From Micromonospora chersina (GTDB lineage: Bacteria; Actinomycetota; Actinomycetes; Mycobacteriales; Micromonosporaceae), in NCBI RefSeq assembly GCF_900091475.1, contig NZ_FMIB01000002.1, positions 1,240,001 to 1,304,000 on the forward strand: a stretch of 64,000 bases of DNA, given 5' to 3'. This document shows positions 1 to 64,000 of the stretch, one piece after another. Numbering within the stretch: the stretch's first letter is position 1; each line of letters begins with the position of its first letter. The notes under the pieces were generated by a model, which saw only the letters and a program-made list of their open reading frames with translations, was not told the DNA's origin and searched no databases. The position numbers were made by a program, and so were the translations under genes.

Positions 1-1
1 G

Positions 2-637
2 CCGAAGCTGGGCCGCCACGGCCCGCGTCGACTCGAGATCGTGGCGTCCGAGGAGCACGTGGCCGAGCGGTACCAGCAGTTCTTCATCGTCGCGCTCGGC
101 GAGCCGATCCTGGTGACCGGACTGACCTTCGCGAGCGGCGAGGTCGGCCCGGACCGCGGCGCCGCCACGCTACTGGCCTTCGCCACCACGGCGCTTCTGT
201 GGCGCATCTACATCCACCGTGCCGGAGCACTGCTGGCGGGGGCCATCGCGGCCAGTCACGACCCACTGCGCGTCGCTGTCCTGACGTTCTACGGCCATGT
301 GCTGATGGTCGTCGCCGTGGTCGCCATCGCCGTCGGCGACGAGCTCGTCATCATGCACCCGTCCGGTCACGCGGAACCTGCGTGGATCGCCGTCACGCTG
401 GGCGGTCCCGCCCTGTTCCTCACCGGACGGGCGCTCTTCGAGTACGCGGTGTTCGGGCGCGTGTCTCTGCCCCGCGTGATCGGCGCACTCGGCCTCCTCG
501 CCCTCATCCCAGCGCTGATGCCGGTGCCGCCGCTCGCGGTGGCCACCGCCGCCACCCTCGTCCTGGCCGGCGTCGCCGTAGCCGACGCGGCCCGTACCCG
601 AAGACTTCCCGCCGAGCCACCGTCGCCGCCCCGTTGA
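2..637 (+). CDS. Low-temperature-requirement protein A (LtrA) family membrane protein, 5' truncated by the window edge
   Basis: The reading frame is open to the left edge, so the true start lies outside; an internal GTG at 41 is not convincing as a start. The stretch HVAERYQQFFIVALGE is the LtrA signature that normally sits about halfway along the protein (aEH-x-ERy-x-x-F-x-x-I-x-LGE). About five hydrophobic segments follow, then a short basic, proline-rich tail. LtrA proteins are polytopic inner-membrane proteins of unknown biochemical role. The family call is firm from the signature; the function is unknown. A second LtrA gene, with two LtrA units, lies at 45971-48406. Confidence 0.85.
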   Translation, partial: PKLGRHGPRRLEIVASEEHVAERYQQFFIVALGEPILVTGLTFASGEVGPDRGAATLLAFATTALLWRIYIHRAGALLAGAIAASHDPLRVAVLTFYGHVLMVVAVVAIAVGDELVIMHPSGHAEPAWIAVTLGGPALFLTGRALFEYAVFGRVSLPRVIGALGLLALIPALMPVPPLAVATAATLVLAGVAVADAARTRRLPAEPPSPPR

Positions 638-705
638 ACGATCGCCGGCGGCCAGCGACAGGAAGAGCCGGAGGTTTGCGGAGGAAGGGTCGGGTAAGCC
701 GTCCG

Positions 706-1866
706 ATGGCCGCTGACCGGCGAGACCCGACTTCCCCCGGCGGTGCCGAGCACGGCAAGGCCCTGGTGGCGAAGGCTCGGCGTCGAGGTAGCGAGGCAGG
801 CCGACTGCGGCTGCGTCTGTTCACGATCATTCTGGTCGTCGCAGCTCAGTGTGGGCTGGCCGCGACGTTGTCCTGGGGGCTGGCCCACGACGTTCTGGGG
901 CGCCCCGCGCCCATCTTCGCCCCCAGCGCGGCCGTCGGCACGATCGTCGCCTCGCTCGGGCAGCGCGCCCTCCGTACCGCCGAGATGATGTTGGGCGTCG
1001 GGCTTGGTCTGCTCGTCAGTGATCTTCTCATCCGCTCCATCGGGTTCGGGCCATGGCAGATCGGCCTGGTGGTGATGCTGTCCATCACGGTCGCCCTGTT
1101 GATGACCGGGCGCAGCGGCGCGCTGGTCGCTCAGGCCGGCGGTACCGCCGTGCTGATCGCCACGCTCTCCCATGTGCAGCAGGGCCTCGAATGGGCGCGG
1201 ATCATCGACGCGGGAGTGGGCGGTGTCGTCGGGCTGGCGGTGGTGGCGTTGGTGCTACCGGTCAACCCGATACGCATTCTTGAGCAGGCTGTCGCACCGG
1301 TCGTCGCTACCCTCCACGCGCAACTCCACGAGGTGGCACAGGCACTCGCCCGGCGTGACCCGGAACGCGCGGTGCGGGCGCTGGACCAGTTCGGCGGGAT
1401 GGAACCCGACCTCGCCCGGCTGCACGAGGCCCTGGCTGGCGCCGAGGAGGTAACGACCATCGCGCCGGCGCGATGGAAGCGCCGCATCGATGTCGAGCAT
1501 TACCGGCACGGGATCCAGCAACTCGATCGAATGACCCTTGGGTGCCAGGCGCTGACCCGCTGGGCCGCGACCACGCTGCAATACGACGAGCCGGTGCCGG
1601 AGGAACTCCCCGCCGCCGTGGAGCGGATCGCCACGGCGATCCGGCTGCTGCCGCGCGAGGCACGAACGGCTGGGCCGTTCGACCAGACCCGGGCCGCGGT
1701 ACTGGACGGCGCCCACCTCGCCGGCCAGGCGTACCACAGGGGCGCCGAGCCGTTCGCGGATGCCATGGTGATCCAGCTTCGCACGTTGGCGAGTGACCTG
1801 CTCCGGGCGACCGGGTTCGAGCCGGCGACCGCCAACCAGATGGTGCGCGAGGCCGCCACTGCCTAG
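706..1866 (+). CDS. FUSC-family / aromatic acid exporter-like membrane protein
   Basis: 386 residues from the ATG at 706. An open frame upstream (to 199) overlaps the LtrA gene and is rejected because it reads as Arg/Pro-rich shadow sequence. Six hydrophobic segments fall at about residues 37-57, 66-83, 93-109, 119-134, 139-153 and 166-184, followed by a soluble helical C-terminal half of about 200 residues. This is the layout of FUSC/YdhK/ArAE-like proteins, which are thought to move aromatic acids or similar anions. The GGAGG at about 680 is rather far from the ATG, so the start is probable but not certain. Substrate unknown. It reads away from the convergent TetR gene at 1897. Confidence 0.75.
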   Translation: MAADRRDPTSPGGAEHGKALVAKARRRGSEAGRLRLRLFTIILVVAAQCGLAATLSWGLAHDVLGRPAPIFAPSAAVGTIVASLGQRALRTAEMMLGVGLGLLVSDLLIRSIGFGPWQIGLVVMLSITVALLMTGRSGALVAQAGGTAVLIATLSHVQQGLEWARIIDAGVGGVVGLAVVALVLPVNPIRILEQAVAPVVATLHAQLHEVAQALARRDPERAVRALDQFGGMEPDLARLHEALAGAEEVTTIAPARWKRRIDVEHYRHGIQQLDRMTLGCQALTRWAATTLQYDEPVPEELPAAVERIATAIRLLPREARTAGPFDQTRAAVLDGAHLAGQAYHRGAEPFADAMVIQLRTLASDLLRATGFEPATANQMVREAATA

Positions 1867-1896
1867 GAGCGGCCCCGCTCGGGGATGAACATCTGC

Positions 1897-2544
1897 CTAC
1901 GGGCGACGGCCATCCAGCTCGGGGAGCGGGCGTCGGCAGACCTCGTGGGCCTCATCGGGCGGGAGTCCGAGCATCCGTAGCACGTCCTCGGTCACCTGGT
2001 CGGTGGTTGTGGCGTCGTCACGCTCGGGGTGGTCGTGCAGCAGCTGCCCTAGGCACAGCGCCGCGCCGGCCACGATCACCGTGGCCAGCTCGGGATCGCG
2101 GACGCTGAACCGCCCGGCGCGGACGCCGTCTTCGATGTCGCGTCGGGCCCGCGGCGCGAGCCCCTTCTCCGAGCCGGCCAGCGCCAGGCCGTTGTTGAGC
2201 AGGACCTTGCTTAGCTCGGGGCTCCGGCGGTGGAGGCGTCCGGTCAGCCGGAAGCTCTGCGCGAAGACGTGAGCCGGGTCGTCCAAACCGACGGTCAGCT
2301 CGTCGAGCAGGGCGCCGTAGCGGTCGAGCGCGTCTTCCACCGCGGCCTGGAAGAGCTGCTCCCTGCTGTCGAAGTGGTTGTAGAACGAGCCCATCCCCAC
2401 GTCCGCGGCCTGGGTGAGCTCCAGGATCGGGACGTTGGGCTTGCCGGCGGCGATGAAGGCCTGGGCGGCGCGCACGAGCGCGCAACGGGTACGCGCTTTG
2501 CGCCGTTCCAGGCGGTTCGGGGCGTGCCTGGTCTGCTGCGCCAT
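1897..2544 (-). CDS. TetR-family repressor of the adjacent catabolic operon
   Basis: 215 residues from the ATG at 2544, which has GGAGAGGA a few bases upstream; a TTG at 2559 would add five residues but overlaps that ribosome-binding site. The N-terminal TetR helix-turn-helix covers about residues 20-60, with the recognition end reading VGMGSFYNHF. The rest is an all-helical ligand-binding and dimer domain. It is divergent from the dioxygenase operon at 2679, and the 134-bp gap holds two perfect palindromes (2598-2615, 2644-2657). The natural inference is that it represses the operon and itself and is released by an aromatic pathway intermediate. The family is certain; the ligand is unknown. 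Confidence 0.9.
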   Translation of the reverse strand: MAQQTRHAPNRLERRKARTRCALVRAAQAFIAAGKPNVPILELTQAADVGMGSFYNHFDSREQLFQAAVEDALDRYGALLDELTVGLDDPAHVFAQSFRLTGRLHRRSPELSKVLLNNGLALAGSEKGLAPRARRDIEDGVRAGRFSVRDPELATVIVAGAALCLGQLLHDHPERDDATTTDQVTEDVLRMLGLPPDEAHEVCRRPLPELDGRRP

Positions 2545-2589
2545 CGGTGTCCTCTCCAAGGTCGGTCCGCGCTCAGCTTAACCCGGTGA

Positions 2590-2657
2590 CCGTCAGAGAT
2601 GACGGAATCGTCATCCGCCCTTGACTGACGCTAAACTCGTAAGTGACGATTTCGTCA
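2590..2657. promoter_or_regulatory. Two palindromic TetR operators between divergent genes
   Basis: GATGACGGAATCGTCATC (2598-2615) is a perfect 7-bp inverted repeat with a 4-bp centre. TGACGATTTCGTCA (2644-2657) is a second perfect palindrome with the same TGACG/CGTCA half-sites. Extra half-sites occur at 2591-2595 (CGTCA) and 2626-2630 (TGACG), so the first palindrome also pairs with an upstream half-site 9 bp away. A TTGACT at 2621-2626 could be a -35 element for the operon. The second palindrome lies just before the AAAGGAGGG ribosome-binding site of the gene at 2679. Confidence 0.75.
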
Positions 2658-2678
2658 ACGCCTTGAAAGGAGGGCGAC

Positions 2679-3812
2679 ATGATCGACCGGCACGATCCCC
2701 ATACGGATTTGCACAGCGAGCAGGGCGCGGTGCGGGGCGAGCACCCGGGGCGAGCGCGGAACCCGATCGTCAAGGCGCACGACCTGGCCTGGCTGGAGTT
2801 CCAGAAGCCCGATCTCGAGCGGGCCGAGCTGTTCGCCCGGGCGTTCGGCTTCACGACGTCGCTGCGCACCCAGGACGAGCTGCACCTGCGAGGCACCGAC
2901 CCGGGTTCCCCCTGCGTCCTCATCCGCCGGGGCCCCCGGTCCCGGTTCGTCGGCCCCGCCTTCAAGGCTGCCGACTCGAAAGACGTGCTGCGCCTTGCGG
3001 ACGCGACCGGGAGGACGATGGCCGCCCTGCCGGAGAGCATCGGCGGGGTGGCGGTCGATCTGGTCGACCCCAGCGGGCTGCAGGTACGCGTGGTGGCGGA
3101 CATGCACGTGCTCCCCGGGCTGCCCACCCAGCAACCGTTGACCTTCAACGTCGGGCACGAGGTGGCCCGGGTGAACGCCACCCAGCGGCCGCCGCGGGAG
3201 CCGGCCAAGGTCCAGCGCCTCGGTCACGTGGTGCTGCAGACGACCCGGTACCTGGAGACGCTCAACTGGTATCTCGAGCACCTGGGCCTGATCGTCAGCG
3301 ACTTCCTCTATCACCAGGGACAGCGCGAGCGCGGACCGGTCATGAGCTTCATCCGCTGCGACCGCGGCAGCACACCCACCGACCACCACACGCTCGCGAT
3401 GACCCTCGGCCCGGCCAACCGGTACGTGCACTCGGCCTACCAGGTCCCCGACCTCGACTCGCTCGCCGCCGGCGGGCAGCACCTGCTCGACCGGGGCTAC
3501 CGGCGGTCCTGGGGTATCGGCCGGCACATCCAGGGCAGCCAGATCTTCGACTACTGGCGGGACCCCGACGGCTTCCTGGTCGAGCACTTCACCGACGGCG
3601 ATCTGTTCGACTGCACGCTCGAGCCGGGCTGGGCGCCGATGGCCGCCTCCGGGCTCGCCCAGTGGGGTCCGCCCGCCACCAAGGACTTCCTCGGCATGAC
3701 ACCCGGCCGGGAAGCACTTCGCGAGCTGCGCGCGGTCATCGGCGCACTTCGCGAGGACAACGAATTCGACCTGCACCGCCTCCGCGGCCTGATGAAAGCG
3801 TTCAACTCATGA
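2679..3812 (+). CDS. Two-domain VOC-fold type I extradiol (catechol) dioxygenase
   Basis: 377 residues; ATG preceded by an excellent AAAGGAGGG site. Residues about 33-140 form a first, degenerate VOC module and about 178-305 the catalytic one. The expected Fe(II) triad is visible as His183 (QRLGHVVL), His251 (NRYVHSAY) and Glu302 (FLVEHF). DHHTLAM at 235-241 matches the position of the second-sphere catalytic His of BphC-type enzymes, and Tyr292 lies in IFDYWRDPDGF. Such enzymes open catechols next to the diol (meta cleavage). First gene of a five-gene overlapping operon; its stop overlaps the next start (ATGA). The substrate is probably the catechol produced by the hydroxylase at 6974. Confidence 0.85.
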   Translation: MIDRHDPHTDLHSEQGAVRGEHPGRARNPIVKAHDLAWLEFQKPDLERAELFARAFGFTTSLRTQDELHLRGTDPGSPCVLIRRGPRSRFVGPAFKAADSKDVLRLADATGRTMAALPESIGGVAVDLVDPSGLQVRVVADMHVLPGLPTQQPLTFNVGHEVARVNATQRPPREPAKVQRLGHVVLQTTRYLETLNWYLEHLGLIVSDFLYHQGQRERGPVMSFIRCDRGSTPTDHHTLAMTLGPANRYVHSAYQVPDLDSLAAGGQHLLDRGYRRSWGIGRHIQGSQIFDYWRDPDGFLVEHFTDGDLFDCTLEPGWAPMAASGLAQWGPPATKDFLGMTPGREALRELRAVIGALREDNEFDLHRLRGLMKAFNS

Positions 3813-4747
3813 GCACCTCCGTCCTGCGCACCGCCGACGCCTGGTGGGTCCTCACCCCCACCGGCGCCGCCAAGGTGCACACCAGCGCCACCACCACCGC
3901 CGAACTCCTGGCCGACCGGCCGGCGATCGCCGCGGCCGCGACGAGCAGCGACACGGTTCCGGTCGACGACCTCGCCCTTGTCTCCCCGGTGACGGCCCCC
4001 TGCCGCGTCGTCGCGCAGATGACGAACTTCGCCTCGCATGTGAAGGACAGCGGCGGCGATCCCGCAACCGTCCCCCTCACCTTCTTCCGCAAGAGCTCGG
4101 GCTCGGTCAGTGGGCCGTTCGCCGACGTGGTCCGCCCCGCCCACGTGCGACTGCTCGACTACGAGGTGGAGATCGGTCTGGTCTTCGGCCGCGAGATGCC
4201 GGTCGGCACGACCGTCACCGACGGCAACCTCGCCGACTACGTCGCGGGCCTCGTGGTCACCAACGACATCTCGGCACGCGACGTGCAGCTGCCCAAGACC
4301 CAGTTCTACGAGGCCAAGTCGTACCCGACCTTCACTCCGGTCGGCCCCGCGCTGGTGCTGCTCGACGCCGATGAGATCACGCGCTTCACCGACCTGCGGC
4401 TGAAGCTGTGGGTCAACGGCGAGCTCCGGCAGGACATGACCGTCGCCGACATGATCTACCGCCCGGCCCAGGCGCTGCAGGCGCTGACCCGCTTCCAGCG
4501 GATCGATCCCGGTGACCTGCTGCTGACCGGCACGCCCGTCGGAACCGCCCTCAGCGCGCCACCGAAGCCGATCATGTTCCTCGTCTCGCTGCTGCCGCCC
4601 GCGGTCAAGTGGAAGATGTTCTTCAAGGGGCAAGCTCGCAACCCCAGGTACCTCCGGGACGGTGACGTCGTCGAGGCCACCGTCGCCACCGACGACGGCG
4701 CCATCGACCTGGGCCGCCAGCGCACGGTCGTGAGGTACGCGGCATGA
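3809..4747 (+). CDS. Fumarylacetoacetate hydrolase (FAH) family protein
   Basis: 312 residues. The start is fixed by the ATGA overlap with the dioxygenase. A longer frame running from 2621 is a shadow. The FAH core has the metal-binding acidic set: Glu119 and Glu121 in LLDYEVEIG and Asp153 in VTNDISARD, followed by KSYPTFTPVGP. FAH-fold enzymes hydrolyse C-C bonds, hydrate or decarboxylate ring-cleavage products. In this operon it should act on the product of the dioxygenase. Whether it is a hydrolase, hydratase or isomerase cannot be told from sequence alone. It overlaps the ligase gene downstream by ATGA at 4744. Confidence 0.85.
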   Translation: MSTSVLRTADAWWVLTPTGAAKVHTSATTTAELLADRPAIAAAATSSDTVPVDDLALVSPVTAPCRVVAQMTNFASHVKDSGGDPATVPLTFFRKSSGSVSGPFADVVRPAHVRLLDYEVEIGLVFGREMPVGTTVTDGNLADYVAGLVVTNDISARDVQLPKTQFYEAKSYPTFTPVGPALVLLDADEITRFTDLRLKLWVNGELRQDMTVADMIYRPAQALQALTRFQRIDPGDLLLTGTPVGTALSAPPKPIMFLVSLLPPAVKWKMFFKGQARNPRYLRDGDVVEATVATDDGAIDLGRQRTVVRYAA

Positions 4748-6627
4748 CGGGACCTCTGCTGTGGCCGGACTACGCCACGCCCGCCGATCTGGCCGCCATC
4801 GAGGCGGTGCCGCTGGAGGCGCGGGGCCTGCCCGAGTCGACGTACGCGCTGCTCGCCCGAGCGGCGACGCGCTGGCCCGACCGTCGGGCGCTCGCCGTCC
4901 TGCCGGACGCCGCCCACTGGCGTGAGCCGCTGCACCGTACCTTCGCCGAACTCCTGGCCGATGTCCACCGGTACGCGAACCTGCTCCACGACATCGGGGT
5001 GCGGCGGGGTGCTGCGGTCGCGCTGATGGCACCGAACTGCGCGGAGCTGGTCACCGCCACACTGGCCGCGCAGCTCGCCGGGATCGCGGCGCCCCTGGGC
5101 GGCGGGCTGGCACGGCAGCACCTCGCCGAACTCCTGCGGCGATCCGGTGCCCGAGTGCTGATCACGGCCGGGCCCGACCTCGCGCCGGACACGTGGGCCA
5201 CCGCGCAGTGGCTGGCCCGCGACGGCCTGCTCGACGCGATTCTCGTGCTCCGGCCCACCGGTGCCGTGGGCACCCCGGAGCCGTTGCCCGCCATCGGCGA
5301 CGTGCGCATGGGCTACCTCGGCGAGCAGGCCGCCGCCATGGACTCCTCCGCCTTCCACGGGGACCTGCCCCGGTCCGCCGATCTGGCCGCGATGTTCCAC
5401 ACCGGCGGCACGACGGGCGCTCCGAAACTTGCCGCGCACACGCACGCCAACGAGGTCACCGACGCGTGGATGCTGGCCGCCGGCGCCCTGTTCGACCAGG
5501 AGACCGTGGTGTTCGCGGCCCTTCCGCTGTTCCACGTGAACGCGCTCGTGGTGACCCTGCTCGCGCCCCTGTTCAAGGGACAGACGGTGGTGTGGGCGGG
5601 TCCGCTCGGCTACCGCGACCCGGCGCTGTACGGCGCGTTCTGGAAGATCGTCGAGCACTACCGGATCGCCGCCATGAGCGCTGTGCCCACGGTCTACGCC
5701 ACGCTGGCGCAGTGCCCCGTCGACGCCGACATCAGCAGCCTGCGGTTTCCGATGGTGGGCGCCTCGCCGCTGCCGGCCGCGGTCCGGGCGAGCTTCGAGG
5801 CCCGCACGGGGACGACCCTCGTCGAGGGCTACGGGCTCACCGAGGCGACCTGCGCCAGCGCGCGCAGCTTCCCTGACGTGTCGCGGCCCGGCTCGGTCGG
5901 GCAGCGCCTGCCCTACCAACGGGTGCGGGTGGTGACCGTTGACGGGACCTGGAAGGACCTGCCCACCGGTGAGACGGGCCTGCTGGCGATCAGCGGACCG
6001 AGCGTTTTCCCCGGCTACGTCACCGACCGCGACGAGAACGGCCACGTCCTGGACGGACTGGGCAAGCTGGTCGACGGCTGGCTGGACACCGGCGACCTCG
6101 CCCGCATCGACGACGACGGCTTCGTCTATCTCACCGGCCGGGCCAAGGACCTCATCATTCGCGGTGGGCACAACATCGACCCCACCATCGTGGAGGACGC
6201 CCTGCTGGCCCACCCGCAGGTCACCGCGGCCAGCGCGGTCGGGCGCCCGGACGCCCACGCCGGCGAGGTACCCGTCGCATACGTCACCCTCGCGCCGGGC
6301 GCCACGGTCACGGAGGGCGAACTGCGCGACTGGGCGAGCGAACGGGTGCCTGACCGCACCGCCGCGCCCAAGACCGTGTCGGTCCTCGACGAGCTACCCG
6401 TCACCGCCGTGGGCAAGCTCTACAAGCCCGCACTACGCGCGGATGCCATCGGTCGAGAAGTCCGCGCCGCGCTCGACACGGTGGCGGGCGTCCGCGACGT
6501 CGGGGCCGCGATCGAGGGCAGCTCGGTCGTGGCCACGATCACCGTTTCCTCATCCGCCGACGAGGCGGCAGTCAAGGCCGTCCTCGGCCGTTATGCCATT
6601 GAATGGCGATTGGTGGTTATGTCATGA
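4744..6627 (+). CDS. AMP-dependent acyl-CoA ligase of the aromatic operon
   Basis: 627 residues of the ANL adenylating superfamily. Visible motifs are the P-loop FHTGGTTGAPK (about residue 219), GYGLTEATC (about 362), the hinge and ATP ribose-binding stretch TGDLARIDDDGF and TGRAKDLIIRGG (about 448-475), and the C-terminal catalytic lysine in VGKLYKPALR (about 557). Such enzymes activate a carboxylic acid as its CoA thioester. Here the substrate could be the aromatic or alicyclic side-chain acid before or after ring opening. The C-terminus has about 45 extra residues beyond the catalytic lysine. Both ends overlap neighbours by ATGA, implying tight translational coupling. Confidence 0.87.
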   Translation: MTGPLLWPDYATPADLAAIEAVPLEARGLPESTYALLARAATRWPDRRALAVLPDAAHWREPLHRTFAELLADVHRYANLLHDIGVRRGAAVALMAPNCAELVTATLAAQLAGIAAPLGGGLARQHLAELLRRSGARVLITAGPDLAPDTWATAQWLARDGLLDAILVLRPTGAVGTPEPLPAIGDVRMGYLGEQAAAMDSSAFHGDLPRSADLAAMFHTGGTTGAPKLAAHTHANEVTDAWMLAAGALFDQETVVFAALPLFHVNALVVTLLAPLFKGQTVVWAGPLGYRDPALYGAFWKIVEHYRIAAMSAVPTVYATLAQCPVDADISSLRFPMVGASPLPAAVRASFEARTGTTLVEGYGLTEATCASARSFPDVSRPGSVGQRLPYQRVRVVTVDGTWKDLPTGETGLLAISGPSVFPGYVTDRDENGHVLDGLGKLVDGWLDTGDLARIDDDGFVYLTGRAKDLIIRGGHNIDPTIVEDALLAHPQVTAASAVGRPDAHAGEVPVAYVTLAPGATVTEGELRDWASERVPDRTAAPKTVSVLDELPVTAVGKLYKPALRADAIGREVRAALDTVAGVRDVGAAIEGSSVVATITVSSSADEAAVKAVLGRYAIEWRLVVMS

Positions 6628-6977
6628 CGATCGCTGCGGCAATCCTCGCGGTGCTGCTCGCCCTGGTCTTCCTCGCCCTCGGCACGGCCAAGGTCCTGGC
6701 CCTGCGACCGATGCGCGAGCTGGCCGCGGAGGCCGGTTTCACTGTCGCGGCCTATCGCCGCATCGGCCTGCTCGAGGTCGCCGGCGCGGTCGGACTGCTC
6801 ATCGGCCTGTTCGCGCCGCTGATCGGCGCTCTCGCCGGCGCCGGGCTGCTGCTCCTGCTCGCCGGGGCCCTCGTGGTGCACCTGCGCAAGGGAGACGGCC
6901 CGCAGAAGTACGCACCGGCCCTCGTCTGCGGGCTCCTCGTCGCCGCCTACCTCGTCCTTCAGGTGCTGACGCGATGA
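6624..6977 (+). CDS. DoxX-like small membrane protein
   Basis: 117 residues from the ATG at 6624, chosen because it overlaps the ligase stop (ATGA), as at every junction in this operon; an ATG at 6603 would overlap more deeply. Four hydrophobic helices fill almost the whole chain. The LGTAKVLALRPM loop after the first helix is typical of DoxX-like (DUF4267/DoxX_2) proteins. The family is often linked to redox or thiol metabolism but has no settled reaction. In this operon it may support the membrane side of the monooxygenase reaction or substrate handling; that is inference only. Confidence 0.75.
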   Translation: MTIAAAILAVLLALVFLALGTAKVLALRPMRELAAEAGFTVAAYRRIGLLEVAGAVGLLIGLFAPLIGALAGAGLLLLLAGALVVHLRKGDGPQKYAPALVCGLLVAAYLVLQVLTR

Positions 6978-8491
6978 CAGCGGTTCCGGTGGTGATCGTC
7001 GGCGCCGGCCCCACCGGGCTCACCGCCGCGACGCTGCTCGCCCAGCACGGCGTCGAGTGCCTGGTCCTCGAGCGCTGGGAGTCGATCTACCCCCAGCCCC
7101 GGGCCGTCGCCCTTGACGACGAGGTCCACCGCATCCTGGCGCGCCTCGGGCTCCGGGACGAATTCGCCGCCATCTCCCGGCCGCACCTGGGTCTGCGCCT
7201 CCTCGACCGGGACATGCGGGTGTTGGCCGAATTCCGGCGCGACGTCGCGCAGGGCCGGCACGGCTATCCGCAGGGGAGCATGTTCGACCAACCGGAACTG
7301 GAGACGATCCTCCGCCGGAATCTCCAGCGGTACGCCGCCGTCACTCTTCGCGGCGGTGTCGAGGTCACCGGGCTGACCCAGGACGCCCAGGGGGTGCGGG
7401 TCGACGTCACCGACACCACCACGGGCGAGCGCGACTCCATCCGCGCGGGGTATGTGCTGGGCTGCGACGGCGCCAACAGCCTGGCCAGGGCCTCCATCGG
7501 CGCCACCATGCACGACCTGGGCTTCACGCAACGCTGGCTCGTCGTCGACGTGGCCACCGAGGCCGACCTCGACCAGTGGGAGGGCGTGCACCAGCTCTCC
7601 GATCCGGCCCGCGCCGGCACCTACATGCGCATCGGGAAGACCCGCTACCGCTGGGAGTTCCAGCTGATCCCGGGCGAGACCGCCGACGACTACCGCGACA
7701 TGGCCCGGCTTCATCCGTTGATCTCGCGGTGGACCGGGGACATCCCCGTCGCGGAGCTGGAGGTCATCCGCGTCGCCGAGTACACCTTCCGCGCACAGCT
7801 CGCCGACCGGTGGCGAGACCGGCGTGTGTTCCTGCTCGGCGACGCCGCCCACCTCACCCCACCGTTCATCGGTCAGGGCATGTGCGCCGGGCTGCGCGAC
7901 GCGATGAACCTCGCCTGGAAGCTCGCCGGCGTGCTCCACCGGATCCTGCCCGAGACCGTGCTCGACACGTACGAGATCGAACGCAAGCAGCACGCCCGCG
8001 CAATGATCAAGCTGGCGAAGTTCATCGGTACGGCAATGACGGCCGGCGGCGAGCTGGGCAGTGTCATCCGTCGCGCCGTGGCGCCGCGGCTTCACCTCGT
8101 GCCGGGCCTCACGGACCTCGCCACGGACAGCCGAACACCGCCGCTGCACCGCTCCGACCTCGTGGTGCGGCCACGGCTGCGCCGCGGCCTCGCCGGCTGG
8201 CTGTGCCCGAACGCGATCGTCGACGGAGATCGGCGTCTCGACGACGTGGCCGCCGGACGGTTCGCGATCGTCACGTCCCTCGAGCCGACCGCGGCACTAC
8301 GAGCCGACATCGAACGGCGCGGGGCGGTCCTGATCAGGGTCCGACCCGGCAGCGAACTGCATCGGTGGTTGGTCGCCGGCGCCGCTCGCGCGGCCGTGGT
8401 CCGCCCCGACGGGACCGTCCTGCGTGCCGACCGACGGCTCCTCCCCCGGACGATCGAGGCTGTTCCCAGGACCGCCACGCGAGCGGCCTGA
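6974..8491 (+). CDS. FAD-dependent aromatic hydroxylase, MhpA-like
   Basis: 505 residues; the start is fixed by the ATGA overlap. Three group A flavoprotein monooxygenase signatures are present: the Rossmann GAGPTG near residue 10, the DG motif in VLGCDGANS near 165, and the GD motif in RVFLLGDAAHLTPPFIGQG near 285. It resembles 3-(3-hydroxyphenyl)propionate hydroxylase (MhpA), which uses NAD(P)H and O2 to hydroxylate a phenol ortho to its OH, giving the catechol that an extradiol dioxygenase then opens. This enzyme therefore defines the operon as a meta-cleavage route although it is the last gene. The exact substrate is unknown. The ordinary frame upstream of 6974 is shadow. Confidence 0.85.
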   Translation: MTAVPVVIVGAGPTGLTAATLLAQHGVECLVLERWESIYPQPRAVALDDEVHRILARLGLRDEFAAISRPHLGLRLLDRDMRVLAEFRRDVAQGRHGYPQGSMFDQPELETILRRNLQRYAAVTLRGGVEVTGLTQDAQGVRVDVTDTTTGERDSIRAGYVLGCDGANSLARASIGATMHDLGFTQRWLVVDVATEADLDQWEGVHQLSDPARAGTYMRIGKTRYRWEFQLIPGETADDYRDMARLHPLISRWTGDIPVAELEVIRVAEYTFRAQLADRWRDRRVFLLGDAAHLTPPFIGQGMCAGLRDAMNLAWKLAGVLHRILPETVLDTYEIERKQHARAMIKLAKFIGTAMTAGGELGSVIRRAVAPRLHLVPGLTDLATDSRTPPLHRSDLVVRPRLRRGLAGWLCPNAIVDGDRRLDDVAAGRFAIVTSLEPTAALRADIERRGAVLIRVRPGSELHRWLVAGAARAAVVRPDGTVLRADRRLLPRTIEAVPRTATRAA

Positions 8492-8527
8492 GCCGTCATT
8501 GGGTGACCGATCGGCGACACTCGGTCG

Positions 8528-9211
8528 ATGACTGAATTGCCGCCGGAGAACCTGTATCACCGATCGCTGGGTTGGCACGCCCCTGCCCTACGGCGAGCCG
8601 TCATCGTCGCTGCCATCTGGCTGATCAGTTCCCTGGTCCTCCTGCGCTTCGTGCCCTGGGAGTTGGCGGTAGTGCTGGGGTGGGACACCGCCGCTCTCGT
8701 CTTTCTCACGTCCACGTGGCGCATCATCATCGGCGCCGGAAGCGGGCAGACCCCGTTGCTTGCCGGGCGTGAGGACCAGAGGCGCGGCATCGCCGCGGTC
8801 CTGGTGATCGGGGCGGGGGCGGTCACCGTGCCCGCCGCCGGCGTCGTGTTCAGCCTCGCCGGCCGGCACAGCGGTTCAGCGCGACTACTGCTCGTCGGCG
8901 TCGCCACGCTGACCCTCCTGCTGTCGTGGGCGGCCATCAACACCGTCTTCACCCTGCACTACGCCCACCTCCACTTCAGGACCACGGCCGGCGGCATCGA
9001 CCTTGACGACCCGCTCGGGCGTCAGCCGCCCACCTACCGCGATTTCGCCTACGTCGCCTTCACCATCGGAATGACCTACCAGGTCTCCGACACCGCCATC
9101 CGCGATCCACGCATCCGGCAGAGCGTGCTGTCCCATGCCATCCTGTCGTACGTGTTCGGAGTGGTGATCGTCGCGAGCTTCGTCAACCTGATGGGCGGAC
9201 TCCTCAGCTGA
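8528..9211 (+). CDS. DUF1345 family membrane protein
   Basis: 227 residues with about five to six hydrophobic segments. The C-terminal part YVAFTIGMTYQVSDT followed by the ISHAxLSY-like stretch SVLSHAILSYVFG is the DUF1345 signature. Function unknown; the family is found as single genes in many bacteria. No clear ribosome-binding site lies before the ATG. It follows the catabolic operon by 36 bp on the same strand, so it could be read through, but it has no overlap and no obvious pathway link. Confidence 0.8.
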   Translation: MTELPPENLYHRSLGWHAPALRRAVIVAAIWLISSLVLLRFVPWELAVVLGWDTAALVFLTSTWRIIIGAGSGQTPLLAGREDQRRGIAAVLVIGAGAVTVPAAGVVFSLAGRHSGSARLLLVGVATLTLLLSWAAINTVFTLHYAHLHFRTTAGGIDLDDPLGRQPPTYRDFAYVAFTIGMTYQVSDTAIRDPRIRQSVLSHAILSYVFGVVIVASFVNLMGGLLS

Positions 9212-9397
9212 GCCCCTCCGGCGAGACAACTGCCGCCTGCCACCGTCCGGGTGCGGGTGCGTGGGTGGCCGCAGCCCGCACGAGCAGCTCCGAGGCTCAG
9301 CCCGGAGGGTGACGGATGGCGGCCCCACACCGGCGGGCGGGAGGGGCGCCGCCAGCCAGCCCGTTTCATCTGTCCAGGAACGGGAAGCCGGGACGGC

Positions 9398-9676
9398 ATG
9401 TCCTCTGATCCTGGCGCAATGGCGAGGCAGCAACTGGAGCGGGCCCGAGAGTCGGTTCAGAAGATCCACCAAGCCGCCGTCCGACACCGGGACCCGGGAT
9501 TGCACGAGCTGGCCAACGACATCAGCGAGGTGGCTCTGACCTTGGGGCACGACGCGGGCCCGGTTCAGGAGTGGCGAGCCTGCCCGGTGTGCGGCGCCGA
9601 GCCCGGATCGAACTGCATCCGCAGACCGGGCCACGAGATGGTCAACGGGATGCACCCCGAACGGACCAAGCTGTAG
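9398..9676 (+). CDS. Small protein with C-terminal Cys/His zinc finger (phage-type zinc-binding domain)
   Basis: 92 residues from ATG 9398 (ATG 9419 is also possible). The N-terminal half is helical and charged. The C-terminus reads CPVCGAEPGSNC followed by IRRPG and H-x-x-R in MHPERTKL, giving a C-x2-C-x8-C plus His pattern. This matches small zinc-binding modules common in actinobacteria and their phages (CPxCGAxPGxxC...G...HxxR). A nucleic-acid-binding role is possible but unproven. It lies between DUF1345 and a decayed narK tail, with no operon partner. Confidence 0.6.
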   Translation: MSSDPGAMARQQLERARESVQKIHQAAVRHRDPGLHELANDISEVALTLGHDAGPVQEWRACPVCGAEPGSNCIRRPGHEMVNGMHPERTKL

Positions 9677-9680
9677 GTCG

Positions 9681-9897
9681 ACGGGGGCGGCGCCGGGCGC
9701 GGTCACCGGGCTGGTCGGCGCGGCCGATGGCCTCGGCGGGTTCGTTCCACCGCTGATGATGGGCTGCGTCTACGGCGCACAGCGCCCGTACGCCCAGCGG
9801 GCTCATCCTGCCGTCGGACGTAGCGCTGGCCGCCGCGGTCTTCACCGCCGTCAAGATGAGCGGACTCGGCCGCCGCACGGGTGGACCGCGTCCGTGA
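9681..9897 (+). pseudogene. narK: Remnant of a NarK-type nitrate/nitrite transporter (C-terminal end)
   Basis: From about 9681 one frame reads GAVTGLVGAADGLGGFVPP then LMMGCVYGA. This matches the conserved late segment of NarK (vtGlvGAaGGlGGFvPPlvMG). A second frame then continues SGLILPSDVALAAAVFTAVK to a TGA at 9895-9897, matching the last NarK helix. The frame change falls near 9780-9800, and the 5' 85-90% of the gene is absent. There is no start codon context. I read it as a decayed transporter end, not an expressed gene. The remaining 9898-10011 holds nothing I can recognise. Confidence 0.55.
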
Positions 9898-10011
9898 CTG
9901 GCGGCCCCCGGTTCGTGGTCGTCAGTCACGGCTGCCGCGGGGCCGGCCGCCGCCCCGGCGATCGACTCGACTTGACTCTGCCGGGCGGGCCGGATCTGCC
10001 GGGGCATCAGG

Positions 10012-10740
10012 TCACCTTTCGGGCAGCCTCTGGCGGCTATCCGCCGCCCCCCTTGGCCCGGCGGTGCCGTTTGAGCCCTGACCTGTGGCGCCCGGGACTC
10101 GCACGCCCGTGACGAGACGGCGTACGACCCCGGGATCACCGATGATGGCGGCGCCGGCAGCTACGAGCCCGGCGAGTTCGTCGCTGCCGAAGGCGGCGAG
10201 GAGGGCATCCGTCGTGGTGATCAGGACGGCGTGCGGCTCTCCGGGCGGCTCGTGGGTGACCTCGGCGCCGGCCGACGTGAGGCGGACGCCGAACACCCCG
10301 GCAGGGCCGTGGTCGCGTAGTTCGATCCGGAGCGTCACCTCGGGCTGCTCCGGCATCGGCACGAAGTAGGTGCGGATGGTCAGCATGGCGCTGTCCGCGC
10401 TCACGAAGAGCTGCTCCGCAGTCGGCGGGGCGGCCAGCGCCCAGGTGCCCAGCGCGACCACGATCGGCTCGAGGCCGCGACCCCAGGCGGTCAGCTCGTA
10501 GACCCGCACATTACCTGGCGGAGGCAGCTGCCGACGGCGCACGACGCCCGCGTCGGCCAGCTCGCGCAGCCGGTCGGACAGTGCGTTCGGGCTGGCGGTC
10601 GGGAGCGCCTGCTGGAGGTCGGTGAACCGTTTCGGCCCGAGCAGCAGCTCGCGCACCACGAGCAGCGACCACCGCTCTCCCACGATGTCGAGGCCGCGAG
10701 CAACGCCGCACGCCTGGCGATAACCCCGCTGAGTGGGCAT
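10012..10740 (-). CDS. HxlR-family regulator with C-terminal SCP2-like domain
   Basis: 242 residues from the ATG at 10740, which is preceded by GGGAGG; a longer frame to 10887 overlaps the divergent gene and is rejected. The N-terminal winged helix is typical HxlR: CGVARGLDIVGERWSLLVVR, then the LSDRLRELADAGVVRRRQ wing, about residues 10-105. Residues about 125-220 look like an SCP2/ligand-binding module seen in longer actinobacterial HxlR proteins. It is divergent from the DUF899 gene at 10869 and probably controls it through sites in the 128-bp gap. Confidence 0.85.
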   Translation of the reverse strand: MPTQRGYRQACGVARGLDIVGERWSLLVVRELLLGPKRFTDLQQALPTASPNALSDRLRELADAGVVRRRQLPPPGNVRVYELTAWGRGLEPIVVALGTWALAAPPTAEQLFVSADSAMLTIRTYFVPMPEQPEVTLRIELRDHGPAGVFGVRLTSAGAEVTHEPPGEPHAVLITTTDALLAAFGSDELAGLVAAGAAIIGDPGVVRRLVTGVRVPGATGQGSNGTAGPRGAADSRQRLPER

Positions 10741-10803
10741 CGAAAGCCTCCCTACGCCTTGTCCGGAACCGCGCCGCCCGTTCGTCACACCGGTGAGCCC
10801 AAG

Positions 10804-10839
10804 GATCATACTTGCTTGATCATAGCAGTCACTATTAGC
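10804..10839. promoter_or_regulatory. Candidate HxlR operator and DUF899 promoter
   Basis: GATCATA occurs twice, at 10804-10810 and 10818-10824, 14 bp start to start, in an unusually AT-rich patch. TTGCTT (10812-10817) and TATTAG (10834-10839) with 16 bp between them could be -35 and -10 elements for the rightward gene. Direct half-sites between a regulator and its divergent target suggest binding by the HxlR protein. The assignment is inference from position and repetition. Confidence 0.45.
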
Positions 10840-10868
10840 CTCATAGCGCCTGACCCGAGGAGGAGCCC

Positions 10869-11627
10869 ATGACCACGCCAGCGACACCCCCGATCACCGA
10901 CCGCGAGACCTGGCAGAAGCAACTCGACGAGTTCCGGCTCCGCGAAAAGGCGCACACCCGGGAGGGCGACGCCGTCGCCGCGGCCCGCCGGCGGTTGCCG
11001 ATGGTCGAGGTCGACCCGACCACCCGTCTGGTCGGTGCCGACGGCCCCGTGCCCCTGCTTGACGTCTTCGAGGGGAGGACCCAGTTGTTCGCGTCGTACC
11101 ACATGTGGCACACGGGCAGGCCGGCAGCCGACCAGTGCGAGGGATGTACGTTCTTCACCGGGCAGGTGCTCGAGTTGTCCTACCTGCACTCGCGCGACGT
11201 CACGTTCGCGGTCTTCTGCCAGGGGCCGTTCGAGGAGACGTCGCGGTACCGCGACTTCATGGGCTGGCAGGCGCCCTGGTACTCGGTGCCCGCGGAGTCG
11301 CTCGACTCCCTCGTCGCCGGGCGCGCGTTCGGCATGAAGGCGTGCTACCTGCGCCAGGGCGACCGCGTGTTCGAGACCTACTGGACCACGGGGCGGGGCG
11401 TCGAATCGATGGCGCCGTCGTACGGCCTGCTCGACATGACCGTCTACGGCCGCCAGGAGACCTGGGAGGACTCGCCGGACGGCTGGCCGCAGCGCTTCCG
11501 GACCGACGGCGACCAGTTCCGGCTCGACGGCCGGCCCACCGCGCAGTGGTCGCGGATCGCCGCTGGCCGTGACGACGACCTGGGCGCCACCGAGCCCGCC
11601 GGCAGCGCGCACCAGTGCTGCCACTGA
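10869..11627 (+). CDS. DUF899 (thioredoxin-like) family protein
   Basis: 252 residues with GAGGAGGA before the ATG. DUF899 features are visible: FRLREKAHTREGDAVAAARR near the N-terminus, the segment ASYHMWHTGRPAADQCEGCT with a Cys-x-x-Cys, and FVFCQGP-like strands typical of a thioredoxin-like fold. The family is uncharacterised biochemically and is often paired with HxlR or GNAT genes. It is probably controlled by the divergent HxlR gene. The C-terminal GSAHQCCH adds a Cys pair outside the family core. Confidence 0.85.
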   Translation: MTTPATPPITDRETWQKQLDEFRLREKAHTREGDAVAAARRRLPMVEVDPTTRLVGADGPVPLLDVFEGRTQLFASYHMWHTGRPAADQCEGCTFFTGQVLELSYLHSRDVTFAVFCQGPFEETSRYRDFMGWQAPWYSVPAESLDSLVAGRAFGMKACYLRQGDRVFETYWTTGRGVESMAPSYGLLDMTVYGRQETWEDSPDGWPQRFRTDGDQFRLDGRPTAQWSRIAAGRDDDLGATEPAGSAHQCCH

Positions 11628-11670
11628 GGTTCGGCGTCTGCCGGAGGCCCCGCCACCGTTCGTGGGGCCG

Positions 11671-12061
11671 ATGATCGGCATTGCCCCCCTCCGATGGCTG
11701 CTGGCAGTGGCGTTCGGAGGGACGCCGGGCGGTCGTGCCCTTCCGGTGTTCTTCGCCACCCGACAGGGACGATGGTGCGGATGGGTGCCTCAACACCGGG
11801 GCACGCCTCCGCCGTCGGCCACAGTGGTATGGACATGGCCGGGATGGGTCATGCGCCGGTCGGGTGTGCCGGATGGGCCAGTGCGCTGCTCGGGGGGGGT
11901 ACCTGGCACTCGCCGGATTCTGGTGGGTTGGCCGCGGGATGCGCGTCGGTGGACCGTCCACGGCGACGACGGACGCGGTGGGGTGTCCGCTGGACTGGTC
12001 GGCACTGCGCCACGGCGTGATGAGCGCGGGTATGTGCATCGCCCTGTTGGCGATGGCGTAA
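11671..12061 (+). pseudogene. Broken DUF5134-like membrane protein gene
   Basis: Three frames share one protein. MIGIAPLRWLLAVAFGG starts at 11671. A second frame carries the Met/His linker HSGMDMAGMGHAPVGCAGW (about 11820-11880). After a run of eight G at 11892-11899 a third frame gives the hydrophobic segment YLALAGFWWVGRGMRV and the end LRHGVMSAGMCIALLAMA with a stop at 12059-12061. The Met/His-rich linker and the final RHGVMSAGM helix are typical of DUF5134 proteins. One extra G, or two fewer, at the homopolymer would join the last two frames. It is either a pseudogene or an indel error. Confidence 0.45.
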
Positions 12062-12257
12062 ACGATGGGTGCCAGGCGGGATGCTCGTCGCCGGGTGAAA
12101 TTCGGTTGAGATCAACAGGAACACGCCAAGATCGGGCAGCCACTCTTCGACAGAAGCGGATAACTGGCACGCCAGTCGTCACGGAAAGTGTGCGGGTACG
12201 TATGCGCAAGGGTGCATTCGGCCCTATGAAGAAGTGTCGTGTCAGGGAGGCTCAGAA

Positions 12258-12761
12258 ATGACGGTGGCAGTCGACGCCGAGATCACCGCGTTGATGCAGT
12301 GCCTCCAGAGGCAGCGAAACCACGTGCTGGGTGCCGTGGAAGGACTGAGCGATGAGGCGCTGCGGCGCCCTGTGCTGCCCTCCGGGTGGAGCTGCCTGGG
12401 GATGCTGCAGCACCTCGCGCTGTCGGTGGAGCGTATGTGGTTCCGCGCTGTTGTGGCTGGCGAGCCGGAGGTCATCGACATGGTCGGCAGCCAGGACGGC
12501 CCATGGCAGGTAGCCCCGGGACTGCCGGCCGGCGATGTCCTTGACTGCTATCGCCATGAGGCCTCACTGGCCGATGCCGTCATCGCCGCCTCATCTGCCG
12601 ATGCCGACCTGGCCTGGTGGCCCTTCCCCGGAAGTGAGTGGCGCCTGCACAATCTTCGGGACGTCCTGCTCCATGTGATCACCGAGACCGCCTGCCACGC
12701 CGGGCACCTCGACGCGGTTCGCGAGCTCATCGACGGGCAACAGTGGCTGGTGAATACCTGA
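12258..12761 (+). CDS. DinB / DUF664 family metalloprotein (mycothiol-transferase-like)
   Basis: 167 residues from the ATG at 12258, preceded by AGGGAGG; an upstream GTG at 12234 overlaps that site. It is a four-helix DinB fold. Candidate metal ligands are His52 (LGMLQHLALSVERMW) and His147/His150 (ITETACHAGHLD). DUF664 members in actinobacteria are linked to mycothiol-dependent transfer or detoxification. The segment PSGWSCLGMLQHL is the usual first-ligand block. Stand-alone gene, convergent with the oxidoreductase at 12942. Other DinB-type folds occur at 16888 and 26076. Confidence 0.85.
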   Translation: MTVAVDAEITALMQCLQRQRNHVLGAVEGLSDEALRRPVLPSGWSCLGMLQHLALSVERMWFRAVVAGEPEVIDMVGSQDGPWQVAPGLPAGDVLDCYRHEASLADAVIAASSADADLAWWPFPGSEWRLHNLRDVLLHVITETACHAGHLDAVRELIDGQQWLVNT

Positions 12762-12941
12762 CCAGTAAGCCCGGCGCCATTTCGACTCCCGGTGCGGCCG
12801 AACCCATGGTTGCGCCATTCCGGTCCCCCATGTCAGACCTGGCGACCACTCTGACGGCCAACCGGATCTGCCGCGAGGTGGGGTGCCGATCTCGTCAGTG
12901 GGGCGTCAGCATGACGGCGCTGTTGGCCTATTCCAGGGCGC

Positions 12942-13859
12942 TCAGGGGCGTACGCGAATGACGGTCTTGCCCTTGCGCCGCTCGGTCGGGTTGAGCGCGG
13001 GGATGGCGCCGTCGAGAGTCGCGACTGTTCCGATGTGCGTGCGAAGGCGCCCGTCTCGCACCCGGTCGACGATCTCCATCAGCTGACTCGGTACGGACTC
13101 GACGACGAAATCGACCGCCAAGCCGTGGACAGGGCGAGCCTCAACAGGTCCGACCACCGACACCAGCGTCCCACCAGGCCGGATGATGCTCGCCGAGCGC
13201 CTTTGGACATCACCGCCGATGACATCGAAGACCAGGTCGACCCCGCCGATGTCGTCGAGATCCTCGTGGTCGAGGTCGAGGAACTCGTTCGCGCCGAAGT
13301 CGAGCGCCGCCTGGCGGTCCGCCGCCCGACCGGTACCGACGACGTAGGCGCCGAACTCCCGGGCGAGCTGCGTCACCACTGATCCGACGGCGCCGGCGGC
13401 GCCGTGTGCGAGGACGCTCTGCCCCGCCTGAAGACGACCGTGCTGGAACAGGCCCTGCCACGCGGTCAGGCCGGAGATCGGCAGACTCGCACCCACCGTG
13501 AAGTCGACATTCCCCGGCAGCGGCGCAAGGTTGCGTGCCTCCACGGCCGCGTACTCAGCCAGCGTTCCATCGCGGTGCCAGTCCGTGATCCCGAACACCC
13601 GCTGTCCCAACGAGAGTCCCGTCGTGCCGTAGCCGAGAGAGGAGACCACTCCGGCGAACTCGTGGCCGATGATCGCCTGGGCGCGATCGTGACCGGAACG
13701 ATCGACCCATGTCGAGGGCCACTCCCACTCCGCGGGGACGAAGCCCGACGCGTGGACTTCAACGACGACGTCGTTGATCGCCGGCGTCGGCTCAGGCCGC
13801 TCCGCGAGTGTGATCCCGGCTGCTTCCGCGGCCTGATCCATCGCGACGATTGCCTTCAT
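12942..13859 (-). CDS. Zinc-independent MDR oxidoreductase (quinone reductase-like)
   Basis: 305 residues from the ATG at 13859, preceded by GGAGG; the longer frame to 13955 has no ribosome-binding site. The GroES-like N-terminus contains IIGHEFAGVVSSLG, and the nucleotide-binding domain has AHGAAGAVGSVVTQLAR (about residues 140-157). The catalytic-zinc cysteine of alcohol dehydrogenases is absent (SGFVPAEWEWP), so it belongs with NADP-dependent quinone oxidoreductase-type MDR enzymes. Substrate unknown. It has no operon partner. Confidence 0.85.
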   Translation of the reverse strand: MKAIVAMDQAAEAAGITLAERPEPTPAINDVVVEVHASGFVPAEWEWPSTWVDRSGHDRAQAIIGHEFAGVVSSLGYGTTGLSLGQRVFGITDWHRDGTLAEYAAVEARNLAPLPGNVDFTVGASLPISGLTAWQGLFQHGRLQAGQSVLAHGAAGAVGSVVTQLAREFGAYVVGTGRAADRQAALDFGANEFLDLDHEDLDDIGGVDLVFDVIGGDVQRRSASIIRPGGTLVSVVGPVEARPVHGLAVDFVVESVPSQLMEIVDRVRDGRLRTHIGTVATLDGAIPALNPTERRKGKTVIRVRP

Positions 13860-14046
13860 GGGTGCCTCCGTATATCTCGTGCTCGTCGGCTCTGTGCGCC
13901 GCCTTTTGGGCCTGCTGGCCATGCAGGTGCCGACAATGACGTCCGCCCTGGTCATGGCGGTTTGACCACGACAAGAAAGATCTTGCCCTCATCAACGTGC
14001 CCAGGCTGGTCAAATCGCTGAAACCACTGGGCACGGATGACCGGTC

Positions 14047-14097
14047 GTGCTGCTTCGACTGGCCTACCTCGGCGTAACCAACGCGCTGGCGATGCTG
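14047..14097 (+). mobile_element. Stub of an integrase/transposase N-terminus
   Basis: A GTG at 14047 is followed by VLLRLAYLGVTNALAML, which I recognise as the first residues of a common actinobacterial integrase-core (IS481/IS3-like) transposase. The similarity ends abruptly at about 14097 and the sequence continues as unrelated, uncoded DNA. No terminal repeat or target duplication is obvious nearby. The rest of the 13860-14187 gap holds no gene I can support. Confidence 0.4.
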
Positions 14098-14187
14098 GCA
14101 CCCGATATCGAAGGCCACCCGAGCCTCGGCACTGGCACACATGCTGGCCGCCGAGGGCGGCGACCACGAGGGCGCTGGAGCGTTGAC

Positions 14188-14883
14188 TTAACGCGACTGG
14201 CTGCTGGCATCGGCAAACCGCGGGTACGGGCGGCCGCCCTCCAGCGTGAGCCGTGCCGCGCCGTCGGCCGTGCTGATCTCCACGCAGGTTTCCCGGGTGT
14301 CGAGAAGCCAGCCGGCCGGGCGGCAGCTGCGCCCACCGTCGGGCTGCGGCCAGCCCCTGCTCGTCAGATGGCCCCACATCCGTCGGGCCACCTCGTCGGC
14401 CGACTCGCCCGGCCCGCCGACGAGCGCGTACGAGACGGCGCAACGACCGGTGCCGCACTCCGAGTCGCCGCCCGCGCCTCGAAGGTCGAGCCCGCCGGGC
14501 AGCGGGCCGAGTTCCCCCGCCGACGGCACGAACCCGTCGTCATTGAAGTCCCAGGCGGCTGCCGGGATGCAGGCCAGGGCGACGAAAAGGGCAAGACCGA
14601 CCGCGATCCGGTACGGCCAGCGCCGGCCCGCCCGATCACCGTCGCCGCTGGCGGCGAGCTTGCGGCGCTGCGTCTCCCCCGCGGCGAGCAGCGTCACGGC
14701 GACCCCGAGGAACAGCAGCAGGCGCGCCTCCACCGCCGCCCGGGGCACAACGGCGGCGAGGGAAACCGAGGCGACCGCGACCAGGGTGAGCGCCACCAAC
14801 ACGACGCCGGTGAACCACGGCAGCCGGGCGACGGTCAACCACGCGAGAAGCGCCAGCATGGTGACGACGGACGCGACGAGCAT
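14188..14883 (-). CDS. Hypothetical membrane protein with extracytoplasmic domain
   Basis: 231 residues. Three hydrophobic segments lie in the first 75 residues and one at about 92-108 (IAVGLALFVALACIPAAAW). An exposed domain of about 120 residues follows with four cysteines in two pairs (GGDSECGTGRCAVSY and GGRSC...RETCVE), suggesting disulfides outside the membrane. Family not recognised. The ribosome-binding site is weak. The start at 14883 lies right next to repeat R1 copy A, so its promoter is probably inside that repeat. Confidence 0.65.
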   Translation of the reverse strand: MLVASVVTMLALLAWLTVARLPWFTGVVLVALTLVAVASVSLAAVVPRAAVEARLLLFLGVAVTLLAAGETQRRKLAASGDGDRAGRRWPYRIAVGLALFVALACIPAAAWDFNDDGFVPSAGELGPLPGGLDLRGAGGDSECGTGRCAVSYALVGGPGESADEVARRMWGHLTSRGWPQPDGGRSCRPAGWLLDTRETCVEISTADGAARLTLEGGRPYPRFADASSQSR

Positions 14884-14885
14884 GG

Positions 14886-15456
14886 GTCAATGATCTATCG
14901 GCGGTGGCTCGGCGGGCGACCCCATCGAGCCAGCCAGGTGATGTCGCGGACGGTCTCCTCGCTGAACGGCGTGTCGGCGTCCCGCTGGGGATGACGGGTT
15001 ACCGACGGGTCACCTCCAGCGGCCGTTGGCTTGCCATTGACGGTTGGCGTGGCGGCATGGGGACGCTGTTGGTCGCACTGCTGGCGGTGTTCACCGGTGC
15101 TGCCATCGCCATCACCGCGACTGTTCGCCTCCAGCAACGCCGGACCGCCGGTGCGGGACGGCGGGCGATTCGGCAGCTGGGCCGAGCCGCGGAGCGTCAA
15201 CGCAGGCGCAAGCCGTCGACAGGCGACGCCCCTCTCGACGACATCAACCGGGATGCGCGAAGCGCCGTCGACCAGCTCGGCGGCGGCTACCAGATGCCCG
15301 GTCGCACGACGGGGTGAAACCGACACGGTGGTCGCACCGATCGAAGCTCCGTCGAGCTCTGTGGCGGCAGCAGAATCAGGCCGCCCGACCCCTTCTGCCG
15401 CCGGTCGTCCGGGCGTAGCGCTCCCACCGGTCGGCGGGTTGGTCAGTGACACTCCG
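14886..15456. repeat. Dispersed repeat R1, copy A (two segments split by a small gene)
   Basis: Two blocks, about 14886-14960 and 15306-15456, match 17586-17660 and 17672-17795 (copy B). The identical cores are the 21-bp segments 15396-15416 = 17746-17766 and 15423-15443 = 17772-17792. In copy A the two blocks are separated by about 345 bp carrying a small membrane-protein gene; in copy B they nearly touch. Confidence 0.6.
15057..15317 (+). CDS. Small single-pass membrane protein
   Basis: 86 residues from ATG 15057 (an ATG at 14991 would add 22 residues). One N-terminal transmembrane helix, MGTLLVALLAVFTGAAIAIT, is followed by a strongly basic cytoplasmic segment (LQQRRTAGAGRRAIRQLGR, AERQRRRK) and a short mixed tail ending in RTTG. 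Neither start has a strong ribosome-binding site. The family is not recognised, but the helix-plus-basic-tail layout is common among small actinobacterial membrane proteins. It sits between the two halves of repeat R1 copy A. Confidence 0.5.
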   Translation: MGTLLVALLAVFTGAAIAITATVRLQQRRTAGAGRRAIRQLGRAAERQRRRKPSTGDAPLDDINRDARSAVDQLGGGYQMPGRTTG

Positions 15457-15468
15457 CTATCCGATGTC

Positions 15469-15860
15469 ATGACGGAGTACGCGGAGACCAGTAACCAGGA
15501 AGGCTACGGACGTCTTCTCGGCCTGTTTCGGGCTTCCACCGTCGGCATCGTGGCCATCGGGACACCGTCCCAAGATCCGATCGAGGGCTTCAGGGCAGAC
15601 GGCAACCTTGCGCGGGCAGGACCACTCACGGCGACGGTCGGGCACTCATACCGGCCTACGCGGATCCCGAGGCAGCCCTACGCAACTTCGGTCCCCGATT
15701 CACTGTCGGCCTGGCCGGCGAGGTTCTCCTACAGATGGCCGCAGCCCTTCCCGATTGCGATTGCGAAGGCATCATTGTCAACAGCGCCATCCGCGGAATC
15801 AGCCTAACTATCAGCAAGACAACCGCCCGGTCCGTCCTGGCATCCCCATGGGCGCGGTGA
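15469..15860 (+). pseudogene. Frameshifted SseB-like protein gene
   Basis: From the ATG at 15469 the frame reads TEYAETSNQEGYGRLLGLF and RASTVGIVAIGTPSQDP, then loses sense near 15600-15630. A second frame takes over as THGDGRALIPAYADPEAAL, RNFGPRFTVGLAGEVLLQMA and DCDCEGIIVNSA to the TGA at 15858-15860. The order (short strand, then DGR-x-L-x-P-x-Y-x-DPEAAL) is the SseB/enhanced serine sensitivity layout. One indel near 15610 would restore a single reading frame of about 130 residues. Its 3' end overlaps the convergent SRPBCC gene. Confidence 0.5.
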
Positions 15861-16202
15861 AGTCGATGACGTCGCGCATGATCGTGGCCGAGGATCCGGT
15901 CAGATCCGGCGTGAAGTTGTACTCGTGGCGCCATCGGCCGAACGGGCCGCTGACCTGCTCGTCGGTGAAGCCGCGCGGCCGCCGGTAGTCGGTGATTCGA
16001 ACCGTCATCCGCCAGGGCAGGCCCCAGTGCCGGCTTCCCAGGTGACGACATCGCGAGCCCTCAATCGGCCAGTCGTCACGCCGCCGACCGCGCGTTCGGC
16101 ACTGGCTCCCACGGATGCGGTGTGCAGGCCGACGTCGAGGCAGGCGTCGAAGACCGTTTCCGGGACGGCCTCGACGGCCGTGTTCAACTCGATGTGGGAC
16201 AT
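15811..16202 (-). pseudogene. Frameshifted SRPBCC-family (START-like) protein gene
   Basis: The ATG at 16202 opens MSHIELNTAVEAVPETVFDA and runs to DVVTWEA near 16035; the frame then shifts and continues RHWGLPWRMTVRITDYRRP, DEQVSGPFGRWRHEY and MRDVIDFTAPMG to the stop at 15811. All pieces are classic SRPBCC ligand-binding sequence. Adding one C in the GAAGCCGG stretch near 16037 would give a continuous WEARHWGLPWRM. The C-terminus is also a little short for the family. It overlaps the convergent SseB-like gene by about 50 bp. Confidence 0.6.
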
Positions 16203-16302
16203 CGATCCACCGTGGCCCCTGGCGCCCCCGCTGACGCCAGGGCCGCAACCCGGGGCGTACCTTTCTCGCCCTCACGCCTGCCACCAGGAGACGGAGCGGA
16301 CA

Positions 16303-16863
16303 GTGCCATACGTCGTACGCCGAATCGCGCCGGGGGAATGGCGTCAACTTCGTACCCTGCGCTTGGGGATGCTGCGGGAATCCCCGACGGCCTTCGGTAC
16401 CTCATACGCGGACATGGCCGCGCTCACCGACGAGGCGTGGCGGCAGCAGGCCGAACAGAGCGCGACGTCAGCCACGTCGGCGACGTTCATCGCCGCCACC
16501 GAGGACGGCCGCTGGGTGGGGATGGCCAGCTGCGCTCCGCTGGAGGAGGTCCCCGGCCACGCACACATATACGGCGTCTACGTGGCGCCGGCACATCGCG
16601 GCCGGCAGTCGGGACTGGCGACCCGGCTAATGGAGGTCGCGATCAGGTGGGCGCGCGACAACACCGACGCCACCTGGCTCACCATCGGCGTGCATGAGGA
16701 CAACCACCGCGCCCAAGCCTTCTATCGGCGGATCGGGTTCATCGGAACCGGCAAGGTCGTGCCCTACCCCCTCAACCCGTCCAAGACGCTCCACATCATG
16801 GGCTACCGGAACTTCCGCCAGACCCGCGCCGCGAGGGCGCTCGACCACCGGGAGCCTCTCTGA
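16303..16863 (+). CDS. GNAT-family N-acetyltransferase
   Basis: 186 residues from the GTG at 16303, preceded by AGGAGACGGAG. The acetyl-CoA-binding motif A is VAPAHRGRQSGLATRLM (RGRQSGLA fits Q/R-x-x-G-x-G/A), followed by the motif B strand NHRAQAFYRRIGF. The family transfers acetyl groups to amines; the substrate cannot be told. The longer frame starting at 15925 crosses the SRPBCC gene and is rejected. Confidence 0.85.
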   Translation: MPYVVRRIAPGEWRQLRTLRLGMLRESPTAFGTSYADMAALTDEAWRQQAEQSATSATSATFIAATEDGRWVGMASCAPLEEVPGHAHIYGVYVAPAHRGRQSGLATRLMEVAIRWARDNTDATWLTIGVHEDNHRAQAFYRRIGFIGTGKVVPYPLNPSKTLHIMGYRNFRQTRAARALDHREPL

Positions 16864-16887
16864 TGAGCATGCGGCCCGTCCGGCGCC

Positions 16888-17517
16888 TCAGGTCATCCGG
16901 TCGCGCAGCAGCCGGACGCCGTCGCCGTCGAGTTCGTCAAGCACCGCGGGCCGGCCTGTCATGGCGAGCATGACCGCTTCTGCCGTACCCCGCACCACCG
17001 GGCCACTCCCCCAGGCCCAGTCCGCGTCCGGCGCCTCGAACCGGAGCCCGTCGAGTCGCCCTCTGCGCACGAAGAAGCCCCGGGCGCGGCGGCTCACCAG
17101 GAAGTGCAACGACACCCGCAGCCGGTCCGGGTGCAGCTCGTGCGGCAGGCCGAGCGGTCGGCGGATGTCCTGCCCGTGGATCTGCAGATCGGTGAGTTGG
17201 CCCCGGTATCCGACGATGGGTGGGCGGAACCGCCTCTCCGCGTTGTCCCGCAACAGCCCTGCGATCCGGTGGGCCGGCTCCCGGGCCACAACCTGCGCCA
17301 GCCGGGCGTTGAGCTGGTGGAGGTTGAAGCCGCTGCGCAGCATCAACGGCAGCAACGAGCGGCGCGGCGCGGCGAACGGCGACACGAGATGGGCGGCCAC
17401 TTCCCGGACCGTCCACGAGCCGCACAGGCTCGGTGTCTCCAACTGCTCGATGCTCAACGATTCGACCAGATCAGCGGCCCGACGCCGCTCGGCTGCGATC
17501 ATCCCCGTGAGTTCCAT
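16888..17517 (-). CDS. Maleylpyruvate isomerase-family mycothiol-dependent enzyme
   Basis: 209 residues with the DinB-like fold of the TIGR03083/MDMPI group: CGSWTVREVAAHLVSP carries the first His ligand, and LTDLQIHGQDIRRPLG carries the second His with the adjacent acidic residue. The C-terminal domain (about 130-209) fits the SCP2-like MDMPI_C part. Members use mycothiol as cofactor or substrate and are restricted to actinobacteria. It is convergent with the GNAT gene, 24 bp apart. Confidence 0.85.
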   Translation of the reverse strand: MELTGMIAAERRRAADLVESLSIEQLETPSLCGSWTVREVAAHLVSPFAAPRRSLLPLMLRSGFNLHQLNARLAQVVAREPAHRIAGLLRDNAERRFRPPIVGYRGQLTDLQIHGQDIRRPLGLPHELHPDRLRVSLHFLVSRRARGFFVRRGRLDGLRFEAPDADWAWGSGPVVRGTAEAVMLAMTGRPAVLDELDGDGVRLLRDRMT

Positions 17518-17585
17518 GAAGTGAGGCTACTGACCACAGTGGGCTGTTGCTGACCGCTCGGAAGCCTTGCACGCGGCGGGCATGC

Positions 17586-17795
17586 GGTGATGATCTACAG
17601 CCGGCGGTTCGGTGGGCGACCCGCGCGCCACCTAAGCGATGTCGCGGAGCCGTAGTCGCCCCGCCGGTTCGCGAGAGTCCCGGAAACACGGTCGTCTCAC
17701 CGACCGAGCTCGGTGGTGGCATCCCAATCAGGCGCCCATCGGCTGTGCCGCCGGTCGTCCGGGCGTCCGCCCCCACCGGTCGGCGGGTTGGTCCC
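17586..17795. repeat. Dispersed repeat R1, copy B
   Basis: A compact copy of the segments at 14886-14960 and 15306-15456, including two identical 21-bp cores (17746-17766 and 17772-17792) spaced almost as in copy A. It fills most of the 349-bp gap between the mycothiol-type enzyme and the DHFR-like gene; I see no gene in that gap. Copy A and copy B differ enough to be old duplicates. Confidence 0.6.
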
Positions 17796-17866
17796 TGGCC
17801 AGCCGATGATTCTGAGATGCTGCGGCGGTCCACCTGTCGACGCCACCAACTCGAAGGGACCCTGCG

Positions 17867-18481
17867 ATGGCAAAGGTCATCTCCACGCTGTTCATCTCGG
17901 CCGACGGCGTGGCCGAGATCGACCCGGACTGGCACTTTCCGTACTTCGACGAGAACATGGGCCGCGCCGTCGGCGAGGACTACGACACCGCTGACGTCAT
18001 GCTCATCGGCCGGGAGACCTACGACAGCTTCGCCGGCGCCTGGCCCGACCGCGAGGCCGCCGGCGGCGAGGACGCGGTCTTCGCCAAGCAGCTCGGGGAC
18101 ATGCGCAAGGTCGTCGTCTCGCGCCAGCAGCTGGAGTTCACCTGGCGCAACTCGGAGCTGATCAAGGGCGACCTTGTCGACGCGGTCACCGCGCTCAAGG
18201 CCGATGCCGGCAGCAAAGGCATCCTCATCCCGGGGTCGATCTCCGTGGTGCAGCAACTGCTCGCCGCCGGGCTGGTCGACGAGCTGCGCCTGCTGGTGCA
18301 TCCGGTGGCGGCACGCAAGGGCCGCAGGCTGTTCGACGACGGCGACACGCCGTACCACTTCCAGGTGACAGCGACGGAGGCCTTCCCGACGGGCGTGATC
18401 CGCGTGATCTACGCGCCGACCGCGGCACCGGAGAAGGTCGGCTACGCCGACGTCACGGACCAGGTGCCCGCTGGCAGCTAG
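17867..18481 (+). CDS. Dihydrofolate reductase-family (RibD C-terminal-like) protein
   Basis: 204 residues; AAGGGA lies before the ATG. The RibD_C/DHFR-like fold is shown by KVISTLFISADGVAEI, DVMLIGRETYDSFAGAWP, the middle strand RKVVVSR and the NADPH-loop region IPGSISVVQQLLAAGLVDEL followed by LLVHPVAARKGRRLF. The true DHFR folate-binding residues are not all present, so this is one of the many actinobacterial DHFR-family oxidoreductases of unknown substrate. Stand-alone gene. Confidence 0.87.
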   Translation: MAKVISTLFISADGVAEIDPDWHFPYFDENMGRAVGEDYDTADVMLIGRETYDSFAGAWPDREAAGGEDAVFAKQLGDMRKVVVSRQQLEFTWRNSELIKGDLVDAVTALKADAGSKGILIPGSISVVQQLLAAGLVDELRLLVHPVAARKGRRLFDDGDTPYHFQVTATEAFPTGVIRVIYAPTAAPEKVGYADVTDQVPAGS

Positions 18482-18499
18482 TCGTGGTGATGGCGGGCG

Positions 18500-18578
18500 C
18501 TGGTCGGCGGAAGTCCTCCGAGTGCGGCGTGGCGCCGTGGGTGTACCACTCGAGCCATGGGGCAAGGGCGGCTGCTCG
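18500..18578. repeat. Dispersed repeat R2, copy A
   Basis: Shares GTCCTCCGAGT, a CGCCG core, TACC-CTC-AG and ATGGGGCAAGGGC in the same order with 19676-19754. Each copy lies just 3' of an enzyme gene on the same strand. No coding capacity is evident. Confidence 0.5.
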
Positions 18579-18679
18579 GTCATCGTTGCCTTGCGGACAG
18601 GGTGCCGATGAGTTTCCGTCCCGCCAGGCGTCCACCTCTGAGCAGTCGCCCTCGTCCGACTCGACGCAAACCACCGGCG

Positions 18680-18698
18680 GGGACACGTAGCGTGTCCC
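18680..18698. promoter_or_regulatory. Perfect inverted repeat upstream of the leader-hydrolase unit
   Basis: GGGACACGTAGCGTGTCCC: 7-bp arms with a 5-bp centre, 42 bp before the ATG of the 20-codon leader. It could be a repressor operator or an RNA hairpin in the 5' leader. No regulator gene lies alongside, so the cognate protein would be encoded elsewhere. Confidence 0.5.
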
Positions 18699-18740
18699 TC
18701 CCCGCGCCACCGGCCCACGACGCCACCCTGGAGGTACCTG

Positions 18741-18803
18741 ATGTATCCGACGGTCCACCCGTTCCGCACGTCCGGCGGCATCAACCCGACGGCGGAGGCG
18801 TGA
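18741..18803 (+). CDS. 20-residue leader peptide coupled to the downstream hydrolase
   Basis: ATG at 18741 with a GGAGG 6-7 bases upstream, reading MYPTVHPFRTSGGINPTAEA and ending in a TGA at 18801-18803 whose last base is the first of the hydrolase ATG (TGATG). The strong ribosome-binding site and the one-base stop/start overlap argue for real translation and for translational coupling. The hydrolase also has its own GGAGG inside the leader's last codons. No family recognised; the sequence has no run of a single amino acid suggesting attenuation. Confidence 0.5.
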   Translation: MYPTVHPFRTSGGINPTAEA

Positions 18804-19642
18804 TGACGACGGTCGAGGCGAACGGTGTCACGCTCGGAGTCGAGCACTTCGGCGACAGGGCTGCGCCGCTCGTCCTGCTCGCGGGCGGCACGACCATGCT
18901 CTCCTGGCCCGACGCACTCTGCGAGGCGCTCGCGCGCGGCGGGCGCCATGTGGTGCGGTACGACCTGCGCGATTCCGGCGGGTCGACCACCGCCGATCCC
19001 GAGGCTCCGGCGTACACGCTGCGCGATCTTGCCGCCGACGCCGCGGCGCTCGCCCGCGAACTCGACGACCGGCCGGCGCACCTGGCTGGCATCGGCGTCG
19101 GCGGGATGGTCGCCCAGGTCGCCGCGCTCGACCACCCGGACGCGTTCTCGGCGCTCACCCTCGTCGGAACGCGGCCCGTCGCTCCTGGCCCGGTCGACGA
19201 CGACCTGCCCGATCATGACGCGGCGACGATGGGCCGGCTGTTCTCGCATGCGATGCCCGACTGGTCCGACCGCGCCGCGGTGGCCGAGTTCGCCGCCGAA
19301 GGCGCGCAGATTCTCGGTGACGACCCCGTCGCCGCGCGCGCGACCGCCGAGCGCAGATGGGACCGCACGCCGGGCACGGACCCCGCGGTGCAGATGGCCA
19401 ACCATCTGGGCACGGTGTTCGCCAAGCTCGACTGCACGCCGCGCTGGCGCGAGCGCCTTCACGAGCTCGCGATCCCGACGCTGGTGGTGCACGGTCGCCG
19501 CGACCCGTTCTTCCCCGTCGGCAACGGCGAAGCGCTCGCACGCGAGATCCCCGGTGCGCGGCTACTCGTGCTCGAACGGGCCGCGACGGCTATCCCCGAT
19601 GCCGCCGCCGGTGAGGTGGCGGGGGCGATGCTCGCGCTCTAA
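18803..19642 (+). CDS. Alpha/beta-hydrolase fold protein lacking the catalytic Ser and His
   Basis: 279 residues from the ATG at 18803 (GGAGG upstream). The fold is close to the RdmC-like esterase group: LVLLAGGTTMLSWPDALCEA, VVRYDLRDSGGSTT and PTLVVHGRRDPFFPVGNGEA are all in place. The nucleophile elbow, however, reads AGIGVGGMVAQ: Val stands where the Ser of G-x-S-x-G should be. The C-terminal block reads ERAATAIPDAAAG, with Thr where the catalytic His is usual. Only the Asp position is kept. A hydrolytic role is therefore unlikely; a binding or regulatory role is possible. Confidence 0.85.
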   Translation: MTTVEANGVTLGVEHFGDRAAPLVLLAGGTTMLSWPDALCEALARGGRHVVRYDLRDSGGSTTADPEAPAYTLRDLAADAAALARELDDRPAHLAGIGVGGMVAQVAALDHPDAFSALTLVGTRPVAPGPVDDDLPDHDAATMGRLFSHAMPDWSDRAAVAEFAAEGAQILGDDPVAARATAERRWDRTPGTDPAVQMANHLGTVFAKLDCTPRWRERLHELAIPTLVVHGRRDPFFPVGNGEALAREIPGARLLVLERAATAIPDAAAGEVAGAMLAL

Positions 19643-19675
19643 TTGCGCCCCGCCATCACGTTTATCGTGACGGGA

Positions 19676-19754
19676 GGCTGGTTGACGGCAGTCCTCCGAG
19701 TACGGGTGACGCCGCTGAGCGTCCTACCGCTCAAGCGATGGGGCAAGGGCTCGG
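19676..19754. repeat. Dispersed repeat R2, copy B, with adjacent weak hairpin
   Basis: Matches 18500-18578 in the order of its conserved blocks. Immediately 5', bases 19653-19673 form a stem (CCATCACG / CGTGACGG, one mismatch, TTTAT loop) that may terminate the hydrolase transcript. The following 19755-19969 holds no gene that I can support. Confidence 0.45.
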
Positions 19755-19969
19755 CTCCCAGATTGGCGACGCGGCCCTTGGCGTCGTTGCTCAGGGTGTA
19801 ACCGAACTCGGGGTCCTTCCTGTGCTTCCTGTTCCTCGAGGTTGCCTGGCGCCACAGCGCAACGACCAGCGAACGTGGGCTGATACGGCACCAGCTGCGG
19901 CCGAACGGGTCCCGATCGGTGTCGGCGTCGCCGAATCAGTTGATGTCCGTCAACCCCTAGCGTTGAGTC

Positions 19970-20053
19970 ATGAAGCTGAGAATCGTCCTTACGTTGGCCG
20001 CTCTCGCCACTCTGCTCTACGCCGTCGGCGCACCGCACGAGCACGGCGGCTGA
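19970..20053 (+). CDS. 27-residue microprotein, first of a tandem pair
   Basis: ATG 19970 to TGA 20051-20053. One hydrophobic helix (IVLTLAALATLLYAVGAP) with a basic start MKLR and a charged C-terminal HEHGG. It resembles a signal peptide or single-span peptide. The next ORF encodes a near copy (21 of 27 residues identical), the strongest evidence that both are real genes. The ribosome-binding site is weak. Confidence 0.6.
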   Translation: MKLRIVLTLAALATLLYAVGAPHEHGG

Positions 20054-20065
20054 GGTCCGTCGAGC

Positions 20066-20149
20066 ATGAGAGCCCGCATCGTCCTGTTGCTCGTCGCGCT
20101 TGCCACCCTGCTCTACGCCGTCGGCGCACCGTACGACCACGGCGGCTAA
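20066..20149 (+). CDS. 27-residue microprotein, second of a tandem pair
   Basis: ATG 20066 to TAA 20147-20149, with the same length and layout as its neighbour: MRAR, helix IVLLLVALATLLYAVGAP, then YDHGG. Differences from the first copy are mostly conservative (K/R, E/D, H/Y, A/V), which suggests selection on the protein. Its stop codon directly abuts the GTG start of the DUF5317 gene (no gap), so the two are probably co-translated. Confidence 0.62.
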   Translation: MRARIVLLLVALATLLYAVGAPYDHGG

Positions 20150-20767
20150 GTGTCCGTCTTCCTCCTCGGCCCCGTCCTGGTCGGTCTGGCCGCCGGGTAC
20201 CTCACGGGCGGCCGGCTGCGGCAGCTTGCCCGTCAGCCGCTGCGGGGCGTCCGGCTGCTGTACGCTGCCGCCGCCGGACAGCTGCTGGGCCACGTGCCGC
20301 CGGGCTCCCGCCTGCTCTCCTCGGCCGCACAACGGTGGCTGACCGCACTGGTGTTCAGCATGGTCGGCGTCGCGCTGCTGCTCAATCTGGCGCGCCTGTC
20401 CCGGCCGGCCCGCGCCGGCGTCGCCGCGCTCCTCGCCGGGGCGGCATTGAACGCGGCCGCCATCGTGCCCAACGGGCACATGCCGGTGGCGCCAGCCGCG
20501 CTGGGCGAGATCGGGGGCGTTCCGACTGACACCACCCTGGATCCCCACCACACCGTCAGCACCGAGACGACCCGGTTGGCGGCGCTCGGCGATGTTCTGC
20601 CCGTGCCGTGGCTGAACCTGGTGATCAGCATCGGCGACATCGTCGTCATGGTGGGTGTGGCCCTGCTCATCGCCGCCCTCATGCACGACCATCCGCCAGG
20701 CCGATGCCGGATCGTCGGCGCGCTGGACCGACGCCGGAACCACAATCGTCCCGAGGCCAACGGCTAG
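20150..20767 (+). CDS. DUF5317 family membrane protein
   Basis: 205 residues from the GTG at 20150, which follows the microprotein stop with no gap. The N-terminus GPVLVGLAAGYLTGGRLRQL is the DUF5317 signature (helix, then G-G-R-L-x-x-L). Four to five hydrophobic segments follow, with a polar loop at about 105-145 and a Pro/His-rich cytoplasmic tail. Function unknown. Coupling to the two microproteins suggests they may form a membrane complex; this is inference. Confidence 0.75.
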   Translation: MSVFLLGPVLVGLAAGYLTGGRLRQLARQPLRGVRLLYAAAAGQLLGHVPPGSRLLSSAAQRWLTALVFSMVGVALLLNLARLSRPARAGVAALLAGAALNAAAIVPNGHMPVAPAALGEIGGVPTDTTLDPHHTVSTETTRLAALGDVLPVPWLNLVISIGDIVVMVGVALLIAALMHDHPPGRCRIVGALDRRRNHNRPEANG

Positions 20768-21107
20768 TAGGCCTCAGGCGGGGCCGACACCCGGGTGGGC
20801 TGGACCGCTACACGTGAGGCCGCCCGGCCGAAGCGGACCACACGCGGCTGTGCCCTGTCCGGGCCGCCGCACGAGGCCTGGTCCGTCGGTCAGCGGGAAA
20901 CGGCCCGCACAGGTCGATTTCGGTCCCACGGCATGTCACCCTCCCCTAGGCTGAAGCTCTGGACGAGGCGTCGGCGCGATGTGCCGAATCGCGGACAGAT
21001 GAAGCGATCGGTCGATGCGCTCGCCGTCCAGCTCGGTCACCATCCGGGCAGCGCTCGTCAACTGCGCGGCGGGTGACTCCCGCGCGGTTCGGAGACAGGA
21101 GCCAGAC
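20768..21107. other. Intergenic region without recognisable gene
   Basis: 340 bp between DUF5317 and the NAD(P)-binding protein. Short frames here lack start context and coding character. The last 30 bp hold the AGGAG ribosome-binding site of the next gene. Confidence 0.6.
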
Positions 21108-21872
21108 ATGCGTGTGGCCGTCGCCGGCGCATCCGGCAACATCGGGTCCCTGACCGTGGCCGCGCTGCGCCGCCACGGCCACGAGCCCGTACCGATGAGC
21201 CGGTCGCAGGGTGTCGACCTGGTGGCCGGCACCGGGCTGGACGCGGCGTTGGCCGGGGTCGACGCCGTCATCGACGCGATCAGCGCGCCGGCGGCCGACC
21301 GCGAGGCCACCGAGGCGTACTTCGGCGCCGCCACCCGGAACCTCCTGAGGGCTGAGCAGGATGCGGGGGTTCGGCATCACGTCCTGCTGTCCATCGTCGA
21401 GGTGCACCGCATCGCCGGAACCGCGCACTACTCCGGCAAGCGGGAGCAGGAGCGCCTGGTCTCGGCCGGCGACGTGCCGTGGACCATCGTGCCCTTCACC
21501 CAGTTCTTCGACTTCGGCGCGACGGTGGCCACGTGGACCGAGAGTGACGGCACCGCCTATCTCGCGCCGCTGCTCATCCAGCCGATCGCGCCGGCCGACG
21601 TCGCGGAGGTCCTCGCGGAGGTGGCCGCCGGGCCGCCGCAGGGACGTCACCGCGACGTGGCCGGGCCCGATCGGCACGATCTCGTGGACATGGCCCGCCG
21701 GACCCACCGGGCGCTCGGGCGCGAGGTGAAACTCGTCCCCACCTGGGAGGCGATCCTCGGCCCGGACATGGCGGGCAATGTGCTGCTGCCCGGACCGGAC
21801 GCCCGTATAGCGCCCACGACCTTCGACGACTGGCTCGCGGAACAGGAGGCGAACCGGGCGCGGTCGCAGTAG
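21108..21872 (+). CDS. NmrA-like NAD(P)-binding protein (atypical SDR)
   Basis: 254 residues from the ATG at 21108, preceded by AGGAG; an in-frame extension to 21015 lacks support. The Rossmann start is MRVAVAGASGNIGSLTVAAL (G-x-x-G-x-x-G), then a strand with AGVDAVIDAISAP. The catalytic Tyr/Lys pair may be HYSGKREQE (YxxxK-like), and VPWTIVPFTQFFD matches the NmrA-type substrate loop. This group includes NAD(P)H sensors and quinone or ketone reductases; which one is unknown. A second, separate NmrA-like gene occurs at 52941. Confidence 0.83.
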   Translation: MRVAVAGASGNIGSLTVAALRRHGHEPVPMSRSQGVDLVAGTGLDAALAGVDAVIDAISAPAADREATEAYFGAATRNLLRAEQDAGVRHHVLLSIVEVHRIAGTAHYSGKREQERLVSAGDVPWTIVPFTQFFDFGATVATWTESDGTAYLAPLLIQPIAPADVAEVLAEVAAGPPQGRHRDVAGPDRHDLVDMARRTHRALGREVKLVPTWEAILGPDMAGNVLLPGPDARIAPTTFDDWLAEQEANRARSQ

Positions 21873-21946
21873 CGACCGTCCTGCGCGGCGCAGAGGCCAC
21901 ACGATTTCCAGGTGACGGGGAGGGAGGCCACCGAAGGGGCTCTCTC

Positions 21947-22840
21947 TCACGCCTTCGCGGCGCCCACGAGGGCGTCGATCAGCGCGCGCAGCGCGGGCTG
22001 ATCAAGTGAGATCTCCCGGACGGCGGCGTAGATGGTCCGCACCGGCTCGGGGCGGCGGACCGGGCGGATGGTGACGCCCGGGTGGCGGGTGCCAAGTCCG
22101 AGTCGGGGGATCAGGCTGACGCCGAGGCCGGCCGCGACGAATCCCTGAGCCGTGGCGTAGTCCTCCGACTTCGCCACGAAGTCCGGGCTGAAGCCCGCCG
22201 CGGCGCAGGCGTCGGTGATGGGCTCCAGGCAGGGGCCCGGCGGTTCGCTGCCGACCCAGGGTTCGCCGGCGAGGGCAGCCAGGTCGATCATCCTTCGCCC
22301 GGCGAGCGGGTGTCCGGTGGGCAGCACGGCCTGGTACGCGTCATCGAGCAGGTGCATCAGGCGAATGCCCGGGCGGCTCTCGTCGCTGGTCCGGCGGACC
22401 ACGATGGCCAGGTCGGCGTGTCCCTGCTCCACGTCCGGCAGTGGATCGTTCGGATCCGTCAGCTTCGGGTCGATCGTCACGTCGGGGTGCTCGCGCCGGA
22501 GCCGGGCGAGCGCGGGCGCCAGCAGGGTTGGGCCGACCGAGGCGAAGTAGCGGATCCCCAGCCGACCGGTACGGCCGGCCCGCAGGTCGGCCAACGCGGT
22601 CTCGGCCGCAGCCACATGTTGGCTGATGACGGCCGCGTGTTCGGTGAGCAGGCGTCCCGCCGCGGTGGGCCGCACGCCCCGGCCGACGCGTTCGAGCAGC
22701 GCGATCCCGGTCTCCTTCTCCAGTGCCGCCACCTGCTGGCTCACGGCGGAGGGGGTGTAACCCAGGTGCGCCGCCGCCGCGGTCACCGATCCGCTGGTGA
22801 CCACCGCCCGCAACACCTGCATCCGCCTGACGTCAATCAT
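21947..22840 (-). CDS. LysR-family regulator divergent from an EamA transporter
   Basis: 297 residues from the ATG at 22840; the longer frame to 23083 overlaps the divergent gene. The N-terminal winged helix MQVLRAVVTSGSVTAAAAHL with YTPSAVSQQVAALEKETG fills about residues 6-60. A periplasmic-binding-like effector domain (about 90-290) follows. Probably regulates the divergent exporter at 22932. The 91-bp gap contains a short self-complementary ACGTACGT at about 22855 and an AT-rich stretch suited to a promoter. Confidence 0.9.
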   Translation of the reverse strand: MIDVRRMQVLRAVVTSGSVTAAAAHLGYTPSAVSQQVAALEKETGIALLERVGRGVRPTAAGRLLTEHAAVISQHVAAAETALADLRAGRTGRLGIRYFASVGPTLLAPALARLRREHPDVTIDPKLTDPNDPLPDVEQGHADLAIVVRRTSDESRPGIRLMHLLDDAYQAVLPTGHPLAGRRMIDLAALAGEPWVGSEPPGPCLEPITDACAAAGFSPDFVAKSEDYATAQGFVAAGLGVSLIPRLGLGTRHPGVTIRPVRRPEPVRTIYAAVREISLDQPALRALIDALVGAAKA

Positions 22841-22931
22841 GCAGCGGACCTTAACGTACGTGCAGAACCTTTTGCTTGTTCTTCCAGGTCCGGTCCGGCA
22901 CCGTTCACGGAGAGAGATCGAGGAGGTCCGG

Positions 22932-23945
22932 GTGAACGGTGTGGCGGGCAGCGCATGGGCGTGGACGCGGGTGGGCGTGCTCGCCCTGCTGTGGGGCTCG
23001 ACATTTCTCTGGATCGAGCTGGCCCTGGACGCCTTGACTCCGGTCCAGGTCACCCTCAGCCGGTGCGTACTCGGAACGGCCACCCTGCTGGTCGCATGCC
23101 TCGGCTCGGGTCGGCGGCTGCCTCGGGATCGGGCGGTCTGGGGTCACCTCGTCGTGGCCGGGTTCTTCTGCAACGCCCTGCCGTTCGCCCTGTTCAGCAT
23201 CGGCCAGCAGACCGTCGACTCCGGGGTGGCCGGCGTGCTGAACGCGACGACCCCGTTGTGGTCCCTGCTCATCGGTGTCGTCATCGGCTCCGAGCGCGGA
23301 CTCCGGCCGGTCCGGCTGGCCGGACTCCTGCTCGGATTCGCCGGGGTCATGCTCATCTTCGCGCCATGGCAGACGACCGGGCCGGTCGGCTGGGGCGCCC
23401 TCGCCATCGTCGCCGCGGCCGCGAGCTATGCCGTCGGCTTCGCGTACATGGGCCGCAACCTGGTCGGCAGGGGCATCCCCACCATCTCGCTGTCGACCGC
23501 GCAGCTCATCGTGGCGACCGGACTGACCTCGCTGACCCTGCCGGCCGAAGGCCTGACACCGATCGAGATCGACCCGAAGATCGCGCTCGCCGTCGTGGTC
23601 CTGGGCGTCGTCGCCACCGGGATCACCTTCCACCTCACCTACCGGATCATCGCCGCCGAGGGCGCCACCAACGCCGCGACGGTCGGCTATCTGCTGCCGG
23701 TGGTCTCGGTGGCGCTGGGGGCCATCGTGCTCGACGAGCGTTTCAGCCTCCGGGTCGCCGCCGGGATGGTGGTCGTGCTCGTCGGGGTCGGCCTGACCCG
23801 CCGGCAGAAGCGGGCCCCGTCGCCATCGGCGCCGGCGGAAATCCCACCATTGTTGAGCCCCCCGGCCCCTCGGCTCCGGAACGTGATCTTCGCAGACCTG
23901 TCGGACGGGGGGCGTGGCCAATACTCTGAGCCCCGTCGGCACTAA
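22932..23945 (+). CDS. EamA/DMT-family membrane transporter
   Basis: 337 residues from the GTG at 22932, with AGGAGGTC close upstream. Ten hydrophobic helices in two EamA repeats; the first starts VLALLWGSTFLWIELAL and the second has LSTAQLIVATGLTSL. DMT exporters move amino acids or other small metabolites outward. About 40 residues of Pro-rich and charged tail follow the last helix (after LTRRQKRA). Regulated, by position, by the divergent LysR protein; its substrate is unknown. Confidence 0.87.
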   Translation: MNGVAGSAWAWTRVGVLALLWGSTFLWIELALDALTPVQVTLSRCVLGTATLLVACLGSGRRLPRDRAVWGHLVVAGFFCNALPFALFSIGQQTVDSGVAGVLNATTPLWSLLIGVVIGSERGLRPVRLAGLLLGFAGVMLIFAPWQTTGPVGWGALAIVAAAASYAVGFAYMGRNLVGRGIPTISLSTAQLIVATGLTSLTLPAEGLTPIEIDPKIALAVVVLGVVATGITFHLTYRIIAAEGATNAATVGYLLPVVSVALGAIVLDERFSLRVAAGMVVVLVGVGLTRRQKRAPSPSAPAEIPPLLSPPAPRLRNVIFADLSDGGRGQYSEPRRH

Positions 23946-23956
23946 CTGGGAGAGTC

Positions 23957-24352
23957 ATGACGAGCAGGTTCACCGAGTTGACCGTTGACTGCCACGATCC
24001 GGAGAGACTGGCGGCCTTCTGGTGCGAGGTCCTGGACTTCAAGGTGATCGACCGGAGCGAGGGCAAGGTCGAGATCGGCTCGTGGGTGCCGACCGTCGAG
24101 GAGGTTCGGGCCCGTCAGATGCCGCCCACCCTGCTGTTCGTCCAGGTGCCTGAGGGCAAGACGGTGAAGAACCGTCTTCACCTCGACGTCAGCCCAATCG
24201 ACGGCAGCACCGAGGAGGAGGTGACCAGATTACTCGGCCTCGGCGCCACCAAGGCGGATGTGGGCCAGGGCTCAGACCGCAACTGGGTGGTCATGGCAGA
24301 CCCCGAGGGCAACGAGTTCGACGTCCTACGCACCCTGGCACCGCAGAGCTAG
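23957..24352 (+). CDS. VOC-family (glyoxalase-like) protein
   Basis: 131 residues; GGGAGAG before the ATG. Single VOC unit pair: TELTVDCHDPERLAAFW at the start, NRLHLDVSPID with a possible metal His in the middle, and MADPEGNEFDVL with a possible metal Glu at the end. Proteins of this type are often called glyoxalase/bleomycin resistance-like; the substrate is unknown. It follows the EamA gene by 11 bp on the same strand, so it may be co-transcribed. Confidence 0.85.
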   Translation: MTSRFTELTVDCHDPERLAAFWCEVLDFKVIDRSEGKVEIGSWVPTVEEVRARQMPPTLLFVQVPEGKTVKNRLHLDVSPIDGSTEEEVTRLLGLGATKADVGQGSDRNWVVMADPEGNEFDVLRTLAPQS

Positions 24353-24446
24353 GCCACGGGCGGCACCCGCGCCCCGTCCCACACCGCAAGCGCCACGTCG
24401 CCGAGAAGACCTCAGTGCTTTGCCAGAGGTTGTCGTGGGCCTTCGA

Positions 24447-24818
24447 TCAGCCGTTGGGGCGTGACGCGATCGCCTGCAGCGACCACCTGTTGCCGTCAGG
24501 ATCGCCGAAGTAGACGAAGTTGCCCCATGGCTGCACCTCGACCTCGCTGGCGTCGACGTCGGCGTCGAGCAGTTGCCGGCGCGCCGCCTCGGCGTCGGCG
24601 ACCACGACCTGGATCTCCTGCGTGCCGGGCGTCTTGTCGGTGATGCCATCGCCGATCACGATGGAGCAGGCCGAGCCGGGTGGTGTCAGCTGGACGAACC
24701 GTAGGCCCTCGTGCACCCGGTGATCGTGGTCGGCGTTGAAGCCCACCTTCTCGTAGAACGCCTTGGCCCGGTCGACATCGGTCACCGGAACGGGGATGAG
24801 CTCAATCTTCCAGTCCAT
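24447..24818 (-). CDS. VOC-family (glyoxalase superfamily) protein
   Basis: 123 residues. The start WKIELIPVPVTDVDRAKAFY and the end NFVYFGDPDGNRWSLQAI are the two diagnostic strands of actinobacterial VOC proteins. The usual glyoxalase-I metal set is incomplete, so enzymatic activity is uncertain. It is convergent with the other VOC gene but not a close copy of it. The 24819-24971 gap downstream of DUF7710 contains a short hairpin (CACCGGC/GCCGGTG) and no gene. Confidence 0.85.
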   Translation of the reverse strand: MDWKIELIPVPVTDVDRAKAFYEKVGFNADHDHRVHEGLRFVQLTPPGSACSIVIGDGITDKTPGTQEIQVVVADAEAARRQLLDADVDASEVEVQPWGNFVYFGDPDGNRWSLQAIASRPNG

Positions 24819-24971
24819 GGGCCCACCGTAGGACGTGGCTACGACGTTCCGGGTTCACCGCGTCAGCCGTGGCGGACGTGCGCACCTGAGCACGGCCGCT
24901 CCGCCACCGGCTTGTCGGCGGCCGGTGCGCCGCCGGGCAGGTTCGCGACCTGCGGCACGAGCGGATGTTCC

Positions 24972-25922
24972 TCAATCCCGGCGGCCGCTGGTCAGGTGGA
25001 GGTGACGTAATCCCGGACTAAAGGCGGCCACGTGGTCCGCGGTGCCGTGGTGTGGCTTCGACGGCGTGAACCGGCCTTCGCTGACTGCGACGTCATAGGC
25101 GCCCCCGATGGCGTACTCGGCCAGGATCCCGGTCACGTGATGCTGGGCCGCCCAGGCGAGTCCGGCGTCCAAGGTGTCGAACACGCCGGAGGCGTTCCGG
25201 GCGTGTTCACCGTGGAAGAGCCAGACGGTCGGCCTGATCGGGCTCCGCTGATCGCCGGTGGGCCTGCGACGCAGGCCCTCCGGCGTGAACGAGAACGAGT
25301 CGGGAAACCTGCCGGGCCGATGGCGTACGGCGAGCACCACCGGTTCGGGGTGCACGCCTCGCCGCGTCGTCTCAGGCGAGGTGTTCGCGAAGGTGTTCCA
25401 CAGGTGGAAGCAGATCAGGTCGTCGTCGGGATCGGCCGTGGTGTAGGCGAGCGTCTTGGGACAGAGGGGGTTTGTCCCGCCGATCCACAGCGACGGGGGC
25501 CCGTACGTCTCGATGACCTCGGACAGTGTGCGGTCCTGCGAAAGCCACCCGCCGACGTCGGCACCCAACTGGTGAAACTCCGCCTCCGACAACGCCCGGT
25601 CGAGCTCGAGCCAGCCGAGGCGATGGGCGATCTCGCCGTAGATGGAGGCCGTAGCGTCACGCAGCGCATCGGCCGGCAGGATGTTGCTGTAGGCGCCCAC
25701 CACACCCGTCGGGCCGAACGCGTCGCGTTCGCGTAGTCCCTCACACTCCGCCCACCAGCGCTCCAGGCTTCCCTCCACGGCGGCCATCGCCTCCAGCAGA
25801 AGCCGTTCGGCCATCTCGTCCCTGCCGTACATGCCGGGGCGACGAACCACACCGTTCACCTGCGCCAAGTGGTGCTGGCGGGCCGCACGGAGAACGGTTT
25901 CGGAATCCCCACCACTGCTCAT
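24972..25922 (-). CDS. Protein with C-terminal DUF7710 domain
   Basis: 316 residues. The C-terminal 231-311 fits DUF7710: PTVWLFHGEHARNASGVFDT, LAWAAQHHVTGILAEYAIGG, AYDVAVSEGRFTP and the closing LRHLHL. The N-terminal 220 residues are not recognised; NGVVRRPGMYGRDEMAERL at 23-41 recalls the RPGMYxG motif of some immunity-type proteins. A strand-rich middle (140-220) follows. No membrane segment, no partner gene. The ribosome-binding site is weak. Confidence 0.65.
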   Translation of the reverse strand: MSSGGDSETVLRAARQHHLAQVNGVVRRPGMYGRDEMAERLLLEAMAAVEGSLERWWAECEGLRERDAFGPTGVVGAYSNILPADALRDATASIYGEIAHRLGWLELDRALSEAEFHQLGADVGGWLSQDRTLSEVIETYGPPSLWIGGTNPLCPKTLAYTTADPDDDLICFHLWNTFANTSPETTRRGVHPEPVVLAVRHRPGRFPDSFSFTPEGLRRRPTGDQRSPIRPTVWLFHGEHARNASGVFDTLDAGLAWAAQHHVTGILAEYAIGGAYDVAVSEGRFTPSKPHHGTADHVAAFSPGLRHLHLTSGRRD

Positions 25923-26075
25923 CGCCGCCGATCATGGCACTTCACGGAGCTTCGCGACACCCGTCAGCGGGAGCGTGGATCTAACGGAGGCCTCTCTGCT
26001 CCCAACGCCTTGGCACAGCAAGGCGCCGTTAGCGGTACAGGCCCGAGCACAGCGCGCCTGATCATGGCGGAAGCG

Positions 26076-27059
26076 CTACATGCCGATGGTTCCGTCGATG
26101 CGCTCCCGGAGCAGGTCGGCGTGTCCGTTGTGGCGGGCGTACTCCTCGATCATGTGGACGAGGACCCAGCGCAGCGAGACGGTGCCGCGCCAGCTGTCCT
26201 GGCCCTCGACGTCGAGGCTGTCGGCGTTGCTGATGAACGTGTCGGCGAAGGTGACCTCGTCGTGCCAGGCTCGGCGGGCTGCGGCGACGACGGCAGGATC
26301 GGGTACGGCGTCGTCGAAGTCGCCGTCGGGGTGGGTTGGGGACGAGAACAGTGGGGATGCGTGTTGCCCGGCCAGGACCTGGCGGAACCAGCGGCGTTCC
26401 ACGTCGGCGAGGTGCCGGATCAAACCCAGCAGCGACAGCGTCGATGGTGGCACCGCTCGTCGAGCTAGCCCATCCTCGACGTTTGAGCACTTCATCCTCA
26501 GCGTGTTGCGCTGGGCTCGCAGCATGTCGTGCAGCAGCTGCCGTTCGCTGCCGTTGGCGGGTGTGCTGAACCGGCGGTCGTCGGCGGCGGGGAAAAGCCC
26601 GGCTCTCCTGTGGGTGGCGTCCGGCGCTGCGGTGACCGGCGCGTCGGCGGCGTAGAGGGGGAATCGCTTCGTCAGGGCGGTGATTCGGCTGCGTGGGCCG
26701 TACGCCGCGACGGCGACGTAGCCGATCTCCTCCGCGGGCGTTGCGGCGAGCGCGGCCACGTAGTCGTCGTACGTGCGGGCCTGTCGGGCGACCTCGTTGA
26801 AGGCCACGGTAATCAGGTCGCCGTCGGCGCGCACCGTTCGATGCAGGTCGCGGAGCTGGTCGGCGGTGGCGCTCAGGATTGGCACCGGATGGGGGTTCAG
26901 CCCGGCATGCGGTTCGCCGGAGCCGTCCTTGGCGTCGGCCGCCGGTGGATGGGGCAGCCGGCCGCCGAGACTCAACGCGAGCACTGCCGCGGCGTTGGCC
27001 GCCGATGCGGCTGGCAGGTCGGCACGGATGACGATCACGAGTGTGGTTGCCGGGGTCAT
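26076..27059 (-). CDS. Fusion of DUF2000 and DinB/DUF664 domains
   Basis: 327 residues. Residues 3-137 fit DUF2000 (LVIVIRADLPAASAANAAAV, HPVPILSATADQLRDLH, RTYDDYVAALAATPAEEIGY), an AHPB8-like fold of unknown function. Residues about 168-327 fit DinB/DUF664 (SLLGLIRHLADVERRWF with candidate ligand His216, and EYARHNGHADLLRERIDG at the end). The linker 138-167 is Ala/Asp-rich. Both halves are normally separate proteins. It lies 43 bp after the leucine-dehydrogenase-like gene on the same strand and may be co-transcribed with it. Confidence 0.78.
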   Translation of the reverse strand: MTPATTLVIVIRADLPAASAANAAAVLALSLGGRLPHPPAADAKDGSGEPHAGLNPHPVPILSATADQLRDLHRTVRADGDLITVAFNEVARQARTYDDYVAALAATPAEEIGYVAVAAYGPRSRITALTKRFPLYAADAPVTAAPDATHRRAGLFPAADDRRFSTPANGSERQLLHDMLRAQRNTLRMKCSNVEDGLARRAVPPSTLSLLGLIRHLADVERRWFRQVLAGQHASPLFSSPTHPDGDFDDAVPDPAVVAAARRAWHDEVTFADTFISNADSLDVEGQDSWRGTVSLRWVLVHMIEEYARHNGHADLLRERIDGTIGM

Positions 27060-27102
27060 GTGGGGGTGCTCCAGGGCGATGGGACGTTAGTGGTGGCTGT
27101 GA

Positions 27103-28161
27103 TCAGCGGTGGCCATCCCGGATGCGTTGGCGGGCGTGGGAGCGGGCGGCGTCCGCCGGGGTCGAGCCGGTGGCGCGGGCGGTGTGCAGGATGTCGGTGA
27201 GGGTGTCGGCGATGGCGTGGACCCGGACGGTGGCCTGGGCCGAGGTCTCGTCGTGTAGTTCGACGGCGGTGGCGTGGATGATGCCGCCGGCGCTCACGAC
27301 GATGTCCGGGGCCCAGAGGATGCCACGCCGGTGCAGCAGGTTGGCGGTGGCCGGGGTGTCGAGTTGGTTGTTGGCCGGTCCGGCGATCGCGGCGCAGCGC
27401 AGTTCCGGCACCGTGTGCGGGGTGAGCAGGCCGCCGAGGGCGGCGGGGACGAGTACGTCCACGTCGGCGGTCAGGCAGTCCTGGGGGCTGGCCCAGGCGG
27501 CGCCAGCGGAGCGGGCGAGCAGACGTCGGCTGTCGTCGACGTCGCTCGCCACCAGCGTCGCGCGGGCGTCGGCGAGCATCCGCAGCACGTGGCCGCCGAC
27601 GCGGCCAAGGCCGAGCACGGCGAAGCTGCGCGTGGACAGGTCGGAGGATCCGAACCGCTCGGCGCACAGCGCGTGCAGTGCGGCGAGGACGCCGACGGCG
27701 GTGTGCTCGGAGGAGTCGCCGCTGCCACCGGCGCTGACCGGTCGGCAGAACGCGTACGGCGTCCGCTCGGCGATCGTGACCATGTCGTCCGGGCCGGTGC
27801 CCACGTCCGGGCCGGTCGCGTACGTGCCGTTCAGACCGGCGATGACGTCGCCCACGTCGTGCAGCACCGCCCGGCGGGAGGTGTCGTCCAGTGTCATGCC
27901 GAGGGGCAGGGCGACGACGGTCTTGCCGCCGCCGTTGGGCAGCCCGGCCAGCGCGCACTTGTCCGACATCGCGGCCGAGAGCCGCAGCGCGTCGTCCAGG
28001 CCGTCGCGCCAGTGTGGGTAGTGCGCCAGCCGGCATCCACCGATGGCCTGCCCGAGCGCGGTGGAGTGCACCGCGACGACGATCGGCAGGCCGGATCGGG
28101 CACCCCGCCTGGCGACGACGTTTTCGTGCATGGACTCGGTGCCGATGTCGGTCGCGACCAT
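27103..28161 (-). CDS. Leu/Phe/Val dehydrogenase-family protein
   Basis: 352 residues; GAGGGGAAG before the ATG. Catalytic-domain markers are AIGGCRLAHYP, the Lys-bearing GLPNGGGKTVVALPLG (Lys of GGGK) and TGPDVGTGPDDM; the Rossmann turn is VLGLGRVGGHVLRML. These enzymes deaminate branched or aromatic L-amino acids with NAD+ to 2-oxo acids. The divergent AsnC/Lrp regulator at 28271 supports an amino-acid-responsive catabolic role. Specificity between Leu, Val and Phe is open. Confidence 0.87.
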   Translation of the reverse strand: MVATDIGTESMHENVVARRGARSGLPIVVAVHSTALGQAIGGCRLAHYPHWRDGLDDALRLSAAMSDKCALAGLPNGGGKTVVALPLGMTLDDTSRRAVLHDVGDVIAGLNGTYATGPDVGTGPDDMVTIAERTPYAFCRPVSAGGSGDSSEHTAVGVLAALHALCAERFGSSDLSTRSFAVLGLGRVGGHVLRMLADARATLVASDVDDSRRLLARSAGAAWASPQDCLTADVDVLVPAALGGLLTPHTVPELRCAAIAGPANNQLDTPATANLLHRRGILWAPDIVVSAGGIIHATAVELHDETSAQATVRVHAIADTLTDILHTARATGSTPADAARSHARQRIRDGHR

Positions 28162-28233
28162 GTTGGCTTCCCCTCACCTGCTCGTCGGAACGGGACCGAC
28201 AGTAGGCACATGACCGGCACCAACGGGCTCACA

Positions 28234-28248
28234 CCGAACGTCGTTCGG
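28234..28248. promoter_or_regulatory. Perfect 15-bp palindrome, candidate Lrp/AsnC operator
   Basis: CCGAACGTCGTTCGG: 7-bp arms around one base, in the 109-bp gap between the divergent dehydrogenase and AsnC-type regulator genes, 22 bp before the regulator's GTG. Position and symmetry fit autoregulation and control of the dehydrogenase. Confidence 0.65.
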
Positions 28249-28270
28249 AGAAGATGACAAGATCTCGGTC

Positions 28271-28729
28271 GTGGACGAACTTGATACGGCGATCATCCAG
28301 CATCTGCAGACACATGCGCGGCAGACCAATCGCGAGCTGGCCCGCGCCGTCAACATCGCACCGTCGACCTGCCTCGAGCGCGTCCGTGCGCTGAGGGAGA
28401 GAGGCGTGATCACCGGATACCACGCCGAGATCAGCCTGACCGCCCTCAACCGCGGCGTTCAGGCACTACTGCACGTGCAGGTCCGGCCTCTGAGCCGCAC
28501 CGTCATCGACGGCTTCAAGAAGTACGCGATGGGGCTGCCCGAGGTGCTGTCGGTGTTCGTCGTGGCAGGCGGCGACGACTTCCTCGTCCATGTCGCCGTG
28601 CCCAGCGTCGACAGCCTGCACGCGTTCCTCATGGACAAGTTCAGCGGACGCCGCGAGATCGTCGGCTTCCGCAGCTCAGTGATCTATCAACACGCCCGGA
28701 AACAGGTCATCGAACCACTCGATCTGTGA
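28271..28729 (+). CDS. Lrp/AsnC-family regulator
   Basis: 152 residues from a GTG at 28271. The N-terminal winged helix is MDELDTAIIQHLQTHARQTN then LARAVNIAPSTCLERVRALR. The C-terminal RAM domain (about 65-145) would bind an amino-acid effector. Divergent from the leucine-dehydrogenase-like gene, which it probably controls through the palindrome at 28234-28248. Confidence 0.9.
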   Translation: MDELDTAIIQHLQTHARQTNRELARAVNIAPSTCLERVRALRERGVITGYHAEISLTALNRGVQALLHVQVRPLSRTVIDGFKKYAMGLPEVLSVFVVAGGDDFLVHVAVPSVDSLHAFLMDKFSGRREIVGFRSSVIYQHARKQVIEPLDL

Positions 28730-28867
28730 ACGGGGAGGCCAGTCCCGACCAGGCCGTGCGCCGCCCCTGCAGCCGCTCGTACGCGCTCGCAGCCGCAGAG
28801 TCGAGCGGTAGCGGCTGGTAGGTGCACGCCGGCGGCAAGCACCTCTCCATGATCATGAAGACGCCGC

Positions 28868-29473
28868 TCAGGGTTGGTTCGCGGGCTTGGCCTTCTGCGG
28901 GTAGATGGTCTCCTGACGCGCCAGCATGGCCACGAACTCGGCGATCTTCCGCTCGCGTGTCTCCGCCCGTTTCACGGAATTGACGCGATAGATAAGAGCG
29001 AACCGGTTGGCCTTGGTGAGCACGTCGAACATGGCCTGGGCGGCGGGTTCGGCGGCGATCGCGGCGAGCAGGTCGGCCGGCACCTCGGCCTCCGACGGCG
29101 GGGCGTAGGCGGCCGCCCAGCGCCCGTCCGCCTTCGCGGCCTCCACCGCCGCGCGGCCCGGGGGCAGCATCCGCCCCTGCGCTTCCAACCGGGCTACGTT
29201 GGCGACATTGCGCTGAGACCAGGAACTGCGGGGCCGGCGAGGGGTGAACCGGATCCACGAGGACTCCTCATCCCGCCTACGGGCCTGCCCGTCGATCCAG
29301 CCGAAGCACAGGGCCTCGTCGACCGCCTGCTGCCAGGTCAGCGTCGTGACCGAGCCGCCCTTCTTCGTCAGGGCCAGCCAGACCCCGGGCGACGTGGCGT
29401 GGTTGGCCGACAACCACGCCCGCAGCGCCTCGGCGTCCGCGACGATCAACTCATCCAGTTCGGCGCTCCCCAT
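28868..29473 (-). CDS. YdeI/OmpD-associated family protein
   Basis: 201 residues from the ATG at 29473; a GTG at 29503 is in frame but without a ribosome-binding site. The YdeI core is clear: LRAWLSANHATSPGVWLA, then DEALCFGWIDGQARRRDEE, then IRFTPRRPRSSWSQRNVANV. The C-terminal segment RFALIYRVNSVKRAETRERK is the bacteriocin-protection (OmdA) part. Function in Gram-positive bacteria is unknown. Convergent with the AsnC gene. Confidence 0.88.
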   Translation of the reverse strand: MGSAELDELIVADAEALRAWLSANHATSPGVWLALTKKGGSVTTLTWQQAVDEALCFGWIDGQARRRDEESSWIRFTPRRPRSSWSQRNVANVARLEAQGRMLPPGRAAVEAAKADGRWAAAYAPPSEAEVPADLLAAIAAEPAAQAMFDVLTKANRFALIYRVNSVKRAETRERKIAEFVAMLARQETIYPQKAKPANQP

Positions 29474-29533
29474 GAGTGGCAGGCTATCGCTGGCCCCCGA
29501 CACTCAGGACGTGCTCGCCCTCGCGGTCCTCGC

Positions 29534-30097
29534 CTACCAGCTCGCGGTCCAGCTGTACCAGGCACCGCCGAGGTGCTTGAAGACCGGGGACTCGAAGTCG
29601 GGGGTCTCCAGGTCCGGAGTGGGGCCGTCGGGCAGGTAGGCAAACCCGGCGTCGTCGGTCATGGATCCGTTCACCTCGTAGAACACAACTCCGCCAGGCA
29701 CGCGGTATGCCGACATGATGAGGTACGAGCCAATCCTCGACGGCACCGGAACGCTGGACCAGTCACCGTCCACCGCGCCTGTCGTGGGCACGGTGGCGAC
29801 CACCCGATCGAACGCACTACGGCTCATCGCCCAGCGGGCCTGCAGCGGAGCTCCCGTGCCGAGCAGCGCCAGCGCGAGCACGACGATCATCGGAGCCGGC
29901 AGGAACGACCAGGACCATTGCCGCCGTACCCCGAACGTCACCACCCAGACAGCCCAGGCCGCACCGGCCAGACAGAGCAGGGGAAGCGCGCAGAGCACCA
30001 GGAGTAGGGAAAAGCCGGGAACGCTGAAGGCCCAGAGCAGACATGCCGCGGCAAGCGAGACCACGGCGTGCAGGGCCCACCACGTGCTGACTACCAT
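29534..30097 (-). CDS. Hypothetical membrane protein
   Basis: 187 residues. Three N-terminal hydrophobic helices (about 5-25, 27-55 and 66-86) precede an external domain of about 100 residues containing SYLIMSAYRVPGGVVFYEV and ending in WYSWTASW. The family is not recognised; similar small proteins with three helices and a globular tail are scattered through actinobacteria. Divergent from the hydrolase at 30212. The ribosome-binding site is weak. Confidence 0.6.
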   Translation of the reverse strand: MVVSTWWALHAVVSLAAACLLWAFSVPGFSLLLVLCALPLLCLAGAAWAVWVVTFGVRRQWSWSFLPAPMIVVLALALLGTGAPLQARWAMSRSAFDRVVATVPTTGAVDGDWSSVPVPSRIGSYLIMSAYRVPGGVVFYEVNGSMTDDAGFAYLPDGPTPDLETPDFESPVFKHLGGAWYSWTASW

Positions 30098-30211
30098 CGG
30101 AGAACGCTGTCCAGCATCGTGTGATCATGATGCGCCACGACGCGCAGAGCAACCGTCCTGAAGCCAGCTGGCCCCGCACGCACAGGCAGAAGAGCGGGAA
30201 GGTGGATCGTC

Positions 30212-30790
30212 ATGGCAGAGACCCGGCAGGTCCTGTTCATTCAGGGTGGCGGCGCGGGCGCGCACGACGAATGGGACGACAAGCTGTCCGACGGCCTGAG
30301 GCGAGAGCTCGGGGACGGGTACGAGGTCCGCTACCCCCGCATGCCGGACGAGGCCGACCCGAGCTACGCCAGGTGGAGCGCCGCCATCCGACGTGAGATG
30401 GCCGCCCTGGACGACGGCGACGTCGTCGTCGGCCATTCGGTGGGCGCGACGATCCTCGTCAACGCGCTCGCCGAGCGGCCACCGGAGCCGGAGCTCGGGG
30501 CGATCGTGCTGGTCGCCGCTCCGTTCGTCGGTGCGGGCGGCTGGCCCGGCGACGAGTTCGAGCTGCCGGACGACCTCGGCGCGAGGCTGCCGCAGGGCGT
30601 GCCCGTGCATGTGTTTCATGGGCTCCGGGACGAGACCGCCCCGCCGTCGCACGCCGACCTGTACGCACGCGCCATCCCGCAGGCACAGCTGCATCTGCTA
30701 CCCGGCCGCGATCATCAGCTGAACAATGACCTGACCGAGGTGGCGAAGACGATCGTTCGTGAGGACCGCGGATCCGTCACCCAGGAATAG
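30212..30790 (+). CDS. Small alpha/beta-hydrolase (RBBP9/YdeN-like)
   Basis: 192 residues with GGAAGGTGG before the ATG. The nucleophile elbow is VVVGHSVGAT (Ser76); FHGLRDETAPP gives the Asp, and GRDHQLNNDL the His, so the triad is complete. The small single-domain size and the N-terminal FIQGGGAGAHDEWD match the RBBP9/YdeN serine-hydrolase group. Substrate unknown. It is followed 38 bp later by a second small hydrolase. Confidence 0.82.
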   Translation: MAETRQVLFIQGGGAGAHDEWDDKLSDGLRRELGDGYEVRYPRMPDEADPSYARWSAAIRREMAALDDGDVVVGHSVGATILVNALAERPPEPELGAIVLVAAPFVGAGGWPGDEFELPDDLGARLPQGVPVHVFHGLRDETAPPSHADLYARAIPQAQLHLLPGRDHQLNNDLTEVAKTIVREDRGSVTQE

Positions 30791-30828
30791 CCTCGGCTGG
30801 GCCCGCCGTCCTGGATAAGGTCGTCCGC

Positions 30829-31365
30829 ATGGCTGACGCTGTCGTGATTCCCGGCGCTAGGTACGGACCGGGCGCTCCCCTGCTGATGTATGCCGGCGAT
30901 GTGGCGGAGCAGCGGGGTGCGACGGTGCATCGGTACTCGTGGTCCGAGGAGTTCCCGAAGCCCGATCAGCCAGAAATCGAGAGCTGGGTCGGCCGGGAGA
31001 TCGCTCCGCTGATCGACGCCGTTGGCGGTCGCCCGCTGCTGATCGGCAAGTCGCTCGGCACGAACGCGGCAGCGATTGCCGCCGGAAGATCCTTGCCCGC
31101 CGTGTGGCTCACGCCCTTGCTCACCCTGCCGTGGGTGGCGGATGCGTTGGGCCGTGCCACCGCGCCGTTCCTGCTCGTGGGTGGCACCGCCGACAAGGTG
31201 TGGGACGGTGACATCGCTCGCCGGCTGTCACCCCATGTGCTGGAGGTGGAGGGCGCGGACCACGGTATGTACGTCCCCGGCCCGCTTACCGAGTCGATCG
31301 CGGTACTGAGCCGAGTCGTGGTCGCCGTGGAGGAGTTCCTCGACGCGATCGGCTGGCCGAGCTAG
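30829..31365 (+). CDS. Small alpha/beta-hydrolase family protein
   Basis: 178 residues. The nucleophile elbow is LIGKSLGTNAAA (Ser75), the acid is in GGTADKVWDGD, and the His in EGADHGMYVPG. The lid domain is minimal. It lies 38 bp after a hydrolase of similar size but is not a close copy of it. The 31366-31618 gap that follows contains no gene I can support. Confidence 0.78.
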   Translation: MADAVVIPGARYGPGAPLLMYAGDVAEQRGATVHRYSWSEEFPKPDQPEIESWVGREIAPLIDAVGGRPLLIGKSLGTNAAAIAAGRSLPAVWLTPLLTLPWVADALGRATAPFLLVGGTADKVWDGDIARRLSPHVLEVEGADHGMYVPGPLTESIAVLSRVVVAVEEFLDAIGWPS

Positions 31366-31618
31366 GCCTCTGGCTCGCAGGCTGCTACCAAATTCGGGTC
31401 ATTCCCCGCCACGCGTACCCCGGTCATGACCTGAAAGCGGTCCTCCGCCGGCCCGCCGGCCTCCACCAGACTGAACGCGGACGGTCGTGCAGGTTACAGA
31501 AAGCATCGGACCGTTCCTGCCCCCTCGTGACCACCCGCAGGCGCTCGCTAGTGGGCACATGGATGGCACACTACGGACGGAGCAAGGCGCGGCATGGACC
31601 ACGGGCGCGGGGGACACA

Positions 31619-32323
31619 ATGATCGATGTGGAGAGCCAGCGCCCCGCGGCGGCGAAGGTGTACGTGCGGACTCGGGCGTTGGCGGCGGTCGCACTCTGGA
31701 CCTCGATCATCCCCGCGGCATGGTCAAGCGTTGAGGTCGGTTGGGATGGGGCGTTGATCTGGTGGCCCCCCACCGCCGTCGCCGCGATCCCCCTGTGCGT
31801 TCCCGGTCGCAAGCCGTTTCGGGTCGCCGCCCTCACCAGCGCCCTGCTGCTAGCTGTTTTGTCGCTCCCGGGCTTGTTCTTCGGGTGGTACCTACACCTT
31901 CCGGCCGCGCTGATTCTCGTCGCCGCCGCACAGGCCGACCCGCTGCAGCGGACGCCGAGGCTGTCCCGTGTAGCGGTCGCCGTCGGCGTGACCGTGGCTA
32001 TGGTCACGACTGCGGCTTGGGCTGTGGAAATCTACCGGATGGCCCTAGCGCCGGCGGATGCGCTCACGGTCCACACCAGCTCCAGGTTCGACGTGACGGA
32101 GCAGCCCTATAGAAGGATCATCGAAGGCGACGGAAGCGGTATCGGATTCGGCGCGGACAGCGTCAGTTTCACAGGCACCGATGACGGCACCGGCCCGATC
32201 CTTTGGGTCAGCTTCCGCAAGGGCCTGTCTGGTGAGGAACAGGATCGACTCAGGCAACACCTGCTGGAGTTGCCCGAGGTAACAGCTGTCCGTCTCTGCC
32301 CACGCCTGCAGCCCTTGTGCTAG
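31619..32323 (+). CDS. Hypothetical membrane protein with soluble C-terminal domain
   Basis: 234 residues from the ATG at 31619, preceded by GGGGGA; an in-frame extension to 31487 lacks that site. Four hydrophobic helices (about 20-135) include LALAVALWTSIIP-like and LLAVLSLPGLFFGWYLHLP segments. A C-terminal domain of about 75 residues ends in EVTAVRLCPRLQPLC, with two cysteines. Family not recognised. Confidence 0.55.
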   Translation: MIDVESQRPAAAKVYVRTRALAAVALWTSIIPAAWSSVEVGWDGALIWWPPTAVAAIPLCVPGRKPFRVAALTSALLLAVLSLPGLFFGWYLHLPAALILVAAAQADPLQRTPRLSRVAVAVGVTVAMVTTAAWAVEIYRMALAPADALTVHTSSRFDVTEQPYRRIIEGDGSGIGFGADSVSFTGTDDGTGPILWVSFRKGLSGEEQDRLRQHLLELPEVTAVRLCPRLQPLC

Positions 32324-32595
32324 TCCTGGGTCTCCGTCGTCACGGCCACAGACCACGCGCACGTGACTCGAGGCACGCGACTCCGCCGTGCGGCAGCGAT
32401 CGTCCCGACCAGGGCGGCGGGCAACCACGACGGCACCCGCCCCGGTCGACCATTTCACCGTCCGGTGCCTGTGCAGGCAGAATCCCCCGCACCCGTTGCA
32501 ACGGGCTGAACCCGCACCCGTCGAAACCCATCGTGCAACGGCCGCGACACCGACCCGACCGATCTTCCGGGACTGGCACCGGGGAAGCAGGCTGG

Positions 32596-32750
32596 TCACA
32601 GCGCCAGGTCCGCCAGCTCGGTGCGGCTGGCGACCCCGAGTTTCGGATACGCCTTGTACAGGTGGTACGCGACCGCCTTGGGGCTGAGGAACAGCTGCGC
32701 GGCGATGTCCCGGTTGGACAGGCCGAGTCGGCGAGCCGGGCGATGTCAGC
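32596..32750 (-). pseudogene. Truncated copy of a LAL/LuxR regulator C-terminus
   Basis: Reads LSNRDIAAQLFLSPKAVAYH then LYKAYPKLGVASRTELADLA and a stop, nearly identical to the last 45 residues of the full regulator at 35941-38562. A one-base difference near 32735 breaks the frame, and the 5' rest of the gene is missing. The 3' flank (about 32528-32595) also matches the 3' flank of the intact gene (about 35846-35940). The preceding 32324-32527 contains a loop-free 14-bp palindrome, CCCGTTGCAACGGG at 32492-32505, and no gene. Confidence 0.7.
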
Positions 32751-32795
32751 GTCAGCGGACTTGGTTGTACGGGTCCGGCGTGGATTGGGGATGCG

Positions 32796-33206
32796 GTGAG
32801 TTGGGTTGCCAACGTGATGCTGTCGGTGGGTTCGGAGGACCGCCTCAACGCGGAGGCGTTCAGCGGGTGGCTCGACAACGACTGCCCCCGTCGCGAGCTG
32901 GGCATGAGGCCGGGCGGCTGCGGCAACCTGCGCCTGATCACCGCTGCGGGCAACCAGTGGGGCGGACATAAGAACCCCGAGTGTGAGGTGTTCGCCGGGG
33001 CGCTCAACCACGCCGACCTCGCTGCTGTTGTGCAGCATTTCGGTTCCCTGGCCTGGCACAATCCCCATGTCGTGCAGCTCTTCGTGATGGACCAGGAGGA
33101 GCTTTTCTTCCGCGTCTGGATGATTCGCAACGGCGCTCTGCGTCAGTACGCCCCGTCGTCGCCGGACGAGGAGGACGACGAATTTTGGCCCACCGCCGGG
33201 TCGTAG
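32796..33206 (+). CDS. Conserved hypothetical protein
   Basis: 136 residues from a GTG at 32796, opening SWVANVMLSVGSEDRLNAEA. A mixed alpha/beta chain with aromatic- and His-containing strands (WHNPHVVQLFVMDQEELFF) ends in an acidic tail, SSPDEEDDEFWP. No membrane segment. Not a family I can name. It starts just beyond the LuxR remnant and may have acquired its upstream region through that rearrangement. Confidence 0.6.
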   Translation: MSWVANVMLSVGSEDRLNAEAFSGWLDNDCPRRELGMRPGGCGNLRLITAAGNQWGGHKNPECEVFAGALNHADLAAVVQHFGSLAWHNPHVVQLFVMDQEELFFRVWMIRNGALRQYAPSSPDEEDDEFWPTAGS

Positions 33207-33356
33207 CCGCAGGTTGGAAGAGCGTGCTCAAGCGGTGGTGATGCCCGAAACGTCTGCGGCCGCCGGTCCGCCGGGTTGCGTCTCGTGCCCGCCGCGGTTA
33301 AAGGCCAAGAGCTGGCCAGTGCCGGCCGCTGCGGAGGCAGACCTCGCTCAGGCGAG

Positions 33357-33944
33357 TCACTCGTCGCCAGCGATACGGGCGTGTAGGTGCATGTCGTGCC
33401 GGCCGTCGGAGTGGATGGCGTCGCTGCGTTTGGTGCCCTCCAGGAGGAAGCCAGCTTTGACGGCGACGCGGCAGGAGGCATGGTTGCGGGTTGAGTGATC
33501 CAGGTGCACACGATGGAAACCGGCCTCGCCGAGTGCCCAGGCGCTCAGGGCCGTCAGCGCCCGGGAGGCAACGCCTGCTCCGCGAGCGGCCGGGAGCACC
33601 CAGTATGCGCACCCTGCGACACCGTCATCGAGATTCATGCCGCCCAGGGCGATGCGCCCCAGCACCTCACCGCCGCCGCGCGTCACCGCCCAACTCGCGC
33701 CGGTCTCCTGCTCCCAGGCCTGGCGGTACTGTTGGAACCACTCACGGACCTGGTCCTCAGATGCGGGTTGGCGAGTGTGCCAGTGCTGGATCTCGGGATC
33801 CCGATACGCAGCGAAGAAGACCGGCGCATCGGAAGGCTCCCACGGCCGCAAGAGCAGGCCACCCTGGGCGGAAAGCATCGGTTGTGGACCTGCGGCGAGG
33901 GCGCCAGCGGGAATAGCAGGTGGCGTCGAAAGGCAGGACCGCAC
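33357..33944 (-). CDS. GNAT-family acetyltransferase (RimJ/RimL-like)
   Basis: 195 residues from a GTG at 33944 preceded by AGGAGAGGA; an ATG at 33878 would drop 22 residues. RimJ-type features: LLLRPWEPSDAPVFFAAYRD, the acetyl-CoA loop VLPAARGAGVASRALTAL, and the C-terminal block NHASCRVAVKAGFLLEGTKR. Typical for N-terminal or small-molecule acetyltransferases; substrate unknown. Confidence 0.85.
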   Translation of the reverse strand: MRSCLSTPPAIPAGALAAGPQPMLSAQGGLLLRPWEPSDAPVFFAAYRDPEIQHWHTRQPASEDQVREWFQQYRQAWEQETGASWAVTRGGGEVLGRIALGGMNLDDGVAGCAYWVLPAARGAGVASRALTALSAWALGEAGFHRVHLDHSTRNHASCRVAVKAGFLLEGTKRSDAIHSDGRHDMHLHARIAGDE

Positions 33945-34034
33945 CCGCCTATCCTCTCCTGGCGACGATGACCTGCGTCAAGCGCCCGGGCCCAAACCGT
34001 CCAGCCTCGCTCGCGGAAGGCGGCCGCCAGACTG

Positions 34035-34092
34035 CCCCCCATCCCCCGGACAGGTGCCGAGGACTGCGGAGCCCGGTCGGGGTCAAGGGTGG
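34035..34092. repeat. Dispersed repeat R3, copy A
   Basis: About 58 bp matching 35757-35816: both carry CCCCCATCCCCCGGACAGGT followed by GACTGCGG, CCGGTCG and GGTCAAGGGTGGC. Copy A is intergenic; copy B is read as the end of the GrpB-like gene. The surrounding 33945-34419 contains no gene, though the minus strand near 34155 holds a short frame ending PMAYGHP that I cannot place. Confidence 0.6.
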
Positions 34093-34419
34093 CCGTAGGC
34101 CATCGGCGTGCCGACGCGCAGCGCCCTGGACACCGACCGGGTGACGAAGGCGATCGGGCTTCCGGAGGATGTGTCACGCCCTGGTCCTCGTCGTCATCAC
34201 ACCGCGGGCGGTGCCCACCAGACTCCGGGGGCAAGCAGCTCCCCTGCGCGGCAGTGATCGCCCTGATGCCGACGGGGAAGCGACCCCGTCAGCGATCGTC
34301 CCGCCTCAGCCCTCGCCTCTATGGTCCGTCAGCGCGGCCGGCCGGCCCGGCCCCCCCTTGCGGGCCGCCTTGATCTATGAAAGGTCTGTTCGGCAGTTGG
34401 TAGGCAGGAGGGATGTGTC

Positions 34420-34466
34420 GTGTCCCGCCTGATGCTTGACACCTGCCTCCCCACCTGATGCTTGAC
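34420..34466. repeat. Transposon-end-like repeats, left pair
   Basis: A 22-bp segment at 34420-34441 reads, on the minus strand, TGTCAAGCATCAGGCGGGAC plus AC. A second shorter copy of TCAAGCATCAGG lies in the same orientation at 34454-34466. The segment matches 35048-35069 in inverted orientation at 19 of 22 positions. TGT-starting terminal repeats are typical of IS481/IS3-like elements, but no transposase is adjacent. Confidence 0.5.
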
Positions 34467-34501
34467 GTGATCGCCGTGGGCAGCGTTGGTTGGTGGATGA
34501 G

Positions 34502-34993
34502 CTAAGCCGCCAGCGGCTTCCAGCGCTTGATGACAACCGGGTCGGTATGCGGGGCAGGCCATACCTGCAGTCGAAGTCGCTCCATGGTCGCCGGATCGTC
34601 GTCGGAATCAATGCCGAGACGTTCCGCTTCGACCAAGTTGCTTCTCGCGGCCCGTACGCGAACCGGTCCCGCCGCTACCCGGAACCGTGCGGCGTCTGGC
34701 TCGTAGTCGGTGCAGCCCATGACGACGAGTCGGCCCGAGGAGACTTGCAGGCTTGCCTCGACGACGTGGTCGAACTCCGCGCTTTCGTCTTCTGGCGCTG
34801 CCTCCAACACCTCCACGGTCACGGCCACGTTGACGTTCACGGTGGTGCCGACCGCAATGGCGTCCGTGTCCACGGCAAGGTTGTCGAGCACCGCCTCTTC
34901 GGTCCAGGCGTCCCCAAGATCGGTCACGGATCCGTCATCGAACAGGTGGACCTGGTAGTAGTCCGCGAAGAGTTCCAGCTCCGTCGAGATCAA
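34502..34993 (-). CDS. Conserved hypothetical protein
   Basis: 163 residues from a TTG at 34993. That start is supported by GGGAGGG immediately upstream and by the conserved opening STELELFADYYQVHLFDDGS, where the family usually begins. Strand-rich, acidic, with VNVNVAVTVEVLEAAPEDES, SGRLVVMGCTDYEPDAARF and a closing VWPAPHTDPVVIKRW. I recognise it as a common actinobacterial hypothetical without known function. It is enclosed by inverted transposon-end-like repeats. Confidence 0.68.
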   Translation of the reverse strand: MISTELELFADYYQVHLFDDGSVTDLGDAWTEEAVLDNLAVDTDAIAVGTTVNVNVAVTVEVLEAAPEDESAEFDHVVEASLQVSSGRLVVMGCTDYEPDAARFRVAAGPVRVRAARSNLVEAERLGIDSDDDPATMERLRLQVWPAPHTDPVVIKRWKPLAA

Positions 34994-35047
34994 GGCACCC
35001 TCCCAGTCTTCGTGCCCTGCTCAGTCTCGTCGCAGACCAAGGTCAAC

Positions 35048-35069
35048 TGTCAAGCATCTGGTGGGACGC
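35048..35069. repeat. Transposon-end-like repeat, right copy
   Basis: Begins TGTCAAGCATCTGGTGGGAC on the plus strand, the inverted partner of 34420-34441 (19 of 22 identical). Both copies point away from the enclosed gene. The remaining 35070-35203 holds the AGGAAGGG site of the next gene and nothing else that I see. Confidence 0.5.
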
Positions 35070-35203
35070 CACGGCTGGGGCAGCCTGAGCGGGAACATGA
35101 TCCAATGGTGCAGTGGGAGCGGGTGGTCCTGGCTGTGTGGCTTGGTGAACAGCCGAAGCTGCCTGGGGCTGCGCATGTCGCACCCGGTCGGTAGGAAGGG
35201 CTC

Positions 35204-35830
35204 ATGAACGGGCGGCCGGGCAACGCACTCTGGTATCGGGCGGCACGGGTTCAGGTCCAGGTGTACGACCCGAGCTGGCCCGAGCGCTATGCCGAGGAAG
35301 CCGAACTGCTGACGCGCGCGCTCGCGGGATCGCTGCTGGCGGTAGAGCACGTCGGGAGTACGGCGGTGCCTGGCCTGGCGGCAAAACCGGTTATCGACAT
35401 CCTCGCCGCTGTCCGCGATTTCAACGGTTTCCCGGCGCTGGTGGAGCGCCTGCAGGAGATCGGCTACACCTACACGCCTGAGTCGGAGGCAGACGATCCC
35501 AGCCGCCGGGTCTTCCGCAAGGGGCCAGAAGACCTCACCCGTCTCCGCACGCACCACCTGCATGTCACTGAGCAGGGCAGCGACTACTGGCGTCGGTTGG
35601 TGGCCTTCCGCGACCACCTCCGCGCCCACCCGGAAGACGCCGCCTCATACGTCACGCTGAAACGCGAACTCGCTGCCCGACATGCCGCTGACCCCGCTCG
35701 CTACACGAGGGACAAGCGGGACTTCGTGAGGGAGATCGAACGGAGAGCCATCAGTCCGCCCCCATCCCCCGGACAGGTGCCAGGGACTGCGGCGACCGGT
35801 CGAGGTCAAGGGTGGCGACACCGCAAGTAG
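35204..35830 (+). CDS. GrpB/UPF0157 family protein with a repeat-derived tail
   Basis: 208 residues with AGGAAGGG before the ATG. GrpB hallmarks: VYDPSWPERYAEEAELL, VEHVGSTAVPGLAAKPVIDI and LRTHHLHVTEQGSDYW followed by VAFRDHLRAHPEDAASY. These proteins have a nucleotidyltransferase-like fold; some are fused to or paired with kinases, but their role is unsettled. The family core ends near residue 184. The last 24 residues (SPPPSPGQVPGTAATGRGQG and following) are encoded by repeat R3 copy B, so the original stop was probably lost or replaced. Confidence 0.85.
   Translation: MNGRPGNALWYRAARVQVQVYDPSWPERYAEEAELLTRALAGSLLAVEHVGSTAVPGLAAKPVIDILAAVRDFNGFPALVERLQEIGYTYTPESEADDPSRRVFRKGPEDLTRLRTHHLHVTEQGSDYWRRLVAFRDHLRAHPEDAASYVTLKRELAARHAADPARYTRDKRDFVREIERRAISPPPSPGQVPGTAATGRGQGWRHRK
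35757..35816. repeat. Dispersed repeat R3, copy B
   Basis: Counterpart of 34035-34092. It lies inside the 3' end of the GrpB-like gene and supplies its final codons, in contrast to copy A, which is intergenic. Confidence 0.6.
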
Positions 35831-35940
35831 ACAGCACAACGGCGTGCGGCGGTCGCGACACCGACCCGAATCATCTTCCCGGGACTCGCATCGTCGAAGG
35901 CTGCCGTCTGCGTGTCCAGGTCTGACGGCACGCGGGCTGG

Positions 35941-38562
35941 TCACAATGCCAAGGCGGCCAGCTCGGTCCGGCTCGTGACCCCGAGCTTCGGATACGCCTT
36001 GTATAGGTGGTACGCGACCGTCTTGGGGCTGAGGAACAGCTGCGCCGCGATGTCCCGGTTGGACAGTCCCGTGCCGGCGAGCCGGGCGATCTGCAGTTCC
36101 TGCGGGGTGAGCTCGGCGGCCGCCGACGCCGCGGGTTGCGGGGCGCGCAGGCCGGTGGCCTCCAGCTCGCCGCGCGCCCGCGCCGCCCACGGCGCCGCAC
36201 CCAACTGGTCGAACGTGCCCAGGGCGTGGTGCAGGCGGCCACGGGCGTCGGCCTTGCGCCGGGCGCGGCGCAGCCACTCGCCGTACAGGAGTTCGGTGCG
36301 GGCCTGCTCGAAGGGGCGGCCGCCGGCCTTCAGCGCCAGCAGGTAGTCCTGCTCGTCGCCGGAGAGCAGCGCCCGGCAGCGGTGCGCCAGCGACGTCGCC
36401 CAGGGCTGGTCGACCCGCTCCGCCCAGGCCGAGAAGCGGGTGTACGCCTGCTCGGCCTGCTCGGGCACGCCGGCCCGGACGGCCGCCTCGACCAGGTCGG
36501 GCACGCTGCGGTACGCGCACACCTGGTGGGCGTACGGGTTCTCCTGCAGGGCGGCGAGCCGGGTCACGGCGGACTCGACGCGCCCCTGGCCGAGGTCGAG
36601 CAGGCCCTGCGCCCACAGCGTCCACGCCCGGCCGCCCGCTTCGGCGCCCGCGGCGGCGCCGTCCAGCGCCGAGGCCACGAGTTCCTGGCAGCGCGCCTCG
36701 TCGCCGGCAACGGCGGCCAGGACCGCCTGCATGGCGAGCAGCTGGCTGACCCAGAGCGGCTGGTTGCCGTCGCGGGCGACCCGGACCGCCTCGTCGAGGC
36801 TGACCGCGGCGTCGCGGTGCCGGCCGTGGAAGAACTCCGCCTCGGCGAGGAAGAACAGCAGCGTGGGCAGCAGCCCGAGGACGCCGTCGGCCCGGCAGCG
36901 GGCGACCAGGCCGGAGGTCAGCTCGTACGTCTCGGCGTCCTGCCCGGCGACGAAGCCGAGCCCGCAGAGCTGCACGCGGTCGCGGGGTTCGGCGCCCACC
37001 TGGGCGGCGACCGTGGCCAGCGGCAGCGGACGGCCGCGGACGGCGGCGACCTGGTAGCGGGCCACCGGATGGTCGAGGGTCGCGAGCTGGTCGAGGCAGA
37101 CGCCCAGGTACGGCTCGCCGAGGTACCAGGCCGGGTGGAACGCCGCCACCAGCAACGCGTCCCGCTGTCCGGGGTCGAGCTGCGCGCCCTGGCTCATGAG
37201 GTCGTACGCGGTCTGGTGGCCGCCCTGCCAGAACCAGGCGTGCCCTTCGACCCAGGCGACGCGGGCGTGGAAGGCCGGCTCGTTGACCAGGCCGGCGGCC
37301 CGCTCGGCGAGCCGTACCGCGTTGTCGAGGTGCCCGGACTGCAGGCCGCTCTCGGCGGCCGACAGCAGCCGGCGTGCCTGGGCGGCGGAGTCCCCGCTGA
37401 GTTCGGCGGCGCGCTCGAACGCTGCCAGCGCGGCACCGTAGCCGTTGCGGGCGCGGGCCTGCTCGGCGGTGCGTTCCAGGGTGGCGGCGACCTGCTCGTC
37501 CGGGCCGGTGGTGGCCGCGGCGAGGTGCCAGGCCCGCCGGTCGGCGGTGTCGGGCGTGGTGAGCACGTCCGCTAGGGCCCGGTGCGCGGCGAGCCGCTGC
37601 GGGTACGTGGCGGCGGCGTGCACGGCGGCGCGGACCAGCGGGTGGCGGAACCGCAGCCGCCGGCCGGTGACCTCGACGAGCCGCGCCTCCTCGGCCGGCC
37701 GCAGGTCCGCCGGGTTACCGCCGAGGGGGGCGGCGGCGCGCAGCAGCACGTCCAGGTCGCCGCTGTCCTCGACGGCCGCGACGAGCAGCAGTGTCCGGGC
37801 GCCGGCGGGCAGCCTGTCGACCTGGCCGTGGAACGCCGCCTGCAACCGGTCGGTCAGCGGCAGGGGGCCGCCGGCGTCGCCGGCCCGGACGACCCGGGGC
37901 AGCTCGATCAGCGCGAGCGGGTTGCCCTGCGCCTCGCCGAGCACCCGCATCCGTACCTCGGGGGCGAGCTGCGGGTCGAGGAGCTGGACGGCGTCGGCCG
38001 GCGCGAGCGCGCCGACGGTGAGTTCGGGCAGGCCGGGGGCGGGAAAGGCGCCGTCGCGGGCCGCGAAGATCATCACGACGCCCTCGGCGTGCAGGCGGCG
38101 GGCGGCGAACAGCAGCGCCTCGGCGGAGACGCTGTCCAGCCAGTGCGCGTCGTCGACGAGGCAGAGCAGCGGACCGTCGTCGGCCAGGTCCGCGAGGAGC
38201 GACAGCACCGCGAGCCCCACCAGCAGCCGGTCGGCCGGGGCGCCGCCGCCGAGCCCGAACGCGGAGGCGAGCACCTGCCGCTGCGGCGGGGGCAGCCGGT
38301 CGAGGCGGTCGAGCGCCGGGCGTACGAGCTGGCTGAGCCCGGCGAACGGCAACTCGGCCTCGAATTCGGCGGCGCTGGCGCGCAGCACGCGCGGCGGCTG
38401 GCCGGTGGGCGACGTCAGCTCCGCGGCCCAGTCCAGCAGGGCGGTCTTGCCGATGCCCGGACCACCCCGCAGCACCAGCGCCGCGCTCTCCCCCGCCCGT
38501 GCCCGCGCCACCAGGGCCGCGATCCGGTCCTGCTCTGCGTCGCGGCCGTGCAACATTCCCAC
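35941..38562 (-). CDS. LAL-type ATP-binding LuxR regulator
   Basis: 873 residues from a GTG at 38562 (ATG 38556 is also possible). It begins with an AAA/STAND ATPase with Walker A GGPGIGKT at 33-40 and Walker B LLCLVDDAHWLD near 150. A long helical, TPR-like middle follows. The C-terminus carries the LuxR helix-turn-helix LTPQELQIARLAGTGLSNRD and VAYHLYKAYPKLGVTSRTEL. LAL regulators are ATP-dependent activators of sugar or secondary-metabolite genes. It is divergent from the SnoaL-MFS pair, its likely target. A decayed copy of its 3' end lies at 32596-32750. Confidence 0.9.
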   Translation of the reverse strand: MGMLHGRDAEQDRIAALVARARAGESAALVLRGGPGIGKTALLDWAAELTSPTGQPPRVLRASAAEFEAELPFAGLSQLVRPALDRLDRLPPPQRQVLASAFGLGGGAPADRLLVGLAVLSLLADLADDGPLLCLVDDAHWLDSVSAEALLFAARRLHAEGVVMIFAARDGAFPAPGLPELTVGALAPADAVQLLDPQLAPEVRMRVLGEAQGNPLALIELPRVVRAGDAGGPLPLTDRLQAAFHGQVDRLPAGARTLLLVAAVEDSGDLDVLLRAAAPLGGNPADLRPAEEARLVEVTGRRLRFRHPLVRAAVHAAATYPQRLAAHRALADVLTTPDTADRRAWHLAAATTGPDEQVAATLERTAEQARARNGYGAALAAFERAAELSGDSAAQARRLLSAAESGLQSGHLDNAVRLAERAAGLVNEPAFHARVAWVEGHAWFWQGGHQTAYDLMSQGAQLDPGQRDALLVAAFHPAWYLGEPYLGVCLDQLATLDHPVARYQVAAVRGRPLPLATVAAQVGAEPRDRVQLCGLGFVAGQDAETYELTSGLVARCRADGVLGLLPTLLFFLAEAEFFHGRHRDAAVSLDEAVRVARDGNQPLWVSQLLAMQAVLAAVAGDEARCQELVASALDGAAAGAEAGGRAWTLWAQGLLDLGQGRVESAVTRLAALQENPYAHQVCAYRSVPDLVEAAVRAGVPEQAEQAYTRFSAWAERVDQPWATSLAHRCRALLSGDEQDYLLALKAGGRPFEQARTELLYGEWLRRARRKADARGRLHHALGTFDQLGAAPWAARARGELEATGLRAPQPAASAAAELTPQELQIARLAGTGLSNRDIAAQLFLSPKTVAYHLYKAYPKLGVTSRTELAALAL

Positions 38563-38572
38563 GACCCTACAC

Positions 38573-38587
38573 AGGTACGCGGTACCT
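38573..38587. promoter_or_regulatory. Perfect palindrome between the LAL regulator and SnoaL-MFS genes
   Basis: AGGTACGCGGTACCT: 6-bp arms around three bases, 10 bp upstream of the regulator start. The 72-bp divergent gap is small, so a protein bound here would affect both transcripts. Candidate binding site of the LuxR domain or of another repressor. Confidence 0.5.
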
Positions 38588-38634
38588 AAGCGCTACCGAT
38601 TCCCGGCCGCCGGATCCTCCATAGCGTCTTGGCC

Positions 38635-38982
38635 ATGGAACTCATCGAGAAGTACCTCACCGCCTGGAACACCACCGACGCCGCCGCCCGCCGGGCCCTC
38701 ATCGACGAGGTGTTGGCGGCCGACGGGACGTACACCGACCCGCTGGCCTCCGTCGCGGGCCGCGACCAGATCGACGCGCTGATCGCCGGCGTGCAGCAGC
38801 AGTTCCCCGGCCTGGAGTTCAGCCTCGCCGGCCCGGTCGACGCGCACCACGATCTGGCCCGGTTCACCTGGAACCTCGGCCCGGCCGGCGCCGAGCCGAT
38901 CGTCGTCGGCTTCGACGTCGCGGTCATCGCCGACGGCCGGATCGCCACCGTGCACGGCTTCCTGGACCGGGTGCCGGCATGA
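38635..38982 (+). CDS. SnoaL-like / NTF2-fold protein
   Basis: 115 residues from the ATG at 38635. The NTF2-like cone is indicated by YLTAWNTTDAAARRALIDEV, TYTDPLASVAGRDQIDALI and the closing DGRIATVHGFLDRVPA. Members include polyketide cyclases, isomerases and binding proteins; the active residues of SnoaL are not clearly kept. Overlaps the MFS gene by ATGA, so the two are one operon. Confidence 0.82.
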   Translation: MELIEKYLTAWNTTDAAARRALIDEVLAADGTYTDPLASVAGRDQIDALIAGVQQQFPGLEFSLAGPVDAHHDLARFTWNLGPAGAEPIVVGFDVAVIADGRIATVHGFLDRVPA

Positions 38983-40352
38983 CCGTCCTGAGCGCGCGGC
39001 CGGTGCGGGTCACCGCACCGGCCGCGCGGCCCGGCGCCTTCCTGCCGGTGCTGCTGATCTCGACGTTCATGACCGCGATCGACGCGTTCATCGTCAACGT
39101 GGCACTGCCGGCGATGCAACGCGACCTGGACGCCGGGCCGGCCGCGCTGGAGTGGGTGGTCGCCGGCTACGTCCTCGCGGTGGCCGCCGGCCTGATCACC
39201 GGCGGCCGGCTGGGCGACCGGTACGGCCGCCGCCGGGTCTTCGGGCTCGGCGTGGCACTGTTCACCGCGGCCTCGGTGCTGTGCGGGCTGGCGCCCACCG
39301 CGGGTGTGCTCATCGGCGCCCGGGTGCTGCAGGGGCTCGCGGCGGCGCTGCTCATGCCGCAGGTGCTGGCCATCGTGCGGACCAGCGTCGCGCCGGCCGA
39401 GCAGCCGAAGGCGATCGCCCGGTACGGCCTGACGATGGGCCTGGGCGCCGTCTTCGGGCAGTTGATCGGCGGCCTGCTGATCCGGGCGGACCTGTTCGGC
39501 CTGGACTGGCGGCTGTGTTTCCTCATCAACCTGCCGATCGGGGTGGCCGCGCTGGCGCTGCTGCGCCGGGTGCCGGAGTCCCGCCACCCGGCGACCCGGC
39601 TCGACCTGGCCGGCGTGGTCCTGGTCAGCGCCGCGCTGGTGGCGCTGGTCCTGCCGCTGGTGGAGGGCCGGGAGCAGGGTTGGCCGCTGTGGACCTGGCT
39701 GAGCCTGGCCGGCGCGGCGCTGCTGTTCGCGCTCTTCGCGGCGACCCAGCGGCGCAGCAAGCAACCCCTCGTGGACCTCACGCTGTTCAGGGAGCGGGCG
39801 TTCTCGGTGGGGCTGGTGGCGACCCAGGTGTTCTGGATGGGCCAGGCGTCGTTCTTCCTCATCCTGGCGCTCTACCTGCAGGTCGAGCGGGGCCTGTCGG
39901 CGCTGGAGTCGGGCGTCGTGTTCATCGCCATCGGCGCCGGCTACCTGGCCACCTCGATGTACGCGCACCGGATCGCCGCCCGGCTCGGTCGGCAGGTGGT
40001 CAGCGTGGGCGCGCTGGTGATGGCGGTGGGCCTGTACGGCATGTGGCAGGCGGCCGGGCACGGGACCGGATGGCTCGTGCCGGGGCTGGCCGTGGACGGG
40101 ATCGGCATGGGCATCGCGCTCGCCCCGCTCACCACGACCGTCCTCTCGCGCATCAATCCGCGGCACACCGGTGCCGCGGCGGGGGTGCTGGCCACGGTGA
40201 ACCAGACCGGCAACGCGGTCGGGGTGGCGCTGATCGGCATCGTGTTCTACCGGGCCGCGGATCTGACCGGCGGGTTCCGGGCCGGGCTGGTCGCGCTCAT
40301 CGTGCTGGAACTGGCGCTGGCCGCCATCATCCAACTGCTGCCGAGGCGGTGA
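38979..40352 (+). CDS. MFS drug-efflux transporter (DHA2-like)
   Basis: 457 residues. First helices carry TFMTAIDAFIVNVALPAMQR and the MFS loop GGRLGDRYGRRRVFGLG between helices 2 and 3; RVLQGLAAALLMPQVLAIVR follows in helix 4. About 13-14 helices, the DHA2 layout of proton-driven exporters. Start fixed by the ATGA overlap with the SnoaL-like gene. Likely activated by the divergent LAL regulator; the exported compound is unknown. Confidence 0.88.
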   Translation: MTVLSARPVRVTAPAARPGAFLPVLLISTFMTAIDAFIVNVALPAMQRDLDAGPAALEWVVAGYVLAVAAGLITGGRLGDRYGRRRVFGLGVALFTAASVLCGLAPTAGVLIGARVLQGLAAALLMPQVLAIVRTSVAPAEQPKAIARYGLTMGLGAVFGQLIGGLLIRADLFGLDWRLCFLINLPIGVAALALLRRVPESRHPATRLDLAGVVLVSAALVALVLPLVEGREQGWPLWTWLSLAGAALLFALFAATQRRSKQPLVDLTLFRERAFSVGLVATQVFWMGQASFFLILALYLQVERGLSALESGVVFIAIGAGYLATSMYAHRIAARLGRQVVSVGALVMAVGLYGMWQAAGHGTGWLVPGLAVDGIGMGIALAPLTTTVLSRINPRHTGAAAGVLATVNQTGNAVGVALIGIVFYRAADLTGGFRAGLVALIVLELALAAIIQLLPRR

Positions 40353-40361
40353 CGCCGTACG

Positions 40362-40395
40362 CACCGGCCGCCGTCCCTCGGGCCGGCGGCCGGTG
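40362..40395. terminator. Strong hairpin between convergent MFS and GH15 genes
   Basis: A perfect 12-bp stem (CACCGGCCGCCG / CGGCGGCCGGTG) with a 10-base loop lies 10 bp after the MFS stop and 35 bp beyond the GH15 stop, placed to end transcription from both sides. There is no T-run, as is usual at this GC content. Confidence 0.7.
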
Positions 40396-40429
40396 GGCCC
40401 TCCGGTCTACCGGCGCGGCGTTCCCTCGG

Positions 40430-42250
40430 TCACCGGGCCGCTGGTGGGGCGTCGCGGATGGCGAGTGCGGCCTGGACGAGCGCGGCGTGGGTCAGCGTCT
40501 GCGGGTAGTTGCCCAGGTGGGCGCCCGTCGCGGGGTCCATCTCCTCGGCGTAGAGGCCGAGGGGGCTGGCGTGGTCGAGCAGGGTCTGGAACAGCTCGAC
40601 GGCCTCGCGGCGGCGCCCGGTGCGGGCCAGGGCCTGCACGAGCCAGAAGGAGCAGGGCAGGAACGCGCCTTCCCCGCCCGGGAAGCCGTCGCGGCCCGGC
40701 GGGTAGCGGTAGAGCAGCGGACCTCCGGCGGAGAGCCGGTCCCGGACGGCGTCGATGGTGCCCCGGACCCGGGGCGAGTCGGCGCTGTCCAGGTCGAGCA
40801 GCGGCAGGACGAGCAGGGCGGCATCCAGGTCGGGGGTGCCGTAGCCGCGGACGTAGCAGCCCGCCTCGGGGTCGAAGCCGCGCGTGCGGACCTCGGCGGC
40901 GATCGCGTCCCGTGCCTCCTGCCAGCGCCGGCGCTGGCGGTCGGGCAGCGGGTGGGTGTCGGCGATGCGGAGGGCGCGGTCCAGGGCGAGCCAGCCCATG
41001 AGCTTGGAGTGGACGTGCTGGGCCGGTTCGCGGACCTCCCAGATGCCGGCGTCGGGCTCCTGCCAGCACCGGGCGACCACGTCGGCGAAGCCGCGCACCG
41101 CCCGCCACGTCTCGCTGTAGAGGCGCTGTCCGGCCTGCGCGAACGCCCAGGCCGCGTCGACCACCCAGCCGTAGCCGTCGAGCTGGTGCTGGCCGGCGGC
41201 GCCGTTGCCGATCCGTACCGGGACGCTGGCGAGGTAGCCGGGCCAGCCGGGCAGGTCCCGTTCCGCCGGCACATGGCGGCCGTGCAGGGTGAGCAGCGCG
41301 GGCAGGCGTGGCCGCTGCAGCCGGCTGGCGTGCAGCAGCCAGGCGAGGAAGCCGTGCGCCTCCCTGGCCTTGCCGACCCCCAGGAAGGCGCTGACGCCGA
41401 TGCTGGCGTCGCGGGGCCAGACGTAGCGGTAGTCCCAGTTGCGCATCCCGCCCGGGTCCTCGGGCAACGACGTCGTGGGCGCCGCGACCGGCGCCTGCGA
41501 GGGCGAGTAGGTCAGCAGCCGCATGGTCAGCAGGCTGCGGACCACGGCCTCGCGGAAGGGCAGCGACTCGTCGATCTCGGTGGTCCAGTCCCGCCACCGG
41601 TTCTCGTCCTCGACGAGCAGGTCCCAGGCCGCCGCCGGCTCGACGTGGATCAGCGGTTCGCGGTGGGCCACGGCCAGCACGAGGGTGACCGGGTTGCCGG
41701 GCCGTACCGTGATCGGGGTGGCCCGGCCGGTCTCGATGGCGAGCTCGGGCGCACTCGACAGGGAAACCGCGACCGATCCCCACGAACAGACCAGAGCCTG
41801 GCGCCGGTGGTGGATCCGGGGCCGGCGGTGCAGGGCGCCGAGGCGGGGGTCGAACTCCACGACGGCCTCGACCGCCTCGTGCTCGGCCGACAGCCGCCGC
41901 ACCAGCAGTGTCGTCGGCAGCAGCCGCCCTTTGACCTCGGTCACCATGCCCTCGGTGAGGGTGAGGCTCCCGCCGCCCACCGCCCAGGTCGTCTCCAGGG
42001 TGGCGGTGTGCTGGCGGTAGCGTCGGTCGACGACCGTCGCCGGCCGGGCCGGGCCGACGCGGAACGTTCCCGCTTCCGGGCCACCGACCAACCGGCCGAA
42101 CAGCGGCTCGCCGTCGAAGCGCGGCACGCACAGCCAGTCGATGCCGCCGTCATCGGCGACGAGGGCGGCGGTGCGGGTGTCGCCCAGCAGCCCGTAGTCC
42201 CTGATCGGTGCCGGGCGCCGGGCGGGAGCCAGGTCGGTTCCATCAGTCAT
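40430..42250 (-). CDS. Glycoside hydrolase family 15 protein (glucoamylase/trehalase-like)
   Basis: 606 residues. N-terminal beta-sandwich from IRDYGLLGDTRTAALVADDG and DWLCVPRFDGEPLFGRL. The (alpha/alpha)6 catalytic domain has RNWDYRYVWPRDASI, the general-acid Glu in GIWEVREPAQHVHSK (about residue 407) and the base region in LYAEEMDPATGAHLGN. These bacterial GH15 proteins hydrolyse alpha-glucosides, some of them trehalose. No signal peptide, so cytoplasmic. A membrane-protein gene lies 30 bp upstream on the same strand. Confidence 0.9.
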   Translation of the reverse strand: MTDGTDLAPARRPAPIRDYGLLGDTRTAALVADDGGIDWLCVPRFDGEPLFGRLVGGPEAGTFRVGPARPATVVDRRYRQHTATLETTWAVGGGSLTLTEGMVTEVKGRLLPTTLLVRRLSAEHEAVEAVVEFDPRLGALHRRPRIHHRRQALVCSWGSVAVSLSSAPELAIETGRATPITVRPGNPVTLVLAVAHREPLIHVEPAAAWDLLVEDENRWRDWTTEIDESLPFREAVVRSLLTMRLLTYSPSQAPVAAPTTSLPEDPGGMRNWDYRYVWPRDASIGVSAFLGVGKAREAHGFLAWLLHASRLQRPRLPALLTLHGRHVPAERDLPGWPGYLASVPVRIGNGAAGQHQLDGYGWVVDAAWAFAQAGQRLYSETWRAVRGFADVVARCWQEPDAGIWEVREPAQHVHSKLMGWLALDRALRIADTHPLPDRQRRRWQEARDAIAAEVRTRGFDPEAGCYVRGYGTPDLDAALLVLPLLDLDSADSPRVRGTIDAVRDRLSAGGPLLYRYPPGRDGFPGGEGAFLPCSFWLVQALARTGRRREAVELFQTLLDHASPLGLYAEEMDPATGAHLGNYPQTLTHAALVQAALAIRDAPPAAR

Positions 42251-42280
42251 GCAGACCGCTCCCCCACGTGTCGGCGACCA

Positions 42281-42757
42281 TCAGTCGGCCTGGAGGAGCA
42301 GTCCGAGGACGATCCCGTAGATCACGTGGATGACGACCGCGACCGCGGGGGTCTGCACGCCGTAGTTGACGGCGAACACGCCGGGCGGCTCCAACACGGC
42401 CGTGCTGGTCAGGCCGGCCCGCTGCGATGCCATGCGCGGGTGGACACCCGGAAGCAGCGGCAGCAGCACCGTCAACGCGATGCCGACGTGCAGCAGCCCG
42501 AGCAGCGCCCCGATCCACCAGGTGGCCCGGTGCAGCAGGGCGAACGTGGCCGCGTAACCGAGGGCGAAGCCCTGGCCCGCGCCGAGGTGCATGAAGAACC
42601 CGATCACGCGGGCCCGGTCGGGGTCCTCGGTGACGAGGGTCCCGAGCACCAGGGGAAGGTCGAGGCGGGTGAGGCCGGCCAGTTGGGCGGTGATCAGCGC
42701 CGCCGTGAGCGCCGCGGTGGCGACCAACCCGAACAGACCCCATCCGGCCCAGTCCAT
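42281..42757 (-). CDS. Hypothetical four-helix membrane protein upstream of GH15
   Basis: 158 residues; four hydrophobic segments (about 6-28, 48-72, 78-105 and 128-155). The conserved-looking motif FFMHLGAGQGFALGYAATF sits in helix 2. Not a named family to me. 30 bp separate it from the GH15 gene, so co-transcription is likely. Two inverted repeats lie upstream of its start. Confidence 0.65.
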   Translation of the reverse strand: MDWAGWGLFGLVATAALTAALITAQLAGLTRLDLPLVLGTLVTEDPDRARVIGFFMHLGAGQGFALGYAATFALLHRATWWIGALLGLLHVGIALTVLLPLLPGVHPRMASQRAGLTSTAVLEPPGVFAVNYGVQTPAVAVVIHVIYGIVLGLLLQAD

Positions 42758-42790
42758 GTCAGCGGTGGCCGGCGTGGCGCTGGCTCCCGC

Positions 42791-42866
42791 CCGGAACGAC
42801 GAGCGTTCCGGCGTGAGCGGATGTTCGTGCTGTCATGGGTCCATCCTTCAACCACAAACGTGAAGG
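42791..42866. promoter_or_regulatory. Two inverted repeats upstream of the membrane protein-GH15 unit
   Basis: CCGGAACG (42791-42798) and CGTTCCGG (42804-42811) are perfect 8-bp arms separated by ACGAG, 34 bp upstream of the gene start. CCTTCA (42845-42850) and TGAAGG (42861-42866) form a second, wider inverted repeat. Both are candidates for operator sites; the regulator is unknown. Confidence 0.5.
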
Positions 42867-43004
42867 GCCTACGGCTCTGATCGGGGCGCGCCGCGCATCA
42901 GAATCTCGCCACCATGGCCGCTCCGGCTTCACCATAAGCCACCCGCCCGGGCACATCGGCCTGCTTGTCGAGGTACGGCTGGGCCAGGTGGTACGTTCGC
43001 GAGA

Positions 43005-43430
43005 ATGTCGATCATGGCCGGTAGGGTGCGGCTGCTCATGCCGGTGGCGGCGCTGCTGTTCCTGGGCCTCGCCCTGCTGATCCGCGTGGTCGACGACGGG
43101 GCGCTGCGGCAGTACTCCGGCACCGCGCTGTACGCGTCGATGATCTGGGCCGGGGTGCTGTTCCTGTGGCCCCGGATGGCGCCGGTGCCGGCCGGGATGC
43201 TCGCCACCGTGTTCTGCTGGTTGGTGGAGTGCGCGCAGCTCACCGGGGTGCCGGCCGCACTGTCGGCGCGGAGCGTGGTGGCGAGGCTGGCGCTGGGTGT
43301 GCAGTTCGACCCCGTCGACCTGGCCTGGTACCCGGTCGGCGTGGCGCCCCTGGTGGTACTGCACCACGTGGTGCGCACCCGCCGCCGCGCGGCGTCACCG
43401 GCGGCCCGCCCTCCTGACACCCACCTGTAG
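43005..43430 (+). CDS. DUF2809 family membrane protein
   Basis: 141 residues from ATG 43005 (ATG 43014 also possible). Four hydrophobic helices; the pattern ALYASMIWAGVLFLWPRM, FCWLVECAQLTGVPA and LGVQFDPVDLAWYPVGV is the DUF2809 signature (ECxQL...F...Dl.aY..G). Function unknown. Convergent with CapA, 21 bp apart. Confidence 0.85.
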   Translation: MSIMAGRVRLLMPVAALLFLGLALLIRVVDDGALRQYSGTALYASMIWAGVLFLWPRMAPVPAGMLATVFCWLVECAQLTGVPAALSARSVVARLALGVQFDPVDLAWYPVGVAPLVVLHHVVRTRRRAASPAARPPDTHL

Positions 43431-43451
43431 CCGGCGACCGGCTTCGCCGCG

Positions 43452-44543
43452 CTATGCGGGACGCTTCGCCGCGAGGCCGGTGCACCGCTGCGCGGTGGCG
43501 AGCTTGTCGAGGATGCGCCGCTTGGCGGCCCCGGTGGCCGGTACCGGCTGGCCACCGCCGGAGACGGTCGCCGGGACGAACGTGCTGTCCACCACCGTCC
43601 GGCCGCGGACGACCAGCTTCAGCACGCCGGAGTCCGTGCTGTGCGACGTGGCGTACCAGAGGAAGTTGCCGAGTCCGTAGTGCACGTAGGTCCGGCCCAG
43701 CCAGCCGTCGCCCAGCAGCGTGTGCGCGTGCGCACCGACCACGATGTCGGCGCCGGCCTCGGACAGCCGGCGGGCGAACGTCTTCATCTCCCCGGTCGGG
43801 CACGAGTTGCCCTCGACGCCCCAGTGCATGAAGACGACGACCAGGTCGGCGCGTTCCCGCGCCGACCGCACCGCGGCGGCGGCCCGGGCGGGATCGAACG
43901 CCATCGCCACCCCCGGTCGGGTGTCCGTCGCCCGCCACGACCCGGCCAGGTCGTGCACCTGGGACATGCCGAGCACCGCGATCCGCAGCCCTCGAACGGT
44001 GGTGAACCAGGGCGCGTACGCCGCGTCGGCGTCGCGGCCCGCGCCGAACACCGGGTACCGGGCTTCCGCGGCGGCGTCGAGGGTGTCGGTGAGCCCCTGC
44101 CGGCCGTAGTCGAGGATGTGGTTGTTGGCGATCGACGCCGCGTCGACCCCGGCCGCGCGCAGCGCCGCGAAGGCGCTCTTCGGCGCCCGGAAGTGGTAGG
44201 TCTTCGGCTCGGGCGTGCCCCGGTCGGTCACCGCCGTCTCCAGGTTGACCAGCGTGACGTCGGCGTCGCGCAGCGTCGACGCGATCGACCCGAAGGCCGT
44301 CTCCGGGTCGTTCAGCAGGCCCAGGGTGCGGCCCGTGAAATGGACGTCACCGGCGAAGGCCAGTCGCACCTCGACCGGCGCGGTCGACACGGGTGCTGCG
44401 GCGCCGGTGGCCGACGGTGTCGGACCCGGCGTGGCCCCGCGCCAGACCGGCGCCGGGTCGGTCGGTCCGGCGGCGCAGCCGGCCAGCGCGACGCCGACCG
44501 CCGTCAGCGCCGCCAGCGAGGCACGCGCCGTCCTGCGGATCAC
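43452..44543 (-). CDS. CapA-family metallophosphatase-like lipoprotein
   Basis: 363 residues from a GTG at 44543. Signal peptide with a lipobox (ALAGC, Cys23) predicts membrane anchoring outside the cell, followed by a Pro/Thr-rich linker. The CapA core shows LAFAGDVHFTG, VNLETAVTDRG, ASIANNHILDYG, VVFMHWGVEGN and ADIVVGAHAHTLLG, the Asp/Asn/His set of calcineurin-like enzymes. PgsA/CapA proteins take part in poly-gamma-glutamate or cell-envelope polymer handling; the substrate here is unknown. Confidence 0.9.
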   Translation of the reverse strand: MIRRTARASLAALTAVGVALAGCAAGPTDPAPVWRGATPGPTPSATGAAAPVSTAPVEVRLAFAGDVHFTGRTLGLLNDPETAFGSIASTLRDADVTLVNLETAVTDRGTPEPKTYHFRAPKSAFAALRAAGVDAASIANNHILDYGRQGLTDTLDAAAEARYPVFGAGRDADAAYAPWFTTVRGLRIAVLGMSQVHDLAGSWRATDTRPGVAMAFDPARAAAAVRSARERADLVVVFMHWGVEGNSCPTGEMKTFARRLSEAGADIVVGAHAHTLLGDGWLGRTYVHYGLGNFLWYATSHSTDSGVLKLVVRGRTVVDSTFVPATVSGGGQPVPATGAAKRRILDKLATAQRCTGLAAKRPA

Positions 44544-44982
44544 GCGGCCGAGGGTACGCTCTCCTGGCGATGCCCGGTGCCCCCCGCGGTCCCGAGGACG
44601 GACCCGCAGACATTCACCGCCGTACGGCTGTCGACAAACATCCGAGTTATGCCACTACGAGCGGCACACGCAGCGAGAACATCCTCAACAGAAGCGGTTC
44701 ACGCTGGAGCCTGATCCACTCCTCCGCACCGATCGTGGGGCCATGGCCGACCGCCGAGCACGACAGTGGCACCGACTCGGCATCGTCAGCCCGTGGGTCG
44801 CGAAGGTCCAAACCGGGACAGCCCGGGGTGGCCCGGCCGCAGGCCCCTTCCCCCGCCGACGAAATCCGGCCGCGGACCCGGGTGGGGCGCCGCGCGGCGA
44901 CCAGTGACGAGGCGTACGCAGGGGGCGGGCGACACCCGGCCGGCCCCAGCCTCGCGCGGTCACCGTCCGCCACCGCGGGGCG
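44544..44982. other. Intergenic region, no gene recognised
   Basis: 439 bp between the starts/ends of CapA and the DJ-1-like gene. Short frames on both strands are Arg/Pro/Ser-rich shadows without start context. No repeat, hairpin or RNA gene was evident to me. Confidence 0.5.
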
Positions 44983-45591
44983 TCAACTCGTCACGACCTC
45001 ACCGGCGTGGACGGCGCGCAGGGCGCGCTCGACGGTCTCCTGGTTCTCGCCGACCGGGGCCACATAGCCGATGACGTCGCGGGCGGCGCCCTCCCCGAGC
45101 GTGCGGGTGATCACCCACGTGGCGAGATACTGCGACGCCAGGCAGCCTCCGGCCGTGGCGATGTTGCCCTCGGCGTGGAACGGCGCGTCCAGCACGGTAA
45201 CGCCGCAGGCTTCCACGAACGGCCGGCTCTTCATATCCGTGCAGGCGGGCGTGGAGTCGAGCAACCCGAGCCGGGCGAGCACCAGGGCGCCGGAGCACTG
45301 CGCACCGATCAGCTGTCGTGTCGGGTCGAGCGGCAGTCTGGAGAGCAGCTGATCGTCGGCGACCACTTCTCGCGCCCGCACCCCGCTGCCGATCAGCACG
45401 ATGTCTGCTTCGGTCACGAACTCCATCGGGCGCTGCCCGGTCACCTCGACGCCGTTCATCGACGTGACCACCGGCGTCGGCGTCGTGATGAAGGCCGCCA
45501 ACCCGTCCTCACGGCACCGGTTGATCAGCGCGGCGGCGATGAAGCTGTCGAGCTCGTTGAACCCGTCGAAGGTGACCACCGCTACCTGCAT
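44983..45591 (-). CDS. DJ-1/PfpI-family protein
   Basis: 202 residues from the ATG at 45591 with a G-rich ribosome-binding site. The flavodoxin-like DJ-1 fold starts QVAVVTFDGFNELDSFIAA. The nucleophile elbow is IGAQCSGALVLARLG (Cys99), and AEGNIATAGGCLASQYLATW follows. The acidic partner of the Cys (Glu in DJ-1) is not obvious (FDGFNELD may supply it). Stress-response glyoxalase or isonitrile hydratase-like roles are possible. Confidence 0.85.
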   Translation of the reverse strand: MQVAVVTFDGFNELDSFIAAALINRCREDGLAAFITTPTPVVTSMNGVEVTGQRPMEFVTEADIVLIGSGVRAREVVADDQLLSRLPLDPTRQLIGAQCSGALVLARLGLLDSTPACTDMKSRPFVEACGVTVLDAPFHAEGNIATAGGCLASQYLATWVITRTLGEGAARDVIGYVAPVGENQETVERALRAVHAGEVVTS

Positions 45592-45659
45592 CACAAGCCC
45601 CCCGAGTACGGCATCAGGTCGCCAGTTTCGTTGCTCCGCCGTTCCCGGTCGAGAGCCAA

Positions 45660-45850
45660 TCAGCGGCTGGCGGCATGCCGACCGCCACTGCCGGTAGATC
45701 CTCGACTACCCAGGGCGGCCGGGAGAAGCTCCGCGAGCGGTGCCGAACGGTGATCGAGGAAGACCGCCACCTGGTGGTCGTCGCCGAGATGACAGCGGCC
45801 GCAAGAGTGCCGAGGTTGATCGGGTCGAGGTGGGCGGCTTCCGAGGACAT
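45660..45850 (-). pseudogene. Possible frameshifted small gene
   Basis: The minus strand from 45850 reads MSSEAAHLDPINLGTLAAAV, and about 20 codons on a second frame continues GDDHQVAVFLDHRSAPLAEL and LPAALGSRG. The two pieces have balanced, non-shadow composition and join at a possible one-base indel near 45790. No family recognised. The rest of 45592-45970 has no gene. Confidence 0.3.
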
Positions 45851-45970
45851 GTCCGGCGGCTCGCAATCCGCGCCCGACCTGGGTGAGGCGCAAGCCTTCG
45901 CCGTCCGGTCCAGCTCCGCTGGTAGCGGCGATCAACTGTCGCCGGGACGGCTTGTTGGCAGAGTGAGGTC

Positions 45971-48406
45971 GTGCGGAGCTTCCGTCGACTCCATCTGGCC
46001 CCGGGGGAGGGCAGCGTTACCCGGCTGGAGCTGTTCCTGGACCTGATCTTCGTTTTCGCGTTTCTGAACGTCACGGGCGTGACTGCCGAGCAGCTCAATC
46101 CGGCTGGTCTACCCCGGGGGCTGCTGCTGCTCGTGCTGCTGTGGGGGTGTTGGGCGCCGTACGCGTGGCTCGGCAACATCATCCGGCTCGACCGGGGCGT
46201 CATGCCGGTGTTCATGTTCGGGCTCAGCGCGACGCTGTTCGTGATGGGGCTGACTGCCCGGGAGGCCTTCGTCGACCGCCCCGGCGGGCTCTCGGGCCCG
46301 GTGGTGTTCGCGATCTGCTACATCCTCGCCCGCAGTGGCGCCCTCGGGTTCGCCACCGCCGCAGGGGTGGCGCAACGGGGCACTCGCCGGCGGCTGTGGA
46401 AGGCCTGGCCGTTGGTGGTGTCCGGTGAGCTGGCGCTGCTGGCGGCCGCCCTCGTGCCGTCGTACGAGCACAGCGAGCAGGCGTTCGCCGATGGCGTGGT
46501 GGCCCGCGAATGGCTCCGGTTCACCCTGGTCGCTTGCGCGATCATCGCCGGCTACGCGGGCAGCGTGCTGCTGGGTGCCGGAATCTGGCAGATCGGATCC
46601 ATCCGTTACTGGGCCGAACGGCACAGCTTGATCATCCTGATCGGTGTCGGCGAGGCGATCATCTCGGTCGGGCTGGGCCAGGGCGTCGCCGTGGCGTCTC
46701 CTCTCACCGTGGAAGTGTTGGCTGGGGTGCTGCTCGGCGTCCTGCTTGCCGGGCTGCTGTGGTGGACCTACTTCGACATTGCCCGCTACGCCGCGGAACT
46801 GGCGCTGGAACGGGTGTCGGAGGCCCGGCGAACGCTTCTCGGACGCGACGCGTACAGCTTCCTGCACCTGCCGATGATGGCCGGGCTCATCCTGGTCGCC
46901 CTCGGCATCCACCACACGCTGTCCGAGCAGCGCGTGCCGTCGGAGACCTCGGCCGCGATACGGCTGCTGGTGCTCTACGGCGGGGTGCTCCTCTACCTCG
47001 TCGGCCTGATCCTGTTCGAGATACGCACGCTGCGCCTGCTCGGGCGGTCACCCGTTCTCGGGATTCTTCTGGTGGCGTCCCTGTCGGCGCTCGCTCCGCA
47101 CGTGCCGGTGCTGGCTCAACTGGCGCTGGTGACAGCGGCGGTGGGTGCCATGGCGGTGGCCGACGCCACCGTCTTCCGACGCCGTCACCGCCGGCTGCAC
47201 GCCGAGATAGAACCCGTCACGAAGCAGTCCGGGGTGACGCCGAAGGAACTCTTCTTCGACCTGGTCTACGTGTACGCCTTTCTCCAGGTCGCCGCCATGA
47301 TGGCCAACGACCCGACCTGGCCCGGGGTGGTGCGGGGGCTGCTGGTGCTCGTCGTTCTCTGGATCGCCTGGTGCGCCTACACCTGGTTGGGCGTCGCAGT
47401 CCGTTCAGAGCACCTGGTGGTCCGCCTGGTGCTGGTGCTTGTCGTCGCGCTCACCGCAGTGATCACCCTGGCCAGCCCGGAGGCGTTCAGCGCCGACGGC
47501 ACCGGCCTGCCGGGGCCGCTGATCTTCGTGACCTGCTACGCGCTGATCCGACTGCTGTTTCTCGGCGCGTTCTGGTACACCGTCCGACAAGAGCCGCCGC
47601 ATCGGGCCGCGCTGAGGCGCAACGCCGTGCCGACCGTACTGGCGCTCGCCATCCTGCTTGCCGCCGCGTTGATCCCGCAGCCCGTCGGTGATGTCCGGCT
47701 CCTGACGCCAGTGCGCGCGGGGCTCTGGATCACTGCCGTCGCCGTGGATCTCGTCGGCAACCGGCTCGCTGGGACCCGGCACTCCTGGACCTGGTCCGCC
47801 GCGCACTGGGCCGACCGGTACAGCCTCGTCATCATCATCGCGCTCGGCCAAGCGGTAATCTCCATGGGCACCGCCGTGGTCTACACGCCCATCTCCGCGC
47901 GGATCATCGTCGCTGCCGCGCTGGGCTCCGCCCTGCTCGCCGCGCTCTGGTGGATCTATTTCAGCACGACCGCCAACTACGGTGCGCGGGCGCTGGCGGC
48001 AAGCGGCATGGACCGGCGGGCGGCGTTGGCTCAGGACGCGTACGCGCTGCTGCACCTGCCGATGATCGCCGGTATCGTGCTCGTCTCGCTCGGGCTCGGC
48101 AAGACGATGTCCGTGCTGGGCAACCGGGGCCTGTTGACACTCGGCGTCCCGCTGTACCCGGTCCCGCACCTCGCCCTCTTCGGTGGGGTGGTCATTTACC
48201 TGCTCGCAGACCACGCGATCCGGTGGCGGCTGGCCCACCGTGCGCGCGCGGAACGGATAGCCCAGACGGTGGCGGTCACAGCACTGGCGCTCGCCACCGT
48301 TCACGTACCGGCGCTGAGCGCGCTGGCCGCGCTGACCGTAGTGTGCCTGGGGTTCCTGGCGATCGAAGTGAGAAGGCGAGGTCCGTCGGCCCGACACGCG
48401 TCATGA
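45971..48406 (+). CDS. Double-length LtrA-family protein (two LtrA units in one chain)
   Basis: 811 residues from the GTG at 45971 (GAGTGAGGTC upstream), about twice the usual LtrA length. Unit 1 spans about 1-405 and unit 2 about 410-811, with matching landmarks: ELFLDLIFVFAFLNVT versus ELFFDLVYVYAFLQVA; WAERHSLIILIGVGEAIISV versus WADRYSLVIIIALGQAVISM; RDAYSFLHLPMMAGLILVAL versus QDAYALLHLPMIAGIVLVSL. Each unit is polytopic, so the protein should have roughly 20 helices. The link RRHRRLHAEIEPVTKQSG is cytoplasmic-like. LtrA function is unknown. A single-unit LtrA gene ends at 637. Confidence 0.9.
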   Translation: MRSFRRLHLAPGEGSVTRLELFLDLIFVFAFLNVTGVTAEQLNPAGLPRGLLLLVLLWGCWAPYAWLGNIIRLDRGVMPVFMFGLSATLFVMGLTAREAFVDRPGGLSGPVVFAICYILARSGALGFATAAGVAQRGTRRRLWKAWPLVVSGELALLAAALVPSYEHSEQAFADGVVAREWLRFTLVACAIIAGYAGSVLLGAGIWQIGSIRYWAERHSLIILIGVGEAIISVGLGQGVAVASPLTVEVLAGVLLGVLLAGLLWWTYFDIARYAAELALERVSEARRTLLGRDAYSFLHLPMMAGLILVALGIHHTLSEQRVPSETSAAIRLLVLYGGVLLYLVGLILFEIRTLRLLGRSPVLGILLVASLSALAPHVPVLAQLALVTAAVGAMAVADATVFRRRHRRLHAEIEPVTKQSGVTPKELFFDLVYVYAFLQVAAMMANDPTWPGVVRGLLVLVVLWIAWCAYTWLGVAVRSEHLVVRLVLVLVVALTAVITLASPEAFSADGTGLPGPLIFVTCYALIRLLFLGAFWYTVRQEPPHRAALRRNAVPTVLALAILLAAALIPQPVGDVRLLTPVRAGLWITAVAVDLVGNRLAGTRHSWTWSAAHWADRYSLVIIIALGQAVISMGTAVVYTPISARIIVAAALGSALLAALWWIYFSTTANYGARALAASGMDRRAALAQDAYALLHLPMIAGIVLVSLGLGKTMSVLGNRGLLTLGVPLYPVPHLALFGGVVIYLLADHAIRWRLAHRARAERIAQTVAVTALALATVHVPALSALAALTVVCLGFLAIEVRRRGPSARHAS

Positions 48407-48583
48407 GGAAAACTCCAGGCGACGGCGGGTTGACGTCGCAAGGCCATGACCCGGTCGCAACTGCAGGCCCTCCATCACCAGCAATTTCTGACCTGGGTCG
48501 GCGAATCGCCGGCGTCATGAGACAGGGCGACCGGATTTCGGAGGTCTGAGGTAGGGGCGGCTCCGGGTTGGTATGCCTGTGAG

Positions 48584-50557
48584 GTGACGGAGCGAGCGAA
48601 CAACGAACAACCTGCGGTGGGCGGCGAGGGGCCCACCGAGGATGGCGGGACAGCCTCTCAGGCATCGCTCGCCGGTCGCCCGGCGGCGGGACTGGGGTTG
48701 CTTCTGGGCGCGTTGGGGGTGGTGTACGGCGATATCGGCACCAGCCCTCTCTACGCGCTGAAGACGGTCTTCACTCTCGACCGTGGCCTGGTGCCGGACA
48801 GGCCCGACGTGTTCGGCGTGATCTCGCTGGTGTTCTGGTCGATCATCCTGATCGTGTCGGTCAAGTACGTCATCTTCATCCTTCGGGCCGACAACGAAGG
48901 CGAGGGCGGGGTGATGGCCTTGGCCGCCCTCGCTCGAAGATCGCTGCTCAAGGCCAACGCAAAGCGGGCCGCAACGGTGTTGGCGTTGGGGGCGCTGGGC
49001 GCTGCCCTGTTCTACGGCGACAGCGTCATCACCCCGGCGATCTCGGTGTTGTCCGCGGTGGAAGGACTGGAGGTCGTCTCTCCGCGGTGGGCGGTGGTGG
49101 TGCTGCCGGTGTCGGCGGTGATCCTCACCCTGCTGTTCACCATCCAGCGATGGGGCACGGGACGGGTCGGGTCCGTGTTCGGGCCGATCATGCTGCTCTG
49201 GTTCGCCTGTCTGGGTGTCGCCGGCGCGGCCGAGGTGCTGCGCCACCCGGGCATCCTGGCCGCACTGTCGCCGACCTACGCCGCCGCGTTCTTCGTGGAC
49301 CATCCGGTTATCGCATTCGTCGCGATGGGCGCCGTGGTGCTGGTGATCACTGGCGCCGAAGCGCTCTACGCGGACATGGGTCACTTCGGCCGCGCCCCGA
49401 TCCGCCGGGCCTGGTTCGTGATCGTGTTTCCCGCGTTGACACTCAACTACCTCGGCCAGGGCGCGTTGATCCTGCGGGCGCCGAAAAGCCGGGACAACCC
49501 GTTCTTCCTGCTGCTGCCCGCCTGGGCGCAACTCCCGATGGTCGTCCTGGCCACCGTGGCCACCGTGATCGCGTCCCAGGCGGTGATCTCCGGAGCGTTC
49601 TCGGTGTCCCGAGAGGCCATGCGGCTGGGCTTCCTGCCGCACCTGCGCATCCGGCAGACCTCCCGCCGGGAGTACGGGCAGATCTACGCGCCGGGAGTGA
49701 ACTGGGGTCTGTTCGCGGCGGTCCTGGTGGTCACGTTCGCGTTTGGCTCATCCACGAACCTTGCCGCCGCGTACGGGGTGGCGGTCACCGGCACCTTTCT
49801 GATCACCACGACGCTGTTCCTCATTGTCGCGCGGGTGCTGTGGCGCTGGGCCACGTGGCAGGTCGCGGTGTTCGCCGTCGTCGCCGGCAGCATCGAGCTG
49901 ACCTTCTTCACCGCGAACCTGGCCAAGGTCACCCACGGTGGCTGGCTGACGTTGCTCATCGCGGTCATCGTCTTCACAGTCCTGCTGACGTGGCGGCGTG
50001 GCGCCGAACTGGTCACCGCCCGGCGGATCGAACGGGAAGGGCCGCTTTCCGACTTCATCGACACCCTGCACGCCACGAACATCCCCTGGGTACCGGGCAC
50101 CGCCGTGTTCCCCCACCCGAACAAGGAGACGACGCCCCTGGCGCTGCGCGCGAACGTCGCGTACAACCACGTCCGACACCAGAAAATTGTGATCATTACA
50201 GGTCGCACCGCGAACATCCCACATATTCCGTGGGATCAGCGCCTGACCATCGACGATCTCGGCGATCCGAATGACGGCGTCATCCACATCTCCGCGGTCT
50301 TCGGCTTCCAGGACCCAACCGACTTCCCCGAGGTGGTGCGCCGAGCCGGCGCCCATCCCCTCGCCAAAGAACTCGACCTCGACCAGGTCTTCTACTTCGT
50401 CTCGAGGATCACACTCCGTTGCACCCGTAGGCCCGGCATGGCCACCTGGCGTAAGCGCCTGTTCATCGGCCTCGCCCACAACGCCGCCAGTCACTCCGAG
50501 TTCCTTCACCTGCCTGAGGAACGCACGATCGTCCTCAGCGCCGAAGTCCCCGTCTGA
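48584..50557 (+). CDS. kup: Kup-type potassium uptake transporter
   Basis: 657 residues from a GTG at 48584. After a 35-residue polar N-terminus the family hallmark GVVYGDIGTSPLYALK opens helix 1, followed by LRADNEGEGGVMAL, ALFYGDSVITPAISVLSAVE and GAEALYADMGHFG. Twelve helices extend to about residue 450, and a cytoplasmic C-terminal domain of about 180 residues ends in LPEERTIVLSAEVPV. Low-affinity proton-coupled K+ uptake. I looked for a ydaO-type c-di-AMP riboswitch in 48407-48583 and did not find its conserved blocks. Confidence 0.93.
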   Translation: MTERANNEQPAVGGEGPTEDGGTASQASLAGRPAAGLGLLLGALGVVYGDIGTSPLYALKTVFTLDRGLVPDRPDVFGVISLVFWSIILIVSVKYVIFILRADNEGEGGVMALAALARRSLLKANAKRAATVLALGALGAALFYGDSVITPAISVLSAVEGLEVVSPRWAVVVLPVSAVILTLLFTIQRWGTGRVGSVFGPIMLLWFACLGVAGAAEVLRHPGILAALSPTYAAAFFVDHPVIAFVAMGAVVLVITGAEALYADMGHFGRAPIRRAWFVIVFPALTLNYLGQGALILRAPKSRDNPFFLLLPAWAQLPMVVLATVATVIASQAVISGAFSVSREAMRLGFLPHLRIRQTSRREYGQIYAPGVNWGLFAAVLVVTFAFGSSTNLAAAYGVAVTGTFLITTTLFLIVARVLWRWATWQVAVFAVVAGSIELTFFTANLAKVTHGGWLTLLIAVIVFTVLLTWRRGAELVTARRIEREGPLSDFIDTLHATNIPWVPGTAVFPHPNKETTPLALRANVAYNHVRHQKIVIITGRTANIPHIPWDQRLTIDDLGDPNDGVIHISAVFGFQDPTDFPEVVRRAGAHPLAKELDLDQVFYFVSRITLRCTRRPGMATWRKRLFIGLAHNAASHSEFLHLPEERTIVLSAEVPV

Positions 50558-50689
50558 ACTCGACCCCGATCAGTCACACCGAGGCCAGGGCTCCTCCGGT
50601 AACGGCTGCTCAAGCGCCCACGTGGATGCCTGGCCAAAGTGCCGGATCTCGTTCGGCCCGGAAACAGAAGGCCGGAAGGTCGCTCGGGC

Positions 50690-50974
50690 TGCGGCTGGTG
50701 ACCGCGCGATGCAGCAGCAGGGAATCGTCGCCCGGCGGACGGGCCGGTACCCGCAGGCGCGCCAGCACCTCGGGCGGGCGCTGCAGCTCGCCGATCAGAC
50801 GGGAGACCGCAGGACACGCGGTAGCACGCTGTACAACCTGGGCATCGTCCACCGCCGGCTCGGCGAATGTCGGCGGGCATCTCCCCCGCGGGTGAGACGG
50901 AACGCGCGGAAGCGGTCGGCCTGTTCGCCGGGACGGGCATCCCGTTGACCACGGTCCTGCCGAAACCACCCTGA
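50690..50974 (+). pseudogene. Remnant of a TPR-repeat protein
   Basis: One frame reads QQGIVARRTGRYPQARQHLG, RALQLADQTGDRRTRGSTLY and NLGIVHRRLGE, a clear tetratricopeptide pair. A second frame takes over near 50870 as AGISPAGETERAEAVGLFAG and ends PKPP-stop at 50972-50974. The rest of the protein is missing and no start is evident. TPR blocks of this type occur in SARP/AfsR-like and NB-ARC regulators. The following 50975-51232 contains no gene I can support. Confidence 0.5.
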
Positions 50975-51232
50975 TCGTCGGGGAACCGTCCATGGAACTC
51001 TGCGGAGGGCCGGGAGTGGACTCCCGGCCCTCCGCTCGTCTCGACGCGTCGGCGCGCCTACCGGCTCAGGAGCCGGCCGGCGGGTTCACCACGCTGACGG
51101 TCGCACGCGCTCAGGAGCTGCACCGTCTGCGACTTCCCGCTGCCTGCCAGCACCTCCTTGTGCAGGCACATCTCCGGCACCGGCTGGAGCCCGAAGGTCG
51201 CGTCGAACGGCTGGCGGCGGTTGCTCGGCCGG

Positions 51233-52314
51233 GTGCCGTCCGCCGCGGGCGCGGAGGCACTGCCCATCACGTACGTGCTGCCGATCCGCCGGCTCGACAC
51301 CCGCGACAGTGACGAGCTGACCTCGTACCTACGCTGGCTGGCCGCCCGGGTGGAGGTCATCGTCGTCGACGGCTCGCCGCCGCGGGTCTTCGCCCACCAC
51401 CACCGGCTGCGGGCCGAGCTGGTCCGGCATCTGCCACCCGAGCCGGGGCTGCGGGGGCGCAACGGCAAGGTGCTCGGCGTGCTGACCGGCGTGCCCGCCG
51501 CCGGCCACGAGGCTGTGGTGATCGCCGACGACGACGTGCGCTACGACGAGCACGGCCTGCGCGCCGTCCGGCTCCTGCTGCGCCGGGCGGACCTGGTGCG
51601 CCCGCAGAACTATTTCGACCCGCTGCCCTGGCACGCCTGCTGGGACACGGGACGGATCCTGCTCAACCGCGCGGTCGGCGCGGACTTCCCGGGGACCCTG
51701 GCGGTGCGGCGCAGCGTCTTCCTCGCCATGGGCGACTACGACCCGGACGTGCTCTTCGAGAACCTGGAACTCATCCGGACCGTGCGGGCTTACGGAGGTA
51801 CCGTCGCCACCGAGGCCGGTCTGTACGTCCGGCGCCTGCCCCCGACCACCCGGCACTTCTGCTCGCAGCGGACCCGGCAGGCGTACGACGAACTCGCGCG
51901 GCCCGTGCGGCTGCTGGCGGCGCTTCTCGTGCTGCCCGGCGTTGTCGCGGCCGTCGCCGCACGACGGCCCGCGCTGCTGGCCAGCGGCGCCGCGGCTGTC
52001 GTCGCGCTCGCCGAAGCGGGTCGCCGCCGTGCCGGCGGCAGAGCGGTCTTCCCCCCGGCCACGGCCTGGACGGCGCCACTGTGGCTGCTGAACGCGGCGT
52101 GTGCAGCTGGCTCGCCGTGAGCCAGGCGGTGTGCCGCGGCGGGGTCCGCTACGCCGGCGGGCGCCTGGGCCGCGCGGCGAACTCGACCCGCGCCCTGCGC
52201 CGCCGGCTCGCACAACCGCGGCGCGCTACCTGGTGGAAACAGGCGGACAGCGCCGACGCCGGTCGCCGCTCCCCGGGCTCATCCGCACCAGCCGCCCCGG
52301 CCACGCAGACCTGA
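51233..52314 (+). pseudogene. Family 2 glycosyltransferase gene with a late frameshift
   Basis: From the GTG at 51233 (a TTG at 51158 is an alternative) the frame reads LPITYVLPIRRLDTRDSDEL, the nucleotide-sugar block AAGHEAVVIADDDVRYDEHG, VRPQNYFDPLPWHACWDTG and a C-terminal hydrophobic stretch, stopping at 52120. At about 52091 the other frame continues ERGVCSWLAVSQAVCRGGVR and YAGGRLGRAANSTRALRRRL to 52314. This is how relatives end (PLWLLERgvCSWlA...GGv.Y...RL..AA). Adding one G in CTGCTGAAC would restore the full C-terminus. It may still be partly functional. Confidence 0.65.
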
Positions 52315-52408
52315 GTGGTCGGTCATCGGGCGGCTGACCTCGATCCGCGGTGACCGTCGTGCGTTCGGAGGCGGGCCGAACGTCGGCCGCTGCCGTCCCG
52401 CCCTGTTT

Positions 52409-52426
52409 CGCTACGCGACCGTAGCG
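52409..52426. promoter_or_regulatory. 18-bp palindromic operator upstream of the Ddn-NmrA-TetR operon
   Basis: CGCTACGCGACCGTAGCG: perfect 7-bp arms around CGAC, 14 bp before the ATG at 52441. The overlap with the expected promoter zone and the TetR gene as third gene of the same operon make this the likely autoregulatory site. Confidence 0.7.
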
Positions 52427-52440
52427 TTAGTGTGGGCGAC

Positions 52441-52944
52441 ATGGCATCCTCACCGCGACCGCCCGTCGAGCGGGTCCGTCCGCCGAAGGCTCCGTACCGG
52501 GTCGTCAACCGGCTCGTGCGCACGCTGCTGTCGACACCGTCCCGCGCCCGCCGGATCGGCCGGCACCTGCTCCTGCTGCACGTCACCGGCCGACGGTCGG
52601 GCCGCCAGCTGGTCTTCCCGGTGGCCTACCGGGACAACGGCGACGGCCGGCTGCTCGTCCTGACGAACTCGCCGTGGCGGGTCAACCTGCGCGACCGCCC
52701 GGACGTCGCCGTGACGCTGCTCGGCCGGCAGCGGCCGGCGCGGGCGCACCTCGTCGAGGACCCGGACCGCGTGGCCACGGTCTACCGTGCGCTCATCGAA
52801 GCGGTCGGGCACCAGCGCGCGGGCCGGCGGATGGGCATCCGGATCAACGTGCCCCGCACGCCCACCCACGAGGAACTCGCCGAGGCGGCACGCCGCGACC
52901 GCCTGGCCCTGGTCTACCTCGACGTCGAGGGCGGGACGCGATGA
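52441..52944 (+). CDS. Ddn-type nitroreductase/quinone reductase family protein (F420-dependent)
   Basis: 167 residues from the ATG at 52441. The split-barrel core shows LLLLHVTGRRSGRQLVFPVA, GRLLVLTNSPWRVNLRDRPD and ARAHLVEDPDRVATVYRALI, the DUF385/Ddn family order. Family members use coenzyme F420H2 to reduce quinones or nitro compounds; F420 occurs in these actinobacteria. First gene of an operon; overlaps the NmrA-like gene by ATGA. Confidence 0.83.
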   Translation: MASSPRPPVERVRPPKAPYRVVNRLVRTLLSTPSRARRIGRHLLLLHVTGRRSGRQLVFPVAYRDNGDGRLLVLTNSPWRVNLRDRPDVAVTLLGRQRPARAHLVEDPDRVATVYRALIEAVGHQRAGRRMGIRINVPRTPTHEELAEAARRDRLALVYLDVEGGTR

Positions 52945-53810
52945 CCGCTCCGGTGCTGGTCACCGGGGCGACCGGGAACGTCGGCGGGGCGGTGGCCCGG
53001 TCACTGCACGCCGCCGGCACCCCGATCCGCGTCGCCGGCACCGACGTGGCCAAGCTCCGGCGGCGGTTCCCCGACGTACCCCCGGCCCGCCTGGACCTGC
53101 TGGATCCACGCACGTTCGACGCGGCGCTGCGGGGCGCGGGCGGGCTGTTCCTGCTCCGGCCGCCGCAGATCGCCCGCGTCGGGCCCACCCTGAACGCGCT
53201 CGTCGACGCCGCCGCCCGCCACGGCGTCGGGCACGTGGTGTTCGCCTCGGTCACCGGCGCCGACCGCAACCGGCTGGTGCCCCACCACCGGGTGGAGACG
53301 CACCTGCGCGCCGCCGGCCTGCCGTACACGATCCTGCGTCCGGGGTTCTTCGCCCAGAACCTGGCCGACGCCTACGGCCGGGACATCCGCGAGGACGACC
53401 GGATCTACCTGCCCGCCGGCAGCGGGCGGGCGGCGTTCGTCGACACCCGCGATCTCGGGGACGTCGCCGCCACGGTCTTCGCCGACCCGGTCGCGCACGG
53501 CGGCGCCGCCTACGCGCTGACCGGCCCCCAGGCGCTCGACTTCGACGAGGTGGCCGCCCTGCTCACCGAGGTACTCGGCCGGCCGGTCCGCTACCAGGCG
53601 GCCAGCGTCGGCGGCTACCTCCGACACCTCCGGCGGCGGGGGACGCCCCTGACGCAGGCGCTGGTGCAGGCCGTCCTGCACACCGGCCTGCGCCGCGGGC
53701 AGGCGGAGCGGGTCGACCCCACCCTGCCACGCCTGCTCGGCCGGCCACCGCGCACCCTGCGACAGTATGTGCAGGACCACCGGGACCGGTGGCGGACGGC
53801 GACAGGATGA
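52941..53810 (+). CDS. NmrA-like NAD(P)-binding quinone oxidoreductase
   Basis: 289 residues; start set by the ATGA overlap. Rossmann start VLVTGATGNVGGAVARSLHA (G-x-x-G-x-x-G), then GVGHVVFASVTGADRN, HHRVETHLRAAGLPYTILRP and GFFAQNLADAYG, matching QorB/NmrA-type proteins. The conserved Lys of QorB-like enzymes is replaced in the HHRVE segment. It probably works with the Ddn-type reductase on quinone or similar stress. It is followed 19 bp later by the TetR gene. Confidence 0.87.
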   Translation: MTAPVLVTGATGNVGGAVARSLHAAGTPIRVAGTDVAKLRRRFPDVPPARLDLLDPRTFDAALRGAGGLFLLRPPQIARVGPTLNALVDAAARHGVGHVVFASVTGADRNRLVPHHRVETHLRAAGLPYTILRPGFFAQNLADAYGRDIREDDRIYLPAGSGRAAFVDTRDLGDVAATVFADPVAHGGAAYALTGPQALDFDEVAALLTEVLGRPVRYQAASVGGYLRHLRRRGTPLTQALVQAVLHTGLRRGQAERVDPTLPRLLGRPPRTLRQYVQDHRDRWRTATG

Positions 53811-53829
53811 CCAGCGCGGGGAGGGACGG

Positions 53830-54399
53830 ATGAGCTCGACGACGGACCCACGCGTGCGGCGCACACGCGCCGTGGTGGTCACCACCGCGCTGGGCCTGCT
53901 CGCCGAACGTGGCATCGCGGGAACCACCATCGAGGCCGTCGCCGAACGCTCCGGAGTGGCCAAGACGACGATCTACCGGCACTGGGACGGCCAGGCCGCC
54001 CTGGTGTTCGACGCCTTCGACAGCATCCGGCGTGCGCCCGAGGACCCCGACACCGGGACCCTGCGCGGCGACCTGACCGACCTGCTCACCGGCCTCGCCG
54101 CGGCGCTGTCCGAGGGCGCCGCGGCCGGGCTGTGGTTCGCGCTGGTCGAGGCCGCCGAACGCGACCCGGGCCTCGCCGCCCTGCACCGCCGCGAGGCCGA
54201 GGCGCGGCACGGCGTCATCCTCCGCGTCATCCGGCGGGGCATCGGCCGCGGTGAACTGCCCGCCGATACCGACCCCGCCGAGGTGCTCGACCTGCTCGCC
54301 GGCCCACTGTTCTACCGCCGGGCCACCTCCGGCGCCCCCGTCGACCGGTCCTTCGCGCAGCGCATGGTCGAACGGGTGCTGCGGGCCTACGCGCCCTGA
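53830..54399 (+). CDS. TetR-family repressor of its own operon
   Basis: 189 residues from the ATG at 53830 with GGGAGGGA upstream. N-terminal helix-turn-helix: GLLAERGIAGTTIEAVAERS and GVAKTTIYRHWDGQAALVFD (about 20-60). The C-terminal domain fits the TetR_C group with VEAAERDPGLAALHRRE and LDLLAGPLFYRRATSG. Third gene of the operon at 52441; the palindrome at 52409-52426 is its likely operator. Its ligand is probably a quinone or electrophile. Confidence 0.92.
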   Translation: MSSTTDPRVRRTRAVVVTTALGLLAERGIAGTTIEAVAERSGVAKTTIYRHWDGQAALVFDAFDSIRRAPEDPDTGTLRGDLTDLLTGLAAALSEGAAAGLWFALVEAAERDPGLAALHRREAEARHGVILRVIRRGIGRGELPADTDPAEVLDLLAGPLFYRRATSGAPVDRSFAQRMVERVLRAYAP

Positions 54400-54411
54400 G
54401 ACGACGCGATC

Positions 54412-55638
54412 TCAGCTCAGCGCGGCCGCCTTGCGCAGCAGCACGGACCGTTCGCGCCCGTTAGCGCACAGCCGGGCCGCCAACTCCAGCTCGGCGCGCG
54501 CTTCCGGTCGCCGTCCGAGCCGGGCCAGCAGCTCACCGCGTACGGTCGGCACCAGATGCGAACCGGGGAGCCGGTCCGCGGCGATCAGCTCGTCCACGAT
54601 GGCCAGGCCGTGCGCCGGACCCGACGCCATGGCCACGGCGACGGCCCGGTTGAGCTCGACCACCGGCGACGGTGCGACCCGGCCGAGCGCCTCGTAGAGC
54701 ACCACGATCCGCTCCCAGTCGGTCGCCTCGACCGAGGGCGCCGAGGCGTGGGCGGCGGCGATCGCGGCCTGCAGGCCGTAGGGGCCCAGGCCGCGAGTCG
54801 ACGCCGTGGCCAGCGCGGCCAACCCACGGCGGATCGCCGCGACGTCCCACCGTCGCCGGTCCTGGTCCTCCAGCAGGATCGGCGAGCCGTCCGGGCCGGT
54901 GCGGGCCGGGAAGCGCGCGGCCGTCAGCTCGAACAGGGCGAGCAGCCCGTGCACCTCGGGCTCGTCGGGCTGCAGCGCGGCCAGCGTACGAGCCAGCCGG
55001 ACCGCCTCGTACGCGACCTCGGGGCGCAGCAGCCGGTCGCCCGACGTGGCCGTCGACCCCTCCGCGAAGATCACGTAAAGGACGCTGAGCACGCCGCCGA
55101 GCCGCTCCCGGCGCTCGCCGGCCGCCGGCAGCTCGAACGGCACCCCGGCCGCCGCGATCGTCTTCTTGCCCCGGGTGATCCGGGCCTGCACGGTCGGCAC
55201 GGGTACGAGGAACGCGCGAGCGATCTCCTCGCTGGACAGGCCACCGACCACCCGCAGGGTCAGCGCCACCCGGACCTCGGGGGACAGCACCGGGTGGCAG
55301 CTGATGAACATCAGCGCGAGCACGTCGTCATCGATCCGGTCGGGATCGACCGCCTCGTCAACCGGCGGACCGGCCGCCAGGTCGGCTGCCAGCACGGCGT
55401 ACCGGTCCTGGAGGGTGGCCCGGCGGCGGATCGCGTCGACGGCCCGCCGCCGGGCCGTGGCCATCACCCAGCCGGCCGGATTGGCCGGAGAGGCGAGCGG
55501 CCACGACACCAGCGCCTCGGCCACCGCCTCCTGGGTCGCGTCCTCGGCCAGCCCGAAATCGCCCGTGAACCGGGTCAACGCGGCGACGATCCGCGCCGAC
55601 TCGATCCGCCAGACGGCCTCCACGCCCGCCGCGTCCAT
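54412..55638 (-). CDS. ECF42-type RNA polymerase sigma factor with C-terminal extension
   Basis: 408 residues from the ATG at 55638; the longer frame upstream has no start and covers the DGPF gene. Sigma region 2: RFTGDFGLAEDATQEAVAEA and ANPAGWVMATARRRAVDAIR. Region 4: GGLSSEEIARAFLVPVPTVQ. A helical, TPR-like extension of about 220 residues follows (LYEALGRVAPSPVVELNRAV is its signature). ECF42 factors lack a classic anti-sigma factor and are linked to DGPF/YCII proteins, exactly as here. Gene order is DGPF first, then sigma, 43 bp apart on the same strand. Confidence 0.9.
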   Translation of the reverse strand: MDAAGVEAVWRIESARIVAALTRFTGDFGLAEDATQEAVAEALVSWPLASPANPAGWVMATARRRAVDAIRRRATLQDRYAVLAADLAAGPPVDEAVDPDRIDDDVLALMFISCHPVLSPEVRVALTLRVVGGLSSEEIARAFLVPVPTVQARITRGKKTIAAAGVPFELPAAGERRERLGGVLSVLYVIFAEGSTATSGDRLLRPEVAYEAVRLARTLAALQPDEPEVHGLLALFELTAARFPARTGPDGSPILLEDQDRRRWDVAAIRRGLAALATASTRGLGPYGLQAAIAAAHASAPSVEATDWERIVVLYEALGRVAPSPVVELNRAVAVAMASGPAHGLAIVDELIAADRLPGSHLVPTVRGELLARLGRRPEARAELELAARLCANGRERSVLLRKAAALS

Positions 55639-55681
55639 CAGATCCGGCCGTCGCTCGCGTGCCCGGCCAGGTCCTCGCCGG

Positions 55682-56053
55682 TCACCTGTCGACCTGCGGG
55701 ACCTCGTCGCTGCCGGGCACCCGCCGGACCTCGATCTTGGATCCGCGGGCCGCCGGGACCCGCTTGGCCCATTCGACCGCCTCCTGCTTCGAGGCGACGT
55801 CGAGCAGGAAGAAGCCGCCGAACAGTTCCCTGGTCTCGCCGTACGGGCCGTCCGTGACCACCGGCGCCTCACCGCTGAAGTCGACCACGACGCCCCGGCC
55901 CGGATCGTCCAGCCCTTCGGCCGCGAGGAGAACGCCGGCCTTGACCGTCTCCTCGATGAACTGACGGGTCGCGGCCATCATCTGGTCGATGTCGGCCATC
56001 ATGGCCGCGTTCGACTCGTCGGTGCCCCGCATGATCAGCAGGTACTTCGGCAT
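55682..56053 (-). CDS. DGPF/YCII-related partner of the sigma factor
   Basis: 123 residues from the ATG at 56053. The signature is VVTDGPYGETRELFGGFFLL (the DGPF motif), preceded by the start MPKYLLIMRGTDESNAAM. YCII-like ferredoxin-like fold. DGPF proteins are the standard neighbours and presumed modulators of ECF42 sigma factors, although the mechanism is not established. Probably co-transcribed with the sigma gene. An ORF extending to 58294 in this frame is shadow of the synthetase. Confidence 0.9.
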   Translation of the reverse strand: MPKYLLIMRGTDESNAAMMADIDQMMAATRQFIEETVKAGVLLAAEGLDDPGRGVVVDFSGEAPVVTDGPYGETRELFGGFFLLDVASKQEAVEWAKRVPAARGSKIEVRRVPGSDEVPQVDR

Positions 56054-56281
56054 CGCGTTCTCCTCGTCCAGCGGGCCCGCCTCTCGGCCCTCGCACCCTA
56101 ACGTCGAACGAGCGGCCCGCGGATCGACACGGCCCCGGAGAAATCTGCCGCCGTGACGCACTGTTCGCCCGCTCCCGACCCTTCGGCCCGGACGGGCGGG
56201 GCGTTTGCCCGGGTACGCATCGGGCATTCGCGCTGCGGAGCACGGCGACGCGACGATCGACAGCCAGGGGGCGTACCGGGC

Positions 56282-58108
56282 ATGCGGGGCAGCATCGCGG
56301 TGAAGCCGGCGGTGACCGGCGGCGAGTCGGCGGGGCTGGCCGACGTGGTCTGGGAGAACGCGCGCCGGAAACCGGACATGGTGCAGTTCCTGCGACCGGA
56401 CCCGGACATCCGGTCGTGGCCCGCGCAGCCCGGCGCCGCGGACGCGGTGACCTGCCGACAGTTCCGCGACGACGTGCTGGCGTTGGCGCGCGGGCTGATC
56501 GCGGCGGGGATCGAGCCCGGGGCCCGCGTGGCGTTGATGAGCCGGACCCGCTACGAGTGGACCCTTGTCGACTACGCGGTGTGGACGGTCGGCGCGGTGA
56601 CCGTCCCGGTGTACGACACCTCCAGCGCCGAGCAGCTGGCCTGGATCCTGGCCGACTCCGGCGCGGTGGCGTGCGTGGTCGAGACGTCCGAGCACGCCGC
56701 GATGCTGTCCGGCGTGCGCGACCGGCTGCCCGGGCTGGGGCAGGTGTGGCGGATCGACGCCGGCGACCTGGTGCGGGTGGCGGCCCGCGGCCGGGCGGTC
56801 GACGAGGAGCGGGTGGAGGCCCGCCGTGGCGCGGTGTCGGGCGCGGACGTGGCGACGATCGTCTACACCAGCGGGACGACGGGCCGGCCGAAGGGCTGCG
56901 TGCTGACGCACCGCAACATCGGTCTCGACGTCGGCAACGCGGTCGCGGCCCTGCCGGAGTTGTTCCACGAGCGGGCGTCGACGGTGCTCTTCCTCCCGTT
57001 GGCGCACGCGTTCGCCCGGATGATCCAGGTGGGGATGGTGCAGACCCGGGCCACGATGGTGCACAGCGCCAGCATGAGCGGCGTGATGGATCAGCTTCGC
57101 CGGTACCGGCCCACGTTCGTCCTCGCGGTGCCGCGCGTGTTCGAGAGGATGTACAACCGGACGCAGCAGAAGGCCATCGAGAAGCACCAGGGGCGCCTCT
57201 TCGCCGTCGCCGACCGGGTGGCCGTGCGGTACAGCCGGGCCCTCGACCGCCCGTCCGGCCCCGGCCGGCTGCTCCGGCTCGCGCGGCGGATCTTCGACCT
57301 GCTGGTCTACCGGAAGCTGCGGGCGGCGCTCGGCGGACGCTGCCGGGTCGCGATCGTCGGCGGCGCCCCGCTCGGTGAGCGGCTCGGGCACTTCTTCCGC
57401 GGCGCCGGTCTGACGCCGCTGGAGGGGTACGGGTTGACCGAGACCTCCCCGGCGCTGGCGACGAACCGGCCGTCGGCCATGCGCATCGGCACGGTCGGCA
57501 GGCCGCTGCCGGGCGTCGAGTTGGCGATCGCCGACGACGGGGAGATCCTCGCCCGCGGCGACGTCGTGTTCCAGGGCTACTGGCACAACCCGTCCGCCAC
57601 CCGCGCGGCGTTCACCGCCGACGGCTGGTTCCGCACCGGCGACCTGGGCACCCTCGATGAGGACGGCTATCTGCGCATCACGGGTCGTACCAAGGAGATC
57701 CTCGTGACCGCGGCGGGCAAGCACATCGTGCCGGCACCGATGGAGGATCGGGTACGCGCCGACCCGCTGGTCAGCAACTGCATGCTCGTCGGCGACGCCA
57801 AGCCGTACGCCGCCGCGCTGATCACCATCGACCCGCAGGCCTGGCAGCGGTGGCGGACCGCGCACGGCCATCCGGGCGCCTCGGTGGCGGACCTGCGCGA
57901 CGACCCCGCCCTGCGCGGCGAGATCCAGGCCGTGGTCGACCGGGCGAACAGCTCGGTCTCCAAGGCGGAGGCGATCAAGACCTTCCGCATCCTGCCCCAC
58001 GACTTCACCGAGGCCAACGGCGAGCTGACCCCCACCTTGAAGATCAAACGGGAGGTGGTGGCGCAGCACTGCGCCGCCGAGATCGAGGCCCTCTACGCCG
58101 GCCACTAG
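56282..58108 (+). CDS. Long-chain fatty-acid-CoA ligase (FadD15-like)
   Basis: 608 residues from the ATG at 56282. ANL motifs: VYTSGTTGRPKGCVLTH (about 199), GYGLTETSPALATN (about 382), FRTGDLGTLDEDGYLRITGR (about 450-470) then TKEILVTAAGKHIVP, and the C-terminal lysine in GELTPTLKIKREVV. Membrane-associated long-chain acyl-CoA synthetases of this type feed beta-oxidation or lipid synthesis. It is divergent from the DGPF gene. No partner on its strand except a GNAT gene 58 bp downstream. Confidence 0.88.
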   Translation: MRGSIAVKPAVTGGESAGLADVVWENARRKPDMVQFLRPDPDIRSWPAQPGAADAVTCRQFRDDVLALARGLIAAGIEPGARVALMSRTRYEWTLVDYAVWTVGAVTVPVYDTSSAEQLAWILADSGAVACVVETSEHAAMLSGVRDRLPGLGQVWRIDAGDLVRVAARGRAVDEERVEARRGAVSGADVATIVYTSGTTGRPKGCVLTHRNIGLDVGNAVAALPELFHERASTVLFLPLAHAFARMIQVGMVQTRATMVHSASMSGVMDQLRRYRPTFVLAVPRVFERMYNRTQQKAIEKHQGRLFAVADRVAVRYSRALDRPSGPGRLLRLARRIFDLLVYRKLRAALGGRCRVAIVGGAPLGERLGHFFRGAGLTPLEGYGLTETSPALATNRPSAMRIGTVGRPLPGVELAIADDGEILARGDVVFQGYWHNPSATRAAFTADGWFRTGDLGTLDEDGYLRITGRTKEILVTAAGKHIVPAPMEDRVRADPLVSNCMLVGDAKPYAAALITIDPQAWQRWRTAHGHPGASVADLRDDPALRGEIQAVVDRANSSVSKAEAIKTFRILPHDFTEANGELTPTLKIKREVVAQHCAAEIEALYAGH

Positions 58109-58166
58109 CGCTGCCGCGGGTCGACCGGCCTTGATCGCTGCCGAGCCTGCTGATTGGCTGGCCGGC

Positions 58167-58706
58167 ATGACCGACCTCGGGCCCGTCGCCTGGCCGCCTG
58201 AGCCGATCCGGACCGGGAGGCTCGTGCTCCGTGAGCCCGAGGCCCGGGACCGTGCGACGTTCATCGAGCTGCTGGCGTCGCCGGAGGTGCACACCTACCT
58301 CGGCGGTCCCCGCCCGCGTGACGAGCTGGAGCGCGAGTTGCCGGAGGCACCCGGGCGGTGGCCCGGGAGTTTCGTCGTCGATCTCGACGGGGCGATGATC
58401 GGCCGGATCCTGCTCCGGAGGGCGACGGAGCACCGGCGCGCGGCTGCCGTGGGCAAGGCCGACCTCGGTTACCTGTTCCTGCCGCGGGCATGGGGATTCG
58501 GGTACGCCGCCGAGGCGTGCGCGGCGGCACTCCACTGGTTCGACGGCGTCCTCCCGGGCGAGCCGGTGGTGCTCACCACCCAGACCGCCAATACGCGCTC
58601 GATACGCCTCGCGGCGAAGCTGGGGTTCATCGAGGTGGAGCGGTTCTGGGCCTGGGACGCCGAGCAGTGGCTCGGCCTGCGCCCGCCGGCCACGCCGCCT
58701 GCGTGA
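58167..58706 (+). CDS. GNAT-family acetyltransferase (RimL-like)
   Basis: 179 residues from the ATG at 58167; a TTG at 58131 would add 12 residues. RimL-type order: IRTGRLVLREPEARDRATF, then VVDLDGAMIGRILLRR, the acetyl-CoA loop LFLPRAWGFGYAAEACAA, and NTRSIRLAAKLGFIEVERFW. Substrate unknown. Lies downstream of the CoA ligase on the same strand. Confidence 0.85.
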   Translation: MTDLGPVAWPPEPIRTGRLVLREPEARDRATFIELLASPEVHTYLGGPRPRDELERELPEAPGRWPGSFVVDLDGAMIGRILLRRATEHRRAAAVGKADLGYLFLPRAWGFGYAAEACAAALHWFDGVLPGEPVVLTTQTANTRSIRLAAKLGFIEVERFWAWDAEQWLGLRPPATPPA

Positions 58707-58769
58707 ACTCGAACTGCGCCGGCAGGCGCAACGCGATGGACCACTTTTGTCGGCTCAGGACAGAAGTTT

Positions 58770-58794
58770 GAATGAATCGAATGAAAGCTATAGA
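58770..58794 (+). promoter_or_regulatory. AT-rich promoter/operator of the sugar-dehydrogenase operon
   Basis: In a clearly AT-rich island within otherwise GC-rich DNA, GAATGAA occurs twice (58770-58776 and 58779-58785), followed by TATAGA at 58789-58794 as a possible -10. A TTGAAT at 58768-58773 could be the -35, although the 15-bp spacing is short. The remaining leader of about 230 bp to the ATG at 59023 has no obvious gene. The direct repeats could be the site of a sugar-responsive regulator encoded elsewhere. Confidence 0.45.
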
Positions 58795-59022
58795 CACCTC
58801 GTCATGTCTTTTGTAGCGTCGGCCAGGTCAACGGTGTTTCGCCGCGGTTAACGCCGACCGAACGCCACCTGTCCCCTACCCAGTCCGCCGCGCGTCCCCA
58901 GCACGCCCCTGAGTAACGCGTGCATGGTGACGGGCCACTCCGCCATGCCCGCAACAGGTCCACCAAGGAGTAGCTGACCCCCTCGACCTGCCCCGACCGG
59001 TCCCGAGCACAAGGAGAGGCAG

Positions 59023-61134
59023 ATGAAGAGACGACTCGCGCTCGCCGTAGCGGGTCTGACGACCACGGCACTCGTCGCCACCCCCACCGTCGCGACGGCC
59101 GCGCCCGACGCGGCCGCTCCCCCGCCGGACAGCGACTTCCAGAAGGTCACCCTCAACGACAGTCCGGGCGAGCCGATGGACCTCGCGGTGCTGCCCGACA
59201 ACCGGGTGCTGCACGTGACCCGTGCCGGTGAGGTCTGGTTGCACGACCCCACCACCGGCCGCAACACGGTCGCCGCCACCCTGGACGTCTACCGGCACGA
59301 CGAGGAGGGCCTGCAGAACGTCGCCATCGACCCCAACTTCGGCAGGGCCGGCAACAACTGGGTCTACCTGTACTACTCCCCGCCCATGGACACCCCGGTC
59401 GACGACCCGTCGACTCCGGACGTCAACGAGGGCGACGCGCCGGCCTGGGGCACGGCCGCGGACTTCGCGAAGTTCAAGGGGGCCCTGCGGCTCTCCCGGT
59501 TCCGGCTGGTCAAGGACAAGCTGGACCTCTCCACCGAGCAGCAGATCCTCGACGTGCCGGTCGACCGGGGCATCTGCTGCCACGTCGGCGGCGACATCGC
59601 CTTCGACGCCGCGGGCAACCTGTACCTGTCCACGGGTGACGACACCAACCCGTTCGAGTCCGGCGGCTACTCGCCGCTGGACGAGCGTCCCGGCCGCAAC
59701 CCGGCGTACGACGCGCAGCGCACCGCGGCCAACACCAACGACCTGCGCGGCAAGATCCTGCGCATCACGGTCGGCGCCAACGGCGGGTACCGCATCCCGG
59801 ACGGCAACCTCTTCCCGCAGGGCACGGCCGGCACCCGGCCGGAGATCTACCTCATGGGCCTGCGCAACCCGTTCCGGATCGAGCTGAACCGCGAGACCGG
59901 CGACCTGTACGTCGGCGACTACTCGCCGGACGCGGGCGCGCCCGATCCGCTGCGCGGGCCGGCGGGGCACGGCAAGTGGCTGGCCGCCCGCAAGGCGGGC
60001 AACTACGGCTGGCCGTACTGCGCGACCGCGCAACTGCCGTACGTGGACTACGACTTCGCCACCGGCCAGTCGGGGGCGCCGTTCAACTGCGCCGCGCCGG
60101 TCAACGACTCGCCGCACAACACCGGGCTGCGCCAGCTTCCGCCCGTGGAACAGCCGCAGGTCTGGTACACCTACGGTCCCTCGGCGCAGTTCCCCGAGTT
60201 GGGCACCGGCGGCATCGGCCCGATGGCCGGGCCGGCGTACCAGTTCTCGCCGCCGACCACCCGGGGGCGCGCGCCGGTGGCGTGGCCCGCCCACTACGAC
60301 GGCATGCCGCTGTTCCACGAGTGGACGCGGGACTACGTGAAGGGCTTCCGGCTGGACGCCGACGGCGACCTGACCGGGATCGAGCCGGTGCTTCCCTCGA
60401 TCACCTTCGACAACCCGATGGACCTGGAGTTCGGCCCGGACGGCGCGCTCTACGTGCTGGAGTACGGCGACGGCTACTTCAGCGAGAACCCGGACGCGCA
60501 GCTGGCCCGGATCGACTACACCGGCTGGACGGGCAACCACACCCCGATCCCCCAGGTCTCGGCCACACCCACGAACGGGGTCGCCCCGCTGACCGTCACG
60601 TTCTCCAGCGAGGGCACCACCGACTACGACGGCGACCGGCTGACGTACGCGTGGGACTTTGACAACGACGGCAAGGTCGACTCGCGGGCGGCGAACCCGA
60701 CGTTCACGTACCGGAAGAACGGTCTGTACAACGCGACGCTCAACGTGAGCGACCCGGGCGGTCTCTCGGCCTCCGCCTCGGTCCGGATCGTGGTCGGCAA
60801 CGCCGCGCCCGTGGTCGAGCTGGTCAAGCCGGCCGACGGCCAGCCCTTCGCCTTCGGCGACACCGTCCAGTTCGAGGTACGGGTGACCGACGACCAGCCG
60901 GTGGACTGCTCCCAGGTCACCGTCACCTACGTCCTCGGCCACGACCAGCACGGACACCCGCAGACCACCGCAAGCGGCTGCACCGGCTCGATCCAGACGA
61001 CGGTGCCCTCCGGCCACGACCCGGCGCACGACAACCTGACCGCGGTGTTCGTCGCGTCCTACACCGACGCCGGCGGTGACGGCCTGCCGTCCCTGTCCGG
61101 CAGCGACCAGGTCGTCCTGGTCCCCACCGCATAA
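59023..61134 (+). CDS. Secreted PQQ-type sugar (glucose/sorbosone) dehydrogenase with PKD domain
   Basis: 703 residues; AAGGAGAGGC before the ATG. Signal peptide 1-27 (ending AATAA-like before PDAAAP). The six-bladed propeller of the glucose/sorbosone dehydrogenase family has DEEGLQNVAIDPNFG, CCHVGGDIAFDAAGNLYLST, NDLRGKILRI, LMGLRNPFRIELNRETGDL and FGPDGALYVLEYGDG. A PKD domain follows at about 506-593 (TPTNGVAPLTVTFSSEGTTD, YAWDFDNDGKVD), then an Ig-like C-terminal domain to 703. It oxidises a sugar or glycoside outside the cell with a PQQ-like cofactor. Followed 19 bp later by the isomerase-like gene. Confidence 0.88.
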   Translation: MKRRLALAVAGLTTTALVATPTVATAAPDAAAPPPDSDFQKVTLNDSPGEPMDLAVLPDNRVLHVTRAGEVWLHDPTTGRNTVAATLDVYRHDEEGLQNVAIDPNFGRAGNNWVYLYYSPPMDTPVDDPSTPDVNEGDAPAWGTAADFAKFKGALRLSRFRLVKDKLDLSTEQQILDVPVDRGICCHVGGDIAFDAAGNLYLSTGDDTNPFESGGYSPLDERPGRNPAYDAQRTAANTNDLRGKILRITVGANGGYRIPDGNLFPQGTAGTRPEIYLMGLRNPFRIELNRETGDLYVGDYSPDAGAPDPLRGPAGHGKWLAARKAGNYGWPYCATAQLPYVDYDFATGQSGAPFNCAAPVNDSPHNTGLRQLPPVEQPQVWYTYGPSAQFPELGTGGIGPMAGPAYQFSPPTTRGRAPVAWPAHYDGMPLFHEWTRDYVKGFRLDADGDLTGIEPVLPSITFDNPMDLEFGPDGALYVLEYGDGYFSENPDAQLARIDYTGWTGNHTPIPQVSATPTNGVAPLTVTFSSEGTTDYDGDRLTYAWDFDNDGKVDSRAANPTFTYRKNGLYNATLNVSDPGGLSASASVRIVVGNAAPVVELVKPADGQPFAFGDTVQFEVRVTDDQPVDCSQVTVTYVLGHDQHGHPQTTASGCTGSIQTTVPSGHDPAHDNLTAVFVASYTDAGGDGLPSLSGSDQVVLVPTA

Positions 61135-61153
61135 CCCTCGAAAAGGAGCAATC

Positions 61154-62098
61154 ATGTGTTACGGACACGACGGGATGGCCGCGCTGCGGCGCTCCGTTGA
61201 CCGGCGCAGCCTGCTGCGCGGCTCACTCGCCACCCTCGCCGGCGTGGGGCTCGCGGCGTCCGGCGTCGGCGCGACGGCCGCCTCGGCCACCATCCACAGC
61301 ACCGGCCGGCACCACGTACCCCCGGGCCTGATCAGCATCCAGCTGTGGACCGTGCGCGACGCCCTGTGGGGCTCGCCCGGCTACGACGCCACCCTCACCC
61401 ACCTCGCCCGCATCGGGTACCCGCGCGTGGAGCTGGCCCTCGGCTACTTCGGTCGGACCGCCGCCCAGCTGCGCCAGTTCCTCGACGGCATCGGCATCAA
61501 GGCCAGCTCCAGCCACGACGGGATCAGCGCCGACACCGCCGGGCTGGAGCAGAAGATCCAGAACGCGGTCACCCTGGGCCAGCAGTTCATGGTGGTGCCC
61601 TACCTGTACTCCGAGAGCGCCGACGAGTGGAAGCGCTGGGCGGAGCAGATGAACGTGGAGGCCGCCGCGGCGCGGGCGGCCGGCCTGCGCTACGGCTACC
61701 ACAACCACGCCCACGAGTTCACCATCGACCTCGGCGGCGGCAAGCGGCCCTGGGACGTATTGACCGCGGAACTCGACCCGAAGCTCGTGCACCTGGAGGT
61801 CGACCTCTACTGGGCGGTCACCGGCGGCATCAACTCCGGCGACGGCGTCGCGGATCCCGAGGGCTTCACCCTGGACGTCATCCGCTCCGCGCCGCAGCGC
61901 GTCCTCCAGTACCACGTCAAGGACCGCGACGCATCGACCGGCGACATGGCGGACCTGGGCACCGGGATGATCGACTTCGCCCGGATCTTCCGGGAGCACT
62001 CGGTGCTGGAGTACATCGTCGAGAACGACACCCCCGACGTGACGCCGCAGCAGACGGCCGAGGTCGGCTACCGCTACCTGCGCAAGCTGCGGTACTGA
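61154..62098 (+). CDS. Tat-exported sugar phosphate isomerase/epimerase-like TIM-barrel protein
   Basis: 314 residues; AAAAGGAGCAATC before the ATG. The N-terminus DRRSLLRGSLATLAGVGLAA is a twin-arginine signal (Arg17-Arg18). The xylose-isomerase-like barrel shows ISIQLWTVRDALWGSPGYDA, IGYPRVELALGYFG, LRYGYHNHAHEF and HLEVDLYWAVTGG, whose Glu/Asp/His residues fit metal ligands of this fold. Export by Tat implies folding with a metal before secretion. Next to the secreted sugar dehydrogenase, this suggests an extracellular sugar-modification pair. Ends at a strong bidirectional terminator. Confidence 0.85.
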   Translation: MCYGHDGMAALRRSVDRRSLLRGSLATLAGVGLAASGVGATAASATIHSTGRHHVPPGLISIQLWTVRDALWGSPGYDATLTHLARIGYPRVELALGYFGRTAAQLRQFLDGIGIKASSSHDGISADTAGLEQKIQNAVTLGQQFMVVPYLYSESADEWKRWAEQMNVEAAAARAAGLRYGYHNHAHEFTIDLGGGKRPWDVLTAELDPKLVHLEVDLYWAVTGGINSGDGVADPEGFTLDVIRSAPQRVLQYHVKDRDASTGDMADLGTGMIDFARIFREHSVLEYIVENDTPDVTPQQTAEVGYRYLRKLRY

Positions 62099-62118
62099 GG
62101 CATCACCCGCAGGAGTGC

Positions 62119-62161
62119 TGACGGGCACCAGGGCCGGAACTGCCGGCCCTGGTGCCCGTCA
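62119..62161. terminator. Bidirectional terminator with a perfect 19-bp stem
   Basis: The arms 62119-62137 (starting TGACGGGCACC) and 62143-62161 (ending GGTGCCCGTCA) pair perfectly over 19 bp around the loop AACTG. It lies between the convergent isomerase-like gene (ends 62098) and ggt (ends 62170) and ends transcription from both sides. The right arm stops 8 bp short of the ggt stop codon. Confidence 0.88.
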
Positions 62162-62169
62162 CAGCGTCG

Positions 62170-63972
62170 TCAGTCGCGCGCCCAGCGGCCGACGACGGCC
62201 GCCGCGCCGCCGCCCCGGCGTACGGGCTCGGCCGCCGCGACCAGCCGGCCGTCGGGCAGGAACTCGATACCGGTCGCCGCGCCGATCTCCGCGGTGGGCG
62301 AGAGGGCGTGGCCCGGCGGGAGGCCGGTGGCGTACCCGGTGATGAAGGCCGGCTCCGCCTGGGTGCTGGCGCCGTTGCGCTGCGACGCGCGCGGCGCGGC
62401 GAGGGCCTGCGGCAGCGTCATGCCCCGGTCGATCCGGTTCACCAGCGTCTGCAGGACGGTGGTGATGATCGTCGCGCCGCCGGGCGAGCCGACGGCCAGG
62501 AACGGCCGTCCGTCGGCCAGCACGATCGTGGGTGACATGGAGCTGCGCGGGCGCTTGCCCGGCCCCGGGAGGTTCGGGTCGGGCGCGGTGCCCTGCGTCG
62601 GCGCGAAGTTGAAGTCGGTCAGCTCGTTGTTGAGCAGGAAGCCCCGGCCGGGCACGACCATGCCGTTGCCGCCGGTCGCCTCGATGGTCAGCGTGTACTC
62701 CACCACGTTGCCCCACCGGTCGGCCACGGTCAGGTTGGTGGTGCCGGTGCGGTCGTCGCGGACGTCGGCGACCGCCGCCGCCGAGCAGCCGCCGTAGGCG
62801 CCATCGGGGACGCCGGGCGCGACCGGCTTGGGCAGCGCCGCCGACGGGTCGATCAGGCAGGCCCGCTCCTTGGCGTACGCGTCGCTGAGCAGCTCGCGGA
62901 GCACGTTCTGCGGGGTGTGGTCGCCGACGTACCGGTTGCGGTCGGCGAACGACAGCGCGCTGGCCTCCAGGTAATGGTGCATCGCCTGGGTCGCGGTCAT
63001 GGAGCGCAGGTCGAACTGTTCGAGGATGTTGAGCGCCTCCCCCACGGCGGTGCCGCCGCTGGACGGGGTGGACATGCCGTACACCTCGAGGCCGCGGTAG
63101 TCCGACCGGGTCGGCTCGGGGAAGCGGGTGCGGTACGCGGCCAGGTCGGCGGCGGTCATGCCGGCGGGGCGGATGGGGTACGGCCACGAGCCGATCGGCT
63201 GCGCCGCCACCGGCGGGTGCTGCACGGTCGCGACCACGTCGCGGCCGACCTCGCCGCGGTAGAGGACGTCGGTGCCCCGCTTGGCGATCAGCCGGTACGT
63301 CTCGGCGAGGTCCGGGTTGCGGAAGGTGCTGCCGACCGCCGGCGGCTGCCCGCCGGGCAGGTACAGCGCGCTGGTCGAGCTGAACTGGCCGAACGCCGCC
63401 TGGTTCCCGGCGACCTGACCGGCGAAGGTCTCGTCGACGGGGAAGCCGTCCTCGGCGACGCGCGCGGCGGGCGTGAGCAGCTGCGCGAGCGACTGGGTGC
63501 CCCACCGGTCCAGCGCGTCCTGCCAGGTGAGCAGGGTGCCCGGGACGCCGACCGACAGGCCGCTGATCCGGGCCTCGTCGAACCGGTACGGCGCTCCGGT
63601 GGCCGGGTCGACGAAGGTGGTCTCGCTCATCGAGGCGGGTCCGGCCTCCCGGCCGTCGATGGTGTGCACCCGCCGGCTCGTCGCGTCGTAGTAGACGAAG
63701 AATCCCCCGCCGCCGATGCCGGCCGAGAAGGGTTCGGTGACGCCGAGCGTCGCGGCGGCGGCGACCGCCGCGTCGACCGCGTTGCCGCCGCGCCGCAGCA
63801 CCTGCAGGCCGACGGCCGTGGCGGTGGCGTCCACGGTGGAGACCGCTCCCCCGTAGCCGACGGCCACGGGCTCCTTCGGCGGTGCGGCAGGCTTGGCCTG
63901 GGCGGGAACCGTGTTCGCGGCCATGAGCGTGGCCAGGGTGATGGTCGCGGTGACGAGGGCCCGAAGTCTCAT
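62170..63972 (-). CDS. ggt: Secreted gamma-glutamyltransferase
   Basis: 600 residues; GGGAGG just before the ATG. Signal peptide 1-26 (AQA cleavage before KPAAPP). The autoprocessing Thr is in DDRTGTTNLTVADRWGN (about 413), matching the T-T-N/H-L nucleophile block. Upstream are GGAVSTVDATATAVGLQVLR, NAVDAAVAAAATLGVTEP and GIGGGGFFVYYD; downstream LADGRPFLAVGSPGGATIIT for substrate binding. Cleaves gamma-glutamyl bonds, for example in glutathione-like or poly-glutamyl compounds. Processing into large and small subunits at the Thr is expected. Confidence 0.92.
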   Translation of the reverse strand: MRLRALVTATITLATLMAANTVPAQAKPAAPPKEPVAVGYGGAVSTVDATATAVGLQVLRRGGNAVDAAVAAAATLGVTEPFSAGIGGGGFFVYYDATSRRVHTIDGREAGPASMSETTFVDPATGAPYRFDEARISGLSVGVPGTLLTWQDALDRWGTQSLAQLLTPAARVAEDGFPVDETFAGQVAGNQAAFGQFSSTSALYLPGGQPPAVGSTFRNPDLAETYRLIAKRGTDVLYRGEVGRDVVATVQHPPVAAQPIGSWPYPIRPAGMTAADLAAYRTRFPEPTRSDYRGLEVYGMSTPSSGGTAVGEALNILEQFDLRSMTATQAMHHYLEASALSFADRNRYVGDHTPQNVLRELLSDAYAKERACLIDPSAALPKPVAPGVPDGAYGGCSAAAVADVRDDRTGTTNLTVADRWGNVVEYTLTIEATGGNGMVVPGRGFLLNNELTDFNFAPTQGTAPDPNLPGPGKRPRSSMSPTIVLADGRPFLAVGSPGGATIITTVLQTLVNRIDRGMTLPQALAAPRASQRNGASTQAEPAFITGYATGLPPGHALSPTAEIGAATGIEFLPDGRLVAAAEPVRRGGGAAAVVGRWARD

Positions 63973-64000
63973 CTGGCCTCCCAGATCGACATGAGTGAAC

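Follow-up and report, generated by a model that had tools for sequence, protein, structure and literature searches.

Tandem membrane micropeptides with variable C-terminal tails beside actinomycete DUF5317 genes: possible precursors of displayed or released signals

Short hydrophobic precursors that carry a signal at the C terminus, some of them ending in Gly-Gly, are known as the SHP peptides of Rgg systems, and multi-precursor RiPP clusters join a constant leader to a variable core in many tandem genes. As set out in the parts of PMC10075063 that deal with them, the quorum-sensing propeptides of Bacillota consist of a basic N terminus, a hydrophobic stretch and a C-terminal signal of 4–10 residues, and the signals of Actinomycetota are typically enzyme-made small molecules, as against peptides in Bacillota. 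In the 64,000-nucleotide stretch of Micromonospora chersina DNA analysed here (the window), two tiny open reading frames (ORFs) precede a DUF5317 gene, with the following features.

19931..19947, forward strand: conserved block CCGAATCAGTTGATGTC upstream of peptide 1, from the alignment of 8 same-genus loci; putatively functional
19958..19963, forward strand: -10-like hexamer TAGCGT (TAGCAT in relatives), 6 nt before the ATG; putative promoter element
19970..20053, forward strand: precursor peptide 1, ATG to TGA, 27 aa, tail HEHGG
20066..20149, forward strand: precursor peptide 2, ATG to TAA, 27 aa, tail YDHGG
20150..20767, forward strand: DUF5317 membrane protein (PF17248), GTG to TAG, 205 aa

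The two peptides, MKLRIVLTLAALATLLYAVGAPHEHGG and MRARIVLLLVALATLLYAVGAPYDHGG, share 21 of 27 residues and differ at 6, and the first-pass annotation had rightly described them as near-identical twins with an acidic-His-Gly-Gly tail. It had also placed the stop of peptide 2 directly against the DUF5317 start, which the sequence confirms (TAA followed by GTG without a gap). The stop of peptide 1 lies 12 nt ahead of the start of peptide 2, and this spacing, with DUF5317 starting on the next base after peptide 2, makes translational re-initiation along peptide 1, peptide 2 and DUF5317 likely. The DUF5317 protein matches PF17248 at 71 bits, above the gathering cut-off of 25, and no Pfam family matched the window peptides. 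The closest database protein, at 94 percent, carries a Micromonospora chersina name. Upstream, the CCGAATCAGTTGATGTC-like block is largely invariant in the 8 aligned same-genus loci, and TAGCGT or TAGCAT stands shortly before the ATG in 7 of them (L006 is deleted there), which suggests that peptide 1 may be read from a leaderless transcript set by the hexamer close to its ATG. A scan with the sigma-70 consensus found no promoter at the window locus, and likewise no terminator pattern was found there.

Codon bias indicates that both window ORFs are real genes. Among 7 peptide-1 sequences (from 4 same-genus genomes, the window's and its relatives', some being in-genome copies), the ratio of nonsynonymous to synonymous change was 0.20 in frame versus 0.82 and 7.10 in the other frames, and pairwise differences at codon positions 1, 2 and 3 numbered 68, 12 and 121; the codon-position bias whose absence, for the first-pass annotation, would have refuted its reading is present. 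Copies 1 and 2 of the window differ with pS 0.35 and pN 0.17. A profile that included both copies matched the window genome at E 2e-17 and 4e-16, with no other match in that genome at E ≤ 0.1, and a Shine-Dalgarno-like 4-mer precedes 78 of 106 precursor starts, versus 674 of 3820 random places.

These 106 distinct precursors are the family sample left by a motif and hydrophobicity filter, with members in Micromonosporaceae, Streptomyces, Actinomadura and others; some copies of a 15-copy array, the third peptide of L066, the second of L079 and the peptides of L190, L138 and L113 fall outside it. The precursors are 23–40 residues long and are built from a mostly basic N terminus, a conserved hydrophobic helix (TLATLALLLYTVGAP) closed by a nearly invariant Gly-Ala-Pro, and a C-terminal tail of 4–6 residues. 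Mean net charge is +1.83 for the N-terminal segments and -0.68 for the tails over all 106, and Lys or Arg occurs in the N-terminal segment of 96 and in the tail of 2. By the positive-inside rule, basic N termini together with tails nearly devoid of Lys and Arg would put the N terminus inside and the tail outside.

The 106 precursors share this anatomy and a variable, putative signal part with RRNPP/Phr-type propeptides, but the latter belong to Bacillota and the former to Actinomycetota; moreover, the precursors here have a linked DUF5317 gene and no conserved adjacent TPR receptor, form tandem sets of up to 15 different tails, and carry a near-invariant Gly-Ala-Pro before the tail. Because the defining TPR receptor is absent beside the window genes (no TPR match in Pfam among the 9 window proteins at 16888–23942), we do not file them as RRNPP. 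Among 10 large proteins scanned at other loci, TPR matches were above the cut-off at L053 and L056 and weak at L050. The nine window proteins scanned with Pfam also include no Rgg, and the tail, unlike the SHP signal, is polar and short; AgrB, the cysteine endopeptidase of AgrBD-type systems, is absent from the same nine. Multi-precursor RiPP clusters resemble the loci in their constant body, variable end and many tandem genes, but here no modification enzyme was recognised, the leader is a membrane helix and the core would be 4–6 residues. DUF5317, the one gene that recurs in most loci (16 of 21) and the sole Pfam family common to 17 partner proteins, could itself be an enzyme. A check for type I toxin–antitoxin RNAs gave one Rfam match far below the cut-off, undescribed antisense RNAs being invisible to Rfam.

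Loci hold from one to about fifteen copies, with 15 in Paractinoplanes durhamensis, 11 in Actinacidiphila bryophytorum and 4 in a Streptomyces, and two Catellatospora loci have two clusters each, of two or three peptides. The 106 precursors carry 51 kinds of tail, of 5 residues in 95 precursors, 4 in 7 and 6 in 4. In the 95 five-residue tails, entropy at positions 1–3 is 2.9, 3.0 and 2.6 bits, and the closing residue (position 5) is Gly in 80 tails and Ser in the other 15. Entropy is 0 to 1.7 bits across the 11 body positions nearest the tail, but of the 18 body positions that were compared, the three at the helix start vary too (1.9 to 2.4 bits). Nine of the 11 Actinacidiphila copies, with similar bodies, nearly the same ribosome-binding site and nine tails, gave a nonsynonymous/synonymous ratio of 0.22 for the body and 3.63 for the tail, and three Dactylosporangium copies have bodies free of amino-acid change and different tails. 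The contrast is weaker in the 15-copy array (0.55 for the body versus 0.89 for the tail, the latter not above 1).

Thirty clusters hold at least two precursors, and in none of them does a tail occur twice, whereas shuffling tails inside genus groups gave a mean of 4.74 clusters with a repeat, and only 20 shuffles of 20000 were free of repeats. Fourteen tails are found in more than one of these groups, on different bodies; the groups, for shuffling and sharing alike, were labelled by us on the basis of matching contigs and genus handles. Body likeness is 0.85 within a locus, 0.68 between genera for the same tail and 0.63 between genera for other tails. With body likeness highest within a locus and tails recurring across genera, bodies seem to evolve together within a genome and tails seem to keep their identity; the recurrence could reflect common descent of ancient paralogs.

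The suggestion of the first-pass annotation that peptide dose matters does not survive these counts, since copies that carry different tails are diversified rather than redundant. It is further countered by the window's second copy, which among 5 relatives compared is kept only in L003 (G097), is rewritten in L004, frameshifted in L005 and L006, and lacks its ATG in L009; the second copy is not essential. The constant helix end, the unrepeated tails, their occurrence across genera and the linked membrane protein together argue for a tail-specific function and against dose. DUF5317 is broken in two same-genus genomes, G092 and G057 (L006/L008 and L009): in G092 it is split over two frames and peptide 1 is partly deleted, so that both genes are broken, and G057 (C56) has an intact peptide and a further DUF5317.

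Tails also keep company. MTEGS accompanies HEHGG in 8 of 8 clusters (L048, L049, L052, L056, L061, L064, L066 and L079), and ATEGS or VTEGS accompanies YEHGG in 3 of 3 (L048, L049 and L053); these counts leave out L043 (several tails) and L067 (LTEGS alone), which fit neither, and many of the clusters are from Catellatospora and so not independent. Two tails within one cluster may form a matched pair. In each of the Catellatospora loci L048 and L049, the two clusters are separated by a pair of ABC transporter genes.

That the tandem peptides are coupled to DUF5317 is borne out among relatives. In 300 genomes of the bacterial family, a nine-sequence peptide profile matched at E < 0.001 in 27 and at E ≤ 0.1 in 40 (the other 13, matched only at E 0.001–0.1 and mostly inside long ORFs, were taken as chance), and the Pfam DUF5317 model matched in 29. 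The peptide was present (E < 0.001) in 26 of the 29 DUF5317 genomes versus 1 of the 271 others, both searches being assumed to cover the same 300 genomes, so that a small ORF by DUF5317 is conserved in relatives. The one peptide-only genome is G331. Three genomes have DUF5317 only, by profile: in G141 a clear, divergent GAP-type peptide adjoins DUF5317 (L103, tail AIIIHK), in G250 the peptide beside it is doubtful (L113), and in G227 no peptide was seen beside it. By motif, a peptide is present in 24 of the 29 DUF5317 loci examined besides the window (26 counting L093 and L103), leaving L089, L113 (doubtful) and L116; the 300 genomes hold 37 DUF5317 places, 7 of which had no locus read, three of these (G259 C33, G315 C109 and G097 C10) with nearby peptide matches. 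All 22 named loci carry at least one peptide, the query itself having been built from peptide neighbours, and a Nonomuraea locus found through the window DUF5317 alone has MKRVKNSPRIAQAVCALFALATLLYTVGAPWDSH directly after DUF5317. A plasmid collection gave one match, in a chromosome-size Nonomuraea record, and viral contigs gave none; a class-level search with the A5 peptide profile matched 3 of 394 genomes, including the window's own, one of them weakly (4e-4).

DUF5317 leads in most loci, and in several arrays (for example L048, L049 and L050) its stop codon overlaps the start of the first peptide; in the window's group and a small number of others the peptides lead. Five peptide clusters (L051, L053, L058, L059 and L060) lack a DUF5317 gene within the stretch that was fetched. 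The genomes of the first four (G203, G149, G048 and G057) carry DUF5317 elsewhere, which fits its acting in trans on these clusters; L060, in G331, is the exception. There, a solitary peptide with tail FEHGG (L060:6914-7003) has few predicted genes around it, in a genome without a DUF5317 match.

DUF5317 reaches beyond the peptides. At the level of the phylum, 108 of 396 genomes carry it, and a similar peptide was found at only 1 of the 30 best-scoring phylum loci (L138, where the peptide, with tail TKWA, overlaps the DUF5317 stop), so DUF5317 would have another role without peptides; several of the 30 loci are truncated at contig ends, and hydrophobic ORFs of a different kind are found near L133 and L140. 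At 4 of the 30 (L139, L144, L155 and L156), DUF5317 is fused to the N terminus of MFS transporters (PF07690/PF05977). The other role is probably the older one and is perhaps connected with transport, and the peptides would belong mainly to one DUF5317 branch.

The predicted DUF5317 structure has long helices at 2–18, 34–46, 58–78, 85–108 and 161–179, with short strands between the last two. Across 61 DUF5317 sequences, N108, L146, D148, S160, G162 and D163 never vary and M111 and P112 hardly do; a second set of 17 sequences, with array-type members among them, shows the same residues invariant, whereas His134 is invariant in the 61-sequence set only. These conserved residues (Asn, Met-Pro, Leu-Gly-Asp and Ser-x-Gly-Asp) fall within or close beside a predicted loop that, applying the positive-inside rule by eye to the model, would be outside; the peptide tail and this loop would then face the same side. 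A comparison with signal peptidase II (LspA, PF01252), which looked for sequence or fold similarity with the two Asp motifs in register and would have made DUF5317 a protease, gave no convincing match: the LspA Pfam model matched 1 of 17 members at E 1.2, hhalign probabilities were 0.1, 1.5 and 5.6 percent, the HMM matches were scattered in register, and the best Foldseek match of the predicted structure (E 5.6) was not LspA.

Our preferred reading, to which we give a probability of roughly 0.45, is that the membrane precursors display or release their short variable tails as signals that are handled by DUF5317. The N terminus would stay inside, a single helix would span the membrane and the C-terminal tail would end outside, where it may be the information-bearing part, either surface-exposed or released as a short peptide. 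Cleavage would fall before Ala-Pro, where Thr at -3 and Gly at -1 resemble a signal-peptidase site; a Gly in the -1 position is less than ideal for that enzyme and counts against the predicted cleavage. The tails may act as a set of short-range signals, like Bacillus-type propeptides, with DUF5317 as a dedicated partner that would process, export or read them. Speaking against signals are the lack of a conserved receptor at the 21 loci compared, the variation at the helix start, the spread of DUF5317 well beyond the peptides, the peptide of G331 in a genome without DUF5317, the tail ratio of 0.89 in the 15-copy array, and the possible descent of recurring tails from ancient paralogs. We hold more tentatively the wider idea of an actinomycete signalling or recognition code, in which arrays of precursors would supply a cross-genus repertoire of tails and DUF5317 would be the common processor or receptor. 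If true, antibiotic producers gain a peptide code and DUF5317 gains its first functional handle, and tails of 4–6 residues can be synthesised, which makes the idea directly testable.

We rank next, as rather unlikely, the interpretation, raised in another form by the first-pass annotation, that the peptides are one-helix subunits bound to DUF5317 in the membrane, their tails tuning or selecting a cargo or ligand in the manner of exchangeable tips. Adjacent genes on the same strand, overlapping in L048, L049 and L050, and presence or absence together in the 300 genomes are consistent with this, and the MFS fusions at 4 of 30 deep loci suggest that DUF5317 may work with transporters; however, a subunit sits poorly with the presence of as many as 15 different peptides next to a single DUF5317 gene, with the five clusters lacking a neighbouring DUF5317 (L051, L053, L058, L059 and L060), and with the peptide's being missing from most deep DUF5317 loci examined.

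We consider it improbable that the peptides are antagonistic membrane-active toxins or bacteriocins differing by strain, with DUF5317 as producer immunity: toxin–immunity pairs would be compatible with arrays, with tails that have diversified and with a membrane protein linked to them, but diversification affects a short polar tail and not the helix, different genera retain identical tails, and many tails face one DUF5317 per array, with some clusters having no linked DUF5317 at all. Slightly less probable again is that tandem duplication and gene conversion produce the arrays as a side effect, homogenising bodies and letting tails drift with little function. Bodies are indeed more alike within a locus (0.85) than same-tail bodies in other genera (0.68), decay of the window's second copy is seen in relatives, and the tail ratio of the 15-copy array (0.89) is near neutral; yet drift would not lead one to expect that no cluster in 30 repeats a tail, that tails are common to several genera, that Actinacidiphila tail changes are mostly amino-acid changing, or that Gly closes 80 of 95 five-residue tails. 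We therefore prefer displayed or released signals, followed by subunits with variable tips, antagonism with immunity, and drift.

By the profile libraries and literature searched, the peptide family is undescribed. Nothing better than E 0.04 was found for 35 peptides against Pfam (best E 0.04 and 0.073) and NCBIfam (one member at E 0.69), and four DUF5317 proteins had no NCBIfam match at E ≤ 0.1. The literature searched, outside which lie most subscription-journal papers and all preprints, held no paper on DUF5317, on the peptide motif strings or on TM0504 with Thermotoga, and topic searches of it showed nothing on the peptide family among the matches listed. The partner gene is a clear member of DUF5317 (PF17248), whose function and peptide partner are not described in that literature.

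Among the neighbours at 20 fetched loci and the window, DUF5317 is present in 16 of 21, followed by generic ABC ATPases at varying distance in 6 of 21 and a SARP/TPR regulator group in 4 of 21; other clusters reach 4 or fewer, partly from close relatives. No receptor gene is conserved beside the arrays at these 21 loci, from which 29 neighbour proteins were put to Pfam (9 window proteins and two sets of 10 from other loci). At L043, a gene for an NPP1-type (PF05630) protein (L043:9153-9917) lies upstream of the DUF5317–peptide operon.
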